In this document: positions 1 to 59,336 of the stretch, piece after piece
Layout: each line of letters begins with the position of its first letter
Position numbering within the stretch: position 1 is the first letter of the stretch
DNA from: an uncultured Clostridia bacterium
GTDB taxonomy: Bacteria; Bacillota; Clostridia; Christensenellales; Borkfalkiaceae
Direction: 5' to 3'
Length of the DNA: 59,336 nucleotides
Assembly: GCA_944363045.1 (NCBI GenBank)
Contig: CALVTT010000004.1
Span: 1 to 59,336, forward strand
The notes under the pieces: generated by a model
Databases searched by the model: none
The model's input: only the letters and a program-made list of their open reading frames with translations
Told to the model about the DNA's origin: nothing
Translations under genes and position numbers: made by a program

Positions 1-66
1 TGTTGTAAAATTATGATAACCACGCAAAACAAGTGGAAAAAATCTCTATAGGGGGACATGAACAAC

Positions 67-3000
67 ATGAAGAAGCTGAAAATAGCTTTGAGCCTGCTCT
101 TCGCGCTGACGTTCTCTCTCTTCCTCGTCGCCTGCGGCGGGAACGAGGGGAAAGAAGTGTCGCTGATCGAACTCGGCAAAGGCATGAAGACAGAGTTCAT
201 CGAAGGCGATTCGTTCTCGTCCGAAGGCCTTACGGTCACGGTCTATTACCGCGGTTCGGATGAGGCAGTCGTGCTTGAACCTGATCAGTACGAGGTGGAC
301 TACCCGGACGGTTTCGAAGACCTGACGCCCGGAACGTACACCGTCGTCGTCACGCCCGAGCAGACGCCCGCAGCCAATGCCGATCCCGTTACGGCAAGCT
401 ACAACGTCACCATCAGCCATAACTGGATCGATGACGGGGACGGCAATGCGCACTGCGAATGCGGCGCAAAGCAGGTCACCTACGCGAACCTTACCGATAC
501 GGTCACCACGGTCGCTTGGGGCAATCAGGCAACGCTCACCGAGAAGTCTGAAAATTCGCCCGCGAAGGAGCCCATCGCCGGTGAGAACCACGTCAACTAC
601 GGCGTGCTCGTTCCCGGCCAGACCATCGAGCTCACGATGAAGATCCTCGAGGTCGATACGGGCGCCATCTACAATACGCCTCTTATGGGTATCCGTAACG
701 GCGTTGACGGCCTTATTCCCCGTGAAGACTCCTACGTCATCGGTACCTGCGCCGGCTTCTCGACGCCCGACGGCGGCACGAAGGACGCGGCTCCTCAGTC
801 GGGTACGGCTTCGACAAGTACGGATCCTTGGGTCGTCTACAAGTCGGGCTCTGCCATCAACGCGACTGACCTCGTCGGCGGAACGGTCGTCGTTTCCTAT
901 GAGTATTCGAGCGACTCCGTCATGACCATCCGTCATACGCTCACCAAGTCGGACAACAGCACTCTGACGCAGGCTAACTCCCTGAATGTTCCCAGAGGCT
1001 CTTATGAGATCGTTGCTTACGGCGAGAAGGTCACCTATCAGGTCACCCAGGTCGTCAGCATCATGAACAGCTTTGTCGAAGGTTTCACGGCAGAGCCTCC
1101 CACTGCGACCGTCCAGCCCGAAGGCAAGCTCTTCAATACGGAGGGTCTTACCACCGCCGCTGAGATGAGCGATGGCACCACGATCGAAAATTCCTACAAC
1201 GCATATGCAATGGTCGATGTCGTCGCCGAAGACGGCACCACGACCCCTACCAGAATGGCGCTTGCCAACACTCCTCTTTCGAGGGATATGTACGACTTCT
1301 ATGTCGAATTCGCTGGCGAGACGTTCTACTTCACGAGCACCGGCGAACCGGGCGGCGATTCTCTCATCAAGGTCGTTGCTTCCGAATTCGCGTCGGCAAA
1401 CGCAGCTGCCGTTGTTGCGAACGGCGAACTCTTCGATGCTTCTAACGCTACGTTCGACTATGCGGTCAACGACAGCGAGGACGGCATCGTCATCGTCGGC
1501 GCAGGTACGGCATCCGTGCTCACGGATGCGCAGAAGGAAGCGCTCGACACCACAGCCAACGCATTCGTCTCCTTCAAGCTTGGCGCACTTTCCGAGACGT
1601 TCGACACTGCAACAGTCGAGGGCGGCTATGCATCCTTCGGCGGAGGCGTTGTGGAAGTCGTTCTTCCCACGGGCGCTGATTATACGCTTTATACGCTCGT
1701 CCTTTCCAAGAGCGGCGAGACCGTTCAGGAAGTTCAGAGGGTCGCCGTCGATCTTTCGGGGGTCCAGACGCCCGAACACGGCGCATATCTTGCCGGCAGC
1801 ACCTTCACGCTCGATGCGGGCGGCGAATTCACGGTCGTCTATACGGACGTTACGGTCAGCGATGACTATACCCTGGTTGCAGGCGGTATGCCTGTCAAGG
1901 TGTCCGAAGTCAAGGCGGGCATCAAAGCGGAAGGCGAATACACCGTCTTCGCGGGTCAGCTTTGGATCACGGAGGCAGAGCAGACGGGTGACGACTATAC
2001 CGTCACTTACAGGACCGCAGGTCCCGACCTTGTCAACCTTTCCTCGACCAATGCGACCACGCTCGTCGCGCTCAGAGACGCCGAGGGCGAGACGCTTGCC
2101 GAATACACCTACCATTACGACATGGTCTTCAGCGATGAAGTTCCTGCGACCGTCACCAACTTGGTGAAGATCTCCGACGACACCGTGGTGCTTGTCCAGC
2201 GCGATAAGCTCTATGTGTTCCGTGCCGTCCCCGCAGATGCAGTTGCGGGCAAGCTTGAATACTCCCAGCTCTATATCGACGCAACGCTCAATATTCAGAA
2301 TGACGCAGCGGCTTCCTATGATGTTTCTGTTTCCACTTCGGATAGTGGCGTCAAAGCAGATGTCGCAAATGCCATCACGAGAAGCTCCGATGCTTCCGGC
2401 AAGCTCGTTGCCATGGGCAACGTCGGCGATGCGAGCGACTACGACTACGGCGCACTCGTCGTCTATCAGTTCTCCGTCACGGCGCTCGACCTCCGCGAAG
2501 AGGATGTGGCAGAGACCTTCTACTTCACGGCAAACGAAGATCCCGAAGGTCAGGATACCTACACCGTCTACAAGGTGGAGGGCAACGTGATCACCGCAGA
2601 CGTCGTTGAAGCGGCAAGCGCGGGTGAGCGTGTTGTAACGCAGGAATGGAGCTGCGTGAACGACGGTATCGAGGCCTTCAAATATGGCGACACCAACTTC
2701 TATTTCGGCGGCCTTGTCGAACCCGCAACGGGCGAACACGTTTGGGCTGCTTCCGAAACGGAGAACCTTGAAGTCTGCTCCAACTGCGGTTACACGAGAG
2801 AATACGTTGAGACCGCAGACGGCCATGCATATATCACGCTCAGCACCCCTACCGCTTACGAAGATATGCCCAATGCTTCGTGGTGGGTCGAAGTGAATGG
2901 CGTGAACGAAGTGGACGGCAACTTTGCTGTTGAATACACTTACACGCATGCAGACGGCACGGGTGATTTTACCAATGCTCGTCTCCAGCTCATCAGCGGC

Positions 3001-3912
3001 GCCGATACTTCGACGATCGACCTTGCGGCAACTGCCGATGTTGTTGTTGTTCAGGGTATGCTTTCGAGCGGTGATTCCGCAGTCATTTCCACGCAGGAAC
3101 TCCTCAAGGACGGCGTTGCGGTCGATAAGTCCGCTTGGTTGTCGCACGCCAACGGTAAGGGTGAGTTCAACGGTGACGTGACGGCACTCATCACCCGTTC
3201 GGGTTCTGTGCTTGAAATTAAGACTGAATGGACTGCTCCCAGCGGCTCGACGTATGTCAACCATATCGTTGTTGACAACTTCACGCTGGCACCCGTTACC
3301 ATTCAGATCGGCGGCTATCTTCCTGCGGTCAAAGATCTTAACGCGAAGATCGGTAACATTGCTGCTACCTCGGCGATCGACCTCAAGCTCGGTGCAGAGG
3401 ACAACTCTACGGCATACACCGGCGAGACTCCTCTTTGGACGGGTTCGCTCGGTGTCGGTCAGAAGATCACTATGAGCGGTACGGCTACTTCCGGCGGCGC
3501 AGGCGTTTGGTGCGCTCCCCTGCCTTATATCTGGACGGGCGAGGCTGCTGCTTTGAACTTCCGTCCCGATAACTGGATCAATGGCGCTGCAGACGATCAG
3601 GCTTCCGTTCCTGCAATGAGCTTCACGATCGCTAAGGTCTGGAAGGGCTTCACTCCCGAATCGGCGAATGGCGCGGATTGGGTTACTGCGCTCGTCGACC
3701 ACTATAAGCAGGGTGCATTTGACTGCACGTTCGTTTGGGATTACACCGATTCGAGCGTGATCGTTGTCGACATCTCCTTCGCATGGGAAGATGCAACGTT
3801 CAACCAGACGTATGAGATCACTTCTACGGGCGCCGGCCTTCTTGAAGTTTACAATATTGGTCTTGGCGTCGACGGTGCATACTTCAACGTTACCGAGATG
3901 ACGATGGAGTAA
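67..3912 (+). CDS. large secreted lipoprotein, function unknown
   Basis: A lipoprotein signal peptide (MKKLKIALSLLF..., lipobox LVAC, Cys at about residue 22 from this start) predicts export and anchoring to the outer face of the membrane. An in-frame ATG also exists at 58, but GGGGGA at 51-56 leaves only 1 nt to it and 10 nt to the ATG at 67, so 67 is preferred. The mature protein is about 1,260 residues, acidic, Thr/Ser/Asp-rich and probably all-beta. The first ~100 residues read like a bacterial Ig-like or carbohydrate-surface module (GMKTEFIEGDSFSSEGLTV). Two short motifs of the type His-x-Trp ... Cys-x-Cys-Gly / Cys-x-x-Cys-Gly occur near residues 120-135 and 905-925. No catalytic domain is recognised. 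A surface adhesin or substrate-binding role is possible but not shown. A strong terminator follows at 3953. Confidence 0.85.
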   Translation: MKKLKIALSLLFALTFSLFLVACGGNEGKEVSLIELGKGMKTEFIEGDSFSSEGLTVTVYYRGSDEAVVLEPDQYEVDYPDGFEDLTPGTYTVVVTPEQTPAANADPVTASYNVTISHNWIDDGDGNAHCECGAKQVTYANLTDTVTTVAWGNQATLTEKSENSPAKEPIAGENHVNYGVLVPGQTIELTMKILEVDTGAIYNTPLMGIRNGVDGLIPREDSYVIGTCAGFSTPDGGTKDAAPQSGTASTSTDPWVVYKSGSAINATDLVGGTVVVSYEYSSDSVMTIRHTLTKSDNSTLTQANSLNVPRGSYEIVAYGEKVTYQVTQVVSIMNSFVEGFTAEPPTATVQPEGKLFNTEGLTTAAEMSDGTTIENSYNAYAMVDVVAEDGTTTPTRMALANTPLSRDMYDFYVEFAGETFYFTSTGEPGGDSLIKVVASEFASANAAAVVANGELFDASNATFDYAVNDSEDGIVIVGAGTASVLTDAQKEALDTTANAFVSFKLGALSETFDTATVEGGYASFGGGVVEVVLPTGADYTLYTLVLSKSGETVQEVQRVAVDLSGVQTPEHGAYLAGSTFTLDAGGEFTVVYTDVTVSDDYTLVAGGMPVKVSEVKAGIKAEGEYTVFAGQLWITEAEQTGDDYTVTYRTAGPDLVNLSSTNATTLVALRDAEGETLAEYTYHYDMVFSDEVPATVTNLVKISDDTVVLVQRDKLYVFRAVPADAVAGKLEYSQLYIDATLNIQNDAAASYDVSVSTSDSGVKADVANAITRSSDASGKLVAMGNVGDASDYDYGALVVYQFSVTALDLREEDVAETFYFTANEDPEGQDTYTVYKVEGNVITADVVEAASAGERVVTQEWSCVNDGIEAFKYGDTNFYFGGLVEPATGEHVWAASETENLEVCSNCGYTREYVETADGHAYITLSTPTAYEDMPNASWWVEVNGVNEVDGNFAVEYTYTHADGTGDFTNARLQLISGADTSTIDLAATADVVVVQGMLSSGDSAVISTQELLKDGVAVDKSAWLSHANGKGEFNGDVTALITRSGSVLEIKTEWTAPSGSTYVNHIVVDNFTLAPVTIQIGGYLPAVKDLNAKIGNIAATSAIDLKLGAEDNSTAYTGETPLWTGSLGVGQKITMSGTATSGGAGVWCAPLPYIWTGEAAALNFRPDNWINGAADDQASVPAMSFTIAKVWKGFTPESANGADWVTALVDHYKQGAFDCTFVWDYTDSSVIVVDISFAWEDATFNQTYEITSTGAGLLEVYNIGLGVDGAYFNVTEMTME

Positions 3913-3952
3913 ACCTCAAACCCTACAACTTCATAAGTTGTGAACAAAAGGG

Positions 3953-3982
3953 GGCTCCCGCACGCGCGGGAGCCTTCTTTTC
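3953..3982 (+). terminator. intrinsic terminator after the lipoprotein gene
   Basis: A 9-bp perfect stem (3953-3961 with 3966-3974) has a 4-nt loop and is followed by a T-rich run. A smaller hairpin, ACAACTT/AAGTTGT, lies just upstream at 3924-3940. Confidence 0.85.
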
Positions 3983-4003
3983 TCTGCGTCGGGAGGCATG
4001 ACC

Positions 4004-4236
4004 TTAGCCCTCCCTGTGTAAGGGAGGGTGCCGAACGAAGTGAGGCGGAAGGGTTGTAAAGGTTGGTTCTGCGCGAGCGCTACAACCCCTCCGTCTTGCC
4101 TTCGGCAATCCACCTCCCCTTGCACAGGGGAGGCAAGAGAGAAACGCAACCCCCTCTTGCCTCCCTCTGGGAGGGAGGTGGCAGCCCGCAGGGCTGACGG
4201 AAGGAGTGTACCTCCCCTTGCACAGGGGAGGCTATA
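4004..4236. repeat. cluster of REP-like palindromic repeats
   Basis: This non-coding stretch is built of short hairpins of two alternating kinds: a CCTCCC...GGGAGG stem and a second stem ending in (C/A)GGAAGG. The first unit (4008-4053) contains the string GTGCCGAACGAAGTGAGGCG (4028-4047), which recurs at 29259-29278. A second unit at about 4084-4135 is in the opposite orientation, and a third at 4160-4207 has a different tip (GCAGCCC/GGGCTG). CCTCCCC...GGGGAGG recurs again at 4211-4232. No protein-coding signal is seen in 3983-4290; short open frames here are repeat artefacts. Confidence 0.75.
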
Positions 4237-4294
4237 ATATGTAATATTCCCTCTGCAAATTTTTCAAAATCTCTCATCTTTCTTTCAAAATCGG

Positions 4295-4323
4295 TTGACA
4301 AGCCCCTCAAAGTGTGGTAAACT
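4295..4323 (+). promoter_or_regulatory. sigma-A promoter for rpmG-secE-nusG
   Basis: TTGACA at 4295-4300, a 17-nt spacer and TAAACT at 4318-4323. Transcription would start about 45 nt upstream of the rpmG ATG. Confidence 0.8.
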
Positions 4324-4374
4324 TCCGTTGTATCCTCGGAAGGGGGTAATTTTTTTGTATGGAGTTTATTTCGC

Positions 4375-4539
4375 ATGGCTACCAAATCCACGAGAATGAA
4401 GATCACGTTTGAATGCACGGAATGCAAGAACAGGAATTACGACAGCTTCAAGAATAAGCGCAACGATCCCGACCGTCTTGAGCTCAAGAAGTACTGCCCC
4501 GTCTGCAAAAAGCACACCGTTCACAAGGAATCTAAGTAA
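4375..4539 (+). CDS. rpmG: 50S ribosomal protein L33
   Basis: This 54-codon gene encodes the small zinc-ribbon protein L33 of the large ribosomal subunit. The translation begins [20 protein letters not shown] and has two Cys pairs (CTEC near residues 14-17 and CPVC near 41-44) that form the zinc site; its end, HTVHKESK, is typical of the family. It is the first gene behind the promoter at 4295 and is followed 33 nt later by secE, the usual rpmG-secE-nusG order. It retains the Cys pairs, so it is the Zn-binding rather than the Zn-independent L33 form. Confidence 0.95.
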
Positions 4540-4572
4540 ATTCCGCGCCCTGTTGCGCATTGGAGTAAAAGA

Positions 4573-4875
4573 ATGCAAAAGTCCAACGACAGCACCGAAA
4601 AGCTCGACGTCAAGAAGCAGGACGTCAAAAAGCAGGACGCGCCCAAAAAGTCCGCGAAAAAGTCGGAGAAAAAGCCTAACTTTTTCGTCCGCACGGGCAG
4701 GAAGATCAAAGAGACGTTCTCCGAACTCAAGCGCGTCACCTGGCCTTCCCTCCCGCAGGCCCTTAAATCGACGGGCGTTGTCATCGTCATCGTGCTCATC
4801 TTCCTCGTCGCGATCACGGCCATCAACTACGGTTTTTCTGCACTCTTGCAGCTTCTGACCGATCTGGGGGTCTAA
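4573..4875 (+). CDS. secE: preprotein translocase subunit SecE
   Basis: SecE is the essential small subunit of the SecYEG protein channel in the cytoplasmic membrane. The 100-residue product has a Lys-rich, low-complexity N-terminus with a repeated VKKQD (residues 13-22), then the conserved amphipathic segment ETFSELKRVTWPS (about residues 48-60) and one C-terminal transmembrane helix (VVIVIVLIFLVAITAINYGF). One TM helix is normal for Gram-positive SecE. The TWP motif is diagnostic. nusG follows after 3 nt, so the two are translationally close and share the upstream promoter. Confidence 0.95.
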   Translation: MQKSNDSTEKLDVKKQDVKKQDAPKKSAKKSEKKPNFFVRTGRKIKETFSELKRVTWPSLPQALKSTGVVIVIVLIFLVAITAINYGFSALLQLLTDLGV

Positions 4876-4878
4876 GGC

Positions 4879-5451
4879 ATGGCAACGACAGACAGCGAGC
4901 CCAAGTGGTACATCCTTCATACCTACTCGGGCTATGAATCGATGGTAAAGGACAGCCTTCTCAGGCTCATCGAAAACAATAACTTGAGCGACTCCATCGT
5001 CGACGTCAAGATCCCCACCGAACAGACCATCGAAGAAAAGGCGAACGGCAAGAAAAAGGTCGTCGAACGCAAACTTCTGCCCTGCTATGTCTTCATCAAG
5101 ATGGTCTACTCCAATCAGCTTTGGTATCTCGTCACCAACACGCGCGGCGTCACCGGTTTCTGCGGTCCGCAGGGACGTCCCATCCCCATGCGCGAGGACG
5201 AGATAAGAAGGATGCGCCTTGAAGAGTACGTCTTAGACGCCGACTTCAAACCGGGCGACAGGGTTGCCATCGACAACGGGCCTTTGGAGGGCTTCGACGG
5301 CACCATCGTCGAGCTCAACAACGAGCAGCAGCGCGCCAAGGTCAATATCCTCATGTTCGGAAGGGAGCAGGAGGTGGAGGTCGAATATATCCAGATGCGC
5401 AAGATGCCCGAAGGCGCGGGCGAAGCGCAGGAAAAGCACGAGGCGGACTGA
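4879..5451 (+). CDS. nusG: transcription termination/antitermination factor NusG
   Basis: NusG binds the RNA polymerase clamp and modulates pausing, Rho-dependent termination and coupling to ribosomes. The 190-residue protein shows the NGN domain (residues 1-120, starting PKWYILHTYSGYE, with LPCYVFIKM and the TRGVTGFCGP segment) and a C-terminal KOW domain (FKPGDRVAIDNGPLEGFDGT, about residues 122-170). Length and domain order are standard. The C-terminal tail is acidic and poorly conserved. It lies directly after secE and 114 nt ahead of rplK. Confidence 0.97.
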   Translation: MATTDSEPKWYILHTYSGYESMVKDSLLRLIENNNLSDSIVDVKIPTEQTIEEKANGKKKVVERKLLPCYVFIKMVYSNQLWYLVTNTRGVTGFCGPQGRPIPMREDEIRRMRLEEYVLDADFKPGDRVAIDNGPLEGFDGTIVELNNEQQRAKVNILMFGREQEVEVEYIQMRKMPEGAGEAQEKHEAD

Positions 5452-5501
5452 GCGCCCGTGCCTCATTTCAGGCGAAAGAGCCCAAGCGGCTTTTCGATCA
5501 C

Positions 5502-5548
5502 GTGGGAGAGACGGCAAATCTAAATTTCGGCCGTCTTGCAGGTACCAC
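5502..5548 (+). promoter_or_regulatory. GTGGGAGA...CCAC structured element before rplK
   Basis: The outer pair GTGG (5502-5505) / CCAC (5545-5548) encloses the hairpin GACGGC (5510-5515) / GCCGTC (5530-5535). The same layout, with a different inner hairpin, occurs before rplA at 6004-6034. It sits just upstream of the rplK ribosome-binding site and could be an RNA processing or regulatory structure; this is inferred. Confidence 0.5.
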
Positions 5549-5565
5549 GAATACGGAGGAACAAT

Positions 5566-5991
5566 ATGGCTAAAAAGATCACTGCGGTAGTCAAACTTCA
5601 GCTCCCTGCAGGGAAAGCGACTCCCGGTCCCCCTGTCGGTTCGACGCTCGGCCCGCACGGGATCAACATCCCCGGTTTCACGAAGGAATTCAACGCAAAG
5701 ACGGCAGGTCAGGAGGGGCTCATCATCCCCGTCGTCATGACCATCTACCAGGACCGTTCGTTCACGTTCGTCCTCAAGACGCCTCCCGCACCCGTCCTCA
5801 TCAAGAAGGCATTGGGGCTCGAGACTGCTTCGGCTACGCCCAACAAGGTGAAGGTCGGCAAGCTCACCAAGGCGCAGGTGGAGGAGATCGCAAAGACCAA
5901 GCTGCCCGATCTCAACTGCACGTCGCTCGAGAGCGCGATGAGCATGATCGCAGGCACGGCACGCAGCATGGGCGTGACCGTCGAGGACTGA
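5566..5991 (+). CDS. rplK: 50S ribosomal protein L11
   Basis: L11 forms the GTPase-associated stalk base of the large subunit and is needed for RelA-type stringent sensing. The 141-residue product has the N-terminal domain ([20 protein letters not shown] with the Pro-rich [14 protein letters not shown]) and the rRNA-binding C-terminal domain ending [10 protein letters not shown]. The ATG at 5566 is chosen over an in-frame upstream ATG (5536) because GGAGGA lies just ahead of it and the family N-terminus matches exactly. It is followed by rplA, the normal order. Confidence 0.97.
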
Positions 5992-6003
5992 AATAAGGAG
6001 AAT

Positions 6004-6034
6004 GTGGGAGAAGGGTTTCCCTTCGCTTGACCAC
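6004..6034 (+). promoter_or_regulatory. GTGGGAGA...CCAC structured element before rplA
   Basis: GTGG (6004-6007) pairs with CCAC (6031-6034) around an inner AAGGG/CCCTT hairpin (6011-6023). The ribosome-binding site AAGGAGG follows at once (6035-6041). It parallels the element before rplK. Confidence 0.5.
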
Positions 6035-6047
6035 AAGGAGGTAATTG

Positions 6048-6737
6048 ATGAAATACGGTAAAAAATACGCCGAGAGCCTGAAAGCATACGACAAGACCCG
6101 CCCCTACGAGGCGTCCGAGGCCGTGAATATCGTGCTCGGGAACGCAAAGGCGAAGTTCGACGAAACGATCGAACTTCATGTGAGACTGGGCATCGACCCC
6201 CGCCAGGCAGACCAGCAGGTCCGCGGCGTGCTCGTGCTCCCTCACGGCACCGGTAAGACGAAGAAGGTGCTCGTCGTCGCCAAGGGCGAACGCGCAGACC
6301 AGGCAAAAGAGGCAGGCGCGGACTATGTCGGCGCGGAAGAGATGATCCAGAAGATCCAGACGGAGAACTGGTTCGACTTCGACGTCATGATCACGACGCC
6401 CGACATGATGGGCGTGGTCGGCCGCATCGGCCGTATCCTCGGCCCCAAGGGCCTCATGCCCAACCCCAAGAGCGGTACGGTGACGATGGACGTCGCCCGC
6501 GCCGTGCAGGACGTCAAGGCAGGTAAGGTGGAGTACCGTCTCGATAAGACGGCGATCATCCACTGCCCCATCGGCAAGAAGAGCTTCGGGAATGAAAAGA
6601 TCCTCGACAACTTCACGGCGCTCATGGACGCCATCGTGCGCGCCAAGCCCGCCGCTGCCAAGGGTCAGTACGTCAAGAGCGTCTCTCTGTCCTCGACGAT
6701 GGGCCCCGGCGTCAAAGTCGCCTACAATAGGGGCTAA
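6048..6737 (+). CDS. rplA: 50S ribosomal protein L1
   Basis: L1 is the mobile-stalk protein at the E site and, in many bacteria, a translational repressor of its own operon. The 229-residue product starts [16 protein letters not shown] and contains the family block [19 protein letters not shown] around residues 125-143, plus the C-terminal [17 protein letters not shown]. The ATG at 6048 is used because AAGGAGG precedes it by 6 nt; a TTG one codon upstream is unlikely. A separate promoter and L10 leader follow, so rplJ-rplL can be transcribed independently. Confidence 0.97.
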
Positions 6738-6764
6738 ACTTTGGCAAAAGCCGCGCAAAATCGC

Positions 6765-6793
6765 TTGACGAATGCGCGCGGCCGTGCTATGAT
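6765..6793 (+). promoter_or_regulatory. sigma-A promoter for rplJ-rplL
   Basis: TTGACG at 6765-6770, a 17-nt spacer and TATGAT at 6788-6793. It lies immediately downstream of rplA and directly upstream of the L10 leader. Confidence 0.85.
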
Positions 6794-6799
6794 TACAAG

Positions 6800-6914
6800 G
6801 TAATATCGATACCGCAGACAACGGGTGCCAAAGTTCGGCTCAATATCCCGTCGAGGTAACGAAAGGCAATGATTTTCCTTTGCGCTTCGTCCCCTGCGGG
6901 TCGGAGCGCTTTTT
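6800..6914 (+). ncRNA. L10 (rplJ) leader RNA with attenuator
   Basis: The segment has the conserved L10-leader landmarks: ACCGCAGACAACGGGTGCC (6812-6830), then AATATCCCGTCGAGGTAACG (6842-6861), and finally a hairpin (6882-6909, closed by GCGCT/AGCGC with a CCC/GGG core) followed by TTTTTAT. In Firmicutes this leader binds the L10(L12)4 complex and controls rplJL by transcription attenuation. The terminator hairpin lies 75 nt before the rplJ start, as expected. Confidence 0.85.
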
Positions 6915-6987
6915 ATGTGGCTTTTTCCGCATTTGCACGGCGGAGGAAGCGGAAAACGGGGCGCGAAAGCTCCCCAAGGAGGTAAAC

Positions 6988-7485
6988 ATGTCGGCAAATT
7001 TTGAAGCGAAAAAAGCGGTCGTCGAAGAGATCAAGGAAAAGATCCGCGCGAGCAAGTCCGTCGTCCTCGTTCAGTACGACAGGCTCACCGTGTCGGAAGT
7101 CACCGATCTTCGCAACCGGTTCCGCAACGCTTCGAGCGAGTATAAGGTGTACAAGAACACCCTCGTGAGAAAGGCGTTCGACGAGCTGGGCGTGAACGAT
7201 TTCGACAACGACCTCAACGGCGCGACGGCATTCGTGTTCTGCCCGGACGAGACGAGCGGCTGCTCCGTCCTTGCCAAGGCAGTCAAGGATGTGCCTGCTC
7301 TTGAAAGCAAAGTCGTTCCCAAGAGCGCCTATGTCAACGGCGCCTATGTGGATGTGGCGGGCATCAAGAAGCTGGCTTCCATCCCCTCGAGAGAGGTGCT
7401 CATCGCCAAGATGCTCGGGTGCCTGCAGGCTCCCATCGCAAATCTCGCCTATGTGCTGGGCGCGATCGCGAAAAACAAGGAATAA
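6988..7485 (+). CDS. rplJ: 50S ribosomal protein L10
   Basis: L10 anchors L7/L12 dimers to the ribosome and is the autoregulator of the rplJL unit through the leader upstream. The 165-residue protein begins MSANFEAKKAVVEEIKEKIR, contains the rRNA-binding segment VYKNTLVRKAF (about residues 54-64), and ends in an Ala-rich helix (LGCLQAPIANLAYVLGAIAK) that would carry L12. An open frame extends 36 codons upstream through the leader, but the start at 6988 has AAGGAGG 6 nt before it and fits the family N-terminus. rplL follows after 30 nt. Confidence 0.97.
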   Translation: MSANFEAKKAVVEEIKEKIRASKSVVLVQYDRLTVSEVTDLRNRFRNASSEYKVYKNTLVRKAFDELGVNDFDNDLNGATAFVFCPDETSGCSVLAKAVKDVPALESKVVPKSAYVNGAYVDVAGIKKLASIPSREVLIAKMLGCLQAPIANLAYVLGAIAKNKE

Positions 7486-7515
7486 TTTTCTTAAAAAAAC
7501 CGGAGGGTATTCAAA

Positions 7516-7884
7516 ATGGATGTTCAGAAGCTGATCGAAGAAGTCAAGGCAATGAGCGTGGTCGAACTCAACGACCTCGTCAAGGCACTCGAGGAGGAGT
7601 TCGGCGTGAGCGCTGCGGCTCCCGTCGCCGTTGCAGGCGCTGTTGCAGCCGAGGCTGCTCCCGCCGAGGAAGAGAAGACCGAGTTCAACATCGTCCTCAA
7701 GGACATCGGCGCCAACAAGATCGCCGTCATCAAGGCAGTCCGCGAGTTCACGGGTCTCGGCCTTGCAGAGGCAAAGAAGGCCGTCGAGGCGATGGGCGTG
7801 CTCAAGGAAGCAGTTCCCAAGGCAGACGCCGAGGCCGCTGTTGCCAAGCTCAAGGAAGCAGGCGCTACCGCAGAGCTTCAGTAA
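7516..7884 (+). CDS. rplL: 50S ribosomal protein L7/L12
   Basis: This is the multicopy acidic stalk protein that recruits translational GTPases. The 122-residue product has the N-terminal dimerisation helices ([20 protein letters not shown]), an Ala/Pro/Glu hinge (residues ~36-53), and the C-terminal factor-binding domain ([20 protein letters not shown] ... [12 protein letters not shown]). Length is typical. No rpoB-rpoC follows; a large palindromic element and a terminator end the unit. Confidence 0.98.
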
Positions 7885-7887
7885 CCT

Positions 7888-8172
7888 TAACCAAGTCAAA
7901 GTAAAGAGGACCCGATCGAAAGCGGGGATATTACCACATCTGCGGCGTTAAAGCCCTTGCCAATACGTCGTTGTATTGGCTGCGGTCTTTGCCTTGCATC
8001 TGCAGCAATCTACCCGCTTTCGATTGCTTCGCACCCTGAAAGAGCGCATTTTGCGATGGATTGGGGCGACAGACGAAGCAGCAATACCCCCAGCGGTATT
8101 GCAATGAGGATGAGCCCCAAGGCGCGCAAAAGACGCCTTTCAGGGCGGGTTCGGTTTATTTTGACTTGGTTA
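7888..8172. repeat. 285-bp two-armed palindromic element (MITE-like or structured RNA)
   Basis: Terminal inverted repeats 7888-7914 and 8146-8172 match at 23 of 27 positions. Arm A (7915-8024) closes with a perfect 12-bp stem (7915-7926 with 8013-8024), continues as an imperfect helix and ends in GCCAATAC/GTATTGGC (7959-7966 with 7973-7980, 6-nt loop). Arm B (8034-8145) closes with 9 bp (8034-8042 with 8137-8145), continues through TTTTGCG/CGCAAAA and TTGGGGC/GCCCCAA (8061-8067 with 8114-8120), and ends in GCAATACC/GGTATTGC (8081-8088 with 8095-8102, 6-nt loop). The whole would fold as a three-way junction. It has no plausible coding capacity and lies between rplL and its terminator, so it is probably co-transcribed. 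Confidence 0.8.
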
Positions 8173-8186
8173 CGATAACGAAAAAC

Positions 8187-8211
8187 GTCTCCCTGCGCGG
8201 AGACTTTTTTT
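8187..8211 (+). terminator. terminator of the rplJL unit
   Basis: GTCTCC (8187-8192) pairs with GGAGAC (8199-8204), with loop CTGCGC and a run of seven T. Confidence 0.9.
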
Positions 8212-8250
8212 ATGCCCCGAGGCGCCTCGGGCGAAAGCAATGAAGGATAG

Positions 8251-8289
8251 GGCGGCGCGGCGGGCGCTTTTTGCGCCCGCCGCGCCGCC
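8251..8289. repeat. 17-bp perfect GC-only hairpin
   Basis: Positions 8251-8267 are exactly complementary to 8273-8289, with a TTTTT loop. There is no T-tract on either side. It is one of several ultra-GC palindromes at gene ends in this window. Confidence 0.8.
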
Positions 8290-8429
8290 GCTCGTTCCCC
8301 GCCCCCGCCTGAGCGTCTTCGCCCTGCCGCTCGTTTTCCCGCCTGAGTGCCCTCGCCCTGCCGCTCGTTTTCCCGCCTGAGTGCCCTCGCCCTGCCGCCC
8401 GTTCCCCGCCCGAGCGCCCCCGTGCGGCC
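8290..8429. repeat. 34-bp tandem repeat, four units
   Basis: Two exact 34-bp units (8329-8362 and 8363-8396) are flanked by a degenerate 39-bp unit (8290-8328) and a degenerate 33-bp unit (8397-8429). The rest of 8212-8478 carries no gene. Confidence 0.85.
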
Positions 8430-8478
8430 GCAAAGGGGAGCGAACACGCAATTTTCATGCTTTATTTGGCAAAAGCAC

Positions 8479-8507
8479 TTGACGAATGCGGCGAATACGG
8501 GTAAAAT
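8479..8507 (+). promoter_or_regulatory. sigma-A promoter for the cyclophilin lipoprotein
   Basis: TTGACG (8479-8484), 17-nt spacer, TAAAAT (8502-8507). Confidence 0.8.
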
Positions 8508-8559
8508 ATTGGTAATTAGCGCACGGGGCGTCCCGCGCCGTGCGACGGAGGTCATTTTC

Positions 8560-9441
8560 GTGAAAAAACTTCACCGCATACTTTCCATCCTCTCTGCCGC
8601 AGTCATTTCCGCGGCGGCCGTCGCTATGTTTGCCGCCTGCGACAGCGCAGAGCCCGAGATCGTCATCACCTATACCTTCCTCGGCGAGGACTACGAGGTC
8701 GAATATACGCTTTCGCGCAAGGGCGCGCCGCAGACGGTGCAGCACTTCATCGAGCTCGCCGATGCCGGTTATTATGACGGCACCTGCATCCATCACTATG
8801 TCGATTCCGCCTTCCTCTACGGCGGCGCGTACGTCTGGGACGAGGAGACGGGGACCATCGTCGAAAAGGACTATTACAGCGAGGTCAAAGATCTCGACCT
8901 TACCCAGACTGTCTATACGCAGGGGGAGAACGGGCAGCGCGGCGAACCGCTCTACACGGTGCGCGGCGAGTTCTCCGCCAACGGCGTGGAGGGCAACAGC
9001 AAGTCGCTCTCGCACACGCAGGGCGCGCTCGCCATGTTCTATACGAGCAAGGGCGACAGCTCGTTGCGCGTGGGGACTGTCCGTTCGGACGGCGACGAGT
9101 ATCAGGAAGGGGATCCCTATAAGTACAACTGCGCGACGTCCATGTTCTATACCTTCACGGGCTCGGGCACCCGTTCCGACCTCGACGAGGAGTACACCGT
9201 GTTCGGCAGAACGAGCGATTACAGTCAGATGCAGGAGCTGCTCGACGCCATCGGCGACTATATCGATACGCTCGACAGCGCCGACGATTTCACCGAGACG
9301 GACCGCTATTTTGTCAACGAGCATGACCCCTACGACGCCGTGACGGGCACGACGACCTTCTCGGGCGAGAACATCTCGGAGGACTATGACGTTCCCGTCG
9401 AGCCCATCGTCATCAAGTCGGTGGAAGTCGTCAAGTATTAA
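8560..9441 (+). CDS. cyclophilin-type peptidyl-prolyl isomerase lipoprotein
   Basis: The predicted role is cis-trans isomerisation of prolyl bonds in exported proteins at the membrane surface. A lipoprotein signal (VKKLHRILSILSAAVISAAA..., lipobox MFAAC) is followed by a cyclophilin-like fold: GAPQTVQHFIELADAGYYDG (about residues 57-76), the HH-Y pattern, and GALAMFYT (about residues 157-164), the equivalent of the G-x-L-x-M-A strand. The usual FHR(V/I) catalytic segment is altered to CIHHYVDSAFLYGG, so catalytic activity is uncertain. A GTG start at 8560 is used because GGAGG (8547-8551) precedes it; upstream in-frame codons lie before the promoter. Confidence 0.8.
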   Translation: MKKLHRILSILSAAVISAAAVAMFAACDSAEPEIVITYTFLGEDYEVEYTLSRKGAPQTVQHFIELADAGYYDGTCIHHYVDSAFLYGGAYVWDEETGTIVEKDYYSEVKDLDLTQTVYTQGENGQRGEPLYTVRGEFSANGVEGNSKSLSHTQGALAMFYTSKGDSSLRVGTVRSDGDEYQEGDPYKYNCATSMFYTFTGSGTRSDLDEEYTVFGRTSDYSQMQELLDAIGDYIDTLDSADDFTETDRYFVNEHDPYDAVTGTTTFSGENISEDYDVPVEPIVIKSVEVVKY

Positions 9442-9470
9442 AACAGTTTCCAAGCCTCAAAAGAGAACGC

Positions 9471-9503
9471 GCCCCTGCCGCAATGCGGCAGGGGCCTCTT
9501 TTA
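9471..9503. terminator. bidirectional terminator
   Basis: An 11-bp perfect stem (9471-9481 with 9485-9495) has a 3-nt loop, followed by CTCTTTTA on the plus strand and GTTCTCTTTT on the minus strand. It serves the cyclophilin gene and the convergent gene. Confidence 0.85.
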
Positions 9504-10379
9504 TGGGGCGGGCACGATGTTGCATACGCGCTGCCCGTCCGTCTCCACGGTAAAATATCTGACGTCGAAGACGCGCTCGCGGCGGGGGTAGACGAGCCCC
9601 ACGCAGTCCTCTCTGTCCGCAAGGACGACGGAGACAAAGCTGCCCAGATACTCTTTGAGCGCCGCCGCGTCCAGCTCGGGCGAGAGGAAGGGGGCGGGAT
9701 CGAGCCCAATGAGCACGCTCTCGAAGAGGGCAAGGGCAAAGGTGGCGGGCGTGGGTCCCCGCGCCGAGCGCAGCGTGCAGGAAAGGAGGGTGCCCTGCCG
9801 CCATTCGCAGAGCGCCGTATGCCCGCAGCAGTCATGAAAGGGCACTTCCGCGCGCACAGTCTCGCCCGCTTGCGTGACGCGCCCCTCCGTCTCCACCAGC
9901 ACTTCTCCCTGCGGCGAGAGCAGGGCAAAGGCGTCGGCGGCGGTCAGCAGGAAGCCGCCGTCCTGTGCCTCAGGCGAACAAGTTTCGAGGGCATCGGGTA
10001 GCTCTGTTAAAAAGACGCCCTCCGCCGTGCGGATGTCCAAAAACAGCCTCCCCTGCCTGAGGAGGGTGAGGAGCGCTCCCCCCACTTCCCGCTGCCACAG
10101 CACTTTGAGGCTCTGGTCGCTTCGCAGGAAGCCGCCGATATAGAGGGCTGCCCGCCCCGCGCCCATGTGATAGACGGTCACCTGCGGCGGCGGGGAGAGC
10201 AGCAGGTCTTCGTCGATGCGGAAGCTGACGGGGAGATACCCGCCGAAGGGGGTGAGCGTGCAGAGCACTTCGTCGGCGGGGTCGAGCTCGACGGAGCGCT
10301 CGAAGCTGTCCGCGATGCCGACGACCGCCCCGCCCAGCGTGAGGATGCACTCCCGTTCTGCCAAAAAATACAGCTGCAT
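9501..10379 (-). CDS. conserved-looking protein of unknown function
   Basis: The 292-residue product is not recognised. It has no signal peptide or transmembrane segment and looks like an all-beta cytoplasmic protein: MQLYFLAERECILTLGGAVV at the start, many alternating hydrophobic strands, and Cys residues in FHDCCGHTALCEW. The ATG at 10379 follows a TTGACA (minus strand, 10412-10417) so closely that the mRNA leader would be only a few nt; no Shine-Dalgarno is present. A TTG nine codons upstream is possible but lies within the promoter. It is convergent with the cyclophilin gene and divergent from the gene at 10460. Confidence 0.7.
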   Translation of the reverse strand: MQLYFLAERECILTLGGAVVGIADSFERSVELDPADEVLCTLTPFGGYLPVSFRIDEDLLLSPPPQVTVYHMGAGRAALYIGGFLRSDQSLKVLWQREVGGALLTLLRQGRLFLDIRTAEGVFLTELPDALETCSPEAQDGGFLLTAADAFALLSPQGEVLVETEGRVTQAGETVRAEVPFHDCCGHTALCEWRQGTLLSCTLRSARGPTPATFALALFESVLIGLDPAPFLSPELDAAALKEYLGSFVSVVLADREDCVGLVYPRRERVFDVRYFTVETDGQRVCNIVPAP

Positions 10380-10459
10380 ACCGCTATTAGATGTATAAAC
10401 GCACAAAATTATGTCAAGAACAGAGGGGAAAGCGGGCGTCTGCCCGAACGGAGGCAGCC

Positions 10460-11032
10460 ATGAACAAGATCAACGGCTATACGGAAGAGGAAGCGACGGG
10501 GCTCATCGAGTATATCTACACGGGCAGGAATGCGGGCAAGACGCTCTCCTATCTCTTCGAGACGTACGGCAGGGCGCACAGCCGCGCCAAGGGCAGCGTG
10601 CGCAACTATTACTATGCTCTCCTCAAAAAGCAGGACGACGAGCGCGTAAAAAAGATGCTGGCGGGCAAGAACCTGCGCGCGGGGGCGGTGAAGCCCTTCA
10701 CGGAGGAGGAGACGGACGAGATGCTGCGCCTGATCTTCCGCGAGCGCGCCAAGGGGCATTCCGTGCGCCGCGCCATCATCAACGCTGCGGGCGGCGACGA
10801 GAAAAAGATGCTCAGGATGCAGAACAAGTACCGCAATCTCTTAAAAAAGCAGCCCGAGCGGCTGGAAAGGGCGGCGCGCGAGGCGGGCATGCCCGTGGGC
10901 AGCGAGTTCTTGCAGCGGCGGCTGGAGCAGGAGATCGACGCCCTCTACGAGCGCATCGCGGGGGATCTGAGGCGGGAAAACGAGAGCCTGCGCGCCGAAT
11001 TGGAAAAATTGCGCAAAGAGCGCGGCGAATAG
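10460..11032 (+). CDS. putative RsfA/Myb-like DNA-binding regulator
   Basis: The 190-residue product is mostly helical. Two similar SANT/Myb-like segments are visible: YTEEEATGLIEYIYTGRNAG (residues ~7-26) and FTEEETDEMLRLIFRERAKG (residues ~79-98), each followed by a basic helix with RNYYYALLKKQ or RMQNKYRNLLKKQ. A Glu/Arg-rich coiled coil forms the C-terminus (residues ~150-190). This layout resembles RsfA-type prespore regulators of Bacillus, but identity is inferred from pattern only. The start at 10460 has GGAGG 7 nt upstream. It is followed by a small membrane protein gene. Confidence 0.6.
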   Translation: MNKINGYTEEEATGLIEYIYTGRNAGKTLSYLFETYGRAHSRAKGSVRNYYYALLKKQDDERVKKMLAGKNLRAGAVKPFTEEETDEMLRLIFRERAKGHSVRRAIINAAGGDEKKMLRMQNKYRNLLKKQPERLERAAREAGMPVGSEFLQRRLEQEIDALYERIAGDLRRENESLRAELEKLRKERGE

Positions 11033-11090
11033 GCGGGGCATTCCTTCACAAACTATGGACGGGCGGGTATGCCCGCTCAAAGGAGTAGCT

Positions 11091-11279
11091 ATGGAAAAGA
11101 TGTTCTGCCTCGGGCTGGCGCTGGGGGCGTTGGGCGGCGCGCTTGCCGTCGCCAACAGCTGCAAGATGCGCTCGCTCGTCAAAAAGAGCCAGGATGACTT
11201 TCTCGAAAAGATCGACGAGGCCGTGGATGCGCGCCTCGAGGCGATGGAGAGAGGCGGCAGAAAGAGAGACCGCGACTAA
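11091..11279 (+). CDS. small membrane-anchored protein, unknown function
   Basis: The 62-residue product has one N-terminal hydrophobic segment (MFCLGLALGALGGALAVANS) and a charged C-terminal helix (QDDFLEKIDEAVDARLEAME). The ATG at 11091 has AAAGGAG 6-7 nt ahead; an in-frame ATG at 11055 lacks a site. The Gly-rich TM followed by a soluble helix is reminiscent of YtxH-type small proteins, without firm evidence. It is 58 nt downstream of the RsfA-like gene and probably co-transcribed. Confidence 0.6.
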   Translation: MEKMFCLGLALGALGGALAVANSCKMRSLVKKSQDDFLEKIDEAVDARLEAMERGGRKRDRD

Positions 11280-11305
11280 TGGGGAGGGCTGTCTTCGGGC
11301 AGCCC

Positions 11306-11390
11306 TTTCCCGTGCGGCGGACACCGCGCCTTCGCCTTTCCCGTGCGGCGGACACCGCGCCTTCGCCCTTTCCCGTGCGGCGGCTTCCCG
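11306..11390. repeat. 31-32-bp tandem repeat
   Basis: Two near-identical copies (starting about 11306 and 11337) share CGTGCGGCGGACACCGCGCC, and a third, truncated copy follows from about 11369. A weak hairpin AGGGCTG/CAGCCCT (11285-11306) precedes them. There is no gene in 11280-11474. Confidence 0.75.
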
Positions 11391-11439
11391 AAAGGCCGTT
11401 TTGCGCACGCAGGCGCGCCCTCATCTTTTGCAAAAAGGC

Positions 11440-11468
11440 TTGCCTTTAAGGTAAAAATATGTTACAAT
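11440..11468 (+). promoter_or_regulatory. promoter giving a leaderless ruvX mRNA
   Basis: TTGCCT (11440-11445), 17-nt spacer, TACAAT (11463-11468). The ATG at 11475 starts 6 nt after the -10 box, at the expected transcription start; there is no room for a Shine-Dalgarno. Confidence 0.7.
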
Positions 11469-11474
11469 CAAGGC

Positions 11475-12257
11475 ATGACCCAGAGGATCGTCGCATTGGA
11501 TATCGGGGATAAGCGCATCGGCGTCGCGTACAGCGACCCCTTCGGCGAGTACGCCGTGCCGGGGGATACCTACTTCCGCACGGGCGACTTTGAGAGGGAC
11601 GTTTGCGCCATGCAGGCGCTTGCAGAGCGGGAGAATGTTTCTGCCGTCGTCTGCGGGCTGCCGCTCAACGCCGACGGCAGCGAGAGCGTGCAGACGCGCA
11701 AGACCGCCCGCTTCATCGCGGCGCTCAGGAGCAGGCTCTCCGTCCCCGTCTATGAGGAGGACGAGCGCTACACGACGCGCGAAGCCCGCCGCGACCTCGT
11801 CTTTACGGGCGTTTCCGCCAAGAAGGACAAGGGCAAGAAGCACATCGATTCCCTCGCCGCGGCGTACATCCTCGAAGGGTATCTTGCAAAACGCAAAAAG
11901 GAGAAAACGACTATGAGCCTCAAAGAAGAGAACAACGACTACGAGGACGGCGACAACATCGTCGAACTCATCGACGAGGACGGCAACACGCTGCGCTACG
12001 AGCACGTCGGTACCATCGAATACAAGGGCGAGTGGTACTGCTTCTTCACGCCCGTGCTCAATGTGGAGGAAGCGGACGAGGACGAGGGCGAGGAAGTCGC
12101 CGTCTTCCGCCTGGTGGGCGACGAGGACGACGAGCGCCTCGAGACCATCGAGGACGACGCCCTGCTCGACGAAGTGTTCGCGGAATTCTGCAATCAGTAC
12201 GAAGACTTTGAGGACGCCGACGAAGCGGCGATGCTCGAGCCGGACGAAGAAGATTGA
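11475..12257 (+). CDS. RuvX/YqgF Holliday-junction resolvase fused in frame to DUF1292 (YrzB-like)
   Basis: Residues 1-~140 are RuvX/YqgF: RIVALDIGDKRIGVAYSDPF, VVCGLPLNADGSES, YEEDERYTTREA and KKHIDSLAAAYILEGYL, an RNase H-like fold linked to 16S rRNA maturation and resolvase activity. From residue 147 the frame continues without a stop into an acidic DUF1292/YrzB protein (MSLKEENNDYEDGDNIVELI ... EWYCFFTPV). In other Firmicutes ruvX and the DUF1292 gene are adjacent but separate. An AAGGAG lies 10 nt before the internal ATG at 11913, so DUF1292 could also be made separately. The first ATG is at the predicted transcription start. Length 260 residues. Confidence 0.85.
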   Translation: MTQRIVALDIGDKRIGVAYSDPFGEYAVPGDTYFRTGDFERDVCAMQALAERENVSAVVCGLPLNADGSESVQTRKTARFIAALRSRLSVPVYEEDERYTTREARRDLVFTGVSAKKDKGKKHIDSLAAAYILEGYLAKRKKEKTTMSLKEENNDYEDGDNIVELIDEDGNTLRYEHVGTIEYKGEWYCFFTPVLNVEEADEDEGEEVAVFRLVGDEDDERLETIEDDALLDEVFAEFCNQYEDFEDADEAAMLEPDEED

Positions 12258-12288
12258 ACGGCACGCGCCGCAGGATGGGGAAAGGACG

Positions 12289-12660
12289 ATGACGCCGCAG
12301 CGCCGCACCGCGCAGAAACAGGCCGTATTTGACGCCCTCTGTGCGCTCGATCATCCCTCGGCAACGGAGGTGTTCGAGTATTTGCAGGGCAGGGAGCCCG
12401 CGGTCAGCCGCGGGACGGTCTTCCGCGCCCTTGCCGCCTTTTCGGAGAGCGGAAAAGTCAAAAAGCTGCGCCTTCTGGGCGACGAAGCGCACTACGACAG
12501 CAACACCTCTCCCCATGCCCATGCGCGCTGCCGCCTGTGCGGCAGGGTGTGGGATATCGAGAACGTCCCCCTGCCCCGCTCGCTGCCCGCGGGCTTCTGC
12601 CCCGAGGCGTGCGAAGTGGAAGTTTCGGGCGTCTGCGACGCCTGCGGCTGCGGCCGTTAA
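12289..12660 (+). CDS. Fur-family metalloregulator, PerR-like
   Basis: The 123-residue protein has the Fur-family winged helix (TPQRRTAQKQAVFDALCALD; VSRGTVFRALAAFSESGKVK) and the dimerisation/metal region with HAHARCRLCGRVWD and a C-terminal CDACGC. The two CxxC-type pairs build the structural Zn site and the His/Asp ligands (YDSNTSPHAHA) the regulatory site. PerR versus Fur or Zur cannot be settled by eye; PerR would fit the rubrerythrin encoded elsewhere in the window. The start at 12289 has AAAGGA just upstream. It follows ruvX by 31 nt and is likely in the same operon. Confidence 0.85.
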   Translation: MTPQRRTAQKQAVFDALCALDHPSATEVFEYLQGREPAVSRGTVFRALAAFSESGKVKKLRLLGDEAHYDSNTSPHAHARCRLCGRVWDIENVPLPRSLPAGFCPEACEVEVSGVCDACGCGR

Positions 12661-12744
12661 GGCACTTTGCGAAGGCGTGCCGCGGGATCTTAGGGCACAA
12701 AGGGCGGGAGATCTTTCGAATTTACAAAATCTCCTGCAAAATGC

Positions 12745-12773
12745 TTGCTTTTTTCTTTCAGATTTGTTATGAT
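12745..12773 (+). promoter_or_regulatory. promoter of the leuA T-box transcript
   Basis: TTGCTT (12745-12750), 17-nt spacer, TATGAT (12768-12773). Confidence 0.7.
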
Positions 12774-12784
12774 AGAACAAATAT

Positions 12785-13035
12785 AACGCAAAGACGCGGA
12801 GCAGTAACCTCAATTTCCTGCTTTCAGAGAGCCGCCGGAAGGTGCGAGGCGGCAGAGGGAAGGGGCGAACTCGCCGCCGAGCGGTCCGCCCGAACAGCAG
12901 TAAGGCGGAACGGCTCTCCCCCGTTACAGGGAGAGGATATGAAAGTATCCGCCGAGCGGCGGGCGTCTGCCCGCAATAAGAGTGGTACCGCGCGAATCCC
13001 GCGTCTCTTTATAAAAGAGGCGCGGCTTTATTTTT
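12785..13035 (+). ncRNA. T-box leader, leucine-specific
   Basis: The T-box core AGTGGTACCGCG lies at 12981-12992 and is followed by a terminator (12999-13010 with 13014-13025, then a T-rich run). The stem I distal region with GCCGCC...GGCGGC is around 12826-12853. The bulge GCGAACTCGCC places the specifier codon CTC (Leu) at 12870-12872, followed by a purine. Uncharged tRNA-Leu would stabilise the antiterminator and allow leuA transcription. Together with the promoter it fills the 12661-13056 gap. Confidence 0.85.
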
Positions 13036-13056
13036 ATTTGACCGAGGAGGGGTCCT

Positions 13057-14718
13057 ATGGAGAGCAACAAGTATTGCAGACAGTTTATTTTGCCGCCCGA
13101 GCGCTGCATAGATTGGGCGGAGAAGGACATGGTGGAAAGGGCGCCCGTGTGGTGCAGCGTCGACCTTCGCGACGGCAACCAGGCGCTCATCGAGCCCATG
13201 TCTCTGGAGACCAAATTAGACTTTTTCAAGCTGCTCCTTCGGGTCGGCTTCAAGGAGATCGAGGTGGGCTTCCCCGCCGCCAGCGAGACGGAGTACGCAT
13301 TCCTCCGCGCCCTCATCGAGAACGATCTCATTCCCGACGACGTCACCATCCAGGTGCTGACGCAGGCGCGCGAGCACATCATCCGCCGCACCTTTGAGGC
13401 GGTGAAAGGCGCCAAGAACGTCATCGTCCACGTCTACAATTCGACCTCCGTCGCCCAGCGTGAGCAGGTCTTCAAAAAGTCCAAAGAAGAGATCAAAAAG
13501 ATCGCCGTCGACGGCGCGAAACTTTTGAAACAGCTCACCGAGGAGGCAGGGGAGAACTACCGCTTCGAGTATTCTCCCGAGAGCTTCACGGGCACCGAGC
13601 CCGAGTATGCGCTCGAAGTCGTCAACGCCGTGCTCGACATCTGGCAGCCCACGGCGGAGCGGAAGGCGGTCATCAACCTGCCCGCCACGGTGGAGAACGC
13701 CATGCCGCACGTCTACGCGCAGCAGATCGAGTATATGCACAAGCACATGAAGTACCGCGAGAACGTCGTCCTGTCTTTGCACCCGCACAATGACCGCGGC
13801 ACGGGCGTGGCGACGGCGGAGTTCGGCTTGCTTGCGGGCGCCGACCGCGTCGAAGGCACCCTCTTCGGCAACGGCGAGCGCACGGGCAACTGCGACATCG
13901 TCACTCTTGCCATGAATATGTACTCGCAGGGCGTCGATCCCGGCCTCGATTTTTCCGATATGCCCGAGATCGCCGACGCCTACGAGCAGTTCACGACGCT
14001 CAAAGTTTCCCCCCGCCAGCCCTATGCGGGCGAGCTCGTCTTTGCCGCCTTCTCGGGCTCCCATCAGGACGCCATCGCCAAGGGGATGCATTGGCGCGCC
14101 GAGCACGGCGGCGGCGTGTGGAACGTGCCCTATCTTCCCATCGACCCGCACGACGTCGGCCGCATCTACGATTCGGACGTCATCCGCATCAACTCGCAGT
14201 CGGGCAAGGGCGGCGTGGGGTATGTGCTCGAACAGTGCTACGACATCAAGCTCCCTGCGAAGATGCGCGAGGCGGTGAGCGCCCTTGCCAAGCATGTCTC
14301 CGACGAAAAGCACAAGGAACTCAAGCCGCAGGAGCTCTTCAAGCTCTTCTGCGATAAATATTTAAGCGCCCGCAGCCGCTTCGATGTCGGCGAAGTGCAT
14401 TACAGGCAGGAGAACGGCATCACCGCCATCGTGGAGGTGAAGGACGGCAAGGACTCCGTCACCGTCACCGCGACGGGCAACGGCCGCCTTGACGCCGTCA
14501 GCAACGCCCTCAAACAGTACTTCGGCATCGACTATGTGTTAACGGGCTACGAGCAGCACGCGCTCGCCTCGGGCTCCTTTGCACAGGCGCTCTCCTATGT
14601 GGCGGTCGAAAAGGACGGCAAACTTTGGTGGGGTGCGGGGGAAAACAGCGACATCATCCGTTCCTCGGTGTATGCGCTCGTCTCCGCCCTCAACAACTAC
14701 TTTTTAGACCGCGGCTGA
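13057..14718 (+). CDS. leuA: 2-isopropylmalate synthase, long (LeuA2) type
   Basis: The enzyme condenses acetyl-CoA with 2-oxoisovalerate, the first committed step of leucine synthesis. The 553-residue protein has the HMGL-like TIM barrel (WCSVDLRDGNQALIEPMSLE, metal-binding SLHPHNDRGTGVATAEFG, and NGERTGNCD) and a C-terminal regulatory/dimerisation domain (about residues 430-553). Length fits the longer class. A GAGGAGG site precedes the ATG. The Leu T-box upstream independently supports the assignment. leuB, leuC and leuD are not adjacent. Confidence 0.95.
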   Translation: MESNKYCRQFILPPERCIDWAEKDMVERAPVWCSVDLRDGNQALIEPMSLETKLDFFKLLLRVGFKEIEVGFPAASETEYAFLRALIENDLIPDDVTIQVLTQAREHIIRRTFEAVKGAKNVIVHVYNSTSVAQREQVFKKSKEEIKKIAVDGAKLLKQLTEEAGENYRFEYSPESFTGTEPEYALEVVNAVLDIWQPTAERKAVINLPATVENAMPHVYAQQIEYMHKHMKYRENVVLSLHPHNDRGTGVATAEFGLLAGADRVEGTLFGNGERTGNCDIVTLAMNMYSQGVDPGLDFSDMPEIADAYEQFTTLKVSPRQPYAGELVFAAFSGSHQDAIAKGMHWRAEHGGGVWNVPYLPIDPHDVGRIYDSDVIRINSQSGKGGVGYVLEQCYDIKLPAKMREAVSALAKHVSDEKHKELKPQELFKLFCDKYLSARSRFDVGEVHYRQENGITAIVEVKDGKDSVTVTATGNGRLDAVSNALKQYFGIDYVLTGYEQHALASGSFAQALSYVAVEKDGKLWWGAGENSDIIRSSVYALVSALNNYFLDRG

Positions 14719-14748
14719 GCCCCGCGGCGGCATCACAATGGCATAAGC

Positions 14749-14772
14749 GGCGCCGCCCATCCCTGCGGCGCC
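14749..14772. terminator. palindromic hairpin after leuA
   Basis: GGCGCCGC (14749-14756) pairs with GCGGCGCC (14765-14772) around an 8-nt loop. There is no T-tract, so terminator function is uncertain. Confidence 0.5.
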
Positions 14773-14803
14773 AAAATATTCAAATAAAATTTTCCCAAAA
14801 CCC

Positions 14804-14832
14804 TTGACAAATCATCTGTACTGTTGTACAAT
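14804..14832 (+). promoter_or_regulatory. promoter of the gntR-ABC operon
   Basis: TTGACA (14804-14809), 17-nt spacer, TACAAT (14827-14832). The sequence around it (CTGTactgttgtACA-type symmetry) could hold the GntR operator, but no clean palindrome is seen. Confidence 0.8.
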
Positions 14833-14874
14833 TATGACAGAGGTCACAGATAAAACGATCCTTATGGTGCGCAC

Positions 14875-15231
14875 ATGGAAATTCATCTGACCGGAAAAAA
14901 GAGCATTTACGAGGAGATCATGGATACGATCGAGCGCTACATCGCGCTCGGCGTTTTGAAGGACGGCGAGCGCCTGCCCAGTGTGCGCGCGCTGGCGATG
15001 AAGCTGGGGATCAACCCCAACACCGTCGCGCGGGCGTACTATATCCTGGAAGACAGGGGCGTCATCCGTTCCATCCCCAAAAAGGGCGTATTTGCCTGCG
15101 CGGAGGGGCAGGGGCGGCGCGACCCCGTGCGCGCGGAGGCAAAGGCGCAGCTTCTTCTTTTCCGCGATGCCGGCCTCAAAAAAGAGGATGCGCTCGCCCT
15201 CGTTGAGGAAGTGTACGGCGGCATATCCTGA
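14875..15231 (+). CDS. GntR-family regulator, YtrA subfamily
   Basis: The 118-residue protein has the GntR winged helix (KKSIYEEIMDTIERYIALGV; LPSVRALAMKLGINPNTVAR; YILEDRGVIRSIPKKGVF) and only a short C-terminal helical tail, as in the YtrA subfamily. These regulators usually repress an adjacent ABC transporter operon. The ABC ATPase starts 14 nt downstream, matching that rule. No good Shine-Dalgarno is visible before the ATG. Confidence 0.9.
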   Translation: MEIHLTGKKSIYEEIMDTIERYIALGVLKDGERLPSVRALAMKLGINPNTVARAYYILEDRGVIRSIPKKGVFACAEGQGRRDPVRAEAKAQLLLFRDAGLKKEDALALVEEVYGGIS

Positions 15232-15244
15232 AACGGAGTAATAC

Positions 15245-16114
15245 ATGATCGAGATCAAGGGTTTAGGGAAGAGTTACGGGACCAAAGAGGTCTTAAAAAA
15301 CGTCAACTTAACGGTGCCGGACGCCTCGGTGTTCGGCCTTGTAGGCATCAACGGCGCGGGCAAGACGACGCTCCTGCGCCTGATGTCCGATGTTCTGCGC
15401 CCCGACGAGGGCGAAATTTACTATGACGGCGAGTGCATCACGGGCAATGCCGAAAAGCGGCGCGAGCTCTTTTTCCTGCCCGACGACCCCTACTACACGG
15501 CGGGGACGACGGTAGAGAAGCTCGTCGAGCTGTACAAGAGCTTCTACCCCTTCGACGAGAAGCTCTTTTCGCGCTTTGCGGAGATCTTCTCGCTCGAACG
15601 GCGCGTGCCCGTGCGCAACTTCTCCAAGGGCATGAAGCGGCAGGCCTTTGCGGCGCTCGCCCTTGCCTGCCGGCCCAAATATCTCCTTTTGGACGAGGCG
15701 TTCGACGGGCTCGACCCCCTGGCGCGCCTCGAACTCAAGCGCGGCATCATCTCGTTGGAGGGCACCACCGTCATCATCTCCAGCCATTCCCTGCGTGAGC
15801 TCGAGGACATCTGCTCGGGCTTTGCCCTGCTTGACGGCGGCACCGTCGCCGACGCGGGCGACCTTTCGGAGACGCTCACCAAGGTGCACAAGTTCCAGGC
15901 GGCATTCGATGAGCCCGTCTCGCGCGAGCAGCTCCCCTTCGAGTGCCTCACCTTCGAGAGCGAGGGGCGCGTGGTGCGCTTTGTGGTGCGCGGCGAACGC
16001 GAGGCGGTCATCGCGGCGCTCAATGCGCTCTCGCCCATCTTTGTGGAAGAGGTCAAGGTCGACTTTGAGGAGCTTTTCCTCTGCGAAGTCAAGAACAGGG
16101 GGTACTTATCATGA
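15245..16114 (+). CDS. ABC transporter ATP-binding protein
   Basis: This cytoplasmic ATPase energises the permease encoded next. The 289-residue protein has Walker A (GINGAGKTT, about residues 35-43), signature NFSKGMKRQ, Walker B (YLLLDEAFDGLD) and the switch His (ISSHSLRELED). Closest to the YtrB/CcmA-type drug or peptide exporter ATPases. It overlaps the permease gene by 4 nt (ATGA), indicating coupled translation. Confidence 0.93.
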   Translation: MIEIKGLGKSYGTKEVLKNVNLTVPDASVFGLVGINGAGKTTLLRLMSDVLRPDEGEIYYDGECITGNAEKRRELFFLPDDPYYTAGTTVEKLVELYKSFYPFDEKLFSRFAEIFSLERRVPVRNFSKGMKRQAFAALALACRPKYLLLDEAFDGLDPLARLELKRGIISLEGTTVIISSHSLRELEDICSGFALLDGGTVADAGDLSETLTKVHKFQAAFDEPVSREQLPFECLTFESEGRVVRFVVRGEREAVIAALNALSPIFVEEVKVDFEELFLCEVKNRGYLS

Positions 16115-17280
16115 AAAAGGCTCTTTGGTACGAGATCAAGCGCAATCTTCTGCCCCTCGTCATCTTTGCTGCCATCGCCGTCGTCATCGCCGTCGGCTAT
16201 ACCATGATGGCGGACCTCGAGTATGTCAACGGGCTCGGAGAGGTCAATTACCGCAACTCCTGTATCGGCTGCTATGCCGTCATCCTCTGCATCCTCTGCA
16301 CGGTGACGCCCATGCTGCAATTTTCCTATCGCATGAAGCAGCGCAGCGTCGATCTTTGGTACTCGCTGCCCATCACAAGGAAGCAGCTCACGCTCGTGCG
16401 CACGGTGGGCGGGCTCGTCCTCACCCTCGTGCCCTTCACGCTTGCCTATTGGCTGGGCGTTGCCACCGTCGCCACGCGCGGCGCGCACTTCTACTATAGT
16501 TTTTATCCTGCGGCTTACGCCCTCTTTTTGCTCCTGGGGGCGGGGCTCTTCGGGGTCAACGCCTTCCTCTTCACGCGCGGCAACAGCGTGGCGGACGGCA
16601 TCGTCTTTGTCGCCGCTTGGGCGTGCGCGCTGCCCCTCGTCTTTACCTGCATCGACGTGGCGATGCCGGTGGAACTTGTACATTACGGGCAAAGCAACAG
16701 CCTGACATTTGGCGGCATCGGCCTCATGCTCTTTACTTACAGCCCGATCGCCGTCGTCTCCACCATCTTCGACGACCTTGTGCTGAAAAAGGGGTGGGAG
16801 ATGTTCGATTTCATTTCGCTCAACACCTGGACGACCATGCCGGCTGCCGATGCCTTTGCTTTCGTGCTGGTCGTGGCGGCCGTCATGGCGGCTGCGGCAT
16901 ACCTCGGCCTCTTCCTGTTGGCAGACAGGGATAAATCGGAAAACGTTGCGCAGGTCTCCTCTTCGTGGTGGGGCTATAAGGTCATCATCCCCGTCTACGG
17001 CATCGCCGTCTATGCGATGATCGTCACAGGTTATACCAATGGCGGCTGGCCGATCGAAATGCCGTTCTATACCGCGCTCGTCGCCGTTGCGGCGTTTGTG
17101 CTCTACTTTGCCTACCGCCGTTCCTTCCGCCTGAAGAAGTGGGACATCATCATGGTCGTCATCATCCTTGCGGCGGGCATCGCGCTTGCGTACATCCTGT
17201 ACGGCATCGACAGCATCATCGTGCGCACTTCGGGCGGTTACGATTATCTCTCCGCCGCGCTGAGGGCGCTTCCCGCATAA
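16111..17280 (+). CDS. ABC transporter permease
   Basis: The 389-residue product is an integral membrane protein with roughly ten hydrophobic segments, beginning with LLPLVIFAAIAVVIAVGYTM (residues ~11-30). It contains the loop YRMKQRSVDLWYSLPITRKQ typical of ABC-2-type permeases. It is the membrane partner of the preceding ATPase, under probable GntR control. The substrate is unknown; YtrA-controlled transporters often respond to cell-envelope stress. Confidence 0.85.
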   Translation: MKKALWYEIKRNLLPLVIFAAIAVVIAVGYTMMADLEYVNGLGEVNYRNSCIGCYAVILCILCTVTPMLQFSYRMKQRSVDLWYSLPITRKQLTLVRTVGGLVLTLVPFTLAYWLGVATVATRGAHFYYSFYPAAYALFLLLGAGLFGVNAFLFTRGNSVADGIVFVAAWACALPLVFTCIDVAMPVELVHYGQSNSLTFGGIGLMLFTYSPIAVVSTIFDDLVLKKGWEMFDFISLNTWTTMPAADAFAFVLVVAAVMAAAAYLGLFLLADRDKSENVAQVSSSWWGYKVIIPVYGIAVYAMIVTGYTNGGWPIEMPFYTALVAVAAFVLYFAYRRSFRLKKWDIIMVVIILAAGIALAYILYGIDSIIVRTSGGYDYLSAALRALPA

Positions 17281-17304
17281 CAAAGTTCATCCCATCCGCT
17301 ATGG

Positions 17305-17346
17305 GCGCCGCCGCGGCAGTTTGCCGCGGCGGCGCTTTCATTTTTT
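17305..17346 (+). terminator. terminator of the gntR-ABC operon
   Basis: A 13-bp GC-only stem (17305-17317 with 17323-17335) with loop AGTTT is followed by TTTCATTTTTT. Confidence 0.85.
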
Positions 17347-17409
17347 GTGCCGCGCGGCGCCGCCGTGAAGGGAGCAACGCAATTTTCACACAGCTTTCCC
17401 GTTCAGGGG

Positions 17410-17439
17410 TTGACATCACGGCAAAAAATGTGTTATCAT
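17410..17439 (+). promoter_or_regulatory. promoter of the citrate synthase gene
   Basis: TTGACA (17410-17415), 18-nt spacer, TATCAT (17434-17439). Confidence 0.8.
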
Positions 17440-17506
17440 AAAGTACAAATACCCCTTGCGGCGGGCGCGGTCTGCGCGTTCCGTGCGCAAAAAAAGGAGG
17501 CAAAAC

Positions 17507-18868
17507 ATGGCTTTGAACGCGGAATACATCCAAAGAGAAGTGGAGGAACTCACCCAAAAGTGCGCCACCTCCAGCCGCATCGACCCCGCCCTCTACACCA
17601 AGTACGACGTCAAAAAGGGCCTGCGCGACCTCAACGGCAAGGGCGTTTTGGCGGGACTTACGGAAATTTCCGAAGTCAACGCGACGAAGGAGGTGGACGG
17701 CGTCACCGTGCCCGCGGACGGCGAGCTCTTTTACCGCGGCTACAACGTGAGAGACCTCGTGCGCGGCTCCTTCCGTGAGGGGCGCTTCGGTTTCGAGGAG
17801 GCGGCGTACCTTCTCATCATGGGCGAGCTCCCCACCGAGAAGGAGTTCAACGATTTCTGCGACCTTTTGGCGGAATTTCACTACCTTCCCAAGAACTTCG
17901 TGCGCGACGTCATCATGAAGACCCCCTCCGAGGACATGATGAACACCCTCATGCGCTGCGTTCTGTCGCTCTTTCCCTACGACCCCGCGCCCAACGACAC
18001 CTCGCTCTCCAACGTCATGCGGCAGTGCCTGCAGCTGCTCGCCGAATTCCCCATCTTCTCGGTGTACAGTTACGCAGCGTCCAGCTTTTACAACAACAAC
18101 GATTCCCTCGTCATCCACCGCCCGCGCGCCGACTATTCGACGGCGGAGAACATCCTGCATATGCTGCGGCAGGATATGAACTTTACCCGCCTCGAGGCGA
18201 AGGTGCTCGACATGGCGCTCGTGCTGCACGCCGAGCACGGCGGCGGCAACAACTCGTCCTTCACCATGCACGTCGTCACTTCCTCGGGCACCGATACATA
18301 CTCTGCGATGGCGGCGGCGCTCGCCTCTTTGAAGGGCCCCCGTCACGGCGGCGCCAACATCCGCGTCGATCAGATGTTCGCCGACATGAAGAAGAATATC
18401 GATATTTCGAGCGACAAGGCGATCGCACAGTACCTTGAGGACCTCTTGGAGGGCAAAGCGTTCGACGGCGCGGGGCTCATCTACGGCATGGGGCACGCCG
18501 TGTACAGCCTCTCCGACCCCCGCGCGCGCATCTTCAAGAGCTTTGTCGAACAGCTCGCGGGCGAGAAGGGGCTGGAAAAAGAGTACGCCCTCTACGCGAA
18601 GGTCGAAGAGCTCGCCCCCGAGATCATTTCAAAGCGCCGCAAGATCTACAAGGGCGTTTCGGCGAACGTCGACTTTTACAGCGGCTTCGCCTACCGTATG
18701 CTGGGCATCCCCACCGAGCTCTTTACGCCCATCTTCGCCATCGCGCGCGTCGCGGGCTGGAGCGCCCACCGCATGGAGGAGCTCGTGAGCGCGGGCAAGA
18801 TCATCCGCCCCGCCTACAAGTCCGTCGCCCCCCGCCGCGAGTACGTTCCCATGAAGGACCGCGGCTGA
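17507..18868 (+). CDS. gltA: citrate (Si)-synthase
   Basis: The enzyme makes citrate from oxaloacetate and acetyl-CoA, probably for glutamate synthesis in an anaerobe. The 453-residue protein has the family motifs: GELFYRGYNVRDL near the N-terminus, the active-site HAEHGGGNNSSFTMHVVTSS, LKGPRHGGAN, and the catalytic-Asp region NVDFYSGFAYRMLGIP, followed by VAGWSAHRMEE. The ATG at 17507 has AAAGGAGG 6 nt ahead; in-frame upstream codons lie near the promoter. 2-Methylcitrate synthase is the main alternative. It is a single-gene unit ending at the palindrome at 18899. Confidence 0.93.
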   Translation: MALNAEYIQREVEELTQKCATSSRIDPALYTKYDVKKGLRDLNGKGVLAGLTEISEVNATKEVDGVTVPADGELFYRGYNVRDLVRGSFREGRFGFEEAAYLLIMGELPTEKEFNDFCDLLAEFHYLPKNFVRDVIMKTPSEDMMNTLMRCVLSLFPYDPAPNDTSLSNVMRQCLQLLAEFPIFSVYSYAASSFYNNNDSLVIHRPRADYSTAENILHMLRQDMNFTRLEAKVLDMALVLHAEHGGGNNSSFTMHVVTSSGTDTYSAMAAALASLKGPRHGGANIRVDQMFADMKKNIDISSDKAIAQYLEDLLEGKAFDGAGLIYGMGHAVYSLSDPRARIFKSFVEQLAGEKGLEKEYALYAKVEELAPEIISKRRKIYKGVSANVDFYSGFAYRMLGIPTELFTPIFAIARVAGWSAHRMEELVSAGKIIRPAYKSVAPRREYVPMKDRG

Positions 18869-18898
18869 GCGGCAAGTATTTGTAACACAAAATAAGAA

Positions 18899-18933
18899 GC
18901 GCCGCGCGCCCGCATCCTGCGGGCGCGCGGCGC
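18899..18933. terminator. GC palindrome, left bracket of the TA region
   Basis: A 16-bp perfect stem (18899-18914 with 18918-18933), loop TCC. The 34-nt string 18901-18934 is repeated exactly at 20302-20335. Read on the minus strand it is followed by TTCTTATTTTG, so it probably terminates the minus-strand toxin gene and perhaps gltA. Confidence 0.75.
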
Positions 18934-18938
18934 CGATG

Positions 18939-19271
18939 TTATGTAGTCTCGTCCTGTCTGAATTGACGGGTCATGTTTCGTTTTCCGTAGATGACGCGCG
19001 CCACAGTGACAAGTTTTGCGGGCTCGTCCACGCGGTAAAAGAGCAGATAATTTTCGACGGGCACCTGCCTGTATTCGTACTTCAAAGGCCGCACGGGCAC
19101 ATAGACGGGATGGGCATAGGGAAATTCGCCGAGTTCCTCCATGGCGGCAAAAAAGCGCTCCGTGAGCGCTTCCGCCGCCTGCGGGTTTTGGAGCTCGTTT
19201 TTGATGTAGCGCGCCGTCTCCACAATGTCGTCGAGGGCGGAGCGCAGCACTTCGATGCGGTACCTATCCAC
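18939..19271 (-). CDS. RelE/ParE-family toxin
   Basis: The 110-residue product has the RelE/ParE core: VDRYRIEVLRSALDDIVETA, helix KNELQNPQAAEALTERFFAA, FPYAHPVYVP and the C-terminal strands YRQVPVENYLLFYRVD...VTVARVIYGKR. The family acts on translation (RelE) or DNA gyrase (ParE); which one cannot be told. A GTG start at 19271 is chosen because it overlaps the antitoxin stop by 8 nt, the normal antitoxin-toxin coupling; the longer frame would read through the antitoxin. It is paired with the Phd-type antitoxin upstream. Confidence 0.85.
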   Translation of the reverse strand: MDRYRIEVLRSALDDIVETARYIKNELQNPQAAEALTERFFAAMEELGEFPYAHPVYVPVRPLKYEYRQVPVENYLLFYRVDEPAKLVTVARVIYGKRNMTRQFRQDETT

Positions 19272-19539
19272 GCAGCGCCTCCAAAGCCTTCTCCTTCGCC
19301 TGCGAAAGGGAACAGCGCGCCTGCTCGTTCTCCCGCCGCTCCGTTTCGGCAAGTTTTAAATAGATCTCGCTCTCGAGCTGCAATTCCTCGTAACTTTCCA
19401 TGCTGAGAACGACCATATCGCCGTACCCGTTCTTGGTGAGGAAGACGGGCTGTTTCGTCTCGTGTACGAGTCGCGAGATGTCGGAAAAATTGTTCCTAAG
19501 GTCGGATACCGGGCGGATCATGCGGTGTGTCTGTTTCAT
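19264..19539 (-). CDS. Phd/YefM-family antitoxin
   Basis: The 91-residue product has a Phd/YefM N-terminal DNA-binding fold (RPVSDLRNNFSDISRLVHET then PVFLTKNGYGDMVVLSMESY) and a helical C-terminus that would wrap the toxin. The ATG at 19539 has AGGAGG 7 nt ahead on the minus strand. It is the first gene of the minus TA operon and probably binds the palindrome at 19565-19582 to autorepress. The block TKNGYGDMVV is shared with the antitoxin of the plus-strand module. Confidence 0.88.
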   Translation of the reverse strand: MKQTHRMIRPVSDLRNNFSDISRLVHETKQPVFLTKNGYGDMVVLSMESYEELQLESEIYLKLAETERRENEQARCSLSQAKEKALEALRG

Positions 19540-19561
19540 GTCGCTGCCTCCTTGCAAGACT

Positions 19562-19590
19562 ATTTTAGCATAATTATGCTAATTTGTCAA
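19562..19590 (-). promoter_or_regulatory. promoter plus palindromic operator of the minus TA module
   Basis: On the minus strand TTGACA (19590-19585), 17-nt spacer, TAAAAT (19567-19562). The spacer and -10 contain an 18-bp perfect palindrome TTAGCATAATTATGCTAA (19565-19582), a likely antitoxin binding site. Confidence 0.85.
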
Positions 19591-19635
19591 GGGGTATTAT
19601 ATAAGAAGCGTCGCGCGGCTTTTGAGCAATACCGC

Positions 19636-19672
19636 TTGACAGATCGGCATGAATATGCTATAATTATAGCAT
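19636..19672 (+). promoter_or_regulatory. promoter plus palindromic operator of the plus TA module
   Basis: TTGACA (19636-19641), 17-nt spacer, TATAAT (19659-19664). An 18-bp perfect palindrome ATGCTATAATTATAGCAT (19655-19672) overlies the -10 box. It is related to, but distinct from, the operator of the divergent module. Confidence 0.85.
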
Positions 19673-19705
19673 AAAAATGACATACCACTCTCAGGAGGTG
19701 AACTT

Positions 19706-19966
19706 ATGCCGAGGATCATTCCCATCCGCGATATGCGGGATACCGCAAAGCTCTCCGAAATGTGCAACGCCGCGAACGAGCCCATCTTTGTCACCAAAAA
19801 CGGGTATGGCGACATGGTCGTGATGAGCATGGAGTGCTATGAACGGCAGCTCGCCCGCGCGGAGATGTACACCGCGGTCATGGAGGGCAAGGCACAGGCC
19901 GACAGCGGGGAGCTCGTCGACGGTCCCTCTGCGCTTGCGGCATTGAGGGAAAAGTATGGCAGGTAA
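19706..19966 (+). CDS. Phd/YefM-family antitoxin
   Basis: The 86-residue product starts MPRIIPIRDMRDTAKLSEMC and has the Phd/YefM block NEPIFVTKNGYGDMVVMSME, followed by a helical toxin-binding tail. AGGAGG precedes the ATG by 7 nt. It overlaps the downstream toxin gene by 11 nt. It is probably the autorepressor at the -10 palindrome. It shares a ten-residue identity (TKNGYGDMVV) with the minus-strand antitoxin, so the modules are paralogous or repeatedly acquired. Confidence 0.88.
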   Translation: MPRIIPIRDMRDTAKLSEMCNAANEPIFVTKNGYGDMVVMSMECYERQLARAEMYTAVMEGKAQADSGELVDGPSALAALREKYGR

Positions 19967-20294
19967 TTTCCGTTATTTTCTGACGCCGCTCGCATTGCAG
20001 GATATCGACGAGACGCTTGCCTATATCTCTCAAAATTTAGCCAATCCGCAGGCAGCCAAAGCGCTCTTGGACAAATTGGAGCATACGTTGGAGCAAGCCT
20101 GCATCTATCCGTTTGCCTATCCCGACTGCTCCCTGTTTTTGATCTCCGATCCGTTCATTCGCCATGCGCCGGTCGGAAACTATCTTGCCGTCTACGAGAT
20201 CGACGAAAAGAAGGGGCAGATCAATGTCCTGCGCTTCCGCTATGCCAAGACCGATCTCAAAAACACCCCCCTTAAACGAAACGAAGACACCTAA
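19956..20294 (+). CDS. RelE/ParE-family toxin
   Basis: The 112-residue product fits the RelE/ParE superfamily: YFLTPLALQDIDETLAYISQ, NLANPQAAKALLDKLEHTL, a FPFAYPDC-like loop (YPFAYPDCS) and GNYLAVYEIDEKKGQINVLR then FRYAKTD. The ATG lies within the antitoxin 3' end. It is similar in length and layout to the minus-strand toxin but clearly diverged. It ends 8 nt before the right bracketing palindrome. Confidence 0.85.
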   Translation: MAGNFRYFLTPLALQDIDETLAYISQNLANPQAAKALLDKLEHTLEQACIYPFAYPDCSLFLISDPFIRHAPVGNYLAVYEIDEKKGQINVLRFRYAKTDLKNTPLKRNEDT

Positions 20295-20301
20295 AAGAGA
20301 A

Positions 20302-20335
20302 GCCGCGCGCCCGCATCCTGCGGGCGCGCGGCGCC
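20302..20335. terminator. GC palindrome, right bracket of the TA region
   Basis: A 14-bp perfect stem (20302-20315 with 20319-20332), loop TCC; the 34 nt are identical to 18901-18934. The plus side has no T-tract; the minus side reads TTCTCTTTTAGG. Confidence 0.75.
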
Positions 20336-20404
20336 TATCGTCAAATCAAGGCAAAAAAAATCGATAACGCTGCTTAAAATCACAGATCTTCACTCCTCAT
20401 TCCT

Positions 20405-20911
20405 TTATTTTTGCTCGGCAAAAACAAAGGAGTGAACTCTCTCATAGGCGATGCGCTTGCCGCCGTCGCCGGTGGTGATGGTGCCGCAGGGCATAAAGCC
20501 CAGCCTTTTTAGCGCCCCGCGCATGGGGGCGTTGTTGCGGTGGGTGTCGATGCGGAGATCTTCCGCCCGCGCGCCGCAAAATTCGACGACGTGCCGCATG
20601 AAGCCGTGCCCGCCCGCCGACGCCACGCGGTGTATAACGCCATATTGCGCGTTCTTCGTCAGCCAGCCGCCCTCGATGGTGCGGTAATCGGGCTCCTCGC
20701 CCACAAAAAAGACGAAGGCGCCCAAAAGTTCGTCACCGTCCTTCATCAGATACAGCTGCTCCTTTGCAATGTCCTCCAAAAGGAGGGAGCGGGGCGGGTA
20801 ACTTTCGCCCCACTGCCCGCCGTTGCCGTGTTCGCGCATGAACGCCCGCGCCTTTGCATAGAGGGCAAGGAGCGCCTCCAAATCTTTTTCTTTCGCCAAA
20901 ACAACTTCCAT
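20405..20911 (-). CDS. GNAT-family N-acetyltransferase
   Basis: The 168-residue protein has the GNAT fold: MEVVLAKEKDLEALLALYAK, a strand LYLMKDGDELLGAFVFFVGE, then HRVASAGGHGFMRHVVEF in the acetyl-CoA binding region and LRIDTHRNNAPMRGALKRLG with the C-terminal GF motif (FMPCGTI). The substrate is unknown. The ATG at 20911 is fixed by the promoter: upstream in-frame ATGs lie inside the -10 box or before it, and the -10 ends 7 nt before this ATG, implying a leaderless mRNA. It lies between the TA pair and the MazF gene. Confidence 0.88.
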   Translation of the reverse strand: MEVVLAKEKDLEALLALYAKARAFMREHGNGGQWGESYPPRSLLLEDIAKEQLYLMKDGDELLGAFVFFVGEEPDYRTIEGGWLTKNAQYGVIHRVASAGGHGFMRHVVEFCGARAEDLRIDTHRNNAPMRGALKRLGFMPCGTITTGDGGKRIAYERVHSFVFAEQK

Positions 20912-20918
20912 AGCCGCC

Positions 20919-20947
20919 ATTGTACGCGCTTTTAGGGAAAAAGTCAA
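20919..20947 (-). promoter_or_regulatory. promoter giving a leaderless GNAT mRNA
   Basis: On the minus strand TTGACT (20947-20942), 17-nt spacer, TACAAT (20924-20919), then 7 nt to the ATG at 20911. Confidence 0.8.
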
Positions 20948-20974
20948 GCGGGGCGGCGGGAAAATGCGCTCCGT

Positions 20975-21334
20975 TTACGAACGCACCGAGCGCGGCTCGA
21001 AGCCGAGGCTGATGAGGATGGCCCTGTCGACCCGCGACATGGTGGCGGGGGGCAGTTCGCCGATGCGCGACATCAACCGCTTCTTGTCGATGGTGCGGAT
21101 CTGTTCGAGCAGGATGACGGAATCTTTGGCGAGGCCGAAGGCGTGGGGGAGCTCGATGTGCGTGGGCAGCCGTGCCTTGTGGATGCGGCTCGTGACGGCG
21201 GCGGCGATGACGGTGGGGGAGTACTTGTTGCCCGTGTCGTTCTGCACGACGAGCACGGGCCGCACGCCCCCCTGTTCGCTGCCCACCACGGGCGAAAGAT
21301 CGGCATAGTAAAGTTCACCGCGTTTTACGTTCAT
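20975..21334 (-). CDS. MazF/PemK-family endoribonuclease (EndoA-like)
   Basis: The 119-residue protein has the MazF core: [39 protein letters not shown], and [20 protein letters not shown] then [11 protein letters not shown]. These enzymes cleave single-stranded mRNA at short motifs and are normally blocked by a MazE antitoxin. Tandem ATGs occur at 21337 and 21334; AGAGGGA spacing favours the second. No MazE-like gene precedes it in the 170 bp before the divergent CDF gene, so the antitoxin is elsewhere or missing. A TACAAT -10 is present near 21375. Confidence 0.92.
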
Positions 21335-21472
21335 CATAGCGTCCCTCTTTTGCGTCGGACTGTCTCCGCTATCATTGTATGTAGCAGGCTCGCTCGGTGT
21401 CCGCCGCACGCTGATGATGGCCCGCACGGGCAGAAAATATACCCCGCCCCGCATATTTTCTCCCGCCGCCGC

Positions 21473-21501
21473 GTGACAGAACGCTCCTCGCGTGTTATAA
21501 T
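21473..21501 (+). promoter_or_regulatory. promoter giving a leaderless CDF-transporter mRNA
   Basis: GTGACA (21473-21478), 17-nt spacer, TATAAT (21496-21501); the ATG at 21509 begins 7 nt later. Confidence 0.85.
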
Positions 21502-21508
21502 ATAAATT

Positions 21509-22633
21509 ATGAGTGATTTATCTGAAAGCGCCGCACGGGCAAAGCGGGGCACGCTGGCGAGCATCGCCGGCATGGGCCTCAATTTGCTGCTCGCGGGCGC
21601 CAAGATCGCCGCGGGGCTTTTGTTCGGGCTCGTCTCCGTGCTCGCCGACGGCATCAACAATTTGAGCGACTGCGGCAGCAGCGCCGTGGCGCTCGTCTCC
21701 TTCCGCATCGCGGCAAAGCCTGCCGATAAGGAGCACCCCTTCGGCCATCAGCGGGCGGAGTACGTCGCTTCCATGATCATCGGCTGCATCATTTTGGCGC
21801 TCGCCGTCGAGCTTTTGCGCGAGTCCATCGACTGCATCCTCGAGGGCAGCGTCGCTTCGGCAACGCCCCTCGTCTTCGTCGTGCTCGGCGTGTCCGTCCT
21901 CGTCAAGGGCGGGATGTTCTTCTTCTACCGCGCTATGTCGCGCTCGATGGGCGGGTCCGACCCCCTTCTTGGCGCCGCCAAGGACAGCGCCTGCGACTGC
22001 CTGGCAACGCTCGCCGCCATCGCGGGCACCCTCGTCTCCATGTACGCAGACGTGCCCTCGGCAGACGGCTGGGCGGGCTGTTTCGTCGCCCTCTTTATCA
22101 TGTGGCAGGGGGTGGGGGTATTGCGCGAGGCGGGCTCCAAGCTCTTGGGGCAGGCGCCCGACCGCTCTGAGCTCGATGCCCTCCGCGCCTGCATCTTGAA
22201 GGGGGAGGGTGTTCTCGGCGTGCACGACGTGCGCCTCTTCAGCTACGGCCCGCAGCACCTCTTTGCGACCGCCCACGTCGAGCGCGACGCGGGGGAGCCC
22301 GCCATGCTCTCCCATGAGGCGCTCGACCGCCTCGAACGCGAGGTGAGGAAAGAGCTCGGCATCGACCTTACCAGCCATCTCGACCCCGTCGACCTCCATG
22401 ACGAGGAGGCGCTCTCTTTGGAGCGCGCCGTGCGCGAGAGGACGCAGGGGCTGTATGAGGGGCTCGATCTGCACGACTTCCGCCTCGTGCGCGGGGCAAA
22501 GAAGACGCTCGTCTTCGAGGCCGCCGTGCCCTTCGACTGCAAGGCGAAGGAGAAGGAGATCGCCGCCGCCCTCAAAGAGAAGGTCAAAGAGCTGGGCGAC
22601 TACGAGTGTTCCGTCTGGGTGGAGCGCGAGTGA
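21509..22633 (+). CDS. cation diffusion facilitator (CDF) family transporter
   Basis: The predicted role is proton-driven export of divalent metal ions such as Zn, Mn or Fe across the cytoplasmic membrane. The 374-residue protein has about six TM helices with metal-site motifs in TM2 ([16 protein letters not shown]) and TM5 ([14 protein letters not shown]), the [10 protein letters not shown] loop, and a C-terminal cytoplasmic domain with [20 protein letters not shown]. There is no Shine-Dalgarno: the ATG coincides with the predicted transcription start. It is divergent from the MazF gene. Confidence 0.92.
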
Positions 22634-22695
22634 GCGCCCCTTAAGGCGGCTCCCTTCGTCCATTTGGCGGCTCCCCGCCCGCGAAAGCGTAAAAA

Positions 22696-22739
22696 ACGCG
22701 CCGTTCCCTGCAAGAGCGGCGCGTTTTGTTTGTCTTTTG
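22696..22739 (+). terminator. terminator of the CDF gene
   Basis: ACGCGCCG (22696-22703) pairs with CGGCGCGT (22717-22724), followed by a T-rich stretch that also contains the next -35 box. Confidence 0.8.
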
Positions 22740-22758
22740 TAAAAAAAAATGGTATAAT
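22730..22758 (+). promoter_or_regulatory. promoter of plsX-rnc-smc-ftsY
   Basis: TTGTCT (22730-22735), 17-nt A-rich spacer, TATAAT (22753-22758). Confidence 0.75.
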
Positions 22759-22806
22759 CACACCGTATAACTTTCGCTTGTCGGGCGAGAGAATAAGGAG
22801 ATGGAT

Positions 22807-23832
22807 ATGGTAAAGATCGTCGTCGACGCGATGGGCGGGGACAACGCCCCCGAGGAGATCGTCAAGGGCGCGCTTTGGGCGCTCAAAGAGAGGGAAAACT
22901 TTTGCGTCCTCTTTACGGGGGACGAGGGGCGCATCCGCGCCGAGCTTGCCAAGACCCCGCACGACAGTTCGCGGGTGGAGATAAGGCACTGTACGGAGGA
23001 GATCACCAACGACGACGTGCCCACGCACGCCATCCGCTCTAAGCGCGACTCCTCCCTCGTCGTGGGGCTCAACCTCTTGAAGGAGGACCCCGAGGCGGCG
23101 GGCTTCGTTTCGGCGGGCTCCACGGGCGCCGTGCTCACGGGCGGCATCATGCTCATCGGCCGCATCAAGGGCGTCCTGCGCCCCGCGCTCTGCCCCGGCA
23201 TCCCCAATGTGCGCGGCTCGCGCACACTGCTTTGTGACTGCGGCGCCAACGCCGAGTGCAAGCCGCAGTATCTCGATCAGTTCGCCGTCATGGCGTCCGC
23301 CTACGGCAGGGCAGCCTTCCATATGGAGCGCCCCCGCGTGGGGCTGCTCACCAACGGCACCGAGGAGCACAAGGGCGATACGCTGCACCAGGAGGCCCAT
23401 CAGCTCTTAAAAGCCAACCCCAACATCGAATTTGCGGGCAACATCGAGGGGCGCGACATCATGTTCGGCGATGTGGACGTCGCTGTCGCCGACGGCTTTT
23501 CGGGCAACATCGCCTTAAAGTCGGTGGAGGGCTGCGGCAAGACGGTCTCTGCCATCTTAAAGAGAGAATTTAAGAAAAACCTTTCCTCCAAGCTCGCCTA
23601 TCTCTGCGCAAGAAAGCAGATCAAGGGGCTTGCAAATATGCTCGACTATGCCAAGCTGGGCGGCTCCGTCTTTTTGGGGCTCAAAAAGGTGGTCGTAAAA
23701 TCGCACGGCTCCTCCAAGGCCAACTCTATCTGCCCCTCCGTTTTGCAGGCGCTCGACGCCTATAACAATCATCTTGTGGAGACCATCGAGGAGATGCTCA
23801 CCGCGGGGGCGCTCGGGGAGAAGGATGCGTAA
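22807..23832 (+). CDS. plsX: phosphate acyltransferase PlsX
   Basis: PlsX converts acyl-ACP to acyl-phosphate for membrane phospholipid synthesis at the inner face of the membrane. The 341-residue protein starts MVKIVVDAMGGDNAPEEIVK and has the family segments GFVSAGSTGAVLTGG and FLGLKKVVVKSHGSSKANSI. AAGGAG abuts an in-frame ATG at 22801, so the ATG at 22807 with 6-nt spacing is preferred. fabD, fabG and acpP, often nearby, are absent; rnc follows with an 8-nt overlap. Confidence 0.95.
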   Translation: MVKIVVDAMGGDNAPEEIVKGALWALKERENFCVLFTGDEGRIRAELAKTPHDSSRVEIRHCTEEITNDDVPTHAIRSKRDSSLVVGLNLLKEDPEAAGFVSAGSTGAVLTGGIMLIGRIKGVLRPALCPGIPNVRGSRTLLCDCGANAECKPQYLDQFAVMASAYGRAAFHMERPRVGLLTNGTEEHKGDTLHQEAHQLLKANPNIEFAGNIEGRDIMFGDVDVAVADGFSGNIALKSVEGCGKTVSAILKREFKKNLSSKLAYLCARKQIKGLANMLDYAKLGGSVFLGLKKVVVKSHGSSKANSICPSVLQALDAYNNHLVETIEEMLTAGALGEKDA

Positions 23833-24490
23833 CGGCGAGGACTTGCGCGAAGAGGATCTTGCCGCGGCGGAAAGGGCGCTCGGCTACACCTTCCAAAGCC
23901 GCGAGCTCTTGAAGACCTGCCTCACGCACCGCTCCTATTCCAACGTCTTCGGCGGCAGCGACAACGAGCGGCTGGAATTTTTGGGCGACGCCGTCTTGGA
24001 GCTCGCCGTCACCGAGGAGCTCTTTTCTTCGCACGGGGAGCGGGAGGGCACCCTTACCGAACTGAGGCAGCGCCTCGTCTCGCAGTCCGCCTTAGAGGCC
24101 GCCTGCACCCGCCTCGGGCTCATGCGCTTTCTGCGCCACTCGGGCGGGGAGAGCAATTTGGGCGGCAAGACGAGCTCCAACCTCTTCGAAGCGGTCATCG
24201 GCGGCATCTATCTTGACGGCGGCATGGAGAACGTGCGCGCCTTTTTGAAGCGCAGTCTCTCCATCACCGCGCCCGCCAACTACAAGACGCTCCTTCAGGA
24301 GTATGTGCAGGAGCGCGCCAAGAAGACGCCCCTCTATTGCACGAAGGCCGAGGGGGAGGGGTACGAATGTACCGTCACCGCCCTCGGGGAGAGCGCCGAA
24401 GGGTACGGCGAGAGCAAGAAATCGGCAGAGACCGCCGCCGCGGAGAAACTTCTTAAAATCTTCATTTCGGGAGACAGCATTGAATTTTAA
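23825..24490 (+). CDS. rnc: ribonuclease III
   Basis: RNase III cleaves double-stranded RNA in rRNA precursors and structured mRNAs. The 221-residue protein has the catalytic signature NERLEFLGDAVLELAVTEEL (residues ~44-63), the second acidic cluster at KTSSNLFEAVIGGIYLDGG, and a C-terminal dsRNA-binding domain (NYKTLLQEYVQERAKKTPLY ... GESKKSAETAAAEKLLK). The ATG at 23825 overlaps the plsX stop, and its 3' end overlaps smc by 11 nt. Confidence 0.96.
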   Translation: MRNGEDLREEDLAAAERALGYTFQSRELLKTCLTHRSYSNVFGGSDNERLEFLGDAVLELAVTEELFSSHGEREGTLTELRQRLVSQSALEAACTRLGLMRFLRHSGGESNLGGKTSSNLFEAVIGGIYLDGGMENVRAFLKRSLSITAPANYKTLLQEYVQERAKKTPLYCTKAEGEGYECTVTALGESAEGYGESKKSAETAAAEKLLKIFISGDSIEF

Positions 24491-27400
24491 GGAAATACAG
24501 CTCGTGGGGTTCAAGTCGTTCGCCGACAGGACCTCCATCAAATTTGACGACGGCGTCACCTGCATCGTCGGCCCCAACGGCTGCGGCAAGAGCAATGTGG
24601 CGGACGCCGTGCGCTGGGTGCTGGGCGAGCAGTCGGCAAAATCGCTGCGCGGCTCCTCCATGCAGGACGTCATCTTCAACGGCACCGAAACGCGCCGCGC
24701 CCTCTCCTACTGTGAAGTGACGCTCGTCTTCGATAACGCCTCGCGGATGTTCGACATCGACTACGAGGAAGTCGCCATGACGAGGCGGCTCTATCGCTCG
24801 GGCGAGAGCGAATACCTCCTCAACAAGCAGCCCTGCCGCCTCAAAGACATCGTGGCGCTTCTGCACGGCGTCGGCATCGGCAAGGAGGGCTATTCCATCA
24901 TCGGGCAGGGCAAGGTCGAGCAGATCATGAACGCCAAGCCCGAGGATCGCCGCGCCATCTTCGAAGAGGCGACGGGCGTGATGAAGTTCAAGGCGCAGAA
25001 GGGGGAGATCGAAAGGAAGCTCGCGAGCGCCAAAGATAACCTCACCGTCTTCGTCCAGCGCATGGACGAGGCGGAAAAGCAGCTGCGCCCCCTCGAAAAG
25101 CAGGCGGAGACCGCCAAGAAATACCGCACCTATTCCGAGCAGCTCAAATACGAGGAGGTCAACACCTATCTTCTGCGCTGCGACAACTTCGCCTTCGAGA
25201 CAGGCAAGCACCGCGACCGCATCCAAAAGGCGGAAAAACGGCTTTTAGCCATCCGCCGCGAGACGGATACCCTCGACGAGGAGGAGCGCCTTGCCCGCGA
25301 GGAGATCGCCCGCTCGGACGAAAAGATCCGTTCCCTCAACGAACAGCTGCGCACCTTCGAGGTGAGCCTCGAGCATAAGAGCGGCGAAGCGCGGCTCATC
25401 GGCGAGCGCATCGCCTCCGTCCGCCGCCGCGCCGAACAGGCAAAGCTCGACGAGGAGGCGTCCTCGGGGCGCATTCAAAAGATCGCCCGCCTTATAGAGG
25501 CGGGGCAGAAGAAGATGCGGGAGGGCTCTGCCCGCGCGAAGGAGATCGAAAAGCAGTGCTCCGCCCTGCAAACGCAGGTGCACGAGGCGGAGGCGCACCT
25601 TGAAGCCTACGAAAAGATCTCCGACGAAAAGCGCGCCAGCGAGCTCTCCTCCGTCGAAGGGCTCGCCGACGTCAGGGCGAGCGCGGGGAGCCTTTCCGCT
25701 CAGAAGACGGCAGCGAGCGAACGCATCGAGGAGGTGCGCGCGGCGCTCGAGCGCGCGGGGGCGAGGAAGCGGGAATTTTCCGAACAGCTTGCCTCTTGCC
25801 GCAAAGAAAAGGAGGGCGTAGAGGCCTTCTTCGCCGCCCAGGCGGAACGGGAGGAGGAGCTCACCGAAAATTTGCGCGAACTTGCGCGCTCGGGGCAGAA
25901 GCTCTCGCAGGAGTACATCGACTGCAACACCTCCATCGCCAACTACACCAACAACCTCGAATTTTACAAGAACCTCAAAAACCGCTTCGACGGCTACCGC
26001 GATTCGGTCCGCAACCTGCAATTGAAGGCGCAGAAGGATCCCGAGCTCGGGCAGCGCATCAAGGGCGCCATTGCCGATATCGTCTCCACCGAGCAGAAGT
26101 TCGAAGTCGCCATCGAGACGGCGTTCGGCGGGGCGATGCAGAACCTCGTCACCGCCACGGCGGACGACGCGCGCTATCTCATCGAATACTTAAAGCGCAC
26201 GGGGGGCGGCGTCGTCACCTTCCTGCCCGTCTCCGCCATCCGTCCCCGCGCCAACAGCGGGGAGATCCGCCGTGCCCTGCGTGAGGAGGGGGCGCTGGGT
26301 CTTGCCGACGAGCTCGTCAAATACAACCCCTACTACGGCAACGTCATCGGCAACCTGCTCGGCAACACCCTCGTCTGCGACACCATCGCCAGCGCCACGC
26401 AGATCGCCAAAAGATATCCCCGCGCCTTCCGCATCGTGACGCTGGACGGCGACATCATCGCGACGAGCGGCGCCATGACGGGCGGCTCCAAGCGCAAAGA
26501 GAGCGGCAACCTGCTCGCCGGCGAGCGCCGCATCAAGGAGTGCGAGGATGCCATCGCCCGCAAGCGCCTGACGGCGGAAAAGCTCAAGGCTGCCGCCGAC
26601 GCCTGCGAACAGGAGCGCGGCAAGGCAGAGGCAGCCATCGCCGCCTTTCGCAGCGAAGTGCAGAAGGAGACGGCCTCCCGCGCCGCCCTCGCACAGAAGG
26701 AGATCGCCCTTTCCGACCTCATCGCGGACGCCGAGCGCGATCTTGCGGAATACGCCGCCCTGCTCAAACAGCTCGAACAGAAGGTGGCGGGGCTGGAGAG
26801 CGAGGCTCTCTCCGCCGCCGAGAGCGAGGACGTTCTCAACCGCATCCGTTCGGAAGCCGCCGCCGAGGCCGCCGCCCGTCAAGAGGAGAGCGGGAAACTC
26901 AGGCAGGAGCGCGATAAGCTCAACGAGGAGATCGCCGCCCTCCGCGTGGAGAGCGCCGCCATCATCTCCGCCCGCGCCGCCGAGGAGGAGAGCGCACAGC
27001 GCCTGCATGCAGAGCGCGAAACGCTGCTTTCCCGCATCGCCGCCGACCGCGAGGAGGGGGAGCGCGCGGCAAAGGAGCTCTCCGCCCTCAAAGAGCAGGC
27101 GGAAAAAGTGGCGCTTTCCGACGAAGACCGCGCCGCCATCAACGCCGTGCGGCAGGATATTTCCCGCGCCGAGGAGGAAAAGAAGACGACCTCGTCGGAG
27201 CAGGAGAAGCGCTCCGAGCGCAAGCGTGCCCTCCTCGAAGAACAGCAGCAGGAGGACGAGAAGCGGCACAAGTGCGAGCTGGAAATAAGCAAGGCGGAAG
27301 CCGCGCTCGAAAACATGAAACAGCGCATCGACGAGGCGTACGGGCTCTCCTACGAGAGCGCGCAGGAGCTGCGCGACGAGAAGTACGACGTCTCGCAGTC

Positions 27401-28079
27401 CTACAACAACATCAATTCCTTAAAGCGCAAAATTACCGCCCTCGGACCCGTCAACATGAACGCGGAGGAGGACTACGAGCTCCTCTTTGGCCGCTATTCC
27501 GAGATGCAGACGCAGAAGGAGGACCTCGAAAAGGGCATCTTCGACCTCACCACCGTCCTCACCGACCTCCGCGACGCCATGCAGAAGCAGTTCGACGAGG
27601 GCTTCAACGAGATCAACAAGAACTTCACCGTCATCTTCAAGGAGCTCTTCGGCGGAGGCAAGGCGGAGATGCAGCTCGACTACACCGACTGCGACGACCC
27701 CCTGAATGCCGGCATCGAGATCGTCGCCTGCCCGCCCGGCAAAAAGCTGACGAAAATTTCCCTTCTTTCGGGCGGCGAGCGCGCCTTCACCGCCATCGCC
27801 ATCCTCTTTGCCATCTTAAAATCGCGCCCCATGCCCTTCTGCATCCTCGACGAGATCGAGGCGGCGCTCGACGAGGCCAACGTCGACCGCTTCGCGCGAT
27901 ATCTGCAAAAGTTCTCCAAAGAGACGCAGTTCATCGTCATCACCCACCGCAAGCCCACCATGAACCGCGCCGATACCCTCTTCGGCGTGACGATGGAGGA
28001 AAAGGGCGTCTCTAAGATCGTCTCCGTCAAGCTGTCGGAGGTGGAGGAGCGCCTCGGCGGCGATACCGTGATAGCCTGA
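24480..28079 (+). CDS. smc: chromosome segregation ATPase SMC
   Basis: SMC is the core of the condensin-like complex that organises the chromosome. The 1199-residue protein has the N-terminal Walker A GPNGCGKSN (residues 31-39), long coiled coils to about residue 500 and from about 680, a hinge around residues 515-670 (KGAIADIVSTEQKFEVAIET), and the C-terminal signature LSGGERAFTAIAI (about residue 1096) with Walker B CILDEIEAALDEAN. A TTG start at 24480 is inferred: no ATG fits, GGGAGA lies just upstream, and MNFKEIQLVGFKSFAD matches the family start. It overlaps rnc. Confidence 0.95.
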   Translation: MNFKEIQLVGFKSFADRTSIKFDDGVTCIVGPNGCGKSNVADAVRWVLGEQSAKSLRGSSMQDVIFNGTETRRALSYCEVTLVFDNASRMFDIDYEEVAMTRRLYRSGESEYLLNKQPCRLKDIVALLHGVGIGKEGYSIIGQGKVEQIMNAKPEDRRAIFEEATGVMKFKAQKGEIERKLASAKDNLTVFVQRMDEAEKQLRPLEKQAETAKKYRTYSEQLKYEEVNTYLLRCDNFAFETGKHRDRIQKAEKRLLAIRRETDTLDEEERLAREEIARSDEKIRSLNEQLRTFEVSLEHKSGEARLIGERIASVRRRAEQAKLDEEASSGRIQKIARLIEAGQKKMREGSARAKEIEKQCSALQTQVHEAEAHLEAYEKISDEKRASELSSVEGLADVRASAGSLSAQKTAASERIEEVRAALERAGARKREFSEQLASCRKEKEGVEAFFAAQAEREEELTENLRELARSGQKLSQEYIDCNTSIANYTNNLEFYKNLKNRFDGYRDSVRNLQLKAQKDPELGQRIKGAIADIVSTEQKFEVAIETAFGGAMQNLVTATADDARYLIEYLKRTGGGVVTFLPVSAIRPRANSGEIRRALREEGALGLADELVKYNPYYGNVIGNLLGNTLVCDTIASATQIAKRYPRAFRIVTLDGDIIATSGAMTGGSKRKESGNLLAGERRIKECEDAIARKRLTAEKLKAAADACEQERGKAEAAIAAFRSEVQKETASRAALAQKEIALSDLIADAERDLAEYAALLKQLEQKVAGLESEALSAAESEDVLNRIRSEAAAEAAARQEESGKLRQERDKLNEEIAALRVESAAIISARAAEEESAQRLHAERETLLSRIAADREEGERAAKELSALKEQAEKVALSDEDRAAINAVRQDISRAEEEKKTTSSEQEKRSERKRALLEEQQQEDEKRHKCELEISKAEAALENMKQRIDEAYGLSYESAQELRDEKYDVSQSYNNINSLKRKITALGPVNMNAEEDYELLFGRYSEMQTQKEDLEKGIFDLTTVLTDLRDAMQKQFDEGFNEINKNFTVIFKELFGGGKAEMQLDYTDCDDPLNAGIEIVACPPGKKLTKISLLSGGERAFTAIAILFAILKSRPMPFCILDEIEAALDEANVDRFARYLQKFSKETQFIVITHRKPTMNRADTLFGVTMEEKGVSKIVSVKLSEVEERLGGDTVIA

Positions 28080-28144
28080 CGGCAGCTCTTGCGCCCTTTG
28101 GCTGTATCCGCGGCGTGTTTGCCGCACACAGGAGTGTATATAAC

Positions 28145-29041
28145 ATGAGTTTATTCGGAAAGATCAAAGACGCCTTAAAGAAGACGCGCGAGGGCGTCTC
28201 CACAAAGCTGCGCCTGCTGTTTGCCAAAAACAAGCTGGGCGACGAATTTTACGACGAGCTCGAGGAGATCCTCATCTCTGCCGACGTCTCCGTGCGCACG
28301 GCAGAGGAGGTCATCGAGGAAGTCAAGGAGGAGGCCATCGGCGGCAAGGTCAAAGATCAGCAGTTCGTCACCGACCTATTGAAGGACATCCTCGAAGAAA
28401 AGCTCGAGGAGGCGCCCGTGCCGACGCTCAAATACCCCTGCGTCATCATGTTCGTAGGCGTCAACGGCGTGGGCAAGACGACGACCATCGGCAAGGTCGC
28501 GCACTATTTCGATTCGCAGAAGAAGAGCGTCACCGTGGCGGCGGCGGATACCTTCCGCGCGGCGGCGAGCGACCAGCTCTCCGTCTGGGCGGAGCGCGCC
28601 AACGTGCGCATCGTCAAGCACGAGGAGGGGAGCGACCCTTCCGCGGTCATCTTCGACGCGCTCTCCTCGGCTAAGGCGCGGGGAACGGACGTCGTCCTCA
28701 TCGATACGGCGGGGCGCCTGCACGTTAAAGAGAACCTCATGAAAGAGCTTCAGAAGATGGACCGCGTGGTGACGCGCGAATACCCCGAGGCGCAGTTTTT
28801 GAAGCTTTTGGTGCTCGACGCGACGACGGGGCAGAACGCCGTCTCGCAGGCGCGTGTCTTTGACGAGGCGGTGGAGCTCGACGGCATCGTTTTAACGAAG
28901 CTCGACGGCACCGCCAAGGGCGGCTTCGTGTTCTCCCTGTGCAGCGAGCTCAATATCCCCGTCGTCTTCACGGGCGTGGGCGAAAAGATCGACGACCTCG
29001 TCCCCTTCGACGCCGAACAGTTTGTAGAGGGATTCATCTGA
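28145..29041 (+). CDS. ftsY: signal recognition particle receptor FtsY
   Basis: FtsY is the membrane-associated GTPase receptor for SRP. The 298-residue protein has the helical N domain (MSLFGKIKDALKKTREGVST), then the G domain: FVGVNGVGKTTTIGKVAH (about residue 102 onward), DTFRAAASDQL, LIDTAGRLHVKENLMKEL, TKLDGTAKGG and GVGEKIDDLVPFDAEQFV. It lacks the long acidic A domain, as is usual in Gram-positive bacteria. The ATG at 28145 has AGGAG about 11 nt upstream. It follows smc, the common smc-ftsY pairing. Confidence 0.96.
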   Translation: MSLFGKIKDALKKTREGVSTKLRLLFAKNKLGDEFYDELEEILISADVSVRTAEEVIEEVKEEAIGGKVKDQQFVTDLLKDILEEKLEEAPVPTLKYPCVIMFVGVNGVGKTTTIGKVAHYFDSQKKSVTVAAADTFRAAASDQLSVWAERANVRIVKHEEGSDPSAVIFDALSSAKARGTDVVLIDTAGRLHVKENLMKELQKMDRVVTREYPEAQFLKLLVLDATTGQNAVSQARVFDEAVELDGIVLTKLDGTAKGGFVFSLCSELNIPVVFTGVGEKIDDLVPFDAEQFVEGFI

Positions 29042-29092
29042 GTTCACACTTTTTTGCGTGCCGCAAAAAAGTCGTGAGGGGTGAGCCGCCGC

Positions 29093-29211
29093 GATTTTAA
29101 CCTACTTTATCGCCCGCGAACGCGTCTGTCCTTATTTAACAATAAGCCTCAGGTATGAGGCAACTTGGGTCCCGCAGCGCAAAAGCGTGGTTTTGCTCGC
29201 GGAAATTATTT
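29093..29211 (-). repeat. dispersed ~120-bp repeat, copy A
   Basis: Read on the minus strand it matches copies B (35153-35270) and C (35444-35563): a start AAATAATTTCCGCGAGCAAA, a block with GCGCTGCGGGACCC, a short hairpin (GCCTCA/TGAGGC), a second small hairpin and an end with GGGCGATAAAG and TTAAAATC. It is non-coding. Confidence 0.8.
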
Positions 29212-29561
29212 GAGAAGCAAGTGAAGCAACTATTCCCTTGCCTCCCTCCCTGAGGGAGGTGCCGAACGAAGTGAGGCGGAAGGAGTCACCTCATTATATG
29301 TCCCGCAGCGGAGGGAAACCCTCCTCGCGGAAGTAAATTAAGAAGCGCGGTAAACGATAACTTTCTTGGCTCCTCCCATGGGGGAGCTGTCGAGCGTAGC
29401 GAGACTGAGGGAGTCGCCTTATCATAAAAAGCAAGATATACGCCAACGGCAGTTCTCTTTACCGCGCGAGAAGGTGGCGCGTTGTCCGAGGCTTGTCCTC
29501 GGCAACGTGACGGAGGGAGTAAAATGCCTCCCGCGTCGGAGCAAATGGTAAAACTCATCCA
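29212..29561. repeat. REP-like palindromic repeat cluster
   Basis: At least three two-hairpin units: 29241-29284 (with the same CCGAACGAAGTGAGGCGGAA as at 4030), 29370-29412 (CTCC...GGAG then GAGCGtagCGAGAct) and about 29467-29520 (CCGAGGcttgtCCTCGG tip). Together with copy A this fills the ftsY-ylxM gap; no coding sequence is supported in 29042-29640. Confidence 0.7.
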
Positions 29562-29617
29562 AAAACTTCGCCTGTCAAGGAAAAATGCTTGACAGGCGAA
29601 GTTTTGTCTGTTATAAT
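29562..29617 (+). promoter_or_regulatory. overlapping terminator and promoter upstream of ylxM-ffh
   Basis: A perfect 18-bp inverted repeat (29562-29579 with 29588-29605, 8-nt loop) followed by TTTTGTCTGTTA looks like an intrinsic terminator. Its right arm contains TTGACA (29589-29594), which with a 17-nt spacer and TATAAT (29612-29617) makes the promoter of the next operon. Confidence 0.8.
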
Positions 29618-29640
29618 GTCCTGCGTTTGGAGGGCGCAGC

Positions 29641-29976
29641 ATGGATCTTCACATTTCCCGTCTCATCGACGTCTACGGCCCCCTTCTCACCGAAAACAAG
29701 CGCGAAGTCGCCGCCCTCTACTACAATTACGACCTTTCCCTTGCAGAGATCGCCGAAGAAAAGGGCTGTTCGCGGCAGAGCATTTCCGATACCCTCGCCT
29801 CGGTGCGCACAAAGCTCGAGGAATACGAGGAAAAGCTGCATTTATCTGCCCTGCTCTTGGAGCGGGCAAAGGAGCACGAGGCCCTCGAACGCTTTGCCTC
29901 GACCCTTCCCAAAGAGCAGCGGCGCGCCCTGCTTTGTATCCTCGGCCGCGCGGCGGAGGAGGGCGCAAGTTCATAA
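29641..29976 (+). CDS. ylxM: YlxM/p13-like SRP-associated protein
   Basis: This UPF0122-family protein is encoded next to ffh in Firmicutes and is thought to modulate SRP function. The 111-residue product has a sigma-70 region 4-like helix-turn-helix: RLIDVYGPLLTENKREVAAL, YYNYDLSLAEIAEEKGCSRQ, SISDTLASVRTKLEEYEEKL. A TTGGAGGG site lies 8 nt before the ATG. ffh starts 12 nt after the stop, supporting the identity. Confidence 0.92.
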   Translation: MDLHISRLIDVYGPLLTENKREVAALYYNYDLSLAEIAEEKGCSRQSISDTLASVRTKLEEYEEKLHLSALLLERAKEHEALERFASTLPKEQRRALLCILGRAAEEGASS

Positions 29977-29988
29977 AAGGAGGTCTTT

Positions 29989-31308
29989 ATGGCACTCTTT
30001 GGTTCGCTCTCGGAGCGGCTCAACCACATCTTTTCCAAGCTTACAAAGAGAGGCAAACTCACCGAGCTCGAGATCCGCTCGGCGATGCGCGAAGTGCGCG
30101 TCGCCCTCCTCGAAGCGGACGTCAACTTAAAAGTTGCCAAACAGTTCATTGCGAACGTTTCCGAAAAGGCGGTGGGGCAGGAGGTGCTCGCCTCTTTGAA
30201 CCCCGCCCAGCAGGTCATCAAGATCGTCAACGAGGAGCTCATCGCCCTCATGGGGCCTTCGAATGCCAAGCTCGAAGTCTCCCCCAAGCCGCCGACCGTC
30301 ATTTTGATGTGCGGCCTTCAAGGCGCGGGCAAGACGACGCTGTGCGGCAAGCTCGCCCTGCAGCTCAAAAAACAGGGCAAAAAGCCCCTCCTCGTCGCCT
30401 GCGACATCTACCGCCCCGCCGCCATCCACCAGCTGCAAGTGGTGGGCGGGCAGGCGCAGACGGAAGTCTTTGAAAAGGGCACGCAGGCTCCCCCTAAAAC
30501 TGCCAAACAGGCGGTCGACTACGCCCTCAAAATGGGGTATGATACCGTCGTCATCGATACGGCGGGGCGCCTCCACATCGACGACGCCCTCATGCAGGAG
30601 CTCGAGGAGATCAAAAAAGCCGTCTCCGTCACCGAAGTGCTTTTGACGGTGGACGCCATGACGGGTCAGGACGCCGTCAACGTCGCCGAGACCTTCAACG
30701 AGCGCGTGGGCATCACGGGCGTCATCCTCACCAAGCTGGACGGCGACACCCGCGGCGGCGCCTGCCTCTCCATCAAGGCGGTCACGGGCAAGCCCATCAA
30801 GTTCATCGGCGTGGGCGAAAAGCTCACCGACCTCGAACCCTTCTATCCCGACCGCATGGCGAGCCGCATCCTCGGCATGGGCGACGTTCTCTCCCTCATC
30901 GAGAAGGCGCAGGAGGCGGTCACCGAACAGCAGATGAAGGACATGGAGCGCAAGATGCGCGAGAGCTCCTTCACCCTCACCGATTATCTGGCGCAGTTCG
31001 AAACGCTCAAAAAGATGGGCGGCGCGGGCGCGCTCATGAATATGCTCCCCGGCGCGGGCAGGCTCAAGATGAACGAGGCGGACATCGACGAGAAAAAGCT
31101 CGAGCGCACCAAGGCCATCATCCTCTCCATGACGCCCAAGGAGCGCGACAACCCGCAGATCATCAACTCGCCGAGGAAGCGCCGCATCGCCGCGGGCTCG
31201 GGCACGAGCGTGCAGGAAGTCAACCAGCTTTTGAAGCAGTTCGACCAGGCCAAGCAGCTCATGAAGCAGCTCAAGGGCGGCAAGGGCAAGCTCCGCCTTC
31301 CCTTTTAA
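29989..31308 (+). CDS. ffh: signal recognition particle protein Ffh
   Basis: Ffh is the SRP GTPase that binds 4.5S RNA and signal sequences of nascent membrane proteins. The 439-residue protein has the N domain (MALFGSLSERLNHIFSKLTK), the G domain with GLQGAGKTTLCGKLA (from about residue 106), DIYRPAAIHQLQ, IDTAGRLHIDD, TKLDGDTRGGA and GVGEKLTDLEPF, and a C-terminal M domain from about residue 310 rich in Met and Lys. Length is standard. It is co-transcribed with ylxM and probably with rpsP and khpA. Confidence 0.97.
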   Translation: MALFGSLSERLNHIFSKLTKRGKLTELEIRSAMREVRVALLEADVNLKVAKQFIANVSEKAVGQEVLASLNPAQQVIKIVNEELIALMGPSNAKLEVSPKPPTVILMCGLQGAGKTTLCGKLALQLKKQGKKPLLVACDIYRPAAIHQLQVVGGQAQTEVFEKGTQAPPKTAKQAVDYALKMGYDTVVIDTAGRLHIDDALMQELEEIKKAVSVTEVLLTVDAMTGQDAVNVAETFNERVGITGVILTKLDGDTRGGACLSIKAVTGKPIKFIGVGEKLTDLEPFYPDRMASRILGMGDVLSLIEKAQEAVTEQQMKDMERKMRESSFTLTDYLAQFETLKKMGGAGALMNMLPGAGRLKMNEADIDEKKLERTKAIILSMTPKERDNPQIINSPRKRRIAAGSGTSVQEVNQLLKQFDQAKQLMKQLKGGKGKLRLPF

Positions 31309-31367
31309 GGGGCGGCGCAGGAAAGCAATAAAGTCAAATAACGAAAATTTTTCGGAGGTCAAATACC

Positions 31368-31658
31368 ATGGTCAAAATGAGATTGGTGAGAATGGGCGAC
31401 AAGAAGTCCCCCGTCTACCGTATCGTCGTCGTGGACGCGCGCAAGGCAGCCACGGGCGAGTATCTGGATAAGATCGGCTACTACGATCCCAGATCCAACC
31501 CCGTCACGCTCACCGTGGACGTCGAGAAGGCAAAAGATTGGCTCGCGAAGGGCGTGCAGCCCACCGAGACGGTCAAGTCCCTCCTCGTCGCATCGGGCGC
31601 GATGGAAAAGAGCGATAAGCTCTCCCCGTCCAAGACCAAGACGAAGAAAAAGAAGTGA
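31368..31658 (+). CDS. rpsP: 30S ribosomal protein S16
   Basis: S16 is a small-subunit assembly protein. The 96-residue product starts MVKMRLVRMGDKKSPVYRIV and contains the family blocks VVDARKAATGEYLDKIGYYD and AKDWLAKGVQPTETVKSLL, with a Lys-rich tail. CGGAGG lies 8 nt before the ATG. Its place between ffh and khpA is the usual Firmicutes order; rimM and trmD, which often follow, are not present downstream. Confidence 0.97.
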   Translation: MVKMRLVRMGDKKSPVYRIVVVDARKAATGEYLDKIGYYDPRSNPVTLTVDVEKAKDWLAKGVQPTETVKSLLVASGAMEKSDKLSPSKTKTKKKK

Positions 31659-31712
31659 TAACCCCGTTTTCGGCTGCCGTGCGGCAGCCCGGATGCACCG
31701 AAAGGAGACGCC

Positions 31713-31949
31713 ATGCTGGAACTTATCAAGTATATCGTGGAACAGTTCGCCGAGGACAAGGATGCCATCTCGTACGACGTCGAAGAGACGGAGGATGCGA
31801 TCACGGTCACCGTGCTCCTTGCAGAGTCGGACATGGGCAAGGTCATCGGCAAACAGGGCAAGATCGCCAAGGCACTGCGCACCCTCGTGCGCGCCGCGAC
31901 GCCCAAGGGCAGCAAAAAGTACAATGTGGAGATCAAGGAACGCGCTTGA
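31713..31949 (+). CDS. khpA: KH-domain RNA-binding protein KhpA
   Basis: KhpA (formerly YlqC) is a small KH-domain RNA chaperone that pairs with KhpB/Jag and affects cell division and sRNA stability in Firmicutes. The 78-residue product carries the KH signature GKVIGKQGKIAKALRTLVRA (GxxG loop, about residues 47-66). AAAGGAG lies upstream. It closes the ylxM-ffh-rpsP-khpA unit, ahead of a strong terminator. Confidence 0.93.
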   Translation: MLELIKYIVEQFAEDKDAISYDVEETEDAITVTVLLAESDMGKVIGKQGKIAKALRTLVRAATPKGSKKYNVEIKERA

Positions 31950-31974
31950 AATTTAAGCGCTGCCCTCTCCCCAA

Positions 31975-32010
31975 ACGCTCTGCGGGATCTTCCGCCGGGC
32001 GTTTTTTGTT
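31975..32010 (+). terminator. terminator after khpA
   Basis: ACGC/GCGT outer and GCGG/CCGC inner stems (31975-32002) are followed by TTTTTTGTTTTGG. Confidence 0.85.
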
Positions 32011-32069
32011 TTGGCTGCATAAAAGGGCGCGGAGTGAGCAAGAATAAGTATCGTAACGGAGGAATTCAG

Positions 32070-32660
32070 ATGGACTTTACCCAAACCCGGACCTATTTCA
32101 ACCTTGCGCGTGCCTTTGCGGGCGAGTGCCAGGCGGGCATGCGCTATCAGCTCATCGCCCGGGAGGCGACGTCGGCGGGGCTCGCTGCGCTTGCGGATGC
32201 GCTCCGCACCATCGCCAAGAACGAGACCAATCATGCGCGGGTATTTTTTGAAACGCTCGTAAAGCAGGCGGGCAGCCGCGACAACATCCTTGTGGAGGCG
32301 GGCTATCCCTTCCACACGGGAACGATCGCCGAAAGCCTCTTGTTTGCGGCGGAGGACGAAAAGAGCGAGCACGAAAACATCTATCCCGGCTTTGCGCGCA
32401 CCGCGCGGGAGGAGGGCTTAGGAGAGATCGGCCGCATCTTCGACGAGGTCGCCAAAGTGGAAAAAAATCACGAGATCGTTTTCCGCTATCTGCATGAGGC
32501 CGTGCGGGACGGCTCGCTCTACACTGCGGAACATCCCGTCATTTGGATCTGCGGCGAGTGCGGGTTCATGCACACCTCCAAGGAGGCATGGAAGGTCTGC
32601 CCGCTCTGCGGGGCAAAACAGGGGGAAGTCGATCTGCACCTCCCGTACAAGGGCATCTGA
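32070..32660 (+). CDS. rbr: rubrerythrin
   Basis: Rubrerythrin is a non-haem di-iron peroxidase that protects anaerobes from hydrogen peroxide. The 196-residue protein has a ferritin-like four-helix domain with Glu ligands in GECQAGMRYQLIAREA, KNETNHARVFFETL and VEKNHEIVFRYLHEA, and a C-terminal rubredoxin-like iron site (ICGECGFMHTSKEAW then VCPLCGAKQG). The ATG at 32070 has GGAGG 8 nt before it. It is followed by two tiny genes; the upstream Fur-family regulator at 12289 may or may not control it. Confidence 0.95.
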   Translation: MDFTQTRTYFNLARAFAGECQAGMRYQLIAREATSAGLAALADALRTIAKNETNHARVFFETLVKQAGSRDNILVEAGYPFHTGTIAESLLFAAEDEKSEHENIYPGFARTAREEGLGEIGRIFDEVAKVEKNHEIVFRYLHEAVRDGSLYTAEHPVIWICGECGFMHTSKEAWKVCPLCGAKQGEVDLHLPYKGI

Positions 32661-32712
32661 AGGGGGCGGAATAAGCCGCTCTCCTTCCGGTGCGGTCCAA
32701 AAGGAGGAAAAT

Positions 32713-32817
32713 ATGACGGAACGTAAGAATTGCGGCAAGGGCTGCAGCAAGGGCGCGTCCAAGAACACGGGCGCCAAGGCCAAGCAGAATGCCAAGACGG
32801 AAAAGAACTGTGACTGA
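32713..32817 (+). CDS. 34-residue Lys/Cys-rich small protein
   Basis: A short frame with a textbook ribosome-binding site (AAGGAGG at 32701-32707, 5 nt before the ATG) encodes MTERKNCGKGCSKGASKNTG followed by a Lys/Ala-rich stretch ending NCD. It has three Cys and is strongly basic until the end. It starts 53 nt after rubrerythrin, probably in the same transcript, and overlaps the next small frame by 8 nt. No known family is recognised; a metal- or nucleic-acid-binding peptide is conceivable. Confidence 0.6.
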   Translation: MTERKNCGKGCSKGASKNTGAKAKQNAKTEKNCD

Positions 32818-32998
32818 CCGCTTTGCGGAGAAAGACCGCTTTGCAGAGAAAGGCCGCTTTGCAGAGAAAGGCCGCTTTGCGGGCGGGGATGCTCTGCGCG
32901 GCGGCGCCGGGATGTGCTCTTTGGAGGACACACTCGGCTCCTATACGGGCGTGCCCGTGGAGGGCGGCCTCCCCGAACAGGATGCGGACGACCTTTGA
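32810..32998 (+). CDS. 62-residue small protein with hexapeptide repeats
   Basis: A GTG at 32810 overlaps the end of the 34-residue gene and opens a frame VTDRFAEKDRFAEKGRFAEK followed by a further GRFA unit, a short Gly-rich linker and SLEDTLGSYTGVPVEGGLPE ending QDADDL. The repeats come from an 18-bp tandem unit (about 32818-32882), exactly six codons. The C-terminal GSYTGVP...QDADDL looks like a motif I recall from short clostridial hypothetical proteins. A start at the ATG at 32912 (28 residues, motif only) is the alternative. No independent Shine-Dalgarno is seen, so coupling to the upstream gene is inferred. Confidence 0.45.
   Translation: MTDRFAEKDRFAEKGRFAEKGRFAGGDALRGGAGMCSLEDTLGSYTGVPVEGGLPEQDADDL
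32818..32882. repeat. 18-bp tandem repeat, 3.5 units
   Basis: The unit CCGCTTTGC(A/G)GAGAAAG(A/G) is repeated with one or two changes and stays in frame with the small CDS over it. Confidence 0.85.
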
Positions 32999-33048
32999 AG
33001 GCGTCTGCGGCAGCCGGGGAGCCCCTCTCAAAAGCGGCCGAAGGCAGG

Positions 33049-33077
33049 GAGGGCGAGCGATCGCCCTCTGTTTTTTT
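33049..33077 (+). terminator. terminator of the rubrerythrin transcript
   Basis: GAGGGCGA (33049-33056) pairs with TCGCCCTC (33061-33068), loop GCGA, followed by a run of T. Confidence 0.9.
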
Positions 33078-33078
33078 G

Positions 33079-33107
33079 TTGTAAAAGGGGCGAGGATGTG
33101 ATATACT
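33079..33107 (+). promoter_or_regulatory. promoter of the HtrA-like gene
   Basis: TTGTAA (33079-33084), 17-nt spacer, TATACT (33102-33107). A second possible -10 (TAAAAT, 33191-33196) lies closer to the gene. Confidence 0.65.
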
Positions 33108-33235
33108 GTAAGGGAGCTGCAGGGTGCGCGCATTTCCATGTAATTTTCATCTTTTGTTAAACTTCTTCTCAAAAAGATGTGATACCCTGTAAAATAGATA
33201 TTTGTAAAATTTGACCGATGCGGCAGGAGGATATC

Positions 33236-34639
33236 ATGAAAAAGATCATGGCGGCGGTGCTTTCCGTTTCACTTGCGGGAGCGCTCATTTTTTCGCTTGC
33301 GGGATGTACGTTTTTTGCGCCCGCGCCTCCTTCGGACGATCCCTCTCTCACGCCCGATCCCGATGTGCCTTCCCAGCCGGATGTGCCGGAAGATCCCGTG
33401 GTGTCCGATGATATCGGCGGCAGCGCCTGGATGGATTGGGAGAACGTCTTCACGGGCGGCAGCACCGAGGCATACCGCCTCTATCAGGAGGCCAAAGGGG
33501 AGGGCTTCGAGGGCACTTTTACCGATTTTTTGCAGGAAGTGGGCTATAATCTCTCCGTCGATTCCTCCTTTGCCGTGGGTACGGCGGTGCAGTCGGTCGT
33601 GGCGATCGAGAGCGTGTTTGAGGAACAGACTTCTTCGCTGCCGTCTGGCGGAGGGACAGAGGAACGCACCTATTCAGGCGCGGGGGTCATCTACAGTTTG
33701 GATAAAGAGGCGGGCGACGCCTATATCGTCACCAATTATCACGTCGTCTATGAGCAAGATTCGCTCGGGAACGAGAGCATCCCGCACATTTCCGATGACA
33801 TCCGCGTCTATCTCTACGGGGAGTATTACCTTACCCAATACATCGAGGCGGAGTATGTGGGCGGCGCCATGGACTACGACATCGCCGTCATCCGCATCGA
33901 AGGCAGCGAGCGGCTGAAAAACAGCGCGGCGCGCGCCTTTGAAGCGGGCGATTCCGATCAGATCGCGGCGGGCGAGACGGTGTATGCCATCGGCAATCCC
34001 GACAGCCAGGGCGTCTCCGTGACGCGCGGCATCGTCTCCGTGCCTTCGGAATACATCGATATTTCCGCAGCCGACGATCGGCGGACGGTCAGCCTTCTCG
34101 AGATCCGCGTGGATGCTGCCGTCAATCACGGCAACTCGGGCGGCGGCCTCTTCAATATCGACGGTTCGCTCATCGGCATCGTCAACGCCCGTTCGGAGGC
34201 CTCGGGCGTCGAAGGGTTCGGGTATGCCATCCCCGTCAATCTTGCCGTCGGCGTGGCGCAGAATATCCTGGACAACGCCGAAACGAACGACAGCAAAGGG
34301 GCATTGCGCGCTACGCTCGGCGTGACGGCACGCGTCGATGCCCGTACGAGTATTTATAATGAGGAGACGGGTTCTTCCTATATCGTGGAAAAGGTCTCCG
34401 TGCAGGAAGTGACGGAGGGCAGCCCCGCTGCCGGGAAATTGCAGGAGGGGGATCTCCTCAAACACATCTGCATCGAGGGCGGCCTTGAAAAGACGGTCAC
34501 CCATCTGCACACGGTGACGACGTTCATGTTCAACGTGCGCAAGGGGGATACGGTGGTCATCACCTATGAGCGCAGCGGCGCCGAGGGCGAGGCGCGCATC
34601 ACCTACGACAGCGACGCCATGTTCACGCTGTTTGCCTAA
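33236..34639 (+). CDS. HtrA/DegP-like serine protease lipoprotein
   Basis: This is a trypsin-fold quality-control protease anchored at the outer face of the membrane. The 467-residue protein has a lipoprotein signal (MKKIMAAVLSVSLAGALIFS, lipobox LAGC), a Pro/Asp-rich linker, and the protease domain with the complete triad: His169 (TNYHVV), Asp215 (MDYDIAVIRI) and Ser301 (NHGNSGGGLFN). A PDZ-like domain follows (SPAAGKLQEGDLLKHICIEG, about residues 398-417). Classical HtrA in Gram-positives has a TM anchor rather than a lipobox, so this is a variant. GGAGGA lies 4 nt before the ATG. Confidence 0.9.
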   Translation: MKKIMAAVLSVSLAGALIFSLAGCTFFAPAPPSDDPSLTPDPDVPSQPDVPEDPVVSDDIGGSAWMDWENVFTGGSTEAYRLYQEAKGEGFEGTFTDFLQEVGYNLSVDSSFAVGTAVQSVVAIESVFEEQTSSLPSGGGTEERTYSGAGVIYSLDKEAGDAYIVTNYHVVYEQDSLGNESIPHISDDIRVYLYGEYYLTQYIEAEYVGGAMDYDIAVIRIEGSERLKNSAARAFEAGDSDQIAAGETVYAIGNPDSQGVSVTRGIVSVPSEYIDISAADDRRTVSLLEIRVDAAVNHGNSGGGLFNIDGSLIGIVNARSEASGVEGFGYAIPVNLAVGVAQNILDNAETNDSKGALRATLGVTARVDARTSIYNEETGSSYIVEKVSVQEVTEGSPAAGKLQEGDLLKHICIEGGLEKTVTHLHTVTTFMFNVRKGDTVVITYERSGAEGEARITYDSDAMFTLFA

Positions 34640-34853
34640 AAGATGCCGCCGGGAACGCGGTCAAAGGCAGGGCGGCGGCCGGCAGGGAGCCCCGCTGTCT
34701 CCGGCAGGGAACAAGGCCGAAGACAGGGAGCGAGGCTGAAGACAGGGAGCGCGGTCGACCGATCGGGAACAGACGAGCCCTTCGGGAAGATAATACGGTT
34801 CAATGCAAGTTCTCTCAACTGTTGCATTTAATAGTATAATTCATCGTTAAAAT

Positions 34854-34889
34854 GCGGCGCGGCGGGAGCTTTTGCTCCCGCCGCGCCGC
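34854..34889. repeat. 16-bp GC palindrome
   Basis: 34854-34869 is exactly complementary to 34874-34889, with a TTTT loop. A 7-bp hairpin AATGCAA/TTGCATT lies upstream (34802-34828). The 34640-34800 part holds only degenerate short repeats around AAGACAGGGAGCG. Confidence 0.8.
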
Positions 34890-34960
34890 GCTCTCTTAAA
34901 AAAACTTTGCTTCCGCGAAGATTTTGCGTAGCAAAAGATCTGCGGCGAAAAAACCTCACA

Positions 34961-35007
34961 GAAAGATTTTTGCGTCAGCAAAAAGATTTTCGCGAATTAA
35001 AAATAAT
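34961..35007. repeat. 47-bp AT-rich repeat, copy 1
   Basis: It contains GATTTTTGCGTCAGCAAAAA flanked by GAAA and TTTTCGCG, an imperfect palindrome. The same 47 nt recur at 35404-35450, and the first 35 nt at 35584-35618. Shorter relatives with TTTTGCGNAGCAAAA lie at about 34919-34937 and 37066-37083. Confidence 0.85.
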
Positions 35008-35152
35008 CTCCGCAAGGAGGGTTTCCCTCCGCCTCGTCGCAGCGGAGCAAATATCGCAAGTCGCTCGTGTTATTCGCGGCTTTGCTTCAATGCTCGCTGC
35101 TCCTCTTCCCGTAAAACTCGCTGACGCGACTTTTGCGGGAGCCCTTTCTCCT

Positions 35153-35270
35153 AAATAATTTCCGCGAGCAAAACCACGCTTTTGCGCTGCGGGACCCGAT
35201 TTGTACCCGCAGGGCACTTATTGTCCGATAAGGACATCAAGGCGGGTGGGCGATAAAGCAAATTAAAATC
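35153..35270 (+). repeat. dispersed ~120-bp repeat, copy B
   Basis: Same layout as copies A and C, but the internal hairpin is GTACCC (35203-35208) / GGGCAC (35212-35217) instead of GCCTCA/TGAGGC, so both arms changed together. The second small hairpin is TGTCC/GGACA. Confidence 0.8.
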
Positions 35271-35403
35271 ATATCCGCTCTTCTCGCGCGGTAGTACCCG
35301 CGCTCGGTCAGGAAATGCCCCGAACAATGGGGCATTTCCAAGCTCAAAAGCGGTCAAAGCCCCACCGGGGCTTTGCCAAGAAAGCGCTTTCTCGCCCCTC
35401 GCG

Positions 35404-35450
35404 GAAAGATTTTTGCGTCAGCAAAAAGATTTTCGCGAATTAAAAATAAT
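35404..35450. repeat. 47-bp AT-rich repeat, copy 2
   Basis: Identical to 34961-35007. Its 3' end runs directly into copy C of the 120-bp repeat, showing that the two elements form composites. Confidence 0.85.
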
Positions 35451-35563
35451 TTCCGCGAGCAAAACCACGTTTTTGCGCTGCGGGACCCAATTTGCCTCAT
35501 ACTTGAGGCTTATTGTTCTTAGAATAACATCAACGCTCGCGGGCGATAGCGTCTGTTAAAATC
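35444..35563 (+). repeat. dispersed ~120-bp repeat, copy C
   Basis: Starts AAATAATTTCCGCGAGCAAA, has the hairpin GCCTCA (35494-35499) / TGAGGC (35504-35509), a second hairpin TGTT/AACA and ends near TTAAAATC. A 35-nt copy of the AT-rich repeat follows at 35584-35618. No gene is supported anywhere in 34640-35623. Confidence 0.8.
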
Positions 35564-35623
35564 AACTAATTCCACCCCTCGCGGAAAGATTTTTGCGTCA
35601 GCAAAAAGATTTTCGCGAAACTC

Positions 35624-36883
35624 CTATTTCAGCATAAGTCTTATGATCTCCTCGTCCGTTTCGCGCATACCGCGGCTGGCGAGCTCGCCCACGTTGCGGA
35701 TGGTGTTCTCTACTCCCTTCGAGACGATGCCGTCGCCGCCGTAGAACTGCCCGCCCGCGCGGTACAGCTCAAAGCCGATGAGCCCTGCCTCCACGGCACA
35801 GGCGATCTTGGCGGCACAGCTCGACTTGGCGCCGTCGCAAACCATGCCCGAATCGATGGCGATGGCATTGACGACGGTATGCGAGATCTCATCCACCCCG
35901 CCGCCGTGCAGCAGGCAGATGCCCGCCGCCGCGCCCGCACCCGCGCTCACCGCGCCGCAGTACGCCGAGAGCCGCCCGATGCCCGACTTCAAGTGGATGG
36001 TGATAAGGTCGGAAAGGGCGAGCGCTCGTAAAAGCTGCTCGTGGGAGGCATTCAGTTGGCGCGCATAGGCGATGACGGGGATAGAGGCGGTGATGCCTTG
36101 ATTGCCGCTGCCCGAGACGACCACGACGGGCAGGGGGCAGCCGTTCATGCGCGCGTCCGAGCCCGCCGCCGCCCACGCTTTGGCGCGGTTGTGGATGCTG
36201 TCGCCGAAGGCTTTCAAGAGCGTCTTGCCCACGCGCGCGCCCCAATCGTTTTTGAGGCCCTCGTCGCAGATGGCGGTGTTGTACTCGATCTGCCGTTCGA
36301 GTTCCTCCTTCACTTCCGCAAGGCTGTCCGTTTCCACAAATTCCACGATGGCGCGCACGGTGAGGGGGTCTGTCTCCGTGCCCGCCTCCTTGCTCTCCGT
36401 GCGGTTTACGAGTACTTCCCCGTCTTTTTCCAGGCGCACGACGTTGGTATGATGCCCCGTGATGCGCACAAAGGCGGCGTGTGTGCCCTCAAAGGCGCGG
36501 ATGCCGATGTCGAACACGCAGCCGCTCTCCGCCTCTTTTACAAAGATGGGCGTCCTCTCGCGGTACTGTGCGATGAGGGGGTACTGCTCCTCGCGCACGG
36601 AGGAGAGCACTTCGAGCTCGCGGTCCGCCTCCCCCGCGAGAAAGCCCGCCGCGGCGGCATTCTCCACCCCGCGCAAGCCCCCCGTGTGGGGCACGATGAC
36701 GCTCTTGACGTTCTTTAAGATATTGCCGCTCACCGCGATCTCGGCGCGTTCGGGCAGAGCCCCCAGCGTCTTTTTGGCGAGGGCGGCGGCATAGGCGACG
36801 GCGATGGGCTCGGTACAGCCCATGGCGGGCACGAGCTCCTCCTTGAGCCGCTCGATGCAGGCGCGGCGTAAGGTCTCATCCAT
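35624..36883 (-). CDS. cyuA: L-cysteine desulfidase family protein (UPF0597/CyuA-like)
   Basis: The family uses a [4Fe-4S] cluster to break L-cysteine into pyruvate, ammonia and sulfide. The 419-residue product has VPAMGCTEPIAVAYAAALAK near the N-terminus (cluster Cys), VVSGSGNQGITASIPVIAYA in the middle, and IDSGMVCDGAKSSCAAKIAC with further Cys ligands, ending with GELASRGMRETDEEIIRLM. The ATG at 36883 has GGAGAG upstream on the minus strand; the frame extends 74 codons further upstream into the tRNA but that part is not protein-like. It is transcribed away from the tRNA-Gly gene. Confidence 0.88.
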   Translation of the reverse strand: MDETLRRACIERLKEELVPAMGCTEPIAVAYAAALAKKTLGALPERAEIAVSGNILKNVKSVIVPHTGGLRGVENAAAAGFLAGEADRELEVLSSVREEQYPLIAQYRERTPIFVKEAESGCVFDIGIRAFEGTHAAFVRITGHHTNVVRLEKDGEVLVNRTESKEAGTETDPLTVRAIVEFVETDSLAEVKEELERQIEYNTAICDEGLKNDWGARVGKTLLKAFGDSIHNRAKAWAAAGSDARMNGCPLPVVVVSGSGNQGITASIPVIAYARQLNASHEQLLRALALSDLITIHLKSGIGRLSAYCGAVSAGAGAAAGICLLHGGGVDEISHTVVNAIAIDSGMVCDGAKSSCAAKIACAVEAGLIGFELYRAGGQFYGGDGIVSKGVENTIRNVGELASRGMRETDEEIIRLMLK

Positions 36884-36910
36884 AAGTATTGCTCTCCATC
36901 GATGGTTTGT

Positions 36911-36942
36911 AAAACAAGCAACGCCCCTCCGTGCGGAAGGGC
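36911..36942 (-). terminator. terminator between tRNA-Gly and cyuA
   Basis: On the minus strand GCCCTTCC (36942-36935) pairs with GGAGGGGC (36930-36923), followed by a T-rich tail. Confidence 0.6.
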
Positions 36943-36959
36943 ATTTCTTGGTGTATTGG

Positions 36960-37031
36960 AGCAGGAAACGGGAGTCGAACCCGCCGGGATCAGCTTGGGA
37001 AGCTGACGCCATACCGCTAGGCGATTCCTGC
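36960..37031 (-). tRNA. tRNA-Gly (anticodon CCC)
   Basis: The minus strand gives an acceptor stem GCAGGAA/TTCCTGC, a D arm GCC...GGC, an anticodon stem TCAGC/GCTGA with loop TTCCCAA (anticodon CCC), and a T arm GCGGGTTCGACTCCCGT. The discriminator is U and CCA is not encoded. Confidence 0.9.
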
Positions 37032-37225
37032 ATATGGATCTGTAATAAATAGGGCTCTCGCAAAGATTTTGCGAAGCAAAAGATTTGTGGGAAGAGGAGA
37101 CGCAAGCCGAGCAGTCAAGCCGCGAGGAACGCAGCGGCGGACCTTAGGGCTTTGCGGCGACGAGGGAGTACCTTCGCACAGCTCCGCTTCGCTTCGCGCG
37201 CTCGGTGGCTGCGCACGCCCCCGCA

Positions 37226-37276
37226 CGGGATCAGCTTGGGAAGCTGACGCCATACCGCTAGGCGATTCCTGCATAT
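37226..37276 (-). pseudogene. 5'-half duplicate of tRNA-Gly(CCC)
   Basis: 51 nt are identical to 36985-37035, covering the 5' acceptor strand, D arm and the whole anticodon arm. The T arm and 3' acceptor strand are absent, so it cannot make a tRNA. About 190 bp of unrelated, repeat-containing DNA separates it from the intact gene. Confidence 0.8.
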
Positions 37277-37288
37277 AGATTTGTGGAG

Positions 37289-37348
37289 TAGGGAACGGGA
37301 GTCGAACCCGCTTAGTCTTTGCTTCGGCTCCGACGCGGCGATCCCTGC
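37289..37348 (-). pseudogene. internally deleted tRNA-like remnant
   Basis: The minus strand reads GCAGGGATCGCC at the 5' side and GCGGGTTCGACTCCCGTT plus CCCTAC at the 3' side, close to tRNA-Gly, but the middle is replaced by about 25 nt with no anticodon arm. At about 60 nt it is too short for a tRNA. Confidence 0.6.
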
Positions 37349-37540
37349 ATCGTTCCTCTATTATAGCGGAAAACGGGCGGGCTGTCAAGCGCAAAAAATG
37401 CGGGTTTTGCAGAAATTTTCCCGTTTTTTGGCGAAACTGTTTGGCGTTTTCTACACGTTTCGACAGTAACAGACAAAACATTCCGCCATTCGACGGCTGT
37501 TCTGCGGTATACTCTCTTCAAAACACAACGGGAGGACATC

Positions 37541-37711
37541 ATGCAGCCACAAATGCAATTCATCGGTGAAGAAGAATTTTTTGAAGAGGTCGCCTCCATG
37601 CTCGCGGCCTGTTTCGAGGCCGAGGTCACGCGGGACGGGACGGCGCGCCGGGCGCTCGTCACCTTTTCGGGCGGCGAACGCTTCATCGTCGCCGTCAATG
37701 AGCCCGATTGA
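37541..37711 (+). CDS. 56-residue small acidic protein, unknown function
   Basis: A short frame with GGGAGG 6-7 nt before the ATG encodes MQPQMQFIGEEEFFEEVASM, then LAACFEAEVTRDGTARRALV and ends VAVNEPD. It has no signal or TM segment and looks like a compact alpha/beta protein. A TATACT -10-like hexamer (37508-37513) lies upstream, but no good -35 was found. No family is recognised; codon usage and the ribosome-binding site support a real gene. Confidence 0.6.
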   Translation: MQPQMQFIGEEEFFEEVASMLAACFEAEVTRDGTARRALVTFSGGERFIVAVNEPD

Positions 37712-37753
37712 CACCTTTCACAACACTTTCATCCAAAATTTTCATGCCGCCGC

Positions 37754-37813
37754 TTGACATCGCGTCCGGAGCGGGGTATAATAATTAGGAATCTAACTGA
37801 TAGGTTCCTAATT
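37754..37813 (+). promoter_or_regulatory. promoter and MarR-type operator
   Basis: TTGACA (37754-37759), 17-nt spacer, TATAAT (37777-37782). Directly after it AATTAGGAA (37783-37791) and TTCCTAATT (37805-37813) form a 9-bp inverted repeat covering the transcription start, a likely autoregulatory site. Confidence 0.85.
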
Positions 37814-37833
37814 ATTTTTTTCGGGAAAGCAAG

Positions 37834-38319
37834 ATGGAAAAGATGCAGGATAACGATCTCGGCTATGTCATCGGGCGGACGGCGCGCGTTTTGTACCGTC
37901 TTTTGGACGGCAACCTGCGCTCCCTCGTCTTGAGCTATTCGCAGGTGAACGTTCTGGGGTATCTTGCCGCCAAGCACGCGCGGGGGGAGGAGTGCACCCA
38001 GAAGCTCATTGCCACGGAGTGCTGCAGCACCCGTCCCTCTTCGGTGACGAGCCTTTTGCAGGCGCTCGAACGGCAGGGCTACATCGAGCGCAGAGCGGGC
38101 GAGGATGCGCGCGTCAAGTGCGTCGTACTCACCGAGCGGGGCAGAGAGGTCGCCGACGAGTGCAGCCGCTTCGTCAAGAAGACGGAGGAGGTCATGCGCC
38201 GCCGCCTCTCTAAGGAGGACGTGGAGACGACCTACCGCAGCCTGCTCGTGATGGCGGATGAGCTGGAGGCGTTCTCCCGCGAGATCTTTTCCTCCGCCCC
38301 CGAAGATCAAGGAGTATAA
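37834..38319 (+). CDS. MarR-family transcriptional regulator
   Basis: The 161-residue protein has the MarR winged helix: LGYVIGRTARVLYRLLDGNL, SQVNVLGYLAAKHARGEECT, TRPSSVTSLLQALERQGYIE, then the wing with RAGEDARVKCVVLTERGREV. These regulators usually repress a neighbouring drug exporter and are released by ligands. Here a two-subunit ABC exporter starts 15 nt downstream, and the inverted repeat over the promoter start fits autorepression. Confidence 0.92.
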   Translation: MEKMQDNDLGYVIGRTARVLYRLLDGNLRSLVLSYSQVNVLGYLAAKHARGEECTQKLIATECCSTRPSSVTSLLQALERQGYIERRAGEDARVKCVVLTERGREVADECSRFVKKTEEVMRRRLSKEDVETTYRSLLVMADELEAFSREIFSSAPEDQGV

Positions 38320-38334
38320 CAGGAGTTCTATGGT

Positions 38335-40107
38335 ATGATAAAAACGTTGTTCAAGAGCGTGCAGCAGTACAAGTCGCGCGCCATCTTAACGCCTGTCGTC
38401 ATGATCGTGGAGGCGGCGATGGAGATCGTCATCCCCTTCGTGATGACGCTGCTCGTCGGCGTCATCGAGGCGGCGCAGGACGAGGGCCGTAATCTTGTGG
38501 GCGACGATTTTGCGCAGATCGCCATCTACGGCGCCGTCATGTTCGTTCTGGGGCTCGTGTCGCTTTTAAGCGGCGTCTTGGGGGGCAAGCTCGCCTCCGA
38601 GGCGAGCGCGGGCTTTGCTGCCAACCTCCGCCAGGACGCCTACGACAAGATCCAGACCTTTTCCTTCGCCAACATCGACCGCTTCTCGACGTCCTCGCTC
38701 ATCACCCGTCTGACGACGGATATCACCAGCGTGCAGATGTCCTTCCAGATGAGCATCCGTATGCTCGTGCGTGCGCCCGTGATGTTCATCTTCGCCTCCA
38801 TCATGTCCTTTGTCATCGAGCCGGGCATCGCCTGGATCTTCCTCGTGGCGGCAGCCATCCTCTTTGTCTTCGTGCTGCTCCTGATGAACAAGGTGCAGCC
38901 CAATTTCAGGCAGATGTTCAAAAAGTACGACCGCCTCAACGCCGTGGCGCAGGAAAACCTCACCGCTATCCGCGTCGTCAAGTCGTATGTTTTGGAAGGG
39001 CCCGAGATCGATAAATACCAGAAGGCGACGCAGGAAGTTTATGACTATTCGGTGCGCGCCGAAAAGCTGATGGCGGCGATGAGCCCCATCGTGCAGGTCA
39101 TCATGTATGCGACGATGATCATCCTGCTCGCCGTGGGCGGCGTGAACATCGTGGGAAGAGATCTCGGGGTCGCCGACCTTACCGGCCTTCTTTCCTATGC
39201 GACGCAGATCCTCTCGGGCGTGATGATGGTGGCGATGGTACTCACTTTCATCGCCATGTCCCGCCCCGCCATGGAGCGTATCTCGGAGATCTTGTCCGAG
39301 GAGAGCACCATCAAAGACCCCGCCGACCCCGTCTATGAGGTCAAAGACGGGGAGATCGAGTTCGACCACGTCAGCTTTGCCTACCGCAAGGGGGGCGAAG
39401 GGGAGGACGTGCTCAAAGACATCTCCCTCAAGATCGCCTCGGGCGAGACGATCGGCATCATCGGCCAGACGGGCTCCGCCAAGACGACGCTCGTCTCCCT
39501 CATCCCCCGCCTCTACGACGTGACGGAGGGCTGCGTGAAGGTGGGCGGGCGCGACGTCCGTGAGTACGACCTCACCGCCCTGCGCAACGCCGTCGCCATG
39601 GTGCTGCAAAAGAACGTGCTCTTTTCGGGCTCCGTTGCCTCCAACCTGCGCTGGGGCAAGGAGGACGCCACGCAGGAGGAGTTGGAATTTGCCGCCAAGC
39701 AGGCGTGCGCCGACGAGTTCATCGAGCAGCTGCCCGGGAAGTATGAGTACGACCTCGGCCAGGGGGGCGTCAACGTCTCGGGCGGGCAGAAGCAGCGCCT
39801 CTGCATCGCGCGGGCGCTCTTAAAGAGCCCCAAGGTGCTCATTTTGGACGATTCGACCTCTGCCGTCGATACCAAGACGGACAGCCGCATCCGCGCCGCG
39901 CTGCGCGAACACGCGCCCGAGGTCACCAAGATCATCATCGCCCAGCGCATCAATTCCGTGCAGGACGCCGACCGCATCCTCGTTATGGACGAGGGGCGCA
40001 TCTCGGGCTTCGGCACGCACGAAGAACTTTTGAAGTCCAACGAAATTTACCGCGGCATCTACGAGTCGCAGGTGAGAGGAGGTGGCAAAGATGCCGATGC
40101 CGAATAA
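38335..40107 (+). CDS. ABC exporter half-transporter, degenerate ATP site subunit
   Basis: The 590-residue protein has six TM helices (first VVMIVEAAMEIVIPFVMTLL) and a C-terminal ATPase. Walker A is GQTGSAKTT, with Ala for the last consensus Gly; the signature is VSGGQKQRL; Walker B is VLILDDSTSAVD, where Asp replaces the catalytic Glu. These changes mark the degenerate-site subunit of heterodimeric exporters such as BmrCD or LmrCD. AGGAG precedes the ATG. It overlaps the next gene by 17 nt. Confidence 0.93.
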   Translation: MIKTLFKSVQQYKSRAILTPVVMIVEAAMEIVIPFVMTLLVGVIEAAQDEGRNLVGDDFAQIAIYGAVMFVLGLVSLLSGVLGGKLASEASAGFAANLRQDAYDKIQTFSFANIDRFSTSSLITRLTTDITSVQMSFQMSIRMLVRAPVMFIFASIMSFVIEPGIAWIFLVAAAILFVFVLLLMNKVQPNFRQMFKKYDRLNAVAQENLTAIRVVKSYVLEGPEIDKYQKATQEVYDYSVRAEKLMAAMSPIVQVIMYATMIILLAVGGVNIVGRDLGVADLTGLLSYATQILSGVMMVAMVLTFIAMSRPAMERISEILSEESTIKDPADPVYEVKDGEIEFDHVSFAYRKGGEGEDVLKDISLKIASGETIGIIGQTGSAKTTLVSLIPRLYDVTEGCVKVGGRDVREYDLTALRNAVAMVLQKNVLFSGSVASNLRWGKEDATQEELEFAAKQACADEFIEQLPGKYEYDLGQGGVNVSGGQKQRLCIARALLKSPKVLILDDSTSAVDTKTDSRIRAALREHAPEVTKIIIAQRINSVQDADRILVMDEGRISGFGTHEELLKSNEIYRGIYESQVRGGGKDADAE

Positions 40108-42037
40108 TATGCGTTCGCGCGCGCCCGCAAGGCTGGACGCCAACAGCAAAAAGATCTTCTCGCGCCTCATGCGCTATCTCTTCGTCGATCACAAGGGCAA
40201 ATTCATCTTTGCCTGCGTGCTCATCCTCATTTCCGCGCTCGCCTCGGTGGGCGGGTCGATGTTCCTCGGCATCTTTGTCGACAGCTTCATCACCCCCCTC
40301 ATCGGGCAGACGCAGCCCGATTGGAGCGGCTTTATCGGCGCGCTCTGTGCGATGGGCGGCATCTATCTTGCGGGCGTCATCTGCAACTACACCTACAACC
40401 GCATCATGGTGGTGGTGGCGCAGGGCACTTTGAAGCGGCTGAGGAACGAGATGTTCTCGCATATGCAGAAGCTGCCTTTGAAGTTCTTCGATACGCACAC
40501 CCACGGCGCGCTCATGAGCCGCTACACCAACGATACCGATCTGCTGCGCCAGATGCTCTCGCAGACCATCCCCCAGCTCATCAACTCCACGGTGACCATC
40601 GTCGGCACCTTCTGTATGATGGTGTTCTATTCGCTGACGCTCACCGTCGTCGCCATGATCTTCGTGGCGGGGATGTTCCTCTTCACGCAGAAGCTCGCAA
40701 AGCGCAGCGGCGGGTACTTTTTGCAGCAGCAGCGCGCCCTCGGCGCCGTCAACGGCTATATCGAGGAGATGATGAGCGGCCAGCGCGTCGTCAAGGTGTT
40801 CTGCCACGAGGAGCAGGCCAAGGCGGCGTTCCACACCCTCAACGAGGACCTGCGCGTCAACGCCACCAAGGCGAACGTGCTCACCAACGTCATCGGGCCC
40901 ATCTCCAACAACATCGGCTATATCCAATATATCATCGTGGCATTTGTCGCCTCCTTCCTCGTCATGGAAGGCGGGTGGTATGCGCTCTCTATCTGGGGCT
41001 TTACGCAGAAGCTGGGCGGGGCGCTCACTCTCGGCGCCATCGTCTCCTTCCTCAACTTCGTGCGTTCCTTCAATATGCCCATCCAGCAGATCACCCAGCA
41101 GTTCAACGCCATCGTGCAGGCGTTCGCGGGCGCAGAGCGCATCTTCGAGATGCTCGACGCCGTGCCCGAGGACGAGGGCGGCGACGTGACGCTCGTCAAG
41201 GTGACGCAGACGGGCGAGAATTGGTACGAGGAGCGCGGTGACGGCGACCTCTGGGCGTGGAAGGTGCCAGACGGCAGCCCCGAGGGCCATCACTTCGTGC
41301 TCTTGAAGGGCGACATCCGCTTCTACGGAGTCACCTTCGGCTATGAGGAGGGCAAGACGGTGCTGCACGACATCTCCCTCTACGCCAAGCCCGGGCAGAA
41401 GATCGCCTTCGTCGGCAGTACGGGCGCCGGCAAGACGACGATCACCAACCTCATCAACCGCTTTTACGACATTCAGTCGGGCACCATCACCTATGATGGC
41501 ATCAACGTGCGCGACATCAGAAAGAGCGATCTCCGCCGTTCCCTCGGCACCGTCCTGCAGGATACCCACCTCTTTACGGGCACGGTGATGGAGAACATCC
41601 GTTACAGCCGCATGACGGCGACGGACGAGGAGTGCATCAATGCCGCAAGGCTCGCGGGGGCGGACAGCTTCATCCGCCACCTGCCCGACGGGTACGATAC
41701 CATGCTGACAGCGGACGGCGCCAACCTCTCGCAGGGGCAGCGCCAGCTTTTGTCCATCGCCCGCGCGATGGTCTCCGACTGCCCCGTGCTCATCCTCGAC
41801 GAGGCGACGAGCTCCATCGATACGCGCACCGAGGCGCTCATCGAACAGGGCATGGATAAGCTGATGGAGGGCAGGACGGTGTTCGTCATCGCCCACCGCC
41901 TCTCCACCGTGCGCAACAGCCACGCCATCATGGTGCTCGAACACGGCCGCATCATCGAGCGCGGCAACCACGAGCAGCTCATGGCACAGAAGGGCAAGTA
42001 CTATCAGCTCTATACGGGCAAGTTCGAGCTCGAATAA
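40091..42037 (+). CDS. ABC exporter half-transporter, canonical ATP site subunit
   Basis: The 648-residue partner has six TM helices and an ATPase with canonical Walker A (GSTGAGKTT), signature LSQGQRQLL and Walker B VLILDEATSSID. An insertion of about 50 residues (rich in Asp, Gly and Trp, around residues 365-410) lies between the TM domain and the ATPase. The ATG at 40091 has AGGAGG at good spacing; a GTG at 40082 is too close to it. Together with the preceding gene it forms a predicted multidrug exporter under MarR control. Confidence 0.93.
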   Translation: MPMPNNMRSRAPARLDANSKKIFSRLMRYLFVDHKGKFIFACVLILISALASVGGSMFLGIFVDSFITPLIGQTQPDWSGFIGALCAMGGIYLAGVICNYTYNRIMVVVAQGTLKRLRNEMFSHMQKLPLKFFDTHTHGALMSRYTNDTDLLRQMLSQTIPQLINSTVTIVGTFCMMVFYSLTLTVVAMIFVAGMFLFTQKLAKRSGGYFLQQQRALGAVNGYIEEMMSGQRVVKVFCHEEQAKAAFHTLNEDLRVNATKANVLTNVIGPISNNIGYIQYIIVAFVASFLVMEGGWYALSIWGFTQKLGGALTLGAIVSFLNFVRSFNMPIQQITQQFNAIVQAFAGAERIFEMLDAVPEDEGGDVTLVKVTQTGENWYEERGDGDLWAWKVPDGSPEGHHFVLLKGDIRFYGVTFGYEEGKTVLHDISLYAKPGQKIAFVGSTGAGKTTITNLINRFYDIQSGTITYDGINVRDIRKSDLRRSLGTVLQDTHLFTGTVMENIRYSRMTATDEECINAARLAGADSFIRHLPDGYDTMLTADGANLSQGQRQLLSIARAMVSDCPVLILDEATSSIDTRTEALIEQGMDKLMEGRTVFVIAHRLSTVRNSHAIMVLEHGRIIERGNHEQLMAQKGKYYQLYTGKFELE

Positions 42038-42059
42038 CGTTTGTGTTTTATGTTTTAAG

Positions 42060-42138
42060 GGGGCGCCGCCGCGGCTTTTGCCGCGGCGGCGCCCCTTCCT
42101 CTTGCTTTGGGGCGCCCGCGCAGAGCCGCGGGCGCCCC
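42060..42138 (+). terminator. two consecutive GC palindromes after the ABC operon
   Basis: First stem 42060-42075 with 42080-42095 (16 bp, TTTT loop); second 42109-42120 with 42127-42138 (12 bp, 6-nt loop). T-tracts are weak (TTCCTCTT, TTT). Confidence 0.7.
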
Positions 42139-42173
42139 GCGCCTCTTCCCCCTGCGTTCGCCGCAGGAAACGC

Positions 42174-42202
42174 TTGATATTTGCGCAAAATTGTGTTATA
42201 AT
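42174..42202 (+). promoter_or_regulatory. promoter giving a leaderless phosphoesterase mRNA
   Basis: TTGATA (42174-42179), 17-nt spacer, TATAAT (42197-42202); the ATG at 42210 begins 7 nt later. Confidence 0.85.
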
Positions 42203-42209
42203 CTCCCCC

Positions 42210-42905
42210 ATGAAGGTGTATGCGATCAGCGATCTGCACCTCTCGGGCAAGAGCAACAAGCCGATGAACGTGTTCGGGCCGGAGTGGGAGGGGCACTTTG
42301 CAAAAATCAAGGCAGATTGGGAGAAGAAGGTCACCGAGGAGGACATCGTCCTTCTGGGCGGCGACACGTCGTGGGGGATGTACCTCGACGAGGGCATCTA
42401 CGACGTCGCCTCTCTTTCTCCCCTCAAGGGGCACAAGGTGTTCATCCGCGGCAACCACGACTATTGGTGGAACGGCATCACGCGGGTGCGCAGGGCTGCG
42501 CCCGATGAGAGCTTCACCTTTTTGCAGAACGACTGCGTGCGCCTCGGCAATATCGTCATCGCGGGCTCGCGCGGCTGGGCGTGCCCCGGGAGCGCCGACT
42601 ATACCGAGCACGACGAAGCCCTCTACCGCCGCGAGGGGGAGCGCTTCCGCCTCGCCTTTGCCGAGGTCAAAAAAGTGAGAAAGGAGGGGGATATCCTCAT
42701 CGCCCTCATCCACTACCCGCCCTTCGGCGTGCGCAAAGAGGACACCCTCTTTACCGAGCTCTTCGAGGAGAACAAGGTGGATAAAGTGGTGTTCGGGCAC
42801 CTTCACGGCAGCGTCTATTTCCCCTTGAAGTGCGAAAAGAACGGCATCGAATACTTTCTGACTTCCTGCGATAAAGCGCGCTTTGCCCTCACCGAGATCG
42901 TCTGA
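42210..42905 (+). CDS. metallophosphoesterase (calcineurin-like)
   Basis: The 231-residue protein has the complete metallophosphoesterase motif set: SDLHLSG (D-x-H), LLGGDTSW (GD), IRGNHDYWW (GNHD), LIHYPP and FGHLHGS (GHxH). The substrate is unknown; this short cytosolic type is often annotated as a phosphohydrolase. No Shine-Dalgarno exists because the ATG sits at the predicted transcription start. It is a single-gene unit just before the pyr promoter. Confidence 0.9.
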   Translation: MKVYAISDLHLSGKSNKPMNVFGPEWEGHFAKIKADWEKKVTEEDIVLLGGDTSWGMYLDEGIYDVASLSPLKGHKVFIRGNHDYWWNGITRVRRAAPDESFTFLQNDCVRLGNIVIAGSRGWACPGSADYTEHDEALYRREGERFRLAFAEVKKVRKEGDILIALIHYPPFGVRKEDTLFTELFEENKVDKVVFGHLHGSVYFPLKCEKNGIEYFLTSCDKARFALTEIV

Positions 42906-42910
42906 AAGGC

Positions 42911-42939
42911 TTGACATCGCAGTAAAGGCGTGGTACAAT
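42911..42939 (+). promoter_or_regulatory. promoter of the pyr operon
   Basis: TTGACA (42911-42916), 17-nt spacer, TACAAT (42934-42939). Confidence 0.85.
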
Positions 42940-42942
42940 AGA

Positions 42943-43069
42943 GGCGTCGTTTTTAAGTGCGGTACCGTGATGCCGACAAGACGCCGTGAAAATGCAGCAA
43001 AGGGGCGCGTGAGCCCACAGTTTTGGCAAAGGCACAGTCTTGCGGCACCCACCGCAGGGCTGTTTTTCT
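42943..43069 (+). promoter_or_regulatory. pyr leader with attenuator
   Basis: The leader starts with a stem GGCGTC (42943-42948) / GACGCC (42980-42985) and ends in a 10-bp terminator stem (43036-43045 with 43052-43061, some G-U pairs) followed by GTTTTTCTTG. The layout fits PyrR-controlled transcription attenuation of the operon, but a canonical PyrR-binding loop was not identified. A CCGTCC/GGACGG hairpin (43072-43087) follows before pyrR. Confidence 0.65.
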
Positions 43070-43133
43070 TGCCGTCCGGTTGGACGGAGGACTGCCGTGC
43101 GGACGAAACTCAGCGGTGCCGCAGGGAGGAACA

Positions 43134-43679
43134 ATGCCGGTCATATTGGATGAAATGGGCTTGAAGCGCACCCTCGTGCGCCTCTCGCACGAGATCGAGG
43201 AAAAAAACGAGGGCTTGAAAGACGTCGTGCTCGTGGGCGTCAAGCGGGGCGGCGAGATCGTCGCGGGGCGCCTCCAACGGGAGATCGAAGCGGGCACGGG
43301 CATCAGGCTTCCTACGGCGGGGCTCGACATCGGCATGACGCGGGACGACCTCGTCTCCGCCTTCTTCGTGCCCGATGCGAACGTCAACGAGCTGGGCTTC
43401 GACATCACGGGCAAAAGAGTCGTCCTCTGCGATGACGTCCTGCACACGGGCAGGAGCGCCGCGGCGGGCATCGAGGCGCTCTTCCGCCTGGGGAGGCCGC
43501 GCTGCATCCAGCTTCTGGTGCTCGTCGACCGCGGCGGCAGGGAGCTGCCTGTGCGCGCCGATTTTGTGGGCAAGAACGTGCCCACCTCGCGTTCGGAATA
43601 TGTGAGCGTACATTTTACGGAGCTCGGCGCAGAAAAGGACGAGCTCGCCGTCATCGGGAGGAAAGATGCTGAAAAATAA
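43134..43679 (+). CDS. pyrR: bifunctional pyr operon regulator / uracil phosphoribosyltransferase
   Basis: PyrR senses UMP/PRPP and binds pyr mRNA; many homologues also convert uracil to UMP. The 181-residue protein has the PRPP-binding loop VVLCDDVLHTGRSAAAGIEA (about residues 93-112), the N-terminal helix with LVRLSHEIEEKN, and the C-terminal segment VGKNVPTSRSEYVSVHF typical of PyrR. The ATG at 43134 has GGAGGA immediately upstream; in-frame upstream codons lie in the leader. It overlaps pyrB by 14 nt. Confidence 0.93.
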   Translation: MPVILDEMGLKRTLVRLSHEIEEKNEGLKDVVLVGVKRGGEIVAGRLQREIEAGTGIRLPTAGLDIGMTRDDLVSAFFVPDANVNELGFDITGKRVVLCDDVLHTGRSAAAGIEALFRLGRPRCIQLLVLVDRGGRELPVRADFVGKNVPTSRSEYVSVHFTELGAEKDELAVIGRKDAEK

Positions 43680-44586
43680 GGATATTTTGGGGCTTCGCGA
43701 GATGCCCGCCGAGGAGATAGAGGAGATCCTCGACGTCGGCATGAGCATGAAGAAGCTCTTGAAGCAGAACATCAAGAAGCTGCCGCACTTGCAGGGCAAG
43801 TCGGTGACGACGCTCTTTTACGAGAACTCCACGCGCACGCGCTGCAGCTTCGAGCTCGCCGCCAAGTATATGGGCGCGCACGTCGTCAACATCTCCGCCG
43901 ACTCTTCCTCCGTCAAGAAGGGGGAGACGCTCGTCGATACGGGCAAGACGCTGGACGCCATGAAGAACGATATCATCGTCATCCGTCACCCCATGGGCGG
44001 CGCGCCCGCCCTCCTTGCCAAGACGGTGAAGGCGCACGTCGTCAACGCGGGCGACGGCATGAACGAGCACCCCTCGCAGGCGCTTTTGGATATGCTGACG
44101 ATGCGCGAAAATTTCGGCTCTATTACAGGGCTCAAAGTTGCCATTTTGGGCGATATTTCCCACTCGCGCGTTGCCAAGAGCAATTTATTCGGCTTAAAGA
44201 AGCTGGGGGCGGAAGTTGCTATGTACGCGCCGAAGACGCTCATCCCCACGGGCATCGAGAGGATGGGGGCGAAAATTTGCCGCTCCCGCGAGGAGGCGGT
44301 GGAGGGCGCCGACGTCGTGATGGGGCTGAGGATCCAGCTCGAGCGCCAGCACGCGGGCAACTTCCCTTCGCTCGGCGAATACAGCAAGTTCTACGGCGTC
44401 AGCGAGGCGCTCATGAAGTACGCGAAGCCGAATGCCCTCGTCATGCACCCCGGGCCCGTCAACCGCGGCGTGGAGCTGACGAGCGGGCTCATCGACGGCG
44501 AGACGAGCCGCATCGAAGAACAGGTGCTCTCGGGCATCGCGGTGAGAATGGCCATGCTCTTTTTGCTCACCAAGGAGGAGATATGA
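43666..44586 (+). CDS. pyrB: aspartate carbamoyltransferase catalytic subunit
   Basis: PyrB joins carbamoyl phosphate and aspartate in step two of pyrimidine synthesis. The 306-residue protein has the carbamoyl-phosphate loop FYENSTRTRCSFELAAKYMG, RHPMGGAP, NAGDGMNEHPSQALLDMLT and the C-terminal MHPGPVNRGVEL. It lacks an adjacent pyrI, so it is the regulatory-subunit-free class seen in Bacillus. It overlaps both neighbours, which indicates tight translational coupling. Confidence 0.96.
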   Translation: MLKNKDILGLREMPAEEIEEILDVGMSMKKLLKQNIKKLPHLQGKSVTTLFYENSTRTRCSFELAAKYMGAHVVNISADSSSVKKGETLVDTGKTLDAMKNDIIVIRHPMGGAPALLAKTVKAHVVNAGDGMNEHPSQALLDMLTMRENFGSITGLKVAILGDISHSRVAKSNLFGLKKLGAEVAMYAPKTLIPTGIERMGAKICRSREEAVEGADVVMGLRIQLERQHAGNFPSLGEYSKFYGVSEALMKYAKPNALVMHPGPVNRGVELTSGLIDGETSRIEEQVLSGIAVRMAMLFLLTKEEI

Positions 44587-45845
44587 TCTTCAGAAACGCA
44601 ACTTGTATTCTGCCCGACGGCGTGCGCCGCGCCGACATCCGCGTCGAGGAAGGGCGCATCACGGAGATCGCCGAACACCTCGAAGGCGAGGGCGTCGATT
44701 GGAGCGGGCTCACCGTCTTCCCGGGGCTCATCGATATGCACGTCCATCTGCGCGAGCCGGGCTTTGAACGCAAGGAAGATATCGAGAGCGGCTCTAAGGC
44801 CGCCGTCAAGGGCGGATTTACGCAGGTGTGCTGTATGCCCAACACCAACCCCGTGACGGACAGCAAGGTAGTCGTCACCTACATCTTATCGCGCGCGAAG
44901 GACGTGGGGCTCTGCAAAGTGCGCCCTATCGGCGCCATCACCAAGGGGCAGGAGGGCAAGGAACTTTCCGCCATCGGCGGCATGAAGGCGGCGGGCGCGG
45001 TGGCGCTCAGCGAGGACGGCAAGTCCGTCGTGAGCACCGGTCTCATGGCAAACGCCATGAAGTACGCCTCCGACTTCGGCCTCATCTGCCTCTGCCACTG
45101 CGAGGACAAGTCGCTCGTCGACGGCGGCGTCGTCAACGAGGGGTACTTCTCGACGCTCACGGGCCTTAAAGGCAGCATCCGCGCCGCGGAGGACATCATC
45201 ATCGCCCGCGAGATCTGCCTTTCCGAGAGCCTGAATATCCCCGTGCATATCTGCCACGTTTCGACATACAGCGGCGTGCAGCTCATCCGCGAGGCCAAGG
45301 CGCGCGGCGTTCAGGTGACGGCGGAGACCTGCCCGCACTACTTCACATTGACCGACGAAGTCATCGCCTCCTTCGATACGAACACCAAAGTCAACCCGCC
45401 CATCCGCGAAGAAAAAGACCGCCTCGCCGTCATCGAGGGGCTCAAAGACGGCACGCTCGACTGCATCGTCACCGACCACGCGCCCCATCACGCGGACGAC
45501 AAGAACGTGGAGTACGACCAGGCGGCATTCGGCATCAGCGGGCTCGAGACGAGCTTCGCCCTCTCCTATACGGGGCTCGTGAAAAGCGGCGTCCTCTCTT
45601 TGGAGGAGCTTACTAAAAAGATGAGCTCCAACCCTGCCCGTATTTTGAATTTGCAGGGCGGCGTCCTCAAAGTCGGCGCGCCCGCCGACCTCACCGCCGT
45701 CGACCTTAACGAAAAGTGGACCATCGACCCCAAGGACTTCGTCTCCAAGGGCAAGAACACCCCCTTTACGGGGCGGGAAGTGTACGGCCGCGTGAAATAT
45801 ACCATAGTAGATGGAGAAGTAAAATTTACGGAGGAACGCAAATGA
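44583..45845 (+). CDS. pyrC: dihydroorotase
   Basis: The zinc enzyme closes the dihydroorotate ring. The 420-residue protein has the amidohydrolase metal motif GLIDMHVHLREPGFERKEDI (about residues 51-70), the CMPNTNPVTDS loop, HICHVSTYSG, and TDHAPHHADDKN with the catalytic Asp. It belongs to the long, Firmicutes type. The start ATGA overlaps the pyrB stop. Confidence 0.96.
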   Translation: MIFRNATCILPDGVRRADIRVEEGRITEIAEHLEGEGVDWSGLTVFPGLIDMHVHLREPGFERKEDIESGSKAAVKGGFTQVCCMPNTNPVTDSKVVVTYILSRAKDVGLCKVRPIGAITKGQEGKELSAIGGMKAAGAVALSEDGKSVVSTGLMANAMKYASDFGLICLCHCEDKSLVDGGVVNEGYFSTLTGLKGSIRAAEDIIIAREICLSESLNIPVHICHVSTYSGVQLIREAKARGVQVTAETCPHYFTLTDEVIASFDTNTKVNPPIREEKDRLAVIEGLKDGTLDCIVTDHAPHHADDKNVEYDQAAFGISGLETSFALSYTGLVKSGVLSLEELTKKMSSNPARILNLQGGVLKVGAPADLTAVDLNEKWTIDPKDFVSKGKNTPFTGREVYGRVKYTIVDGEVKFTEERK

Positions 45846-46804
45846 TCGTCGACACCCTTATTGAAAAGATCATCGAAAAGCAAAATCCCACCTGCGTGGG
45901 GTTGGATACGGCGTTAGAATATCTTCCGCCTGACATGCAAAATGAACTGAATGCGATCTCGAAAAACGCGAACAAATCGGCATTAGCTGATGCGCGGTTC
46001 TATCATTTGGCATCTCAACTTGTTTATAAATTCAATTGTGGGATTATTGATAAAATCGCTGATATCGTTCCAGCTGTAAAGGTACAAATTGCTTATTATG
46101 AAGAATTGGGTCATGCTGGAGTAATGGCATTTGAAAAGACGATAAAGTATGCAAAAAAAATGGGGATGATTGTCATTACGGACGCGAAAAGAAATGATAT
46201 TGGGGCAACTGCGACTCGATATGCTAACGCGTTTATTGGACGGAATTATGAAACAGATATTATATTCCCCCGTGCAGACTTCCCTTCCGATTTTTTGACT
46301 GTCAACGGCTATCTGGGCTCGGACGGCATCACGCCCTTTGTGGAGCAGTGCAAAAAACACGATAAGGGCATCTTCGTGCTCGTCAAGACGAGCAACCCCT
46401 CCTCGGGCGAATTGCAGAATTTGAAGCTCGAGGACGGCCGCACCGTCTACGAGTGCATGGGCGACATGGTGGAGCGCTGGGGCGAGGGCACCCACGGCAA
46501 GTACGGCTATTCCTGCGTGGGCGCCGTCGTGGGGGCGACCTATCCCGAGGAGGCCAAAGTGCTGCGCGCAAGGCTTCCCCATACCTTCTTCCTCGTGCCC
46601 GGTTACGGCGCGCAGGGCGCGAATGCGGAGATGCTCAAAAATTGCTTCGACAACAACGGGCTCGGCGGCGTTGTCAACAACTCGCGCGGGGTGCTGTGCG
46701 CCTATCGGAAGCGTGGCGGCACTTACGACGAAGCGGCGCGTGCTGCCTGCCTCGATATGCGGGCGGATCTTCAGAACGTGTTGGGGGCAATATGCGCGAA
46801 GTAA
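45842..46804 (+). CDS. pyrF: orotidine-5'-phosphate decarboxylase, mosaic gene
   Basis: The enzyme decarboxylates OMP to UMP. The 320-residue protein is the long (type 2) form, with VGLDTALEYLPPDMQ, VKVQIAYYEELGHAGV, the catalytic VITDAKRNDIGATATRYANA and FLVPGYGAQGANAEML. Base composition changes inside the gene: 45961-46260 has 113 G+C in 300 (38 %), while line 46441-46500 has 41 in 60 (68 %), like the rest of the operon. Roughly 45895-46300 uses AT-ending codons. This points to a recombined segment from a low-GC donor. The frame and catalytic residues are intact. It overlaps pyrC and pyrK. Confidence 0.94.
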   Translation: MIVDTLIEKIIEKQNPTCVGLDTALEYLPPDMQNELNAISKNANKSALADARFYHLASQLVYKFNCGIIDKIADIVPAVKVQIAYYEELGHAGVMAFEKTIKYAKKMGMIVITDAKRNDIGATATRYANAFIGRNYETDIIFPRADFPSDFLTVNGYLGSDGITPFVEQCKKHDKGIFVLVKTSNPSSGELQNLKLEDGRTVYECMGDMVERWGEGTHGKYGYSCVGAVVGATYPEEAKVLRARLPHTFFLVPGYGAQGANAEMLKNCFDNNGLGGVVNNSRGVLCAYRKRGGTYDEAARAACLDMRADLQNVLGAICAK

Positions 46805-47544
46805 CGGCTACCATTTTAGAGAACGTGCGCATCGCCGAAAATATCTTCTCCCTCACCTTTGCGACGGAGGAGGAAATGAAGGTGCGCCCCGGGCAGTTCT
46901 GCATGGTGGGCGTGCAGAATTTCCCCCTGCGCCGTCCCATCGCCGTCTGCAAGGCGGAGGGCGAGCGTATCACCGTCTGTTATCAGCTCAAGGGCGCGGG
47001 CACGCGTACCCTTGCCGAAAACTATAAGCAGGGCGAAAAGCTCTCCGTCCTCCTGCCCCTCGGCAACGGGTTTTTTGTCAAGGAGGAGGAAAAGCGCGTC
47101 GCCCTCGTGGGCGGGGGCGTGGGCATCTTCCCGCTCATCTCCGCCATCCGCGCCTATGCGGGGGAGAAGGAAGTCTACTCCTATATGGGGTTCAGAAGCC
47201 GCGCCGCCTACTGCCTCCCTTATGAATTGCAGCGCAGCGACCGCCTCGTCGTTGCCACGGATGACGGCAGCATGGGCTACCGCGGCACCGCCGTGCAGGC
47301 GTTCATGGCGGAGATCGACGAGATAAAGCCCGACGTCATCCTCTCCTGCGGGCCCCTTCCCATGCTGCGCGCCCTCAAAAAGGCGACGGCGGGCAGGGAT
47401 ATCCCCACCTTTGTCTCGCTCGAGGAGCGCATGGGCTGCGGCATCGGTGCCTGCCTCGTGTGCGTGTGCGAGAGGACGGACGGCGCGCACACCCGCGTCT
47501 GCAAGGACGGCCCCGTCTTCGATATCAATGAGGTGATCTTATGA
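46792..47544 (+). CDS. pyrK: dihydroorotate dehydrogenase electron-transfer subunit
   Basis: PyrK carries FAD and a [2Fe-2S] cluster and passes electrons from PyrD to NAD. The 250-residue protein has the FAD-binding region FPLRRPIAVCKAEGERITV, the NAD-binding VALVGGGVGIFPLISAIR, and the cluster motif MGCGIGACLVCVCERTDGAH with a fourth Cys in RVCKDGPVF. It implies a type 1B PyrD. It overlaps the pyrF 3' end and the following gene. Confidence 0.95.
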   Translation: MREVTATILENVRIAENIFSLTFATEEEMKVRPGQFCMVGVQNFPLRRPIAVCKAEGERITVCYQLKGAGTRTLAENYKQGEKLSVLLPLGNGFFVKEEEKRVALVGGGVGIFPLISAIRAYAGEKEVYSYMGFRSRAAYCLPYELQRSDRLVVATDDGSMGYRGTAVQAFMAEIDEIKPDVILSCGPLPMLRALKKATAGRDIPTFVSLEERMGCGIGACLVCVCERTDGAHTRVCKDGPVFDINEVIL

Positions 47545-48002
47545 CCGAACGTGAAGTCATTGCCCGCCGTGCGGGCGGGCTGCGCTGGATATATCTCTTT
47601 ACCGCCCTCTTCGGGCTCGTATTTGCGGGGGTGTCTGTCTGGATGTTTGACTATGCGGGCAGCGCCGCGGTGTTTCTCTCCGTCTTTTTCGTGCTTGTGG
47701 GGCTCTTCTTAACGGGTCTCTCCCTCTTTTACTTTATCAAGGGAATGAAGATGCCCAAAGAGATCTGCGTGCGCGAGGGGGAATGGCTCACCTTTCTGGG
47801 GCAGACCTTTCCCTTGAAGGAGCTTGCGAACGTGCGCTACCGCCTTGCCCATGCGCGTGGCTGGAGCTATCGCTGGGGCAGGCTCACCGTCGTGAGAAAG
47901 GACGGCAGGAGCTATGTTGCCTACTTTGTTGCCGACGTCGAGGAAGCGCACGACCGCCTCATCGCCCTCATGCGCGAGTATGCAGGCAAGGAGGAGACAT
48001 GA
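47541..48002 (+). CDS. two-TM membrane protein inside the pyr operon (paralogue 1)
   Basis: The 153-residue protein has two TM helices (IYLFTALFGLVFAGVSVWMF and AVFLSVFFVLVGLFLTGLSL) and a cytoplasmic beta-rich domain with RWGRLTVVRKDGRSYVAYFV followed by ADVEEAHDRLIALM. It starts with ATGA overlap on pyrK and ends with ATGA overlap on its paralogue, so it is translated as part of the operon. The soluble part resembles a small PH-like fold. No known pyr function; unrecognised family. Confidence 0.75.
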   Translation: MTEREVIARRAGGLRWIYLFTALFGLVFAGVSVWMFDYAGSAAVFLSVFFVLVGLFLTGLSLFYFIKGMKMPKEICVREGEWLTFLGQTFPLKELANVRYRLAHARGWSYRWGRLTVVRKDGRSYVAYFVADVEEAHDRLIALMREYAGKEET

Positions 48003-48466
48003 ACATTGTGGCAGAGCGCCAAAGGGGCGCCGTCTTCTTTGCGATCGGCTGGATGCTCGCGGGCGTCTTTGTCTTTGCGGTGGGCGTGTTCGCCCTCGCC
48101 ACGGGCGTCTTCGAGACGTCGGCGGAAAATTCCGGCGTCGAATACTTCTTCTTCGTCTTCGGCGGGGCGCTCATCGTCTGGGGCGCCGTCATGCTCTTTC
48201 TCGTATTAAAAACACCCAAGACGGTCGCCCTCTTACAGGGCGAAACGCTCGTGTTCTGCGGCAAGGAGTACGCCCTCGGCACCATCGAGCGCGCCGAATA
48301 CCGCAACGCCTATACCATCCGCCTCTTCGGGCGGCCGTACGGCAGGCTCACGCTCCTTTTGAAGGACGGCGGGCGCGTCTCCGCCTCCTATGTTGCCGAC
48401 GTCAGGGAGGCGGCGGAGAAGATCAACGGGCTTCTCACAGAAGACCCCTTTGCAAACGAGGAATAA
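47999..48466 (+). CDS. two-TM membrane protein inside the pyr operon (paralogue 2)
   Basis: The 155-residue product repeats the plan of the preceding protein: two TM helices (FFAIGWMLAGVFVFAVGVFA and FFFVFGGALIVWGAVMLFLV), then a soluble domain with YGRLTLLLKDGGRVSASYVA and DVREAAEKINGLL. Alignment by eye of GRLT-x5-KDG...VAD-x-x-EA supports tandem duplication followed by divergence. pyrD begins 2 nt downstream. Function unknown. Confidence 0.75.
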   Translation: MNIVAERQRGAVFFAIGWMLAGVFVFAVGVFALATGVFETSAENSGVEYFFFVFGGALIVWGAVMLFLVLKTPKTVALLQGETLVFCGKEYALGTIERAEYRNAYTIRLFGRPYGRLTLLLKDGGRVSASYVADVREAAEKINGLLTEDPFANEE

Positions 48467-48468
48467 AC

Positions 48469-49371
48469 ATGGCAGATCTTTCGGTCAACGTGTGCGGGGT
48501 CACGCTGAAAAACCCCGTCATCCCCGCCTCGGGCACCTTCGGCTTCGGGCGGGAATTCAACGAACTCTACGATATCTCCTGCCTGGGCGGCGTGGCGACC
48601 AAGGGCCTCACCCTAAAGCCCCGCCTCGGCAACCCCGTGCCGCGCATCGCGGAGGGGCAGAGCGTCATTTTGAACGCCGTGGGGCTGCAAAATCCCGGTG
48701 TCGAGGCATTTTTGGAGAACGACCTTGCCTGGCTCAAACAAAAGACGCGCGTTCTTGCCAACGTCGCGGGCAGCACCATCGAGGACTATGCCGAGATCTG
48801 CGCGCGCCTTGACGGGCTCGTCGATTTTGTCGAGCTCAACATCTCCTGCCCGAATGTCAGGTGCGGGGGCATGGCGTTCGGCATCCGCCCGGAGACCATC
48901 GAGGAGGTGACGCGCGCCGCCAAAAAGAGCCTTGCAAATACGCCCCTCATCGTCAAGCTCTCGCCCAATGTGGAGAGCATCGTGTTGAACGCGCAGGCGG
49001 CGGAAAGGGGCGGGGCGGACTGTATCTCTCTCGTCAACACCTTCACGGGCATGGTCATCGACATCGAAAAAAGGAAGCCGCTCCTTGCCAACACGACGGG
49101 CGGCGTTTCGGGCGCGGGCATCAAGCCCATCGCCGTGCGCATGGTGTACGAGGCGAGCCGCGCCGTACATATCCCCGTCATCGGCATGGGGGGCATCCGC
49201 ACGGCGGAGGACGCGGTGGAGTTCCTCATGGCGGGCGCCGCTGCCGTGCAGGTGGGTACGCACAACTTCACCGATACCTTCGCCTGCCCTAAGATCATCG
49301 CGGGGCTCAACGATTGGTGCGACCGCCACGGCGTCTCGCACGTCTCCGCTCTCACGGGCGCATTGCAGTAA
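48469..49371 (+). CDS. pyrD: dihydroorotate dehydrogenase, class 1B catalytic subunit
   Basis: PyrD oxidises dihydroorotate to orotate using FMN and, with PyrK, reduces NAD. The 300-residue TIM barrel starts MADLSVNVCGVTLKNPVIPA and has SGTFGFGREF, the active-site loop with catalytic Cys (VELNISCPNVRCGG), SLVNTFTGMVIDI and the FMN phosphate site IGMGGIRTAEDAVEFLMAGA. Class 1B is indicated by the Cys and by pyrK. Confidence 0.96.
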   Translation: MADLSVNVCGVTLKNPVIPASGTFGFGREFNELYDISCLGGVATKGLTLKPRLGNPVPRIAEGQSVILNAVGLQNPGVEAFLENDLAWLKQKTRVLANVAGSTIEDYAEICARLDGLVDFVELNISCPNVRCGGMAFGIRPETIEEVTRAAKKSLANTPLIVKLSPNVESIVLNAQAAERGGADCISLVNTFTGMVIDIEKRKPLLANTTGGVSGAGIKPIAVRMVYEASRAVHIPVIGMGGIRTAEDAVEFLMAGAAAVQVGTHNFTDTFACPKIIAGLNDWCDRHGVSHVSALTGALQ

Positions 49372-49392
49372 ACAAGCAAAGGAGAAAAAAAT

Positions 49393-50046
49393 ATGCTCAA
49401 CTATAAACAGCGGTTCATCAAGTTCATGGTGGAAAACGAAGTGCTGCTCTTCGGCGACTTCACCTTAAAGAGCGGCAGGAAGGCGCCCTACTTCATCAAT
49501 GCGGGCAAGTACCGCACGGGCACGCAGATCGCCCAGCTCGGCGAATACTATGCGGAGTGTTTTTTGGAGCACAACGTCTCCGTCAAGACGCTCGTCGGCC
49601 CCGCCTACAAGGGCATCCCGCTTGCCGTCGCCACCGCCATCGCCCTTGCCAAAAATCACGGCGTCGACGTCGGCTTCTGCTTTGACAGGAAGGAAGTCAA
49701 GGACCACGGCGAGGGCGGGCTCTTTGTCGGCCAGAAGCTCGAGGGCGGCGACAAGGTGTGCATCATCGAGGACGTGATGACCTCGGGCAAGGCGCTGCGC
49801 GAAATTTTGCCCAAGCTCCGCGAGGAAGCGGACGTTCAGGTAGAGGCGATGATCATCTCCGTCGACCGTCAGGAGAAGGGCACGGGCGAAAAGTCCGCCG
49901 TCCGGGAGGCCTTCGACGAGTTCGGCATCCGCGTCTATTCCATCGTCACGATGGAGGACATCATCTCGGCCATCGAGGAGGGCGTCATCGGGGGCAGAGA
50001 GTACCTTGCCGCCATGAAGGCATACCGCGCCGAGTACGGCGCTTAA
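49393..50046 (+). CDS. pyrE: orotate phosphoribosyltransferase
   Basis: PyrE joins orotate and PRPP to make OMP. The 217-residue protein has FTLKSGRKAPYFINAGKYRT at the N-terminus, GPAYKGIPLAVATAIALAKN, FCFDRKEVKDHGEGG and the PRPP motif CIIEDVMTSGKALREILPKL. AAAGGAG lies 8 nt ahead of the ATG. It is the last gene of the pyr operon; a strong terminator follows. carAB is not in this cluster. Confidence 0.96.
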   Translation: MLNYKQRFIKFMVENEVLLFGDFTLKSGRKAPYFINAGKYRTGTQIAQLGEYYAECFLEHNVSVKTLVGPAYKGIPLAVATAIALAKNHGVDVGFCFDRKEVKDHGEGGLFVGQKLEGGDKVCIIEDVMTSGKALREILPKLREEADVQVEAMIISVDRQEKGTGEKSAVREAFDEFGIRVYSIVTMEDIISAIEEGVIGGREYLAAMKAYRAEYGA

Positions 50047-50078
50047 AAAGCGCGGCCATATGAACGGCTGCCTTTATG

Positions 50079-50107
50079 CGGGCTCCCGCGGGAGCCCGTT
50101 TTTTTAT
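50079..50107 (+). terminator. terminator of the pyr operon
   Basis: A CGGGCTCCC/GGGAGCCCG palindrome (50079-50098) is followed by seven T. Confidence 0.9.
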
Positions 50108-50215
50108 GTAAAAATTTTCCGCCGAAGGGGCAAAAAAGTGGGGAAAATGCGTTTAAGCGGGCAAAAATCACCTTATATTAGAAGTGAACGAAATCAAAAA
50201 AGGCAAAAGGGCGGT

Positions 50216-50785
50216 ATGAGCAAGGAAGATAAAGAACAGGAAATAAAGGAAGTTCCCCTTTCCGAAGCGCAGGCGGACGCCTCCGAAGAGATGAAGGAAG
50301 AGGAAGCCGTCGAGGAAGTGGAGAACGCGGAGCTTGACGCCGCACTCAAAGCGGCAGAGGATGCCAGGGCGGCGGCAGAGGAGTATAAGCGCAAGTGGTA
50401 TTCGGTGACTGCCGAGTACGATAACTATCGCAAGCGCACCGCCTCCACCCGCGCCCAGGCCTATGCCGAGGGCAGGGCGGACGTTGTGGGCAAGCTCTTT
50501 CCCATCGCCGATAACCTTGAGCGCGCGCTTTCCTCCTGTCAGGACGAAAAGACGCACAAGGGCATCGAGATGGTGATGCAGGCCTTCCAGAAGGTGCTTT
50601 TAGAGGAGAAGATCGCCGTCATCGACCCCGTGGGGCAGCCATTTGATCCCGAAAAGTGCGAGGCGATCATGGCGTCCGATCCCGAGGAAGGGGAGGAAAG
50701 CGGCATCGTCAGGCAGGTATTTGCAAAGGGCTACGAACAGAACGGCAAAGTACTGCGCTATGCGCAGGTGCTCGTCACAAAGTAA
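50216..50785 (+). CDS. grpE: nucleotide exchange factor GrpE
   Basis: GrpE releases ADP from DnaK. The 189-residue protein has a Glu-rich N-terminus, a long helix (DARAAAEEYKRKWYSVTAEY DNYRKRT region), LFPIADNLERALSS, and the beta-wing with GQPFDPEKCEAIMA and VRQVFAKGYEQNGKVLRYAQ. The ATG at 50216 has only a weak site (AAAGGG). A TATATT -10-like hexamer lies near 50173. No CIRCE element and no hrcA gene are seen upstream, unlike most Firmicutes. Confidence 0.93.
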   Translation: MSKEDKEQEIKEVPLSEAQADASEEMKEEEAVEEVENAELDAALKAAEDARAAAEEYKRKWYSVTAEYDNYRKRTASTRAQAYAEGRADVVGKLFPIADNLERALSSCQDEKTHKGIEMVMQAFQKVLLEEKIAVIDPVGQPFDPEKCEAIMASDPEEGEESGIVRQVFAKGYEQNGKVLRYAQVLVTK

Positions 50786-50859
50786 ATGTAAAGCCCGCGG
50801 CTCACGGCCAATGAGCGGGCGTTTCCAAAAAATATAGAGAGAAAAAGGAGAGAACAATT

Positions 50860-52656
50860 ATGTCGAAAGTTATCGGTATCGATCTTGGTACTACCAATTC
50901 GTGCGTCGCGGTCATGGAGGGCGGCGAGCCCGTCGTGATCGCCAATGCAGAGGGCTCGCGCACCACGCCCTCCGTCGTCGCTTTCCAGAAGGACGGCACC
51001 CGTATCGTCGGGCAGGTCGCAAAGCGTCAGGCGGTCGCCAACCCCGACAGGACGGTCATCTCCATCAAGCGTGAGATGGGCTCCGACTACAAGGTGAAGA
51101 TCGACGACAAGGCGTATTCGCCGCAGGAGATCTCCGCCATGATCTTGAGCAAGCTCAAGGCGGATGCCGAGGCGTACCTCGGCAGCAAGGTGACGGACGC
51201 CGTCATCACCTGCCCCGCTTACTTCACCGACTCCCAGCGTCAGGCAACGAAGGATGCGGGCAAGATCGCGGGCCTCAACGTGCTTCGTATCATCAACGAG
51301 CCCACGGCGGCGGCGCTCGCCTACGGCCTCGATAAGGAGAAGGAGAACAGCAAGGTCATGATCTACGACCTCGGCGGCGGCACCTTCGATGTCTCCATCC
51401 TTGAAATTTCCGACGGCGTCTTTGAAGTGCTGGCCACCAACGGCAACAACCGCCTGGGCGGCGACGACTTCGATAAGCGCCTCATGGACTACATGGTCGA
51501 CGAGTTCAAGAAGAGCCACGGCGTCGATCTTTCCAAAGATAAGATGGCGATGCAGCGCCTGAAGGAGGCTGCCGAGAAGGCGAAGATCGAGCTTTCCGGC
51601 ATGACTTCGACCTCCGTCTCGCTGCCCTTCATCTCCATGACGGACGCGGGCCCCGCGCACCTCGAGATGGATATCACGCGCCAGAAGTTCGAAGCGCTCA
51701 TTTCCGACCTTGTCGATAAGACCGCAGAACCCATGCGCCTTGCGATGAAGGATGCGGGTCTTTCCTACAACGACCTCGATAAGGTCATTCTGGTCGGCGG
51801 TTCCACCCGTGTGCCCGCCGTCGTCGAAAAGGTCAAGCAGATCTCGGGCAAGGAGCCCTTCAAGGGCATCAACCCCGACGAGTGCGTCGCCATCGGCGCT
51901 GCCATCCAGGGCGGCGTGCTGACGGGCGAGATCAAGGATGTGCTCCTTCTCGACGTCATGCCCCTTTCCCTCGGTATCGAGACGCTGGGCGGCGTGTTCA
52001 CGAGGCTCATCGACCGCAATACGACCATCCCCGTCAAGAAGAGCCAGGTGTTCTCGACGGCTGCCGACAATCAGACGAGCGTCGAGATCCACATTTTGCA
52101 GGGCGAGCGTGAGTTCTGCCGCGACAACAAGACGCTCGGCAGATTCATGCTGACGGGCATCGCACCCGCGCCCCGCGGCATCCCGCAGATCGAAGTCACC
52201 TTCGACGTCGACGCCAACGGCATCGTGCACGTCGAGGCGAAGGACCTCGGCACGGGCAAGTCCACCGACATCACCATCACTTCCTCGACCAACCTCTCGG
52301 AGGACGAGATCAACAAGGCGGTCAAAGAGGCCGAGCAGTACGCCGAGGAGGACAAGAAGCGCAAGCAGAAGGTGGACAGCCGCAACAAGCTCGACGGGCT
52401 CATCTTCTCCGTCGAACAGACGCTCAAAGAGAACGGCGACAAGTTCTCCGATGACGACAAGGCGACGCTCAACTCCGCCGTCGAGGAGGCCAAAAAAGAG
52501 CTCGATGCGGACGATGAAGACCGCTTTAACGCCGCCTTTGAAAAGCTCTCGAACGCCGTGCAGCCCATCTTCCAGAAGATGTACCAGCAGAACGCGGGCG
52601 GCGCGCAGGGCGGCCCCGCAGGCGAGCAGCCGGGCGACGAGGAATTCCATCAGTAA
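50860..52656 (+). CDS. dnaK: molecular chaperone DnaK (Hsp70)
   Basis: DnaK is the ATP-dependent folding chaperone. The 598-residue protein starts [20 protein letters not shown], with VPAYF-type [18 protein letters not shown], the [16 protein letters not shown] phosphate loop, [20 protein letters not shown], and the substrate-binding domain ending in a Gly-rich tail and EEFHQ. A hairpin GCCCGC/GCGGGC (about 50792-50819) lies between grpE and dnaK. AAAGGAG precedes the ATG. Confidence 0.98.
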
Positions 52657-52740
52657 CTTTCGCGGTTTCCGCAAGGCATATGTAGTTTTCCCGAAGGGGC
52701 GGCGCTGCCGCCCCTTAAAGGGCGATAAGAGGAAACGAGC

Positions 52741-53874
52741 ATGGCAGAAAAAAAGAACTATTACGAAATTCTCGGCGTGAGCAAGGACGCCACGGAGGAG
52801 GAGATCAAGGCGGCTTATAAAAAGCTCGTCAAGCAGTATCACCCCGATCTCCACCCCAACGATAAGCTCGCCGCGGAGAAGTTCAAGGAGATCAACGAGG
52901 CGAACGAAGTGCTCTCCGATAAGCAGAAGCGCGCTGCCTACGACTATGAACAGGAGCACCCCGGCATGGGCGGTATGGGCGGCGCAGGCTTCGGCGGCTT
53001 CGGCGGCGGGGGCTTCGGCGACATTTTCGACAGCATCTTCCAGGGCTTCGGCGGCAATGCCTCCGTGCAGCGCGACACCTCGGGCGAGGACATCCAGCTC
53101 GAGATGCGCCTCTCCTTCATGGACGCCGCCAAGGGCTGTGTGAAGGAGATCAGCTATTCGCGCAACGAGCCCTGTCCCACCTGCGGCGGCACGGGCGCCA
53201 AGGGCGGCACGGCCTATAAGACGTGCTCCCGCTGCGGCGGCAAAGGGCAGGTCAGATTCTCGCAGGATACCATGTTCGGCCGCATGGTGCGCGTGGGCGC
53301 CTGCCCCGACTGCGGCGGCAAGGGCAAGATCATCACCGATAAGTGCCCCGACTGCAAGGGCAAGGGCTATGTGCGCAGGGAGACGAAGGTCTCGCTCTCC
53401 ATCCCGGCGGGCGTCGACACCAACTCCTACATCCGCAAGCGCGGGTTCGGTCAGGCGAGCACGGAAGGTGGCCCCGCGGGCGATCTCATCGTCGTCTTCC
53501 GCGTGGAGCCGCACAAGATCTTCCGCCGCAAGAACATGGACCTTTACGTCGATCTTCCCATCCCCTTTGCAACGGCGTGCCTCGGCGGCACGGTGAGGGT
53601 ACCCACCATCGACGACGCTTTCGATTACACCATCCCCGAGGGCACGCAGACGGGCACCACCTTCACCATCCGCGGCAAGGGCTTGAAGACGAGAAACGGC
53701 ACGGGCAATCTCTATCTCAACGTCTATGTCGAGGTGCCCACCCGCCTCTCGCGCGAGCAGAAGCGCAAGGTAGAGGAAGCGGGTGAGGCGTGCGACGTCC
53801 GCCAATACGATAAGGCGAAGAAGTATTCCGACGATATGTCCGCCCTCTACGGCACGGACGCCTACAAAAAATAA
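52741..53874 (+). CDS. dnaJ: co-chaperone DnaJ
   Basis: DnaJ stimulates DnaK ATPase and delivers substrates. The 377-residue protein has the J domain with HPD (KQYHPDLHPNDKLAAE, about residues 32-47), a Gly/Phe-rich linker (MGGMGGAGFGGFGGGGFGD), four CxxCxGxG zinc motifs (CPTCGGTG, CSRCGGKG, CPDCGGKG, CPDCKGKG) and the C-terminal beta domains. It is a type I DnaJ. A 9-bp GC hairpin (52695-52715) lies between dnaK and dnaJ. Confidence 0.98.
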   Translation: MAEKKNYYEILGVSKDATEEEIKAAYKKLVKQYHPDLHPNDKLAAEKFKEINEANEVLSDKQKRAAYDYEQEHPGMGGMGGAGFGGFGGGGFGDIFDSIFQGFGGNASVQRDTSGEDIQLEMRLSFMDAAKGCVKEISYSRNEPCPTCGGTGAKGGTAYKTCSRCGGKGQVRFSQDTMFGRMVRVGACPDCGGKGKIITDKCPDCKGKGYVRRETKVSLSIPAGVDTNSYIRKRGFGQASTEGGPAGDLIVVFRVEPHKIFRRKNMDLYVDLPIPFATACLGGTVRVPTIDDAFDYTIPEGTQTGTTFTIRGKGLKTRNGTGNLYLNVYVEVPTRLSREQKRKVEEAGEACDVRQYDKAKKYSDDMSALYGTDAYKK

Positions 53875-53917
53875 ACAGTTCGGGTCAACCGCAAGAAAGC
53901 GCGCCCGAAACGACGAG

Positions 53918-53950
53918 AGGCTTCTCCCGAAACGGAGAGGCCTTTTTTTT
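53918..53950 (+). terminator. terminator after dnaJ
   Basis: A 10-bp stem (53918-53927 with 53934-53943, one G-U pair), loop CGAAAC, followed by T8. Confidence 0.9.
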
Positions 53951-53989
53951 GCCCGCCGAAATATTTTGCGGCTTAGTTGCGAAAATACG

Positions 53990-54045
53990 TTGACAAAGTG
54001 TCAGAATAGAGTTATAATATCATTACTGACACGATGTCAGAATAA
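53990..54045 (+). promoter_or_regulatory. promoter with TGTCAG operator sites
   Basis: TTGACA (53990-53995), 17-nt spacer, TATAAT (54013-54018). TGTCAGAATA occurs twice (53999-54008 in the spacer, 54035-54044 downstream), and CTGACA/TGTCAG (54026-54031 with 54035-54040) is a perfect palindrome at the transcription start. A repressor site is likely; no regulator gene lies next to it in the window. Confidence 0.75.
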
Positions 54046-54085
54046 ATTCCTGCAAAGACACAGGAGAGGACAGACAAGGAGCAAG

Positions 54086-54658
54086 ATGAAAGACATTTTA
54101 CAGCGCGAGCTCGACGGCGAGCTCATCAGGACCGACGACCCCGAATACGAAGCGATCATCGGCACCATCTGGAAGACGATGAAGCTCGCGAGCAAGCTCA
54201 ACACCTCGCTTTTGGACGTGGAGGAGAACCGCAAGATATTCATCGAGATCTTCGGCAAAGAGTACGACGAGAGCACGGTCATTCTGCCGCCCTTCTATGT
54301 GGACTACGGCAAGAACATCACTCTCGGCAAAAACGATTGGATCCAGCAGGGCTGCACCTTCATGGATCGCGGCGGCATCACCCTCGGGGACAACGTCTTC
54401 ATCGCCCCCAAGGTCAACCTCGTCACCCTCAACCACGCCGTCGATCCCGCCCTGCGCAGCGCGACTGTCGCAAAGCCCATCGTCATTGAGGACAACGTGT
54501 GGATCGGCATCGGGGCGACCGTCCTGCAGGGCGTCACCATCGGCAAAAATTCCATCGTGGCGGCGGGCGCCGTCGTCACGCGCGACGTCACTCCCGATAC
54601 CATCGCGGCGGGCAACCCCGCGCGCATCGTCAAGCGCATCGAGCGCAGGGAGGCATGA
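54086..54658 (+). CDS. hexapeptide-repeat sugar O-acetyltransferase (Maa/LacA-like)
   Basis: The predicted role is acetyl-CoA-dependent O-acetylation of a sugar or similar small molecule. The 190-residue protein has the maltose-acetyltransferase-type N-terminal helices (KDILQRELDGELIRTDDPEY) and a left-handed beta-helix: PPFYVDYGKNITLGKNDWIQ, CTFMDRGGITLGDNVFIAPK, the catalytic-His strand VNLVTLNHAVDPALR, and VWIGIGATVLQGVTIGKNSI. AAGGAG precedes the ATG. It overlaps the flavodoxin gene. Confidence 0.93.
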   Translation: MKDILQRELDGELIRTDDPEYEAIIGTIWKTMKLASKLNTSLLDVEENRKIFIEIFGKEYDESTVILPPFYVDYGKNITLGKNDWIQQGCTFMDRGGITLGDNVFIAPKVNLVTLNHAVDPALRSATVAKPIVIEDNVWIGIGATVLQGVTIGKNSIVAAGAVVTRDVTPDTIAAGNPARIVKRIERREA

Positions 54659-55278
54659 TGAAGCGTACTCTTCTATCTTTGCTGCTGGCGGCGGCGTGCC
54701 TTTGTGTATTCTTATTTGCGGGCTGTGGGGAGAGGGCTCCCGATGTGCCCGATACCCCCGACGGTCCCGATACCCCCGCCGTCGAGCCCGATGCGCCCGA
54801 TATATCTTCGGAAGCGTCGATCATCGTCTACTTTTCGGCGACGGGCAACACCGAGCGCGCGGCGAATGCCCTGCGGGAATACACGGGGGCGGCGCTCTAT
54901 GAGATCGTGCCCGCCGAGCCCTATACGGAGGACGATCTCAACTACCGCGACGACGACTGCCGCGCCAACCGCGAACAGAACGATCCCGACTGCCGTCCTG
55001 CCATCGCGGGGGAGACGCCGGGCCTTGCGGAATACGAGGTCATCTACCTCGGCTTCCCCATCTGGCACGGGCGGATGCCCAAGATCATGTTCACCTTTTT
55101 AGAGCTTTACGACCTTGCCGGCAAGACGGTGATGCCCTTCTGCACGTCGGGCGGCAGCGGCATTTCATCGGCCGTGCGGGAGATCGCCGGGCTGCAGCCC
55201 TCGGCGCAGGTCAAAGAGGGGCTGCGCGTAACGGACTATGCGCAGTTTACGGGCTGGCTCGAAGAACAGCTCGGCTGA
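54658..55278 (+). CDS. flavodoxin-like lipoprotein
   Basis: The 206-residue product has a lipoprotein signal (MKRTLLSLLLAAACLCVFLF, lipobox FAGC), a Pro/Asp-rich linker (DVPDTPDGPDTPAVEPDAPD) and a flavodoxin domain: IIVYFSATGNTERAANALRE (FMN phosphate loop), YLGFPIWHGRMPKIMFTFLE and KTVMPFCTSGGSGISSAVRE. It would act in electron transfer outside the membrane. ATGs occur at 54655 and 54658; GGGAGG spacing favours the second. It is the second gene of an operon controlled by the TGTCAG promoter. Confidence 0.9.
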   Translation: MKRTLLSLLLAAACLCVFLFAGCGERAPDVPDTPDGPDTPAVEPDAPDISSEASIIVYFSATGNTERAANALREYTGAALYEIVPAEPYTEDDLNYRDDDCRANREQNDPDCRPAIAGETPGLAEYEVIYLGFPIWHGRMPKIMFTFLELYDLAGKTVMPFCTSGGSGISSAVREIAGLQPSAQVKEGLRVTDYAQFTGWLEEQLG

Positions 55279-55296
55279 AACAGATGACGGAAAGGG

Positions 55297-55330
55297 GCTC
55301 CTCGGCGAGGGGCTCCTTTTTCTTTTGACG
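55297..55330 (+). terminator. terminator after the flavodoxin gene
   Basis: GCTCCTC/GAGGGGC stem with loop GGC (one T-G pair), followed by TCCTTTTTCTTTT. Confidence 0.65.
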
Positions 55331-55423
55331 TAGGAGAGAGCGTCCTTTGCCCGTGCAGGGGGCGGACTGCGGGCTTTTTCCCGCGCATACTTCATCTTTA
55401 TCGCCGCGATCTTTTGCAGGGGG

Positions 55424-55452
55424 TTGTATTTTGGCGCGGGAGATGCTATAAT
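55424..55452 (+). promoter_or_regulatory. promoter of the DUF4011 helicase gene
   Basis: TTGTAT (55424-55429), 17-nt spacer, TATAAT (55447-55452). ATGCTATAA is repeated 18 nt downstream at 55460-55466. Confidence 0.75.
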
Positions 55453-55527
55453 GGGAAATGCTATAACGGAAAGCAGATTTCCCCCGCTCCGGGAGCGGCC
55501 GCGCCGAGTGCGCGGGGAGGAGGAGCC

Positions 55528-58500
55528 ATGGCAGAGAGCAAAAAGCGTACTTTGAAGGAGGCGCTCTCCCTCGGGCTGCGCCTGCCGCAGTTCGTCGGTT
55601 ACAGCGACTATTTTTACGAGACGCCTGCTTATGTGCAGGTGCGCAACGCCTCGGGCGAGAACGCAGCCGTCTCCGTCGCCGTCTCGGACGGCGACGGGCT
55701 CATCGTGCCCTTCGGGGAGGAGACGGAAGTCCCCTTTGAAAGCGCGGTGGAGCTGACGGCATCGGGCATCTTCAGCCCCGTCTTCCTCTCGCAGGGGGAG
55801 GACTTGCGCACCGTCGAGGTGACGGCTTCATTGAGCGTCGATAAAAAGGAGGTGTGCCGCACTTCCGCCTCCCTCACCGTGCTCCCCTATGATTGGTGGG
55901 AGGGGCTCGAGGGCAATGCCGAGCGCCTTGCGGGCTTCGTGCGCCCCAAACTTGCCGACTGCGCGCGCGTCTTGCAAGAAGCGGGCGAACGCCTCAAAAA
56001 GTGGAAGGAGAGCCCCGAATTCTACGGCTATGCGGGCGCGGACAAGAACGCCGTGCGCAGGGCAGCCGCCGCCGTCTTTGCCGCCCTTCGCGGCGAGGAC
56101 ATCGAAAAGGACGGGGAAACAGCTCTAAGCGGGCCGCTCTCGGCTGTGCGCGAAGGCGCTCTTCTGCGCGGAAAGAAGGCGAACGCCTTAGAGCTTGCCG
56201 TCTTTGCGGCGGCTTCTTTGGAGGCGGCGGGGCTGCATCCCGTGCTCGCCCTCGGGGCAAATGAAGCGGGCGTGGGCGCCTGGCTGTATGACAGCTGCTT
56301 TTTGGACCCCGTCACAGATGATGCTGACATCGTCGCCAAATACTGTTCGGACGGCATCAACAACCTCTGCTTCTTCGACGTTGAGGATATTTTTGCGGGC
56401 GGGAACGCCGCCTATACCGCCTCGGAGGCGCACTTCAAGCGCAAGATCGCCGCGGGCGCCTATGAGTGCTTCGTGGACATCGCGCGCTGCCGCATCGGCG
56501 GGCGGACGCCCCTTCCTTTACGCGGCAGGAGCGGCAAGGGGTATGAGCTCATCCGTGAGGAGGAGATGACGGACAGCGCCGCCCCCGCGCCTCTGCCCGA
56601 ATTTGATAAGCTCGGCGGCGAGAACTTGAAGTCCAAAAACCGCCAGTGGGAGAGGAGGCTTTTAGACCTCACCACCAAGAACGCGCTCTTAAATTTCACC
56701 GGCCGCAGCGCGCTGCATTTGCAATGCGCCGACGCCGACCTTTTATATGAAAAACTCACCGAAAAGGGCAGCCTGCGCTTAAAGGGCGGCACGCCCGTCG
56801 AGGAAGCCTTCTTCGAGACGCAGTCGGCTTTTTCTTCCGAGCTCTTTTCGCTCGAACTCAAAAAGGGCATGTTGCGCGCCTTTGCCGATCCCAAGACGAC
56901 GGCGGAGACGGCGCTGCGCCTCGTCCGCCGCAACCGCGAGGCAGACGAGGAAACGGGCGCCAAAATTTTGTATCTCGCCCTCGGCTTTTTGAAATTTATT
57001 TCCCGTGAGGACAACAAGACGCGCTTTGCCCCGCTCGTGCTCGTTCCCGTCGCCATGAAGCGCGCCAAGGGCAACGAGGACTTCGCCGTGGAGGCGGACG
57101 GGGAGTACTTCGTCAATTCCACCCTGCTCGAATACCTCAAACAGGAGTTCAACATCGATATCCGCGGCATGGGCGGCGACGTCTCGGCGCTGAAAATTTC
57201 CGAGATCCTCGCGATGGTGCTCGCCGAGATCGCCTCCATGAAGGGCTGGGCGGTGAGCAAGGACGCCTATCTTGCCACGTTTTCTTTCCAGCGCTATCTG
57301 ATGTGGAACGACATCCGCAACCATTTCGAGGCGTTAAAGAAGAATGCCATCGTTTCCGCCCTCATGGGGGAGAGGCTGCCCCGCCGCGAAGGAAACGTGC
57401 CTTCGGAGGACGAGAGCGAGCCGCAGGATACCCTCATCCCGCTCTCTGCCGACAGTTCGCAGTACTCTGCCGTGGCGCTCTCGCGCACGGGGGCGAGCTT
57501 CGTGCTGCACGGCCCGCCCGGCACGGGCAAGAGCCAGACCATCACCAACATCATCGCCAACGCCGTCGAAGATAATAAGCGCGTCCTCTTTGTCGCCGAA
57601 AAGAAGGCGGCGCTCGACGTCGTCAAAAAGCGGCTCGACACCATCGGCATCGGCGAGTTCTGCCTCGAGATCCACTCCAACAAGACGGACAAGGCGGACG
57701 TTCTGCGCCGCCTCGAAAATACGCTCTCCCTGAAAGCGGAGGAAGGGGAGCACGGCTTTGAGGAAAAGGCGCGCTCGCTCAAGCTCCTGCGCGAGGACTT
57801 GAAGGCGCCCATGCTCGCCCTGCACAAGAAGCGCCGTCTGGGCGTCTCCGTGTACGAGGCCATCCTTCTCTATCTCAAAAATAAGTCCGCGCCCGATATC
57901 CTCGATATCGAGAGCAGCTTCTACGATTCCCTCACCGAGCGCTCCCTCTCGGAGTGCCGCGGCATGATCTTGACGGCGGCGGCTGCCGCCCGCGAGTGCG
58001 GCGGGGTGTTCCGTTCGCCCTTCGAGAACGTCGGGCTCACCGAGTATTCGCAGGAGGTGCGCGACAAGGTCTTCTGCGCCGCCGAGGTGATGCTCACCGA
58101 GATCAAGCACTTAAAGGCGTATCTTTCCCTCTATCTCGAATTTTACCGCCAGAAAATTTCCACCATCACCCAGCGTAAACTCAACGCGCTGCGCCTGCTC
58201 GCGCGCGAGCTCAACGCGGGCGTCTACAACAAGTACTTTGCGCAAGTCGACGAGGAGACGTTCAACGCCTTCTATCACGCCAACCGCCGCCTCGACGACA
58301 TCCTCTCCGCTTACTTCAAGCACTTCAAGAACGTGGTGGAGCTTGGGAGAGACTTTCCCGAAGTCAAGGCGCTCGTGGAGCGGGAGGGCGATTGGCGCAT
58401 GAACAAGGCGGCGCTGACGGCGGGGAAGCGCCTTGTGCGCACCGCCCTTCACCCCATCCCGCAGGAGGATATGCCCAAGTTCCTGCGCACCCTCGTCGAC

Positions 58501-59336
58501 CTGCATTCGACGATCGCCCTCCTCAAAGAGAACCCGCTTTCCAAGCCCTTCTTCGACCGCGGCGGCGGCATCGTGTATAAAAAGCGCACGGAGTATCTTG
58601 CCGATCTCTATGCCCTGCACGCGGAGGCGGCGCAGACCTTCCTCGACTACAACCCCGACGCCTTCAACGGAATGTGCGTGCGCGCCATGAGCGGCTACAC
58701 CCGCCCCGTTTTAGAGGGGTACTTGAAGGCGCTCGACGCCTTCGAGGCGGCAGAGGACAGCTATCTGAAAACGACGGCCGCCGACCGCGGCAAGATCGTG
58801 CAGGAGGACGTTTTAGATTATTTTTCAACGAAGGCGGGGGCGCTCATCGACAACATCGATATGCTCGCGAATTGGTGTATGTATAAGGACACCTGTCTAA
58901 AACTGCGCTCGCTGGGGTTGAGCTTCATCTCCGACGCCCTCGAGAGCGGGCGGCTGACGAGCGAGAACGTGCTTTCAGGCTTTGAAAAGAACGTCTTCAA
59001 GAACTTTTTGGGCCTCACCATCCCCTCCGATCCCGACCTCGCGCGCCTGAGCGCGGGCACCCTCGAGGACACGGTGGAAAAATTCCGCACGCTGTGGGAG
59101 GACTTCTCCCTGCAGACGCGGCGGCATATCCGAAGCGACCTCATCTCCCGCCTCCCCCGGGAGGGGAGCGAGGGGAGCCTTTCTGTGGAGCTTTCCGCCT
59201 TCACCCGCCTTGCAAAGAGCAATTTGCGCGGCGCGGGGCTTCGCGCCCTCTTTGCGGAGGTGCCCGAACTTCTGCGCCGCATCTGCCCCTGTATGCTGAT
59301 GAGCCCCATCACGGCGGCGCAGTACTTAGAGCCGCA
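55528..59336 (+). CDS. DUF4011-type superfamily 1 helicase, 3' end beyond the window
   Basis: The frame is open for 1269 codons to the window edge. N-terminal region (residues ~1-360): DYWWEGLEGNAERLA-type segments, a helical ESPEFYGYAGADKNAVRRAA block and a transglutaminase-like stretch (ALELAVFAAASLEAAGLHPV; GAWLYDSCFLDPV). DUF4011 begins near residue 370 (NRQWERRLLDLTTKNALLNF). Walker A is GPPGTGKSQ (from residue 662), then VLFVAEKKAALDVVKKRL. The last residues (CPCMLMSPITAAQYLEP) are the segment before the helicase motif II region, so DEXX/Walker B and later motifs are downstream. Related proteins carry a C-terminal Vsr-like or DUF3320 domain and include candidate phage-defence helicases. 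GGAGGAGG precedes the ATG. Confidence 0.85.
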   Translation, partial: MAESKKRTLKEALSLGLRLPQFVGYSDYFYETPAYVQVRNASGENAAVSVAVSDGDGLIVPFGEETEVPFESAVELTASGIFSPVFLSQGEDLRTVEVTASLSVDKKEVCRTSASLTVLPYDWWEGLEGNAERLAGFVRPKLADCARVLQEAGERLKKWKESPEFYGYAGADKNAVRRAAAAVFAALRGEDIEKDGETALSGPLSAVREGALLRGKKANALELAVFAAASLEAAGLHPVLALGANEAGVGAWLYDSCFLDPVTDDADIVAKYCSDGINNLCFFDVEDIFAGGNAAYTASEAHFKRKIAAGAYECFVDIARCRIGGRTPLPLRGRSGKGYELIREEEMTDSAAPAPLPEFDKLGGENLKSKNRQWERRLLDLTTKNALLNFTGRSALHLQCADADLLYEKLTEKGSLRLKGGTPVEEAFFETQSAFSSELFSLELKKGMLRAFADPKTTAETALRLVRRNREADEETGAKILYLALGFLKFISREDNKTRFAPLVLVPVAMKRAKGNEDFAVEADGEYFVNSTLLEYLKQEFNIDIRGMGGDVSALKISEILAMVLAEIASMKGWAVSKDAYLATFSFQRYLMWNDIRNHFEALKKNAIVSALMGERLPRREGNVPSEDESEPQDTLIPLSADSSQYSAVALSRTGASFVLHGPPGTGKSQTITNIIANAVEDNKRVLFVAEKKAALDVVKKRLDTIGIGEFCLEIHSNKTDKADVLRRLENTLSLKAEEGEHGFEEKARSLKLLREDLKAPMLALHKKRRLGVSVYEAILLYLKNKSAPDILDIESSFYDSLTERSLSECRGMILTAAAAARECGGVFRSPFENVGLTEYSQEVRDKVFCAAEVMLTEIKHLKAYLSLYLEFYRQKISTITQRKLNALRLLARELNAGVYNKYFAQVDEETFNAFYHANRRLDDILSAYFKHFKNVVELGRDFPEVKALVEREGDWRMNKAALTAGKRLVRTALHPIPQEDMPKFLRTLVDLHSTIALLKENPLSKPFFDRGGGIVYKKRTEYLADLYALHAEAAQTFLDYNPDAFNGMCVRAMSGYTRPVLEGYLKALDAFEAAEDSYLKTTAADRGKIVQEDVLDYFSTKAGALIDNIDMLANWCMYKDTCLKLRSLGLSFISDALESGRLTSENVLSGFEKNVFKNFLGLTIPSDPDLARLSAGTLEDTVEKFRTLWEDFSLQTRRHIRSDLISRLPREGSEGSLSVELSAFTRLAKSNLRGAGLRALFAEVPELLRRICPCMLMSPITAAQYLEP

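Follow-up and report, generated by a model that had tools for sequence, protein, structure and literature searches.

The 285-bp stretch at positions 7888–8172 of the window (i.e., the whole 59,336-nt stretch of DNA that was analysed, contig C4, GenBank accession No. CALVTT010000004.1, of an uncultured gut bacterium from the Borkfalkiaceae, class Clostridia) is an insertion in this lineage, and it encodes a T-shaped fold, assigned to neither strand, which compensatory changes preserve while a large part of the sequence varies. With a probability of about 0.8, we consider it a MITE-like mobile element that is non-autonomous, has a conserved T fold, and inserted into a TA dinucleotide between rplL and its terminator. 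The evidence points to movement by a TA-targeting transposase, and the fold presumably serves the element rather than rplL.

The genome from which the window originates has a size of 1.77 Mb and a completeness of 79%. Upstream of the element, genes for the ribosomal proteins L10 and L7/L12 were recognized with Pfam, the latter (rplL) occupying positions 7516–7884 of the + strand (PF00542 and PF16320), and a terminator-like stem followed by seven T is localized downstream, at 8187–8211 of the same strand, which confirms the placement between rplL and its terminator given in the initial annotation. Directly past the terminator lies a G+C-rich perfect inverted repeat of 17 bp with a 5-nt loop (8251–8289), and a tandem repeat with a 34-bp unit (8304–8419; 3.4 copies, 90% matches) is also present 3′ of it.

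The T shape, consisting of an outer stem and two hairpins, turned out to be exact to the base. The stem is made by terminal inverted repeats of 27 bp, located at 7888–7914 (+) and 8146–8172 (−), which match at 23 positions as was originally reported and which, according to an inverted-repeat search, are enclosed by 34-nt arms of 79% complementarity. It carries an H2-type hairpin arm of 110 nt (7915–8024, −) and an H1-type hairpin arm of 112 nt (8034–8145, +), separated in the predicted fold by a 9-nt mini-hairpin. Both arms were delimited from the predicted fold and from pair counts in alignments of related arms (A2 and A1, respectively), the first folding better as RNA on the − strand here and the second on the + strand; the arm model R1 matches the H1 arm at 8031–8147 (−). 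The 8-bp tips were found in both hairpins, as GCCAATAC/GTATTGGC at 7959–7966/7973–7980 of the H2 arm and as GCAATACC/GGTATTGC at 8081–8088/8095–8102 of the H1 arm, but the AATAC/GTATT core that they were said to share is not family-wide, as the tip of the other arm is mostly GTGC/GCAC in relatives from the genus. The earlier statement that the element contains no gene stands insofar as a scan for open reading frames (ORFs) of at least 100 aa revealed none lying wholly within 7888–8172. The RNA fold of the element has a predicted energy of −139.4 kcal/mol versus a shuffle mean of −89.1 (z = −9.42), and none of 200 shuffled sequences was as good. The same applies to the DNA fold (−77.3, z = −8.10, 0 of 200 shuffles), and the single arms gave z values from −6.0 to −8.3 on either strand.

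For the comparative analysis of the insertion site, rplL matches were identified in 57 of 61 genus genomes and 30 of the matching loci were retrieved, so that 29 relatives were assessed. Searching with R1 revealed the arm at none of the 29 relatives' rplL loci, the window's own arm being the sole match. In the nearest relative (G001), whose rplL is 94% identical, the terminator directly follows the gene, starting no more than about 25 nt past the stop codon; in the window it is displaced 285 nt downstream. When the element is removed, the window flanks align with small gaps to the rplL site of G001, and likewise to that of G035; the G001 site differs by a few bases, and the duplication at the window copy is therefore not settled by its own empty site. 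A second copy, 89% identical to the window element, was found on contig C12 (L002, 1501–1786), where it interrupts a DinD-like gene whose flanks match NF008573 at 90–201 and 204–279. The two missing DinD residues are in frame only if exactly one TA is kept, and because this single retained TA restores the dinD frame, ends of this kind (type A) duplicate TA. By analogy with the C12 reading frame, the first TA of the left repeat and the last TA of the right repeat of the window copy are presumably the two copies of a target duplication. Among the 61 genus genomes, paired type A ends occur in the source genome only, with exactly these ends in two copies, and unpaired end matches with one mismatch were detected in seven other genomes. 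Dispersed copies, terminal repeats, the empty site in relatives and the TA duplication at the second copy thus support the palindromic MITE that had been proposed from the window.

Further copies were sought in the same genome, which yielded nine matches with the window element as a query and 14 with a relative as a query. The other copies with readable ends have type B ends, as do most copies of the genus; these read TACTGTAAGGGA and are inserted at A^T. Across the element kinds, the terminal sequences are TAACCAAGTCAAAG, TACTGTAAGGGA, and TAGCCGAAAG, and the pattern TACTGTAAGGGANNNNTANGNAC is present in 18 of 103 genus genomes. Within 254 loci, a biased set retrieved by similarity or by ends, we distinguished 62 paired type B elements: 39 of 275–285 bp, 10 of 385–395 bp, six of 490–634 bp, four of 137–229 bp, and three of 60–61 bp. 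The shortest forms are ends with the interior lost, and some of the longer ones have added sequence in an arm. In the mini-elements L020 1361–1420 (60 bp) and L021 1502–1562 (61 bp), the terminal repeats adjoin each other with hardly any interior left, as though the arms had been deleted between short repeats. In the element L006 1346–1732 and similar copies of 385–395 bp, the lower part of an arm is enlarged by about 110 bp of additional sequence, which is folded as well and is common to several copies and species.

L004 and L009 each have clean empty sites, with no gap at the junction, in three genomes, and L020 has them in two; the alignments for L003, L005, and L021 were equivocal. The clean sites indicate insertion between A and T with duplication of either AT or nothing, and A occupies position −1 in 120 of 122 type B flanks. 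A TA duplication by type B elements was also considered and rejected, since both the clean empty sites and the flanks fit AT or no duplication. Judged by eye, the L004 and L009 sites resemble promoters split by the insertion. A scan of species genomes for type B ends gave 111 stretches, and the 80 listed came from uncultured Clostridia, Gallimonas (Clostridia in the NCBI taxonomy), or Coproplasma.

The distribution of the arms was then followed across the order and the class. With at most nine candidates scored per genome and with stricter filters, R1 matched 35 of 396 genomes (18 of 142 genera) at the level of the order. For the class, the matches amounted to 55 of 391 genomes (34 of 222 genera), the source genome being included in both counts. 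In loci retrieved from the class matches, R1 and R2 adjoin on one strand at 13 places, and these are complete T elements with other ends. Several of them end in TA[AG]CC[AG]AA, which is type A-like, others in TAGGGTGA or TAGGATGA, and some ends are uncertain; G072, from the same order, has a third, type A-like kind of end. As the type A-like end was read in several class elements, the window copy probably carries the more widespread kind of end, and the type B ends look like a novelty of the genus. Single and tandem arms were found as well. Direct-tandem H1-type arms without terminal repeats are situated in G001 (L033, 1486–1596 and beyond), flanked by what appear by eye to be the final part of smc and the first part of ftsY, and tandem arm arrays with a period of about 150–155 bp occur in other families of the order (L299 1019–1711 and L300 28–457). 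Viral contigs gave no match to the type B end or to one apex pattern, a blastn search with the class element L370 gave none in plasmids and phages, and a guessed pattern for the lower arm was present in 0 of 379 loci. Several matches are located at contig ends, so such elements probably break the assemblies of these bacteria.

Compensatory change was analyzed at several levels of divergence. The two type A copies are 31 substitutions apart, and they were compared on the structure predicted from one copy alone, each in turn. On the window-copy structure, both partners changed in four pairs without loss of pairing (mean of 0.56 in 5000 random placements, reached in eight) and five pairs are broken versus a mean of 12.8 (as few in one of the 5000); on the C12-copy structure, there are four double-changed pairs (reached in two placements) and seven broken ones versus a mean of 14.7 (as few in four). 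In an alignment of 15 H1 arms (A1), pairing holds in 96.5% of cells, and both sides have changed in 20 of 32 pairs; the corresponding values for 20 H2 arms (A2) are 95.3% and 19 of 32; no shuffle out of 500 reached them, with the structures derived from the same alignments and kinship inflating the shuffle control. One of the five measures was weak for H1, i.e., the further pair types, which 37 of 500 shuffles reached. C_L031 was left out of the H1 set. Two other sets comprised 41 elements (43 before L171 and L037 were left out) and 19 divergent elements (from which L363, L365, L371, and the second L312 copy were left out).

The apparent internal loop of the H1 arm turned out to be ordered. 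Its single pairs (A1 columns 38–78, 41–75, and 44–72) are standard in all 15 arms, each with three or four pair types. In the 19 divergent elements, N1–N1′ is standard throughout (GC 10, AT 5, CG 3, TA 1) and N2–N2′ in 17; for the third pair, N0, both sides are occupied in no more than four elements, and three of these pair. Five of the six neighbouring positions are occupied by T.C or C.T in 16 to 18 of the 19 elements, and the sixth, nearest the tip, mostly by T.G. On the opposite strand, which is the + strand in the window, the motif reads as G.A/A.G steps in series, interspersed with single pairs, and the covarying columns place it in two purine-rich segments below the H1 tip, at 8069–8080 (5′ side) and 8103–8114 (3′ side). 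In nucleic acids generally, such steps can form sheared pairs, and they may do so in this motif.

Covariation could also arise without selection on the fold, if the element was a neutral MITE whose palindromes self-correct by template switching in replication. The near-palindromic arms fit such a process, and so do the copies whose interiors were lost (60–61 bp) or enlarged (385–634 bp). However, the fixed T.C/C.T mismatches persist beside covarying pairs even among the divergent elements, which weakens self-correction, because blind correction should convert fixed mismatches to pairs, and we regard this explanation as unlikely. The compensatory changes, found between copies as well as between genera, support the structured element foreseen in the initial annotation, as a property of the element itself. 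It should be stressed that these tests treat RNA and single-stranded DNA alike.

The two arms read as an inverted pair of oriented hairpins, with the mismatch motif in H1 only. At eight of the 13 class places, there is a further R1 match (E ≤ 0.01) to the H2 arm, located on the opposite strand, and at the same places the model gave no match to the opposite strand of the H1 arm itself. In terms of RNA energies, the reverse strand is the better-folding one for H1 in 33 of 40 elements of the genus set and in 12 of 14 others. For H2, it is the forward strand, in 34 and 9 elements of these two sets, respectively, and both preferences are combined in 28 of 40 and 9 of 14 (C_L031 was left out of this test, and L365 and L371 of the 14-element set). 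With DNA parameters, H1 is undecided (18 of 40) and H2 clear (40 of 40) in the genus set.

These observations bear on the other suggestion made from the window, a structured RNA or mRNA-stability element, and on a broader form of it, in which the host would keep the T or its hairpins for a function at the RNA level, through stability, termination, or as a small RNA. The very stable fold, the strong covariation and the position in the rplL transcript ahead of the terminator speak for such a role, as does the excess of G.T over A.C cells on one strand (94 versus 20, with 39 of the 94 in one column). Against it, the arm is absent from rplL in all relatives examined, and the opposite polarity of the arms counts against one RNA strand as the sole functional form. 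Furthermore, Rfam searches of positions 7400–8700 of the window and of loci L004, L035, L145, and L033 gave nothing above the gathering score. The gene context was evaluated after dropping elements shorter than 250 bp or short-flanked; of the 51 sites left, 19 were crossed by an ORF and set aside as well. By rough ORF calls, the 32 usable sites comprise 14 between divergent, 17 between tandem, and one between convergent genes. The 17 genus copies between tandem genes show no bias in orientation (eight co-directional and nine opposite); the calls are rough because one of the nine is the C12 copy, which truly lies inside dinD. Taken together, a host-kept RNA appears very improbable, and an RNA or mRNA-stability element of the rplL operon is unsupported, although some effect on rplL mRNA in this single species is conceivable.

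As regards the enzyme that would mobilise the MITE-like element, the search for an autonomous partner covered few enzyme families in incomplete genomes. The IS630 DDE domain PF13358 was present in none of the 61 genus genomes, and no autonomous type B copy was found among the 62 paired elements of the 254 loci, the largest having 634 bp and no pair of ends being 0.7–6 kb apart. Within the order, type A/C ends matched in 6 of 396 genomes, and none of the eight order loci read contained a transposase-sized pair of ends. A mover of another type was considered too, namely a Y1 tyrosine transposase (RAYT), for which the element would be a REP-like single-strand element with its arms as inverted REP hairpins. 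This would account for polar hairpins arranged as an inverted pair and for the existence of single and tandem hairpins; moreover, Y1 genes are present in some carriers, and three R2 matches were found in Y1 loci at E ≤ 1, two of them below 10−3, with matches about 1.2–1.4 kb from the Y1 genes of L322 and L337. In turn, the Y1 domain PF01797, detected in 22 of 60 genomes, does not follow the carriers (it is present in 2 of the 10 carriers from the genus, in 15 of the 31 R1 carriers from elsewhere, and in 5 of the 19 non-carriers searched), and R1 arms are absent from all 30 Y1 loci, for which reasons a Y1/RAYT partner was rejected. Long terminal repeats and a TA duplication are also unlike the REP features described in the available part of PMC3733652, and we regard the REP-like explanation as very improbable.

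Among the known kinds of elements, TA-ended MITEs come nearest, together with the CIR repeats, which have two arms. A literature search, with most subscription journals outside its coverage, returned no title or abstract start describing such elements in these bacteria. According to the available part of PMC2229807, RUP, Correia/NEMIS, and ERIC elements are about 100–200 bp long and form a stem-loop from their paired ends, without arms, and their folded transcripts are stable. They have in common with the present element the short length, terminal inverted repeats, TA ends, target duplication, and the lack of a transposase, and an IS630 element acting at TA targets was proposed as the mover of RUP. 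Compared by these descriptions only, the present element differs in its 285 bp, two long arms, strong covariation, and repeated mismatch motif. The Caulobacter CIR repeats, as presented in the same part of PMC2229807, resemble it in having two arms and a phylogenetically conserved secondary structure, but their arms carry a GANTC motif and are joined by a linker, whereas here the terminal repeats form an outer stem that bears the arms. Polar hairpins, often in inverted pairs, are also typical of REP/REPIN and CGTC-tagged repeats, and the CGTC repeats, reported mainly from alpha-Proteobacteria, likewise have no known transposase in the available parts of PMC3733652 and PMC6006769; those repeats, however, are 20–40 bp long with a 4-nt tag, in contrast to the present arms, which measure about 112 nt and are enclosed by long terminal repeats.

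A further comparison concerns the target. Tc1/mariner and IS630 elements duplicate TA, and so does the type A copy, whereas type B inserts at A^T instead; a difference is that the IS630 domain PF13358 was found in none of the 61 genus genomes.

For the MITE-like element, we propose that it inserted into the TA between rplL and the terminator in this lineage, and that a transposase acting in trans most likely cut and joined it by the terminal repeats. Its body is a T in which an outer stem carries two hairpins that point in opposite directions, and this fold is maintained across Clostridia while the ends and most of the sequence vary. The T may be read single-stranded during movement, may protect the element, or may limit harm to its neighbours. 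As a point against this proposal, a purely passive passenger should hardly preserve its arms to such a degree. A broader idea, which we put forward only tentatively and hold to be rather doubtful, is that of a class-wide superfamily defined by the folded T and not by its ends, in which inverted oriented hairpins, one of them with tandem G.A/A.G steps between single base pairs, would be read single-stranded by some factor and lineages would swap their ends along with the target rule (TA for type A, A^T for type B) while keeping the core.

Bacterial MITEs are often viewed as decayed transposons in which the fold arises incidentally from palindromy. In the present case, a T fold and a repeated non-canonical motif are kept over a bacterial class while the ends and much of the sequence drift, which raises the testable question of whether a mobile element may be selected for the shape of its nucleic acid, and of which factor would read it.
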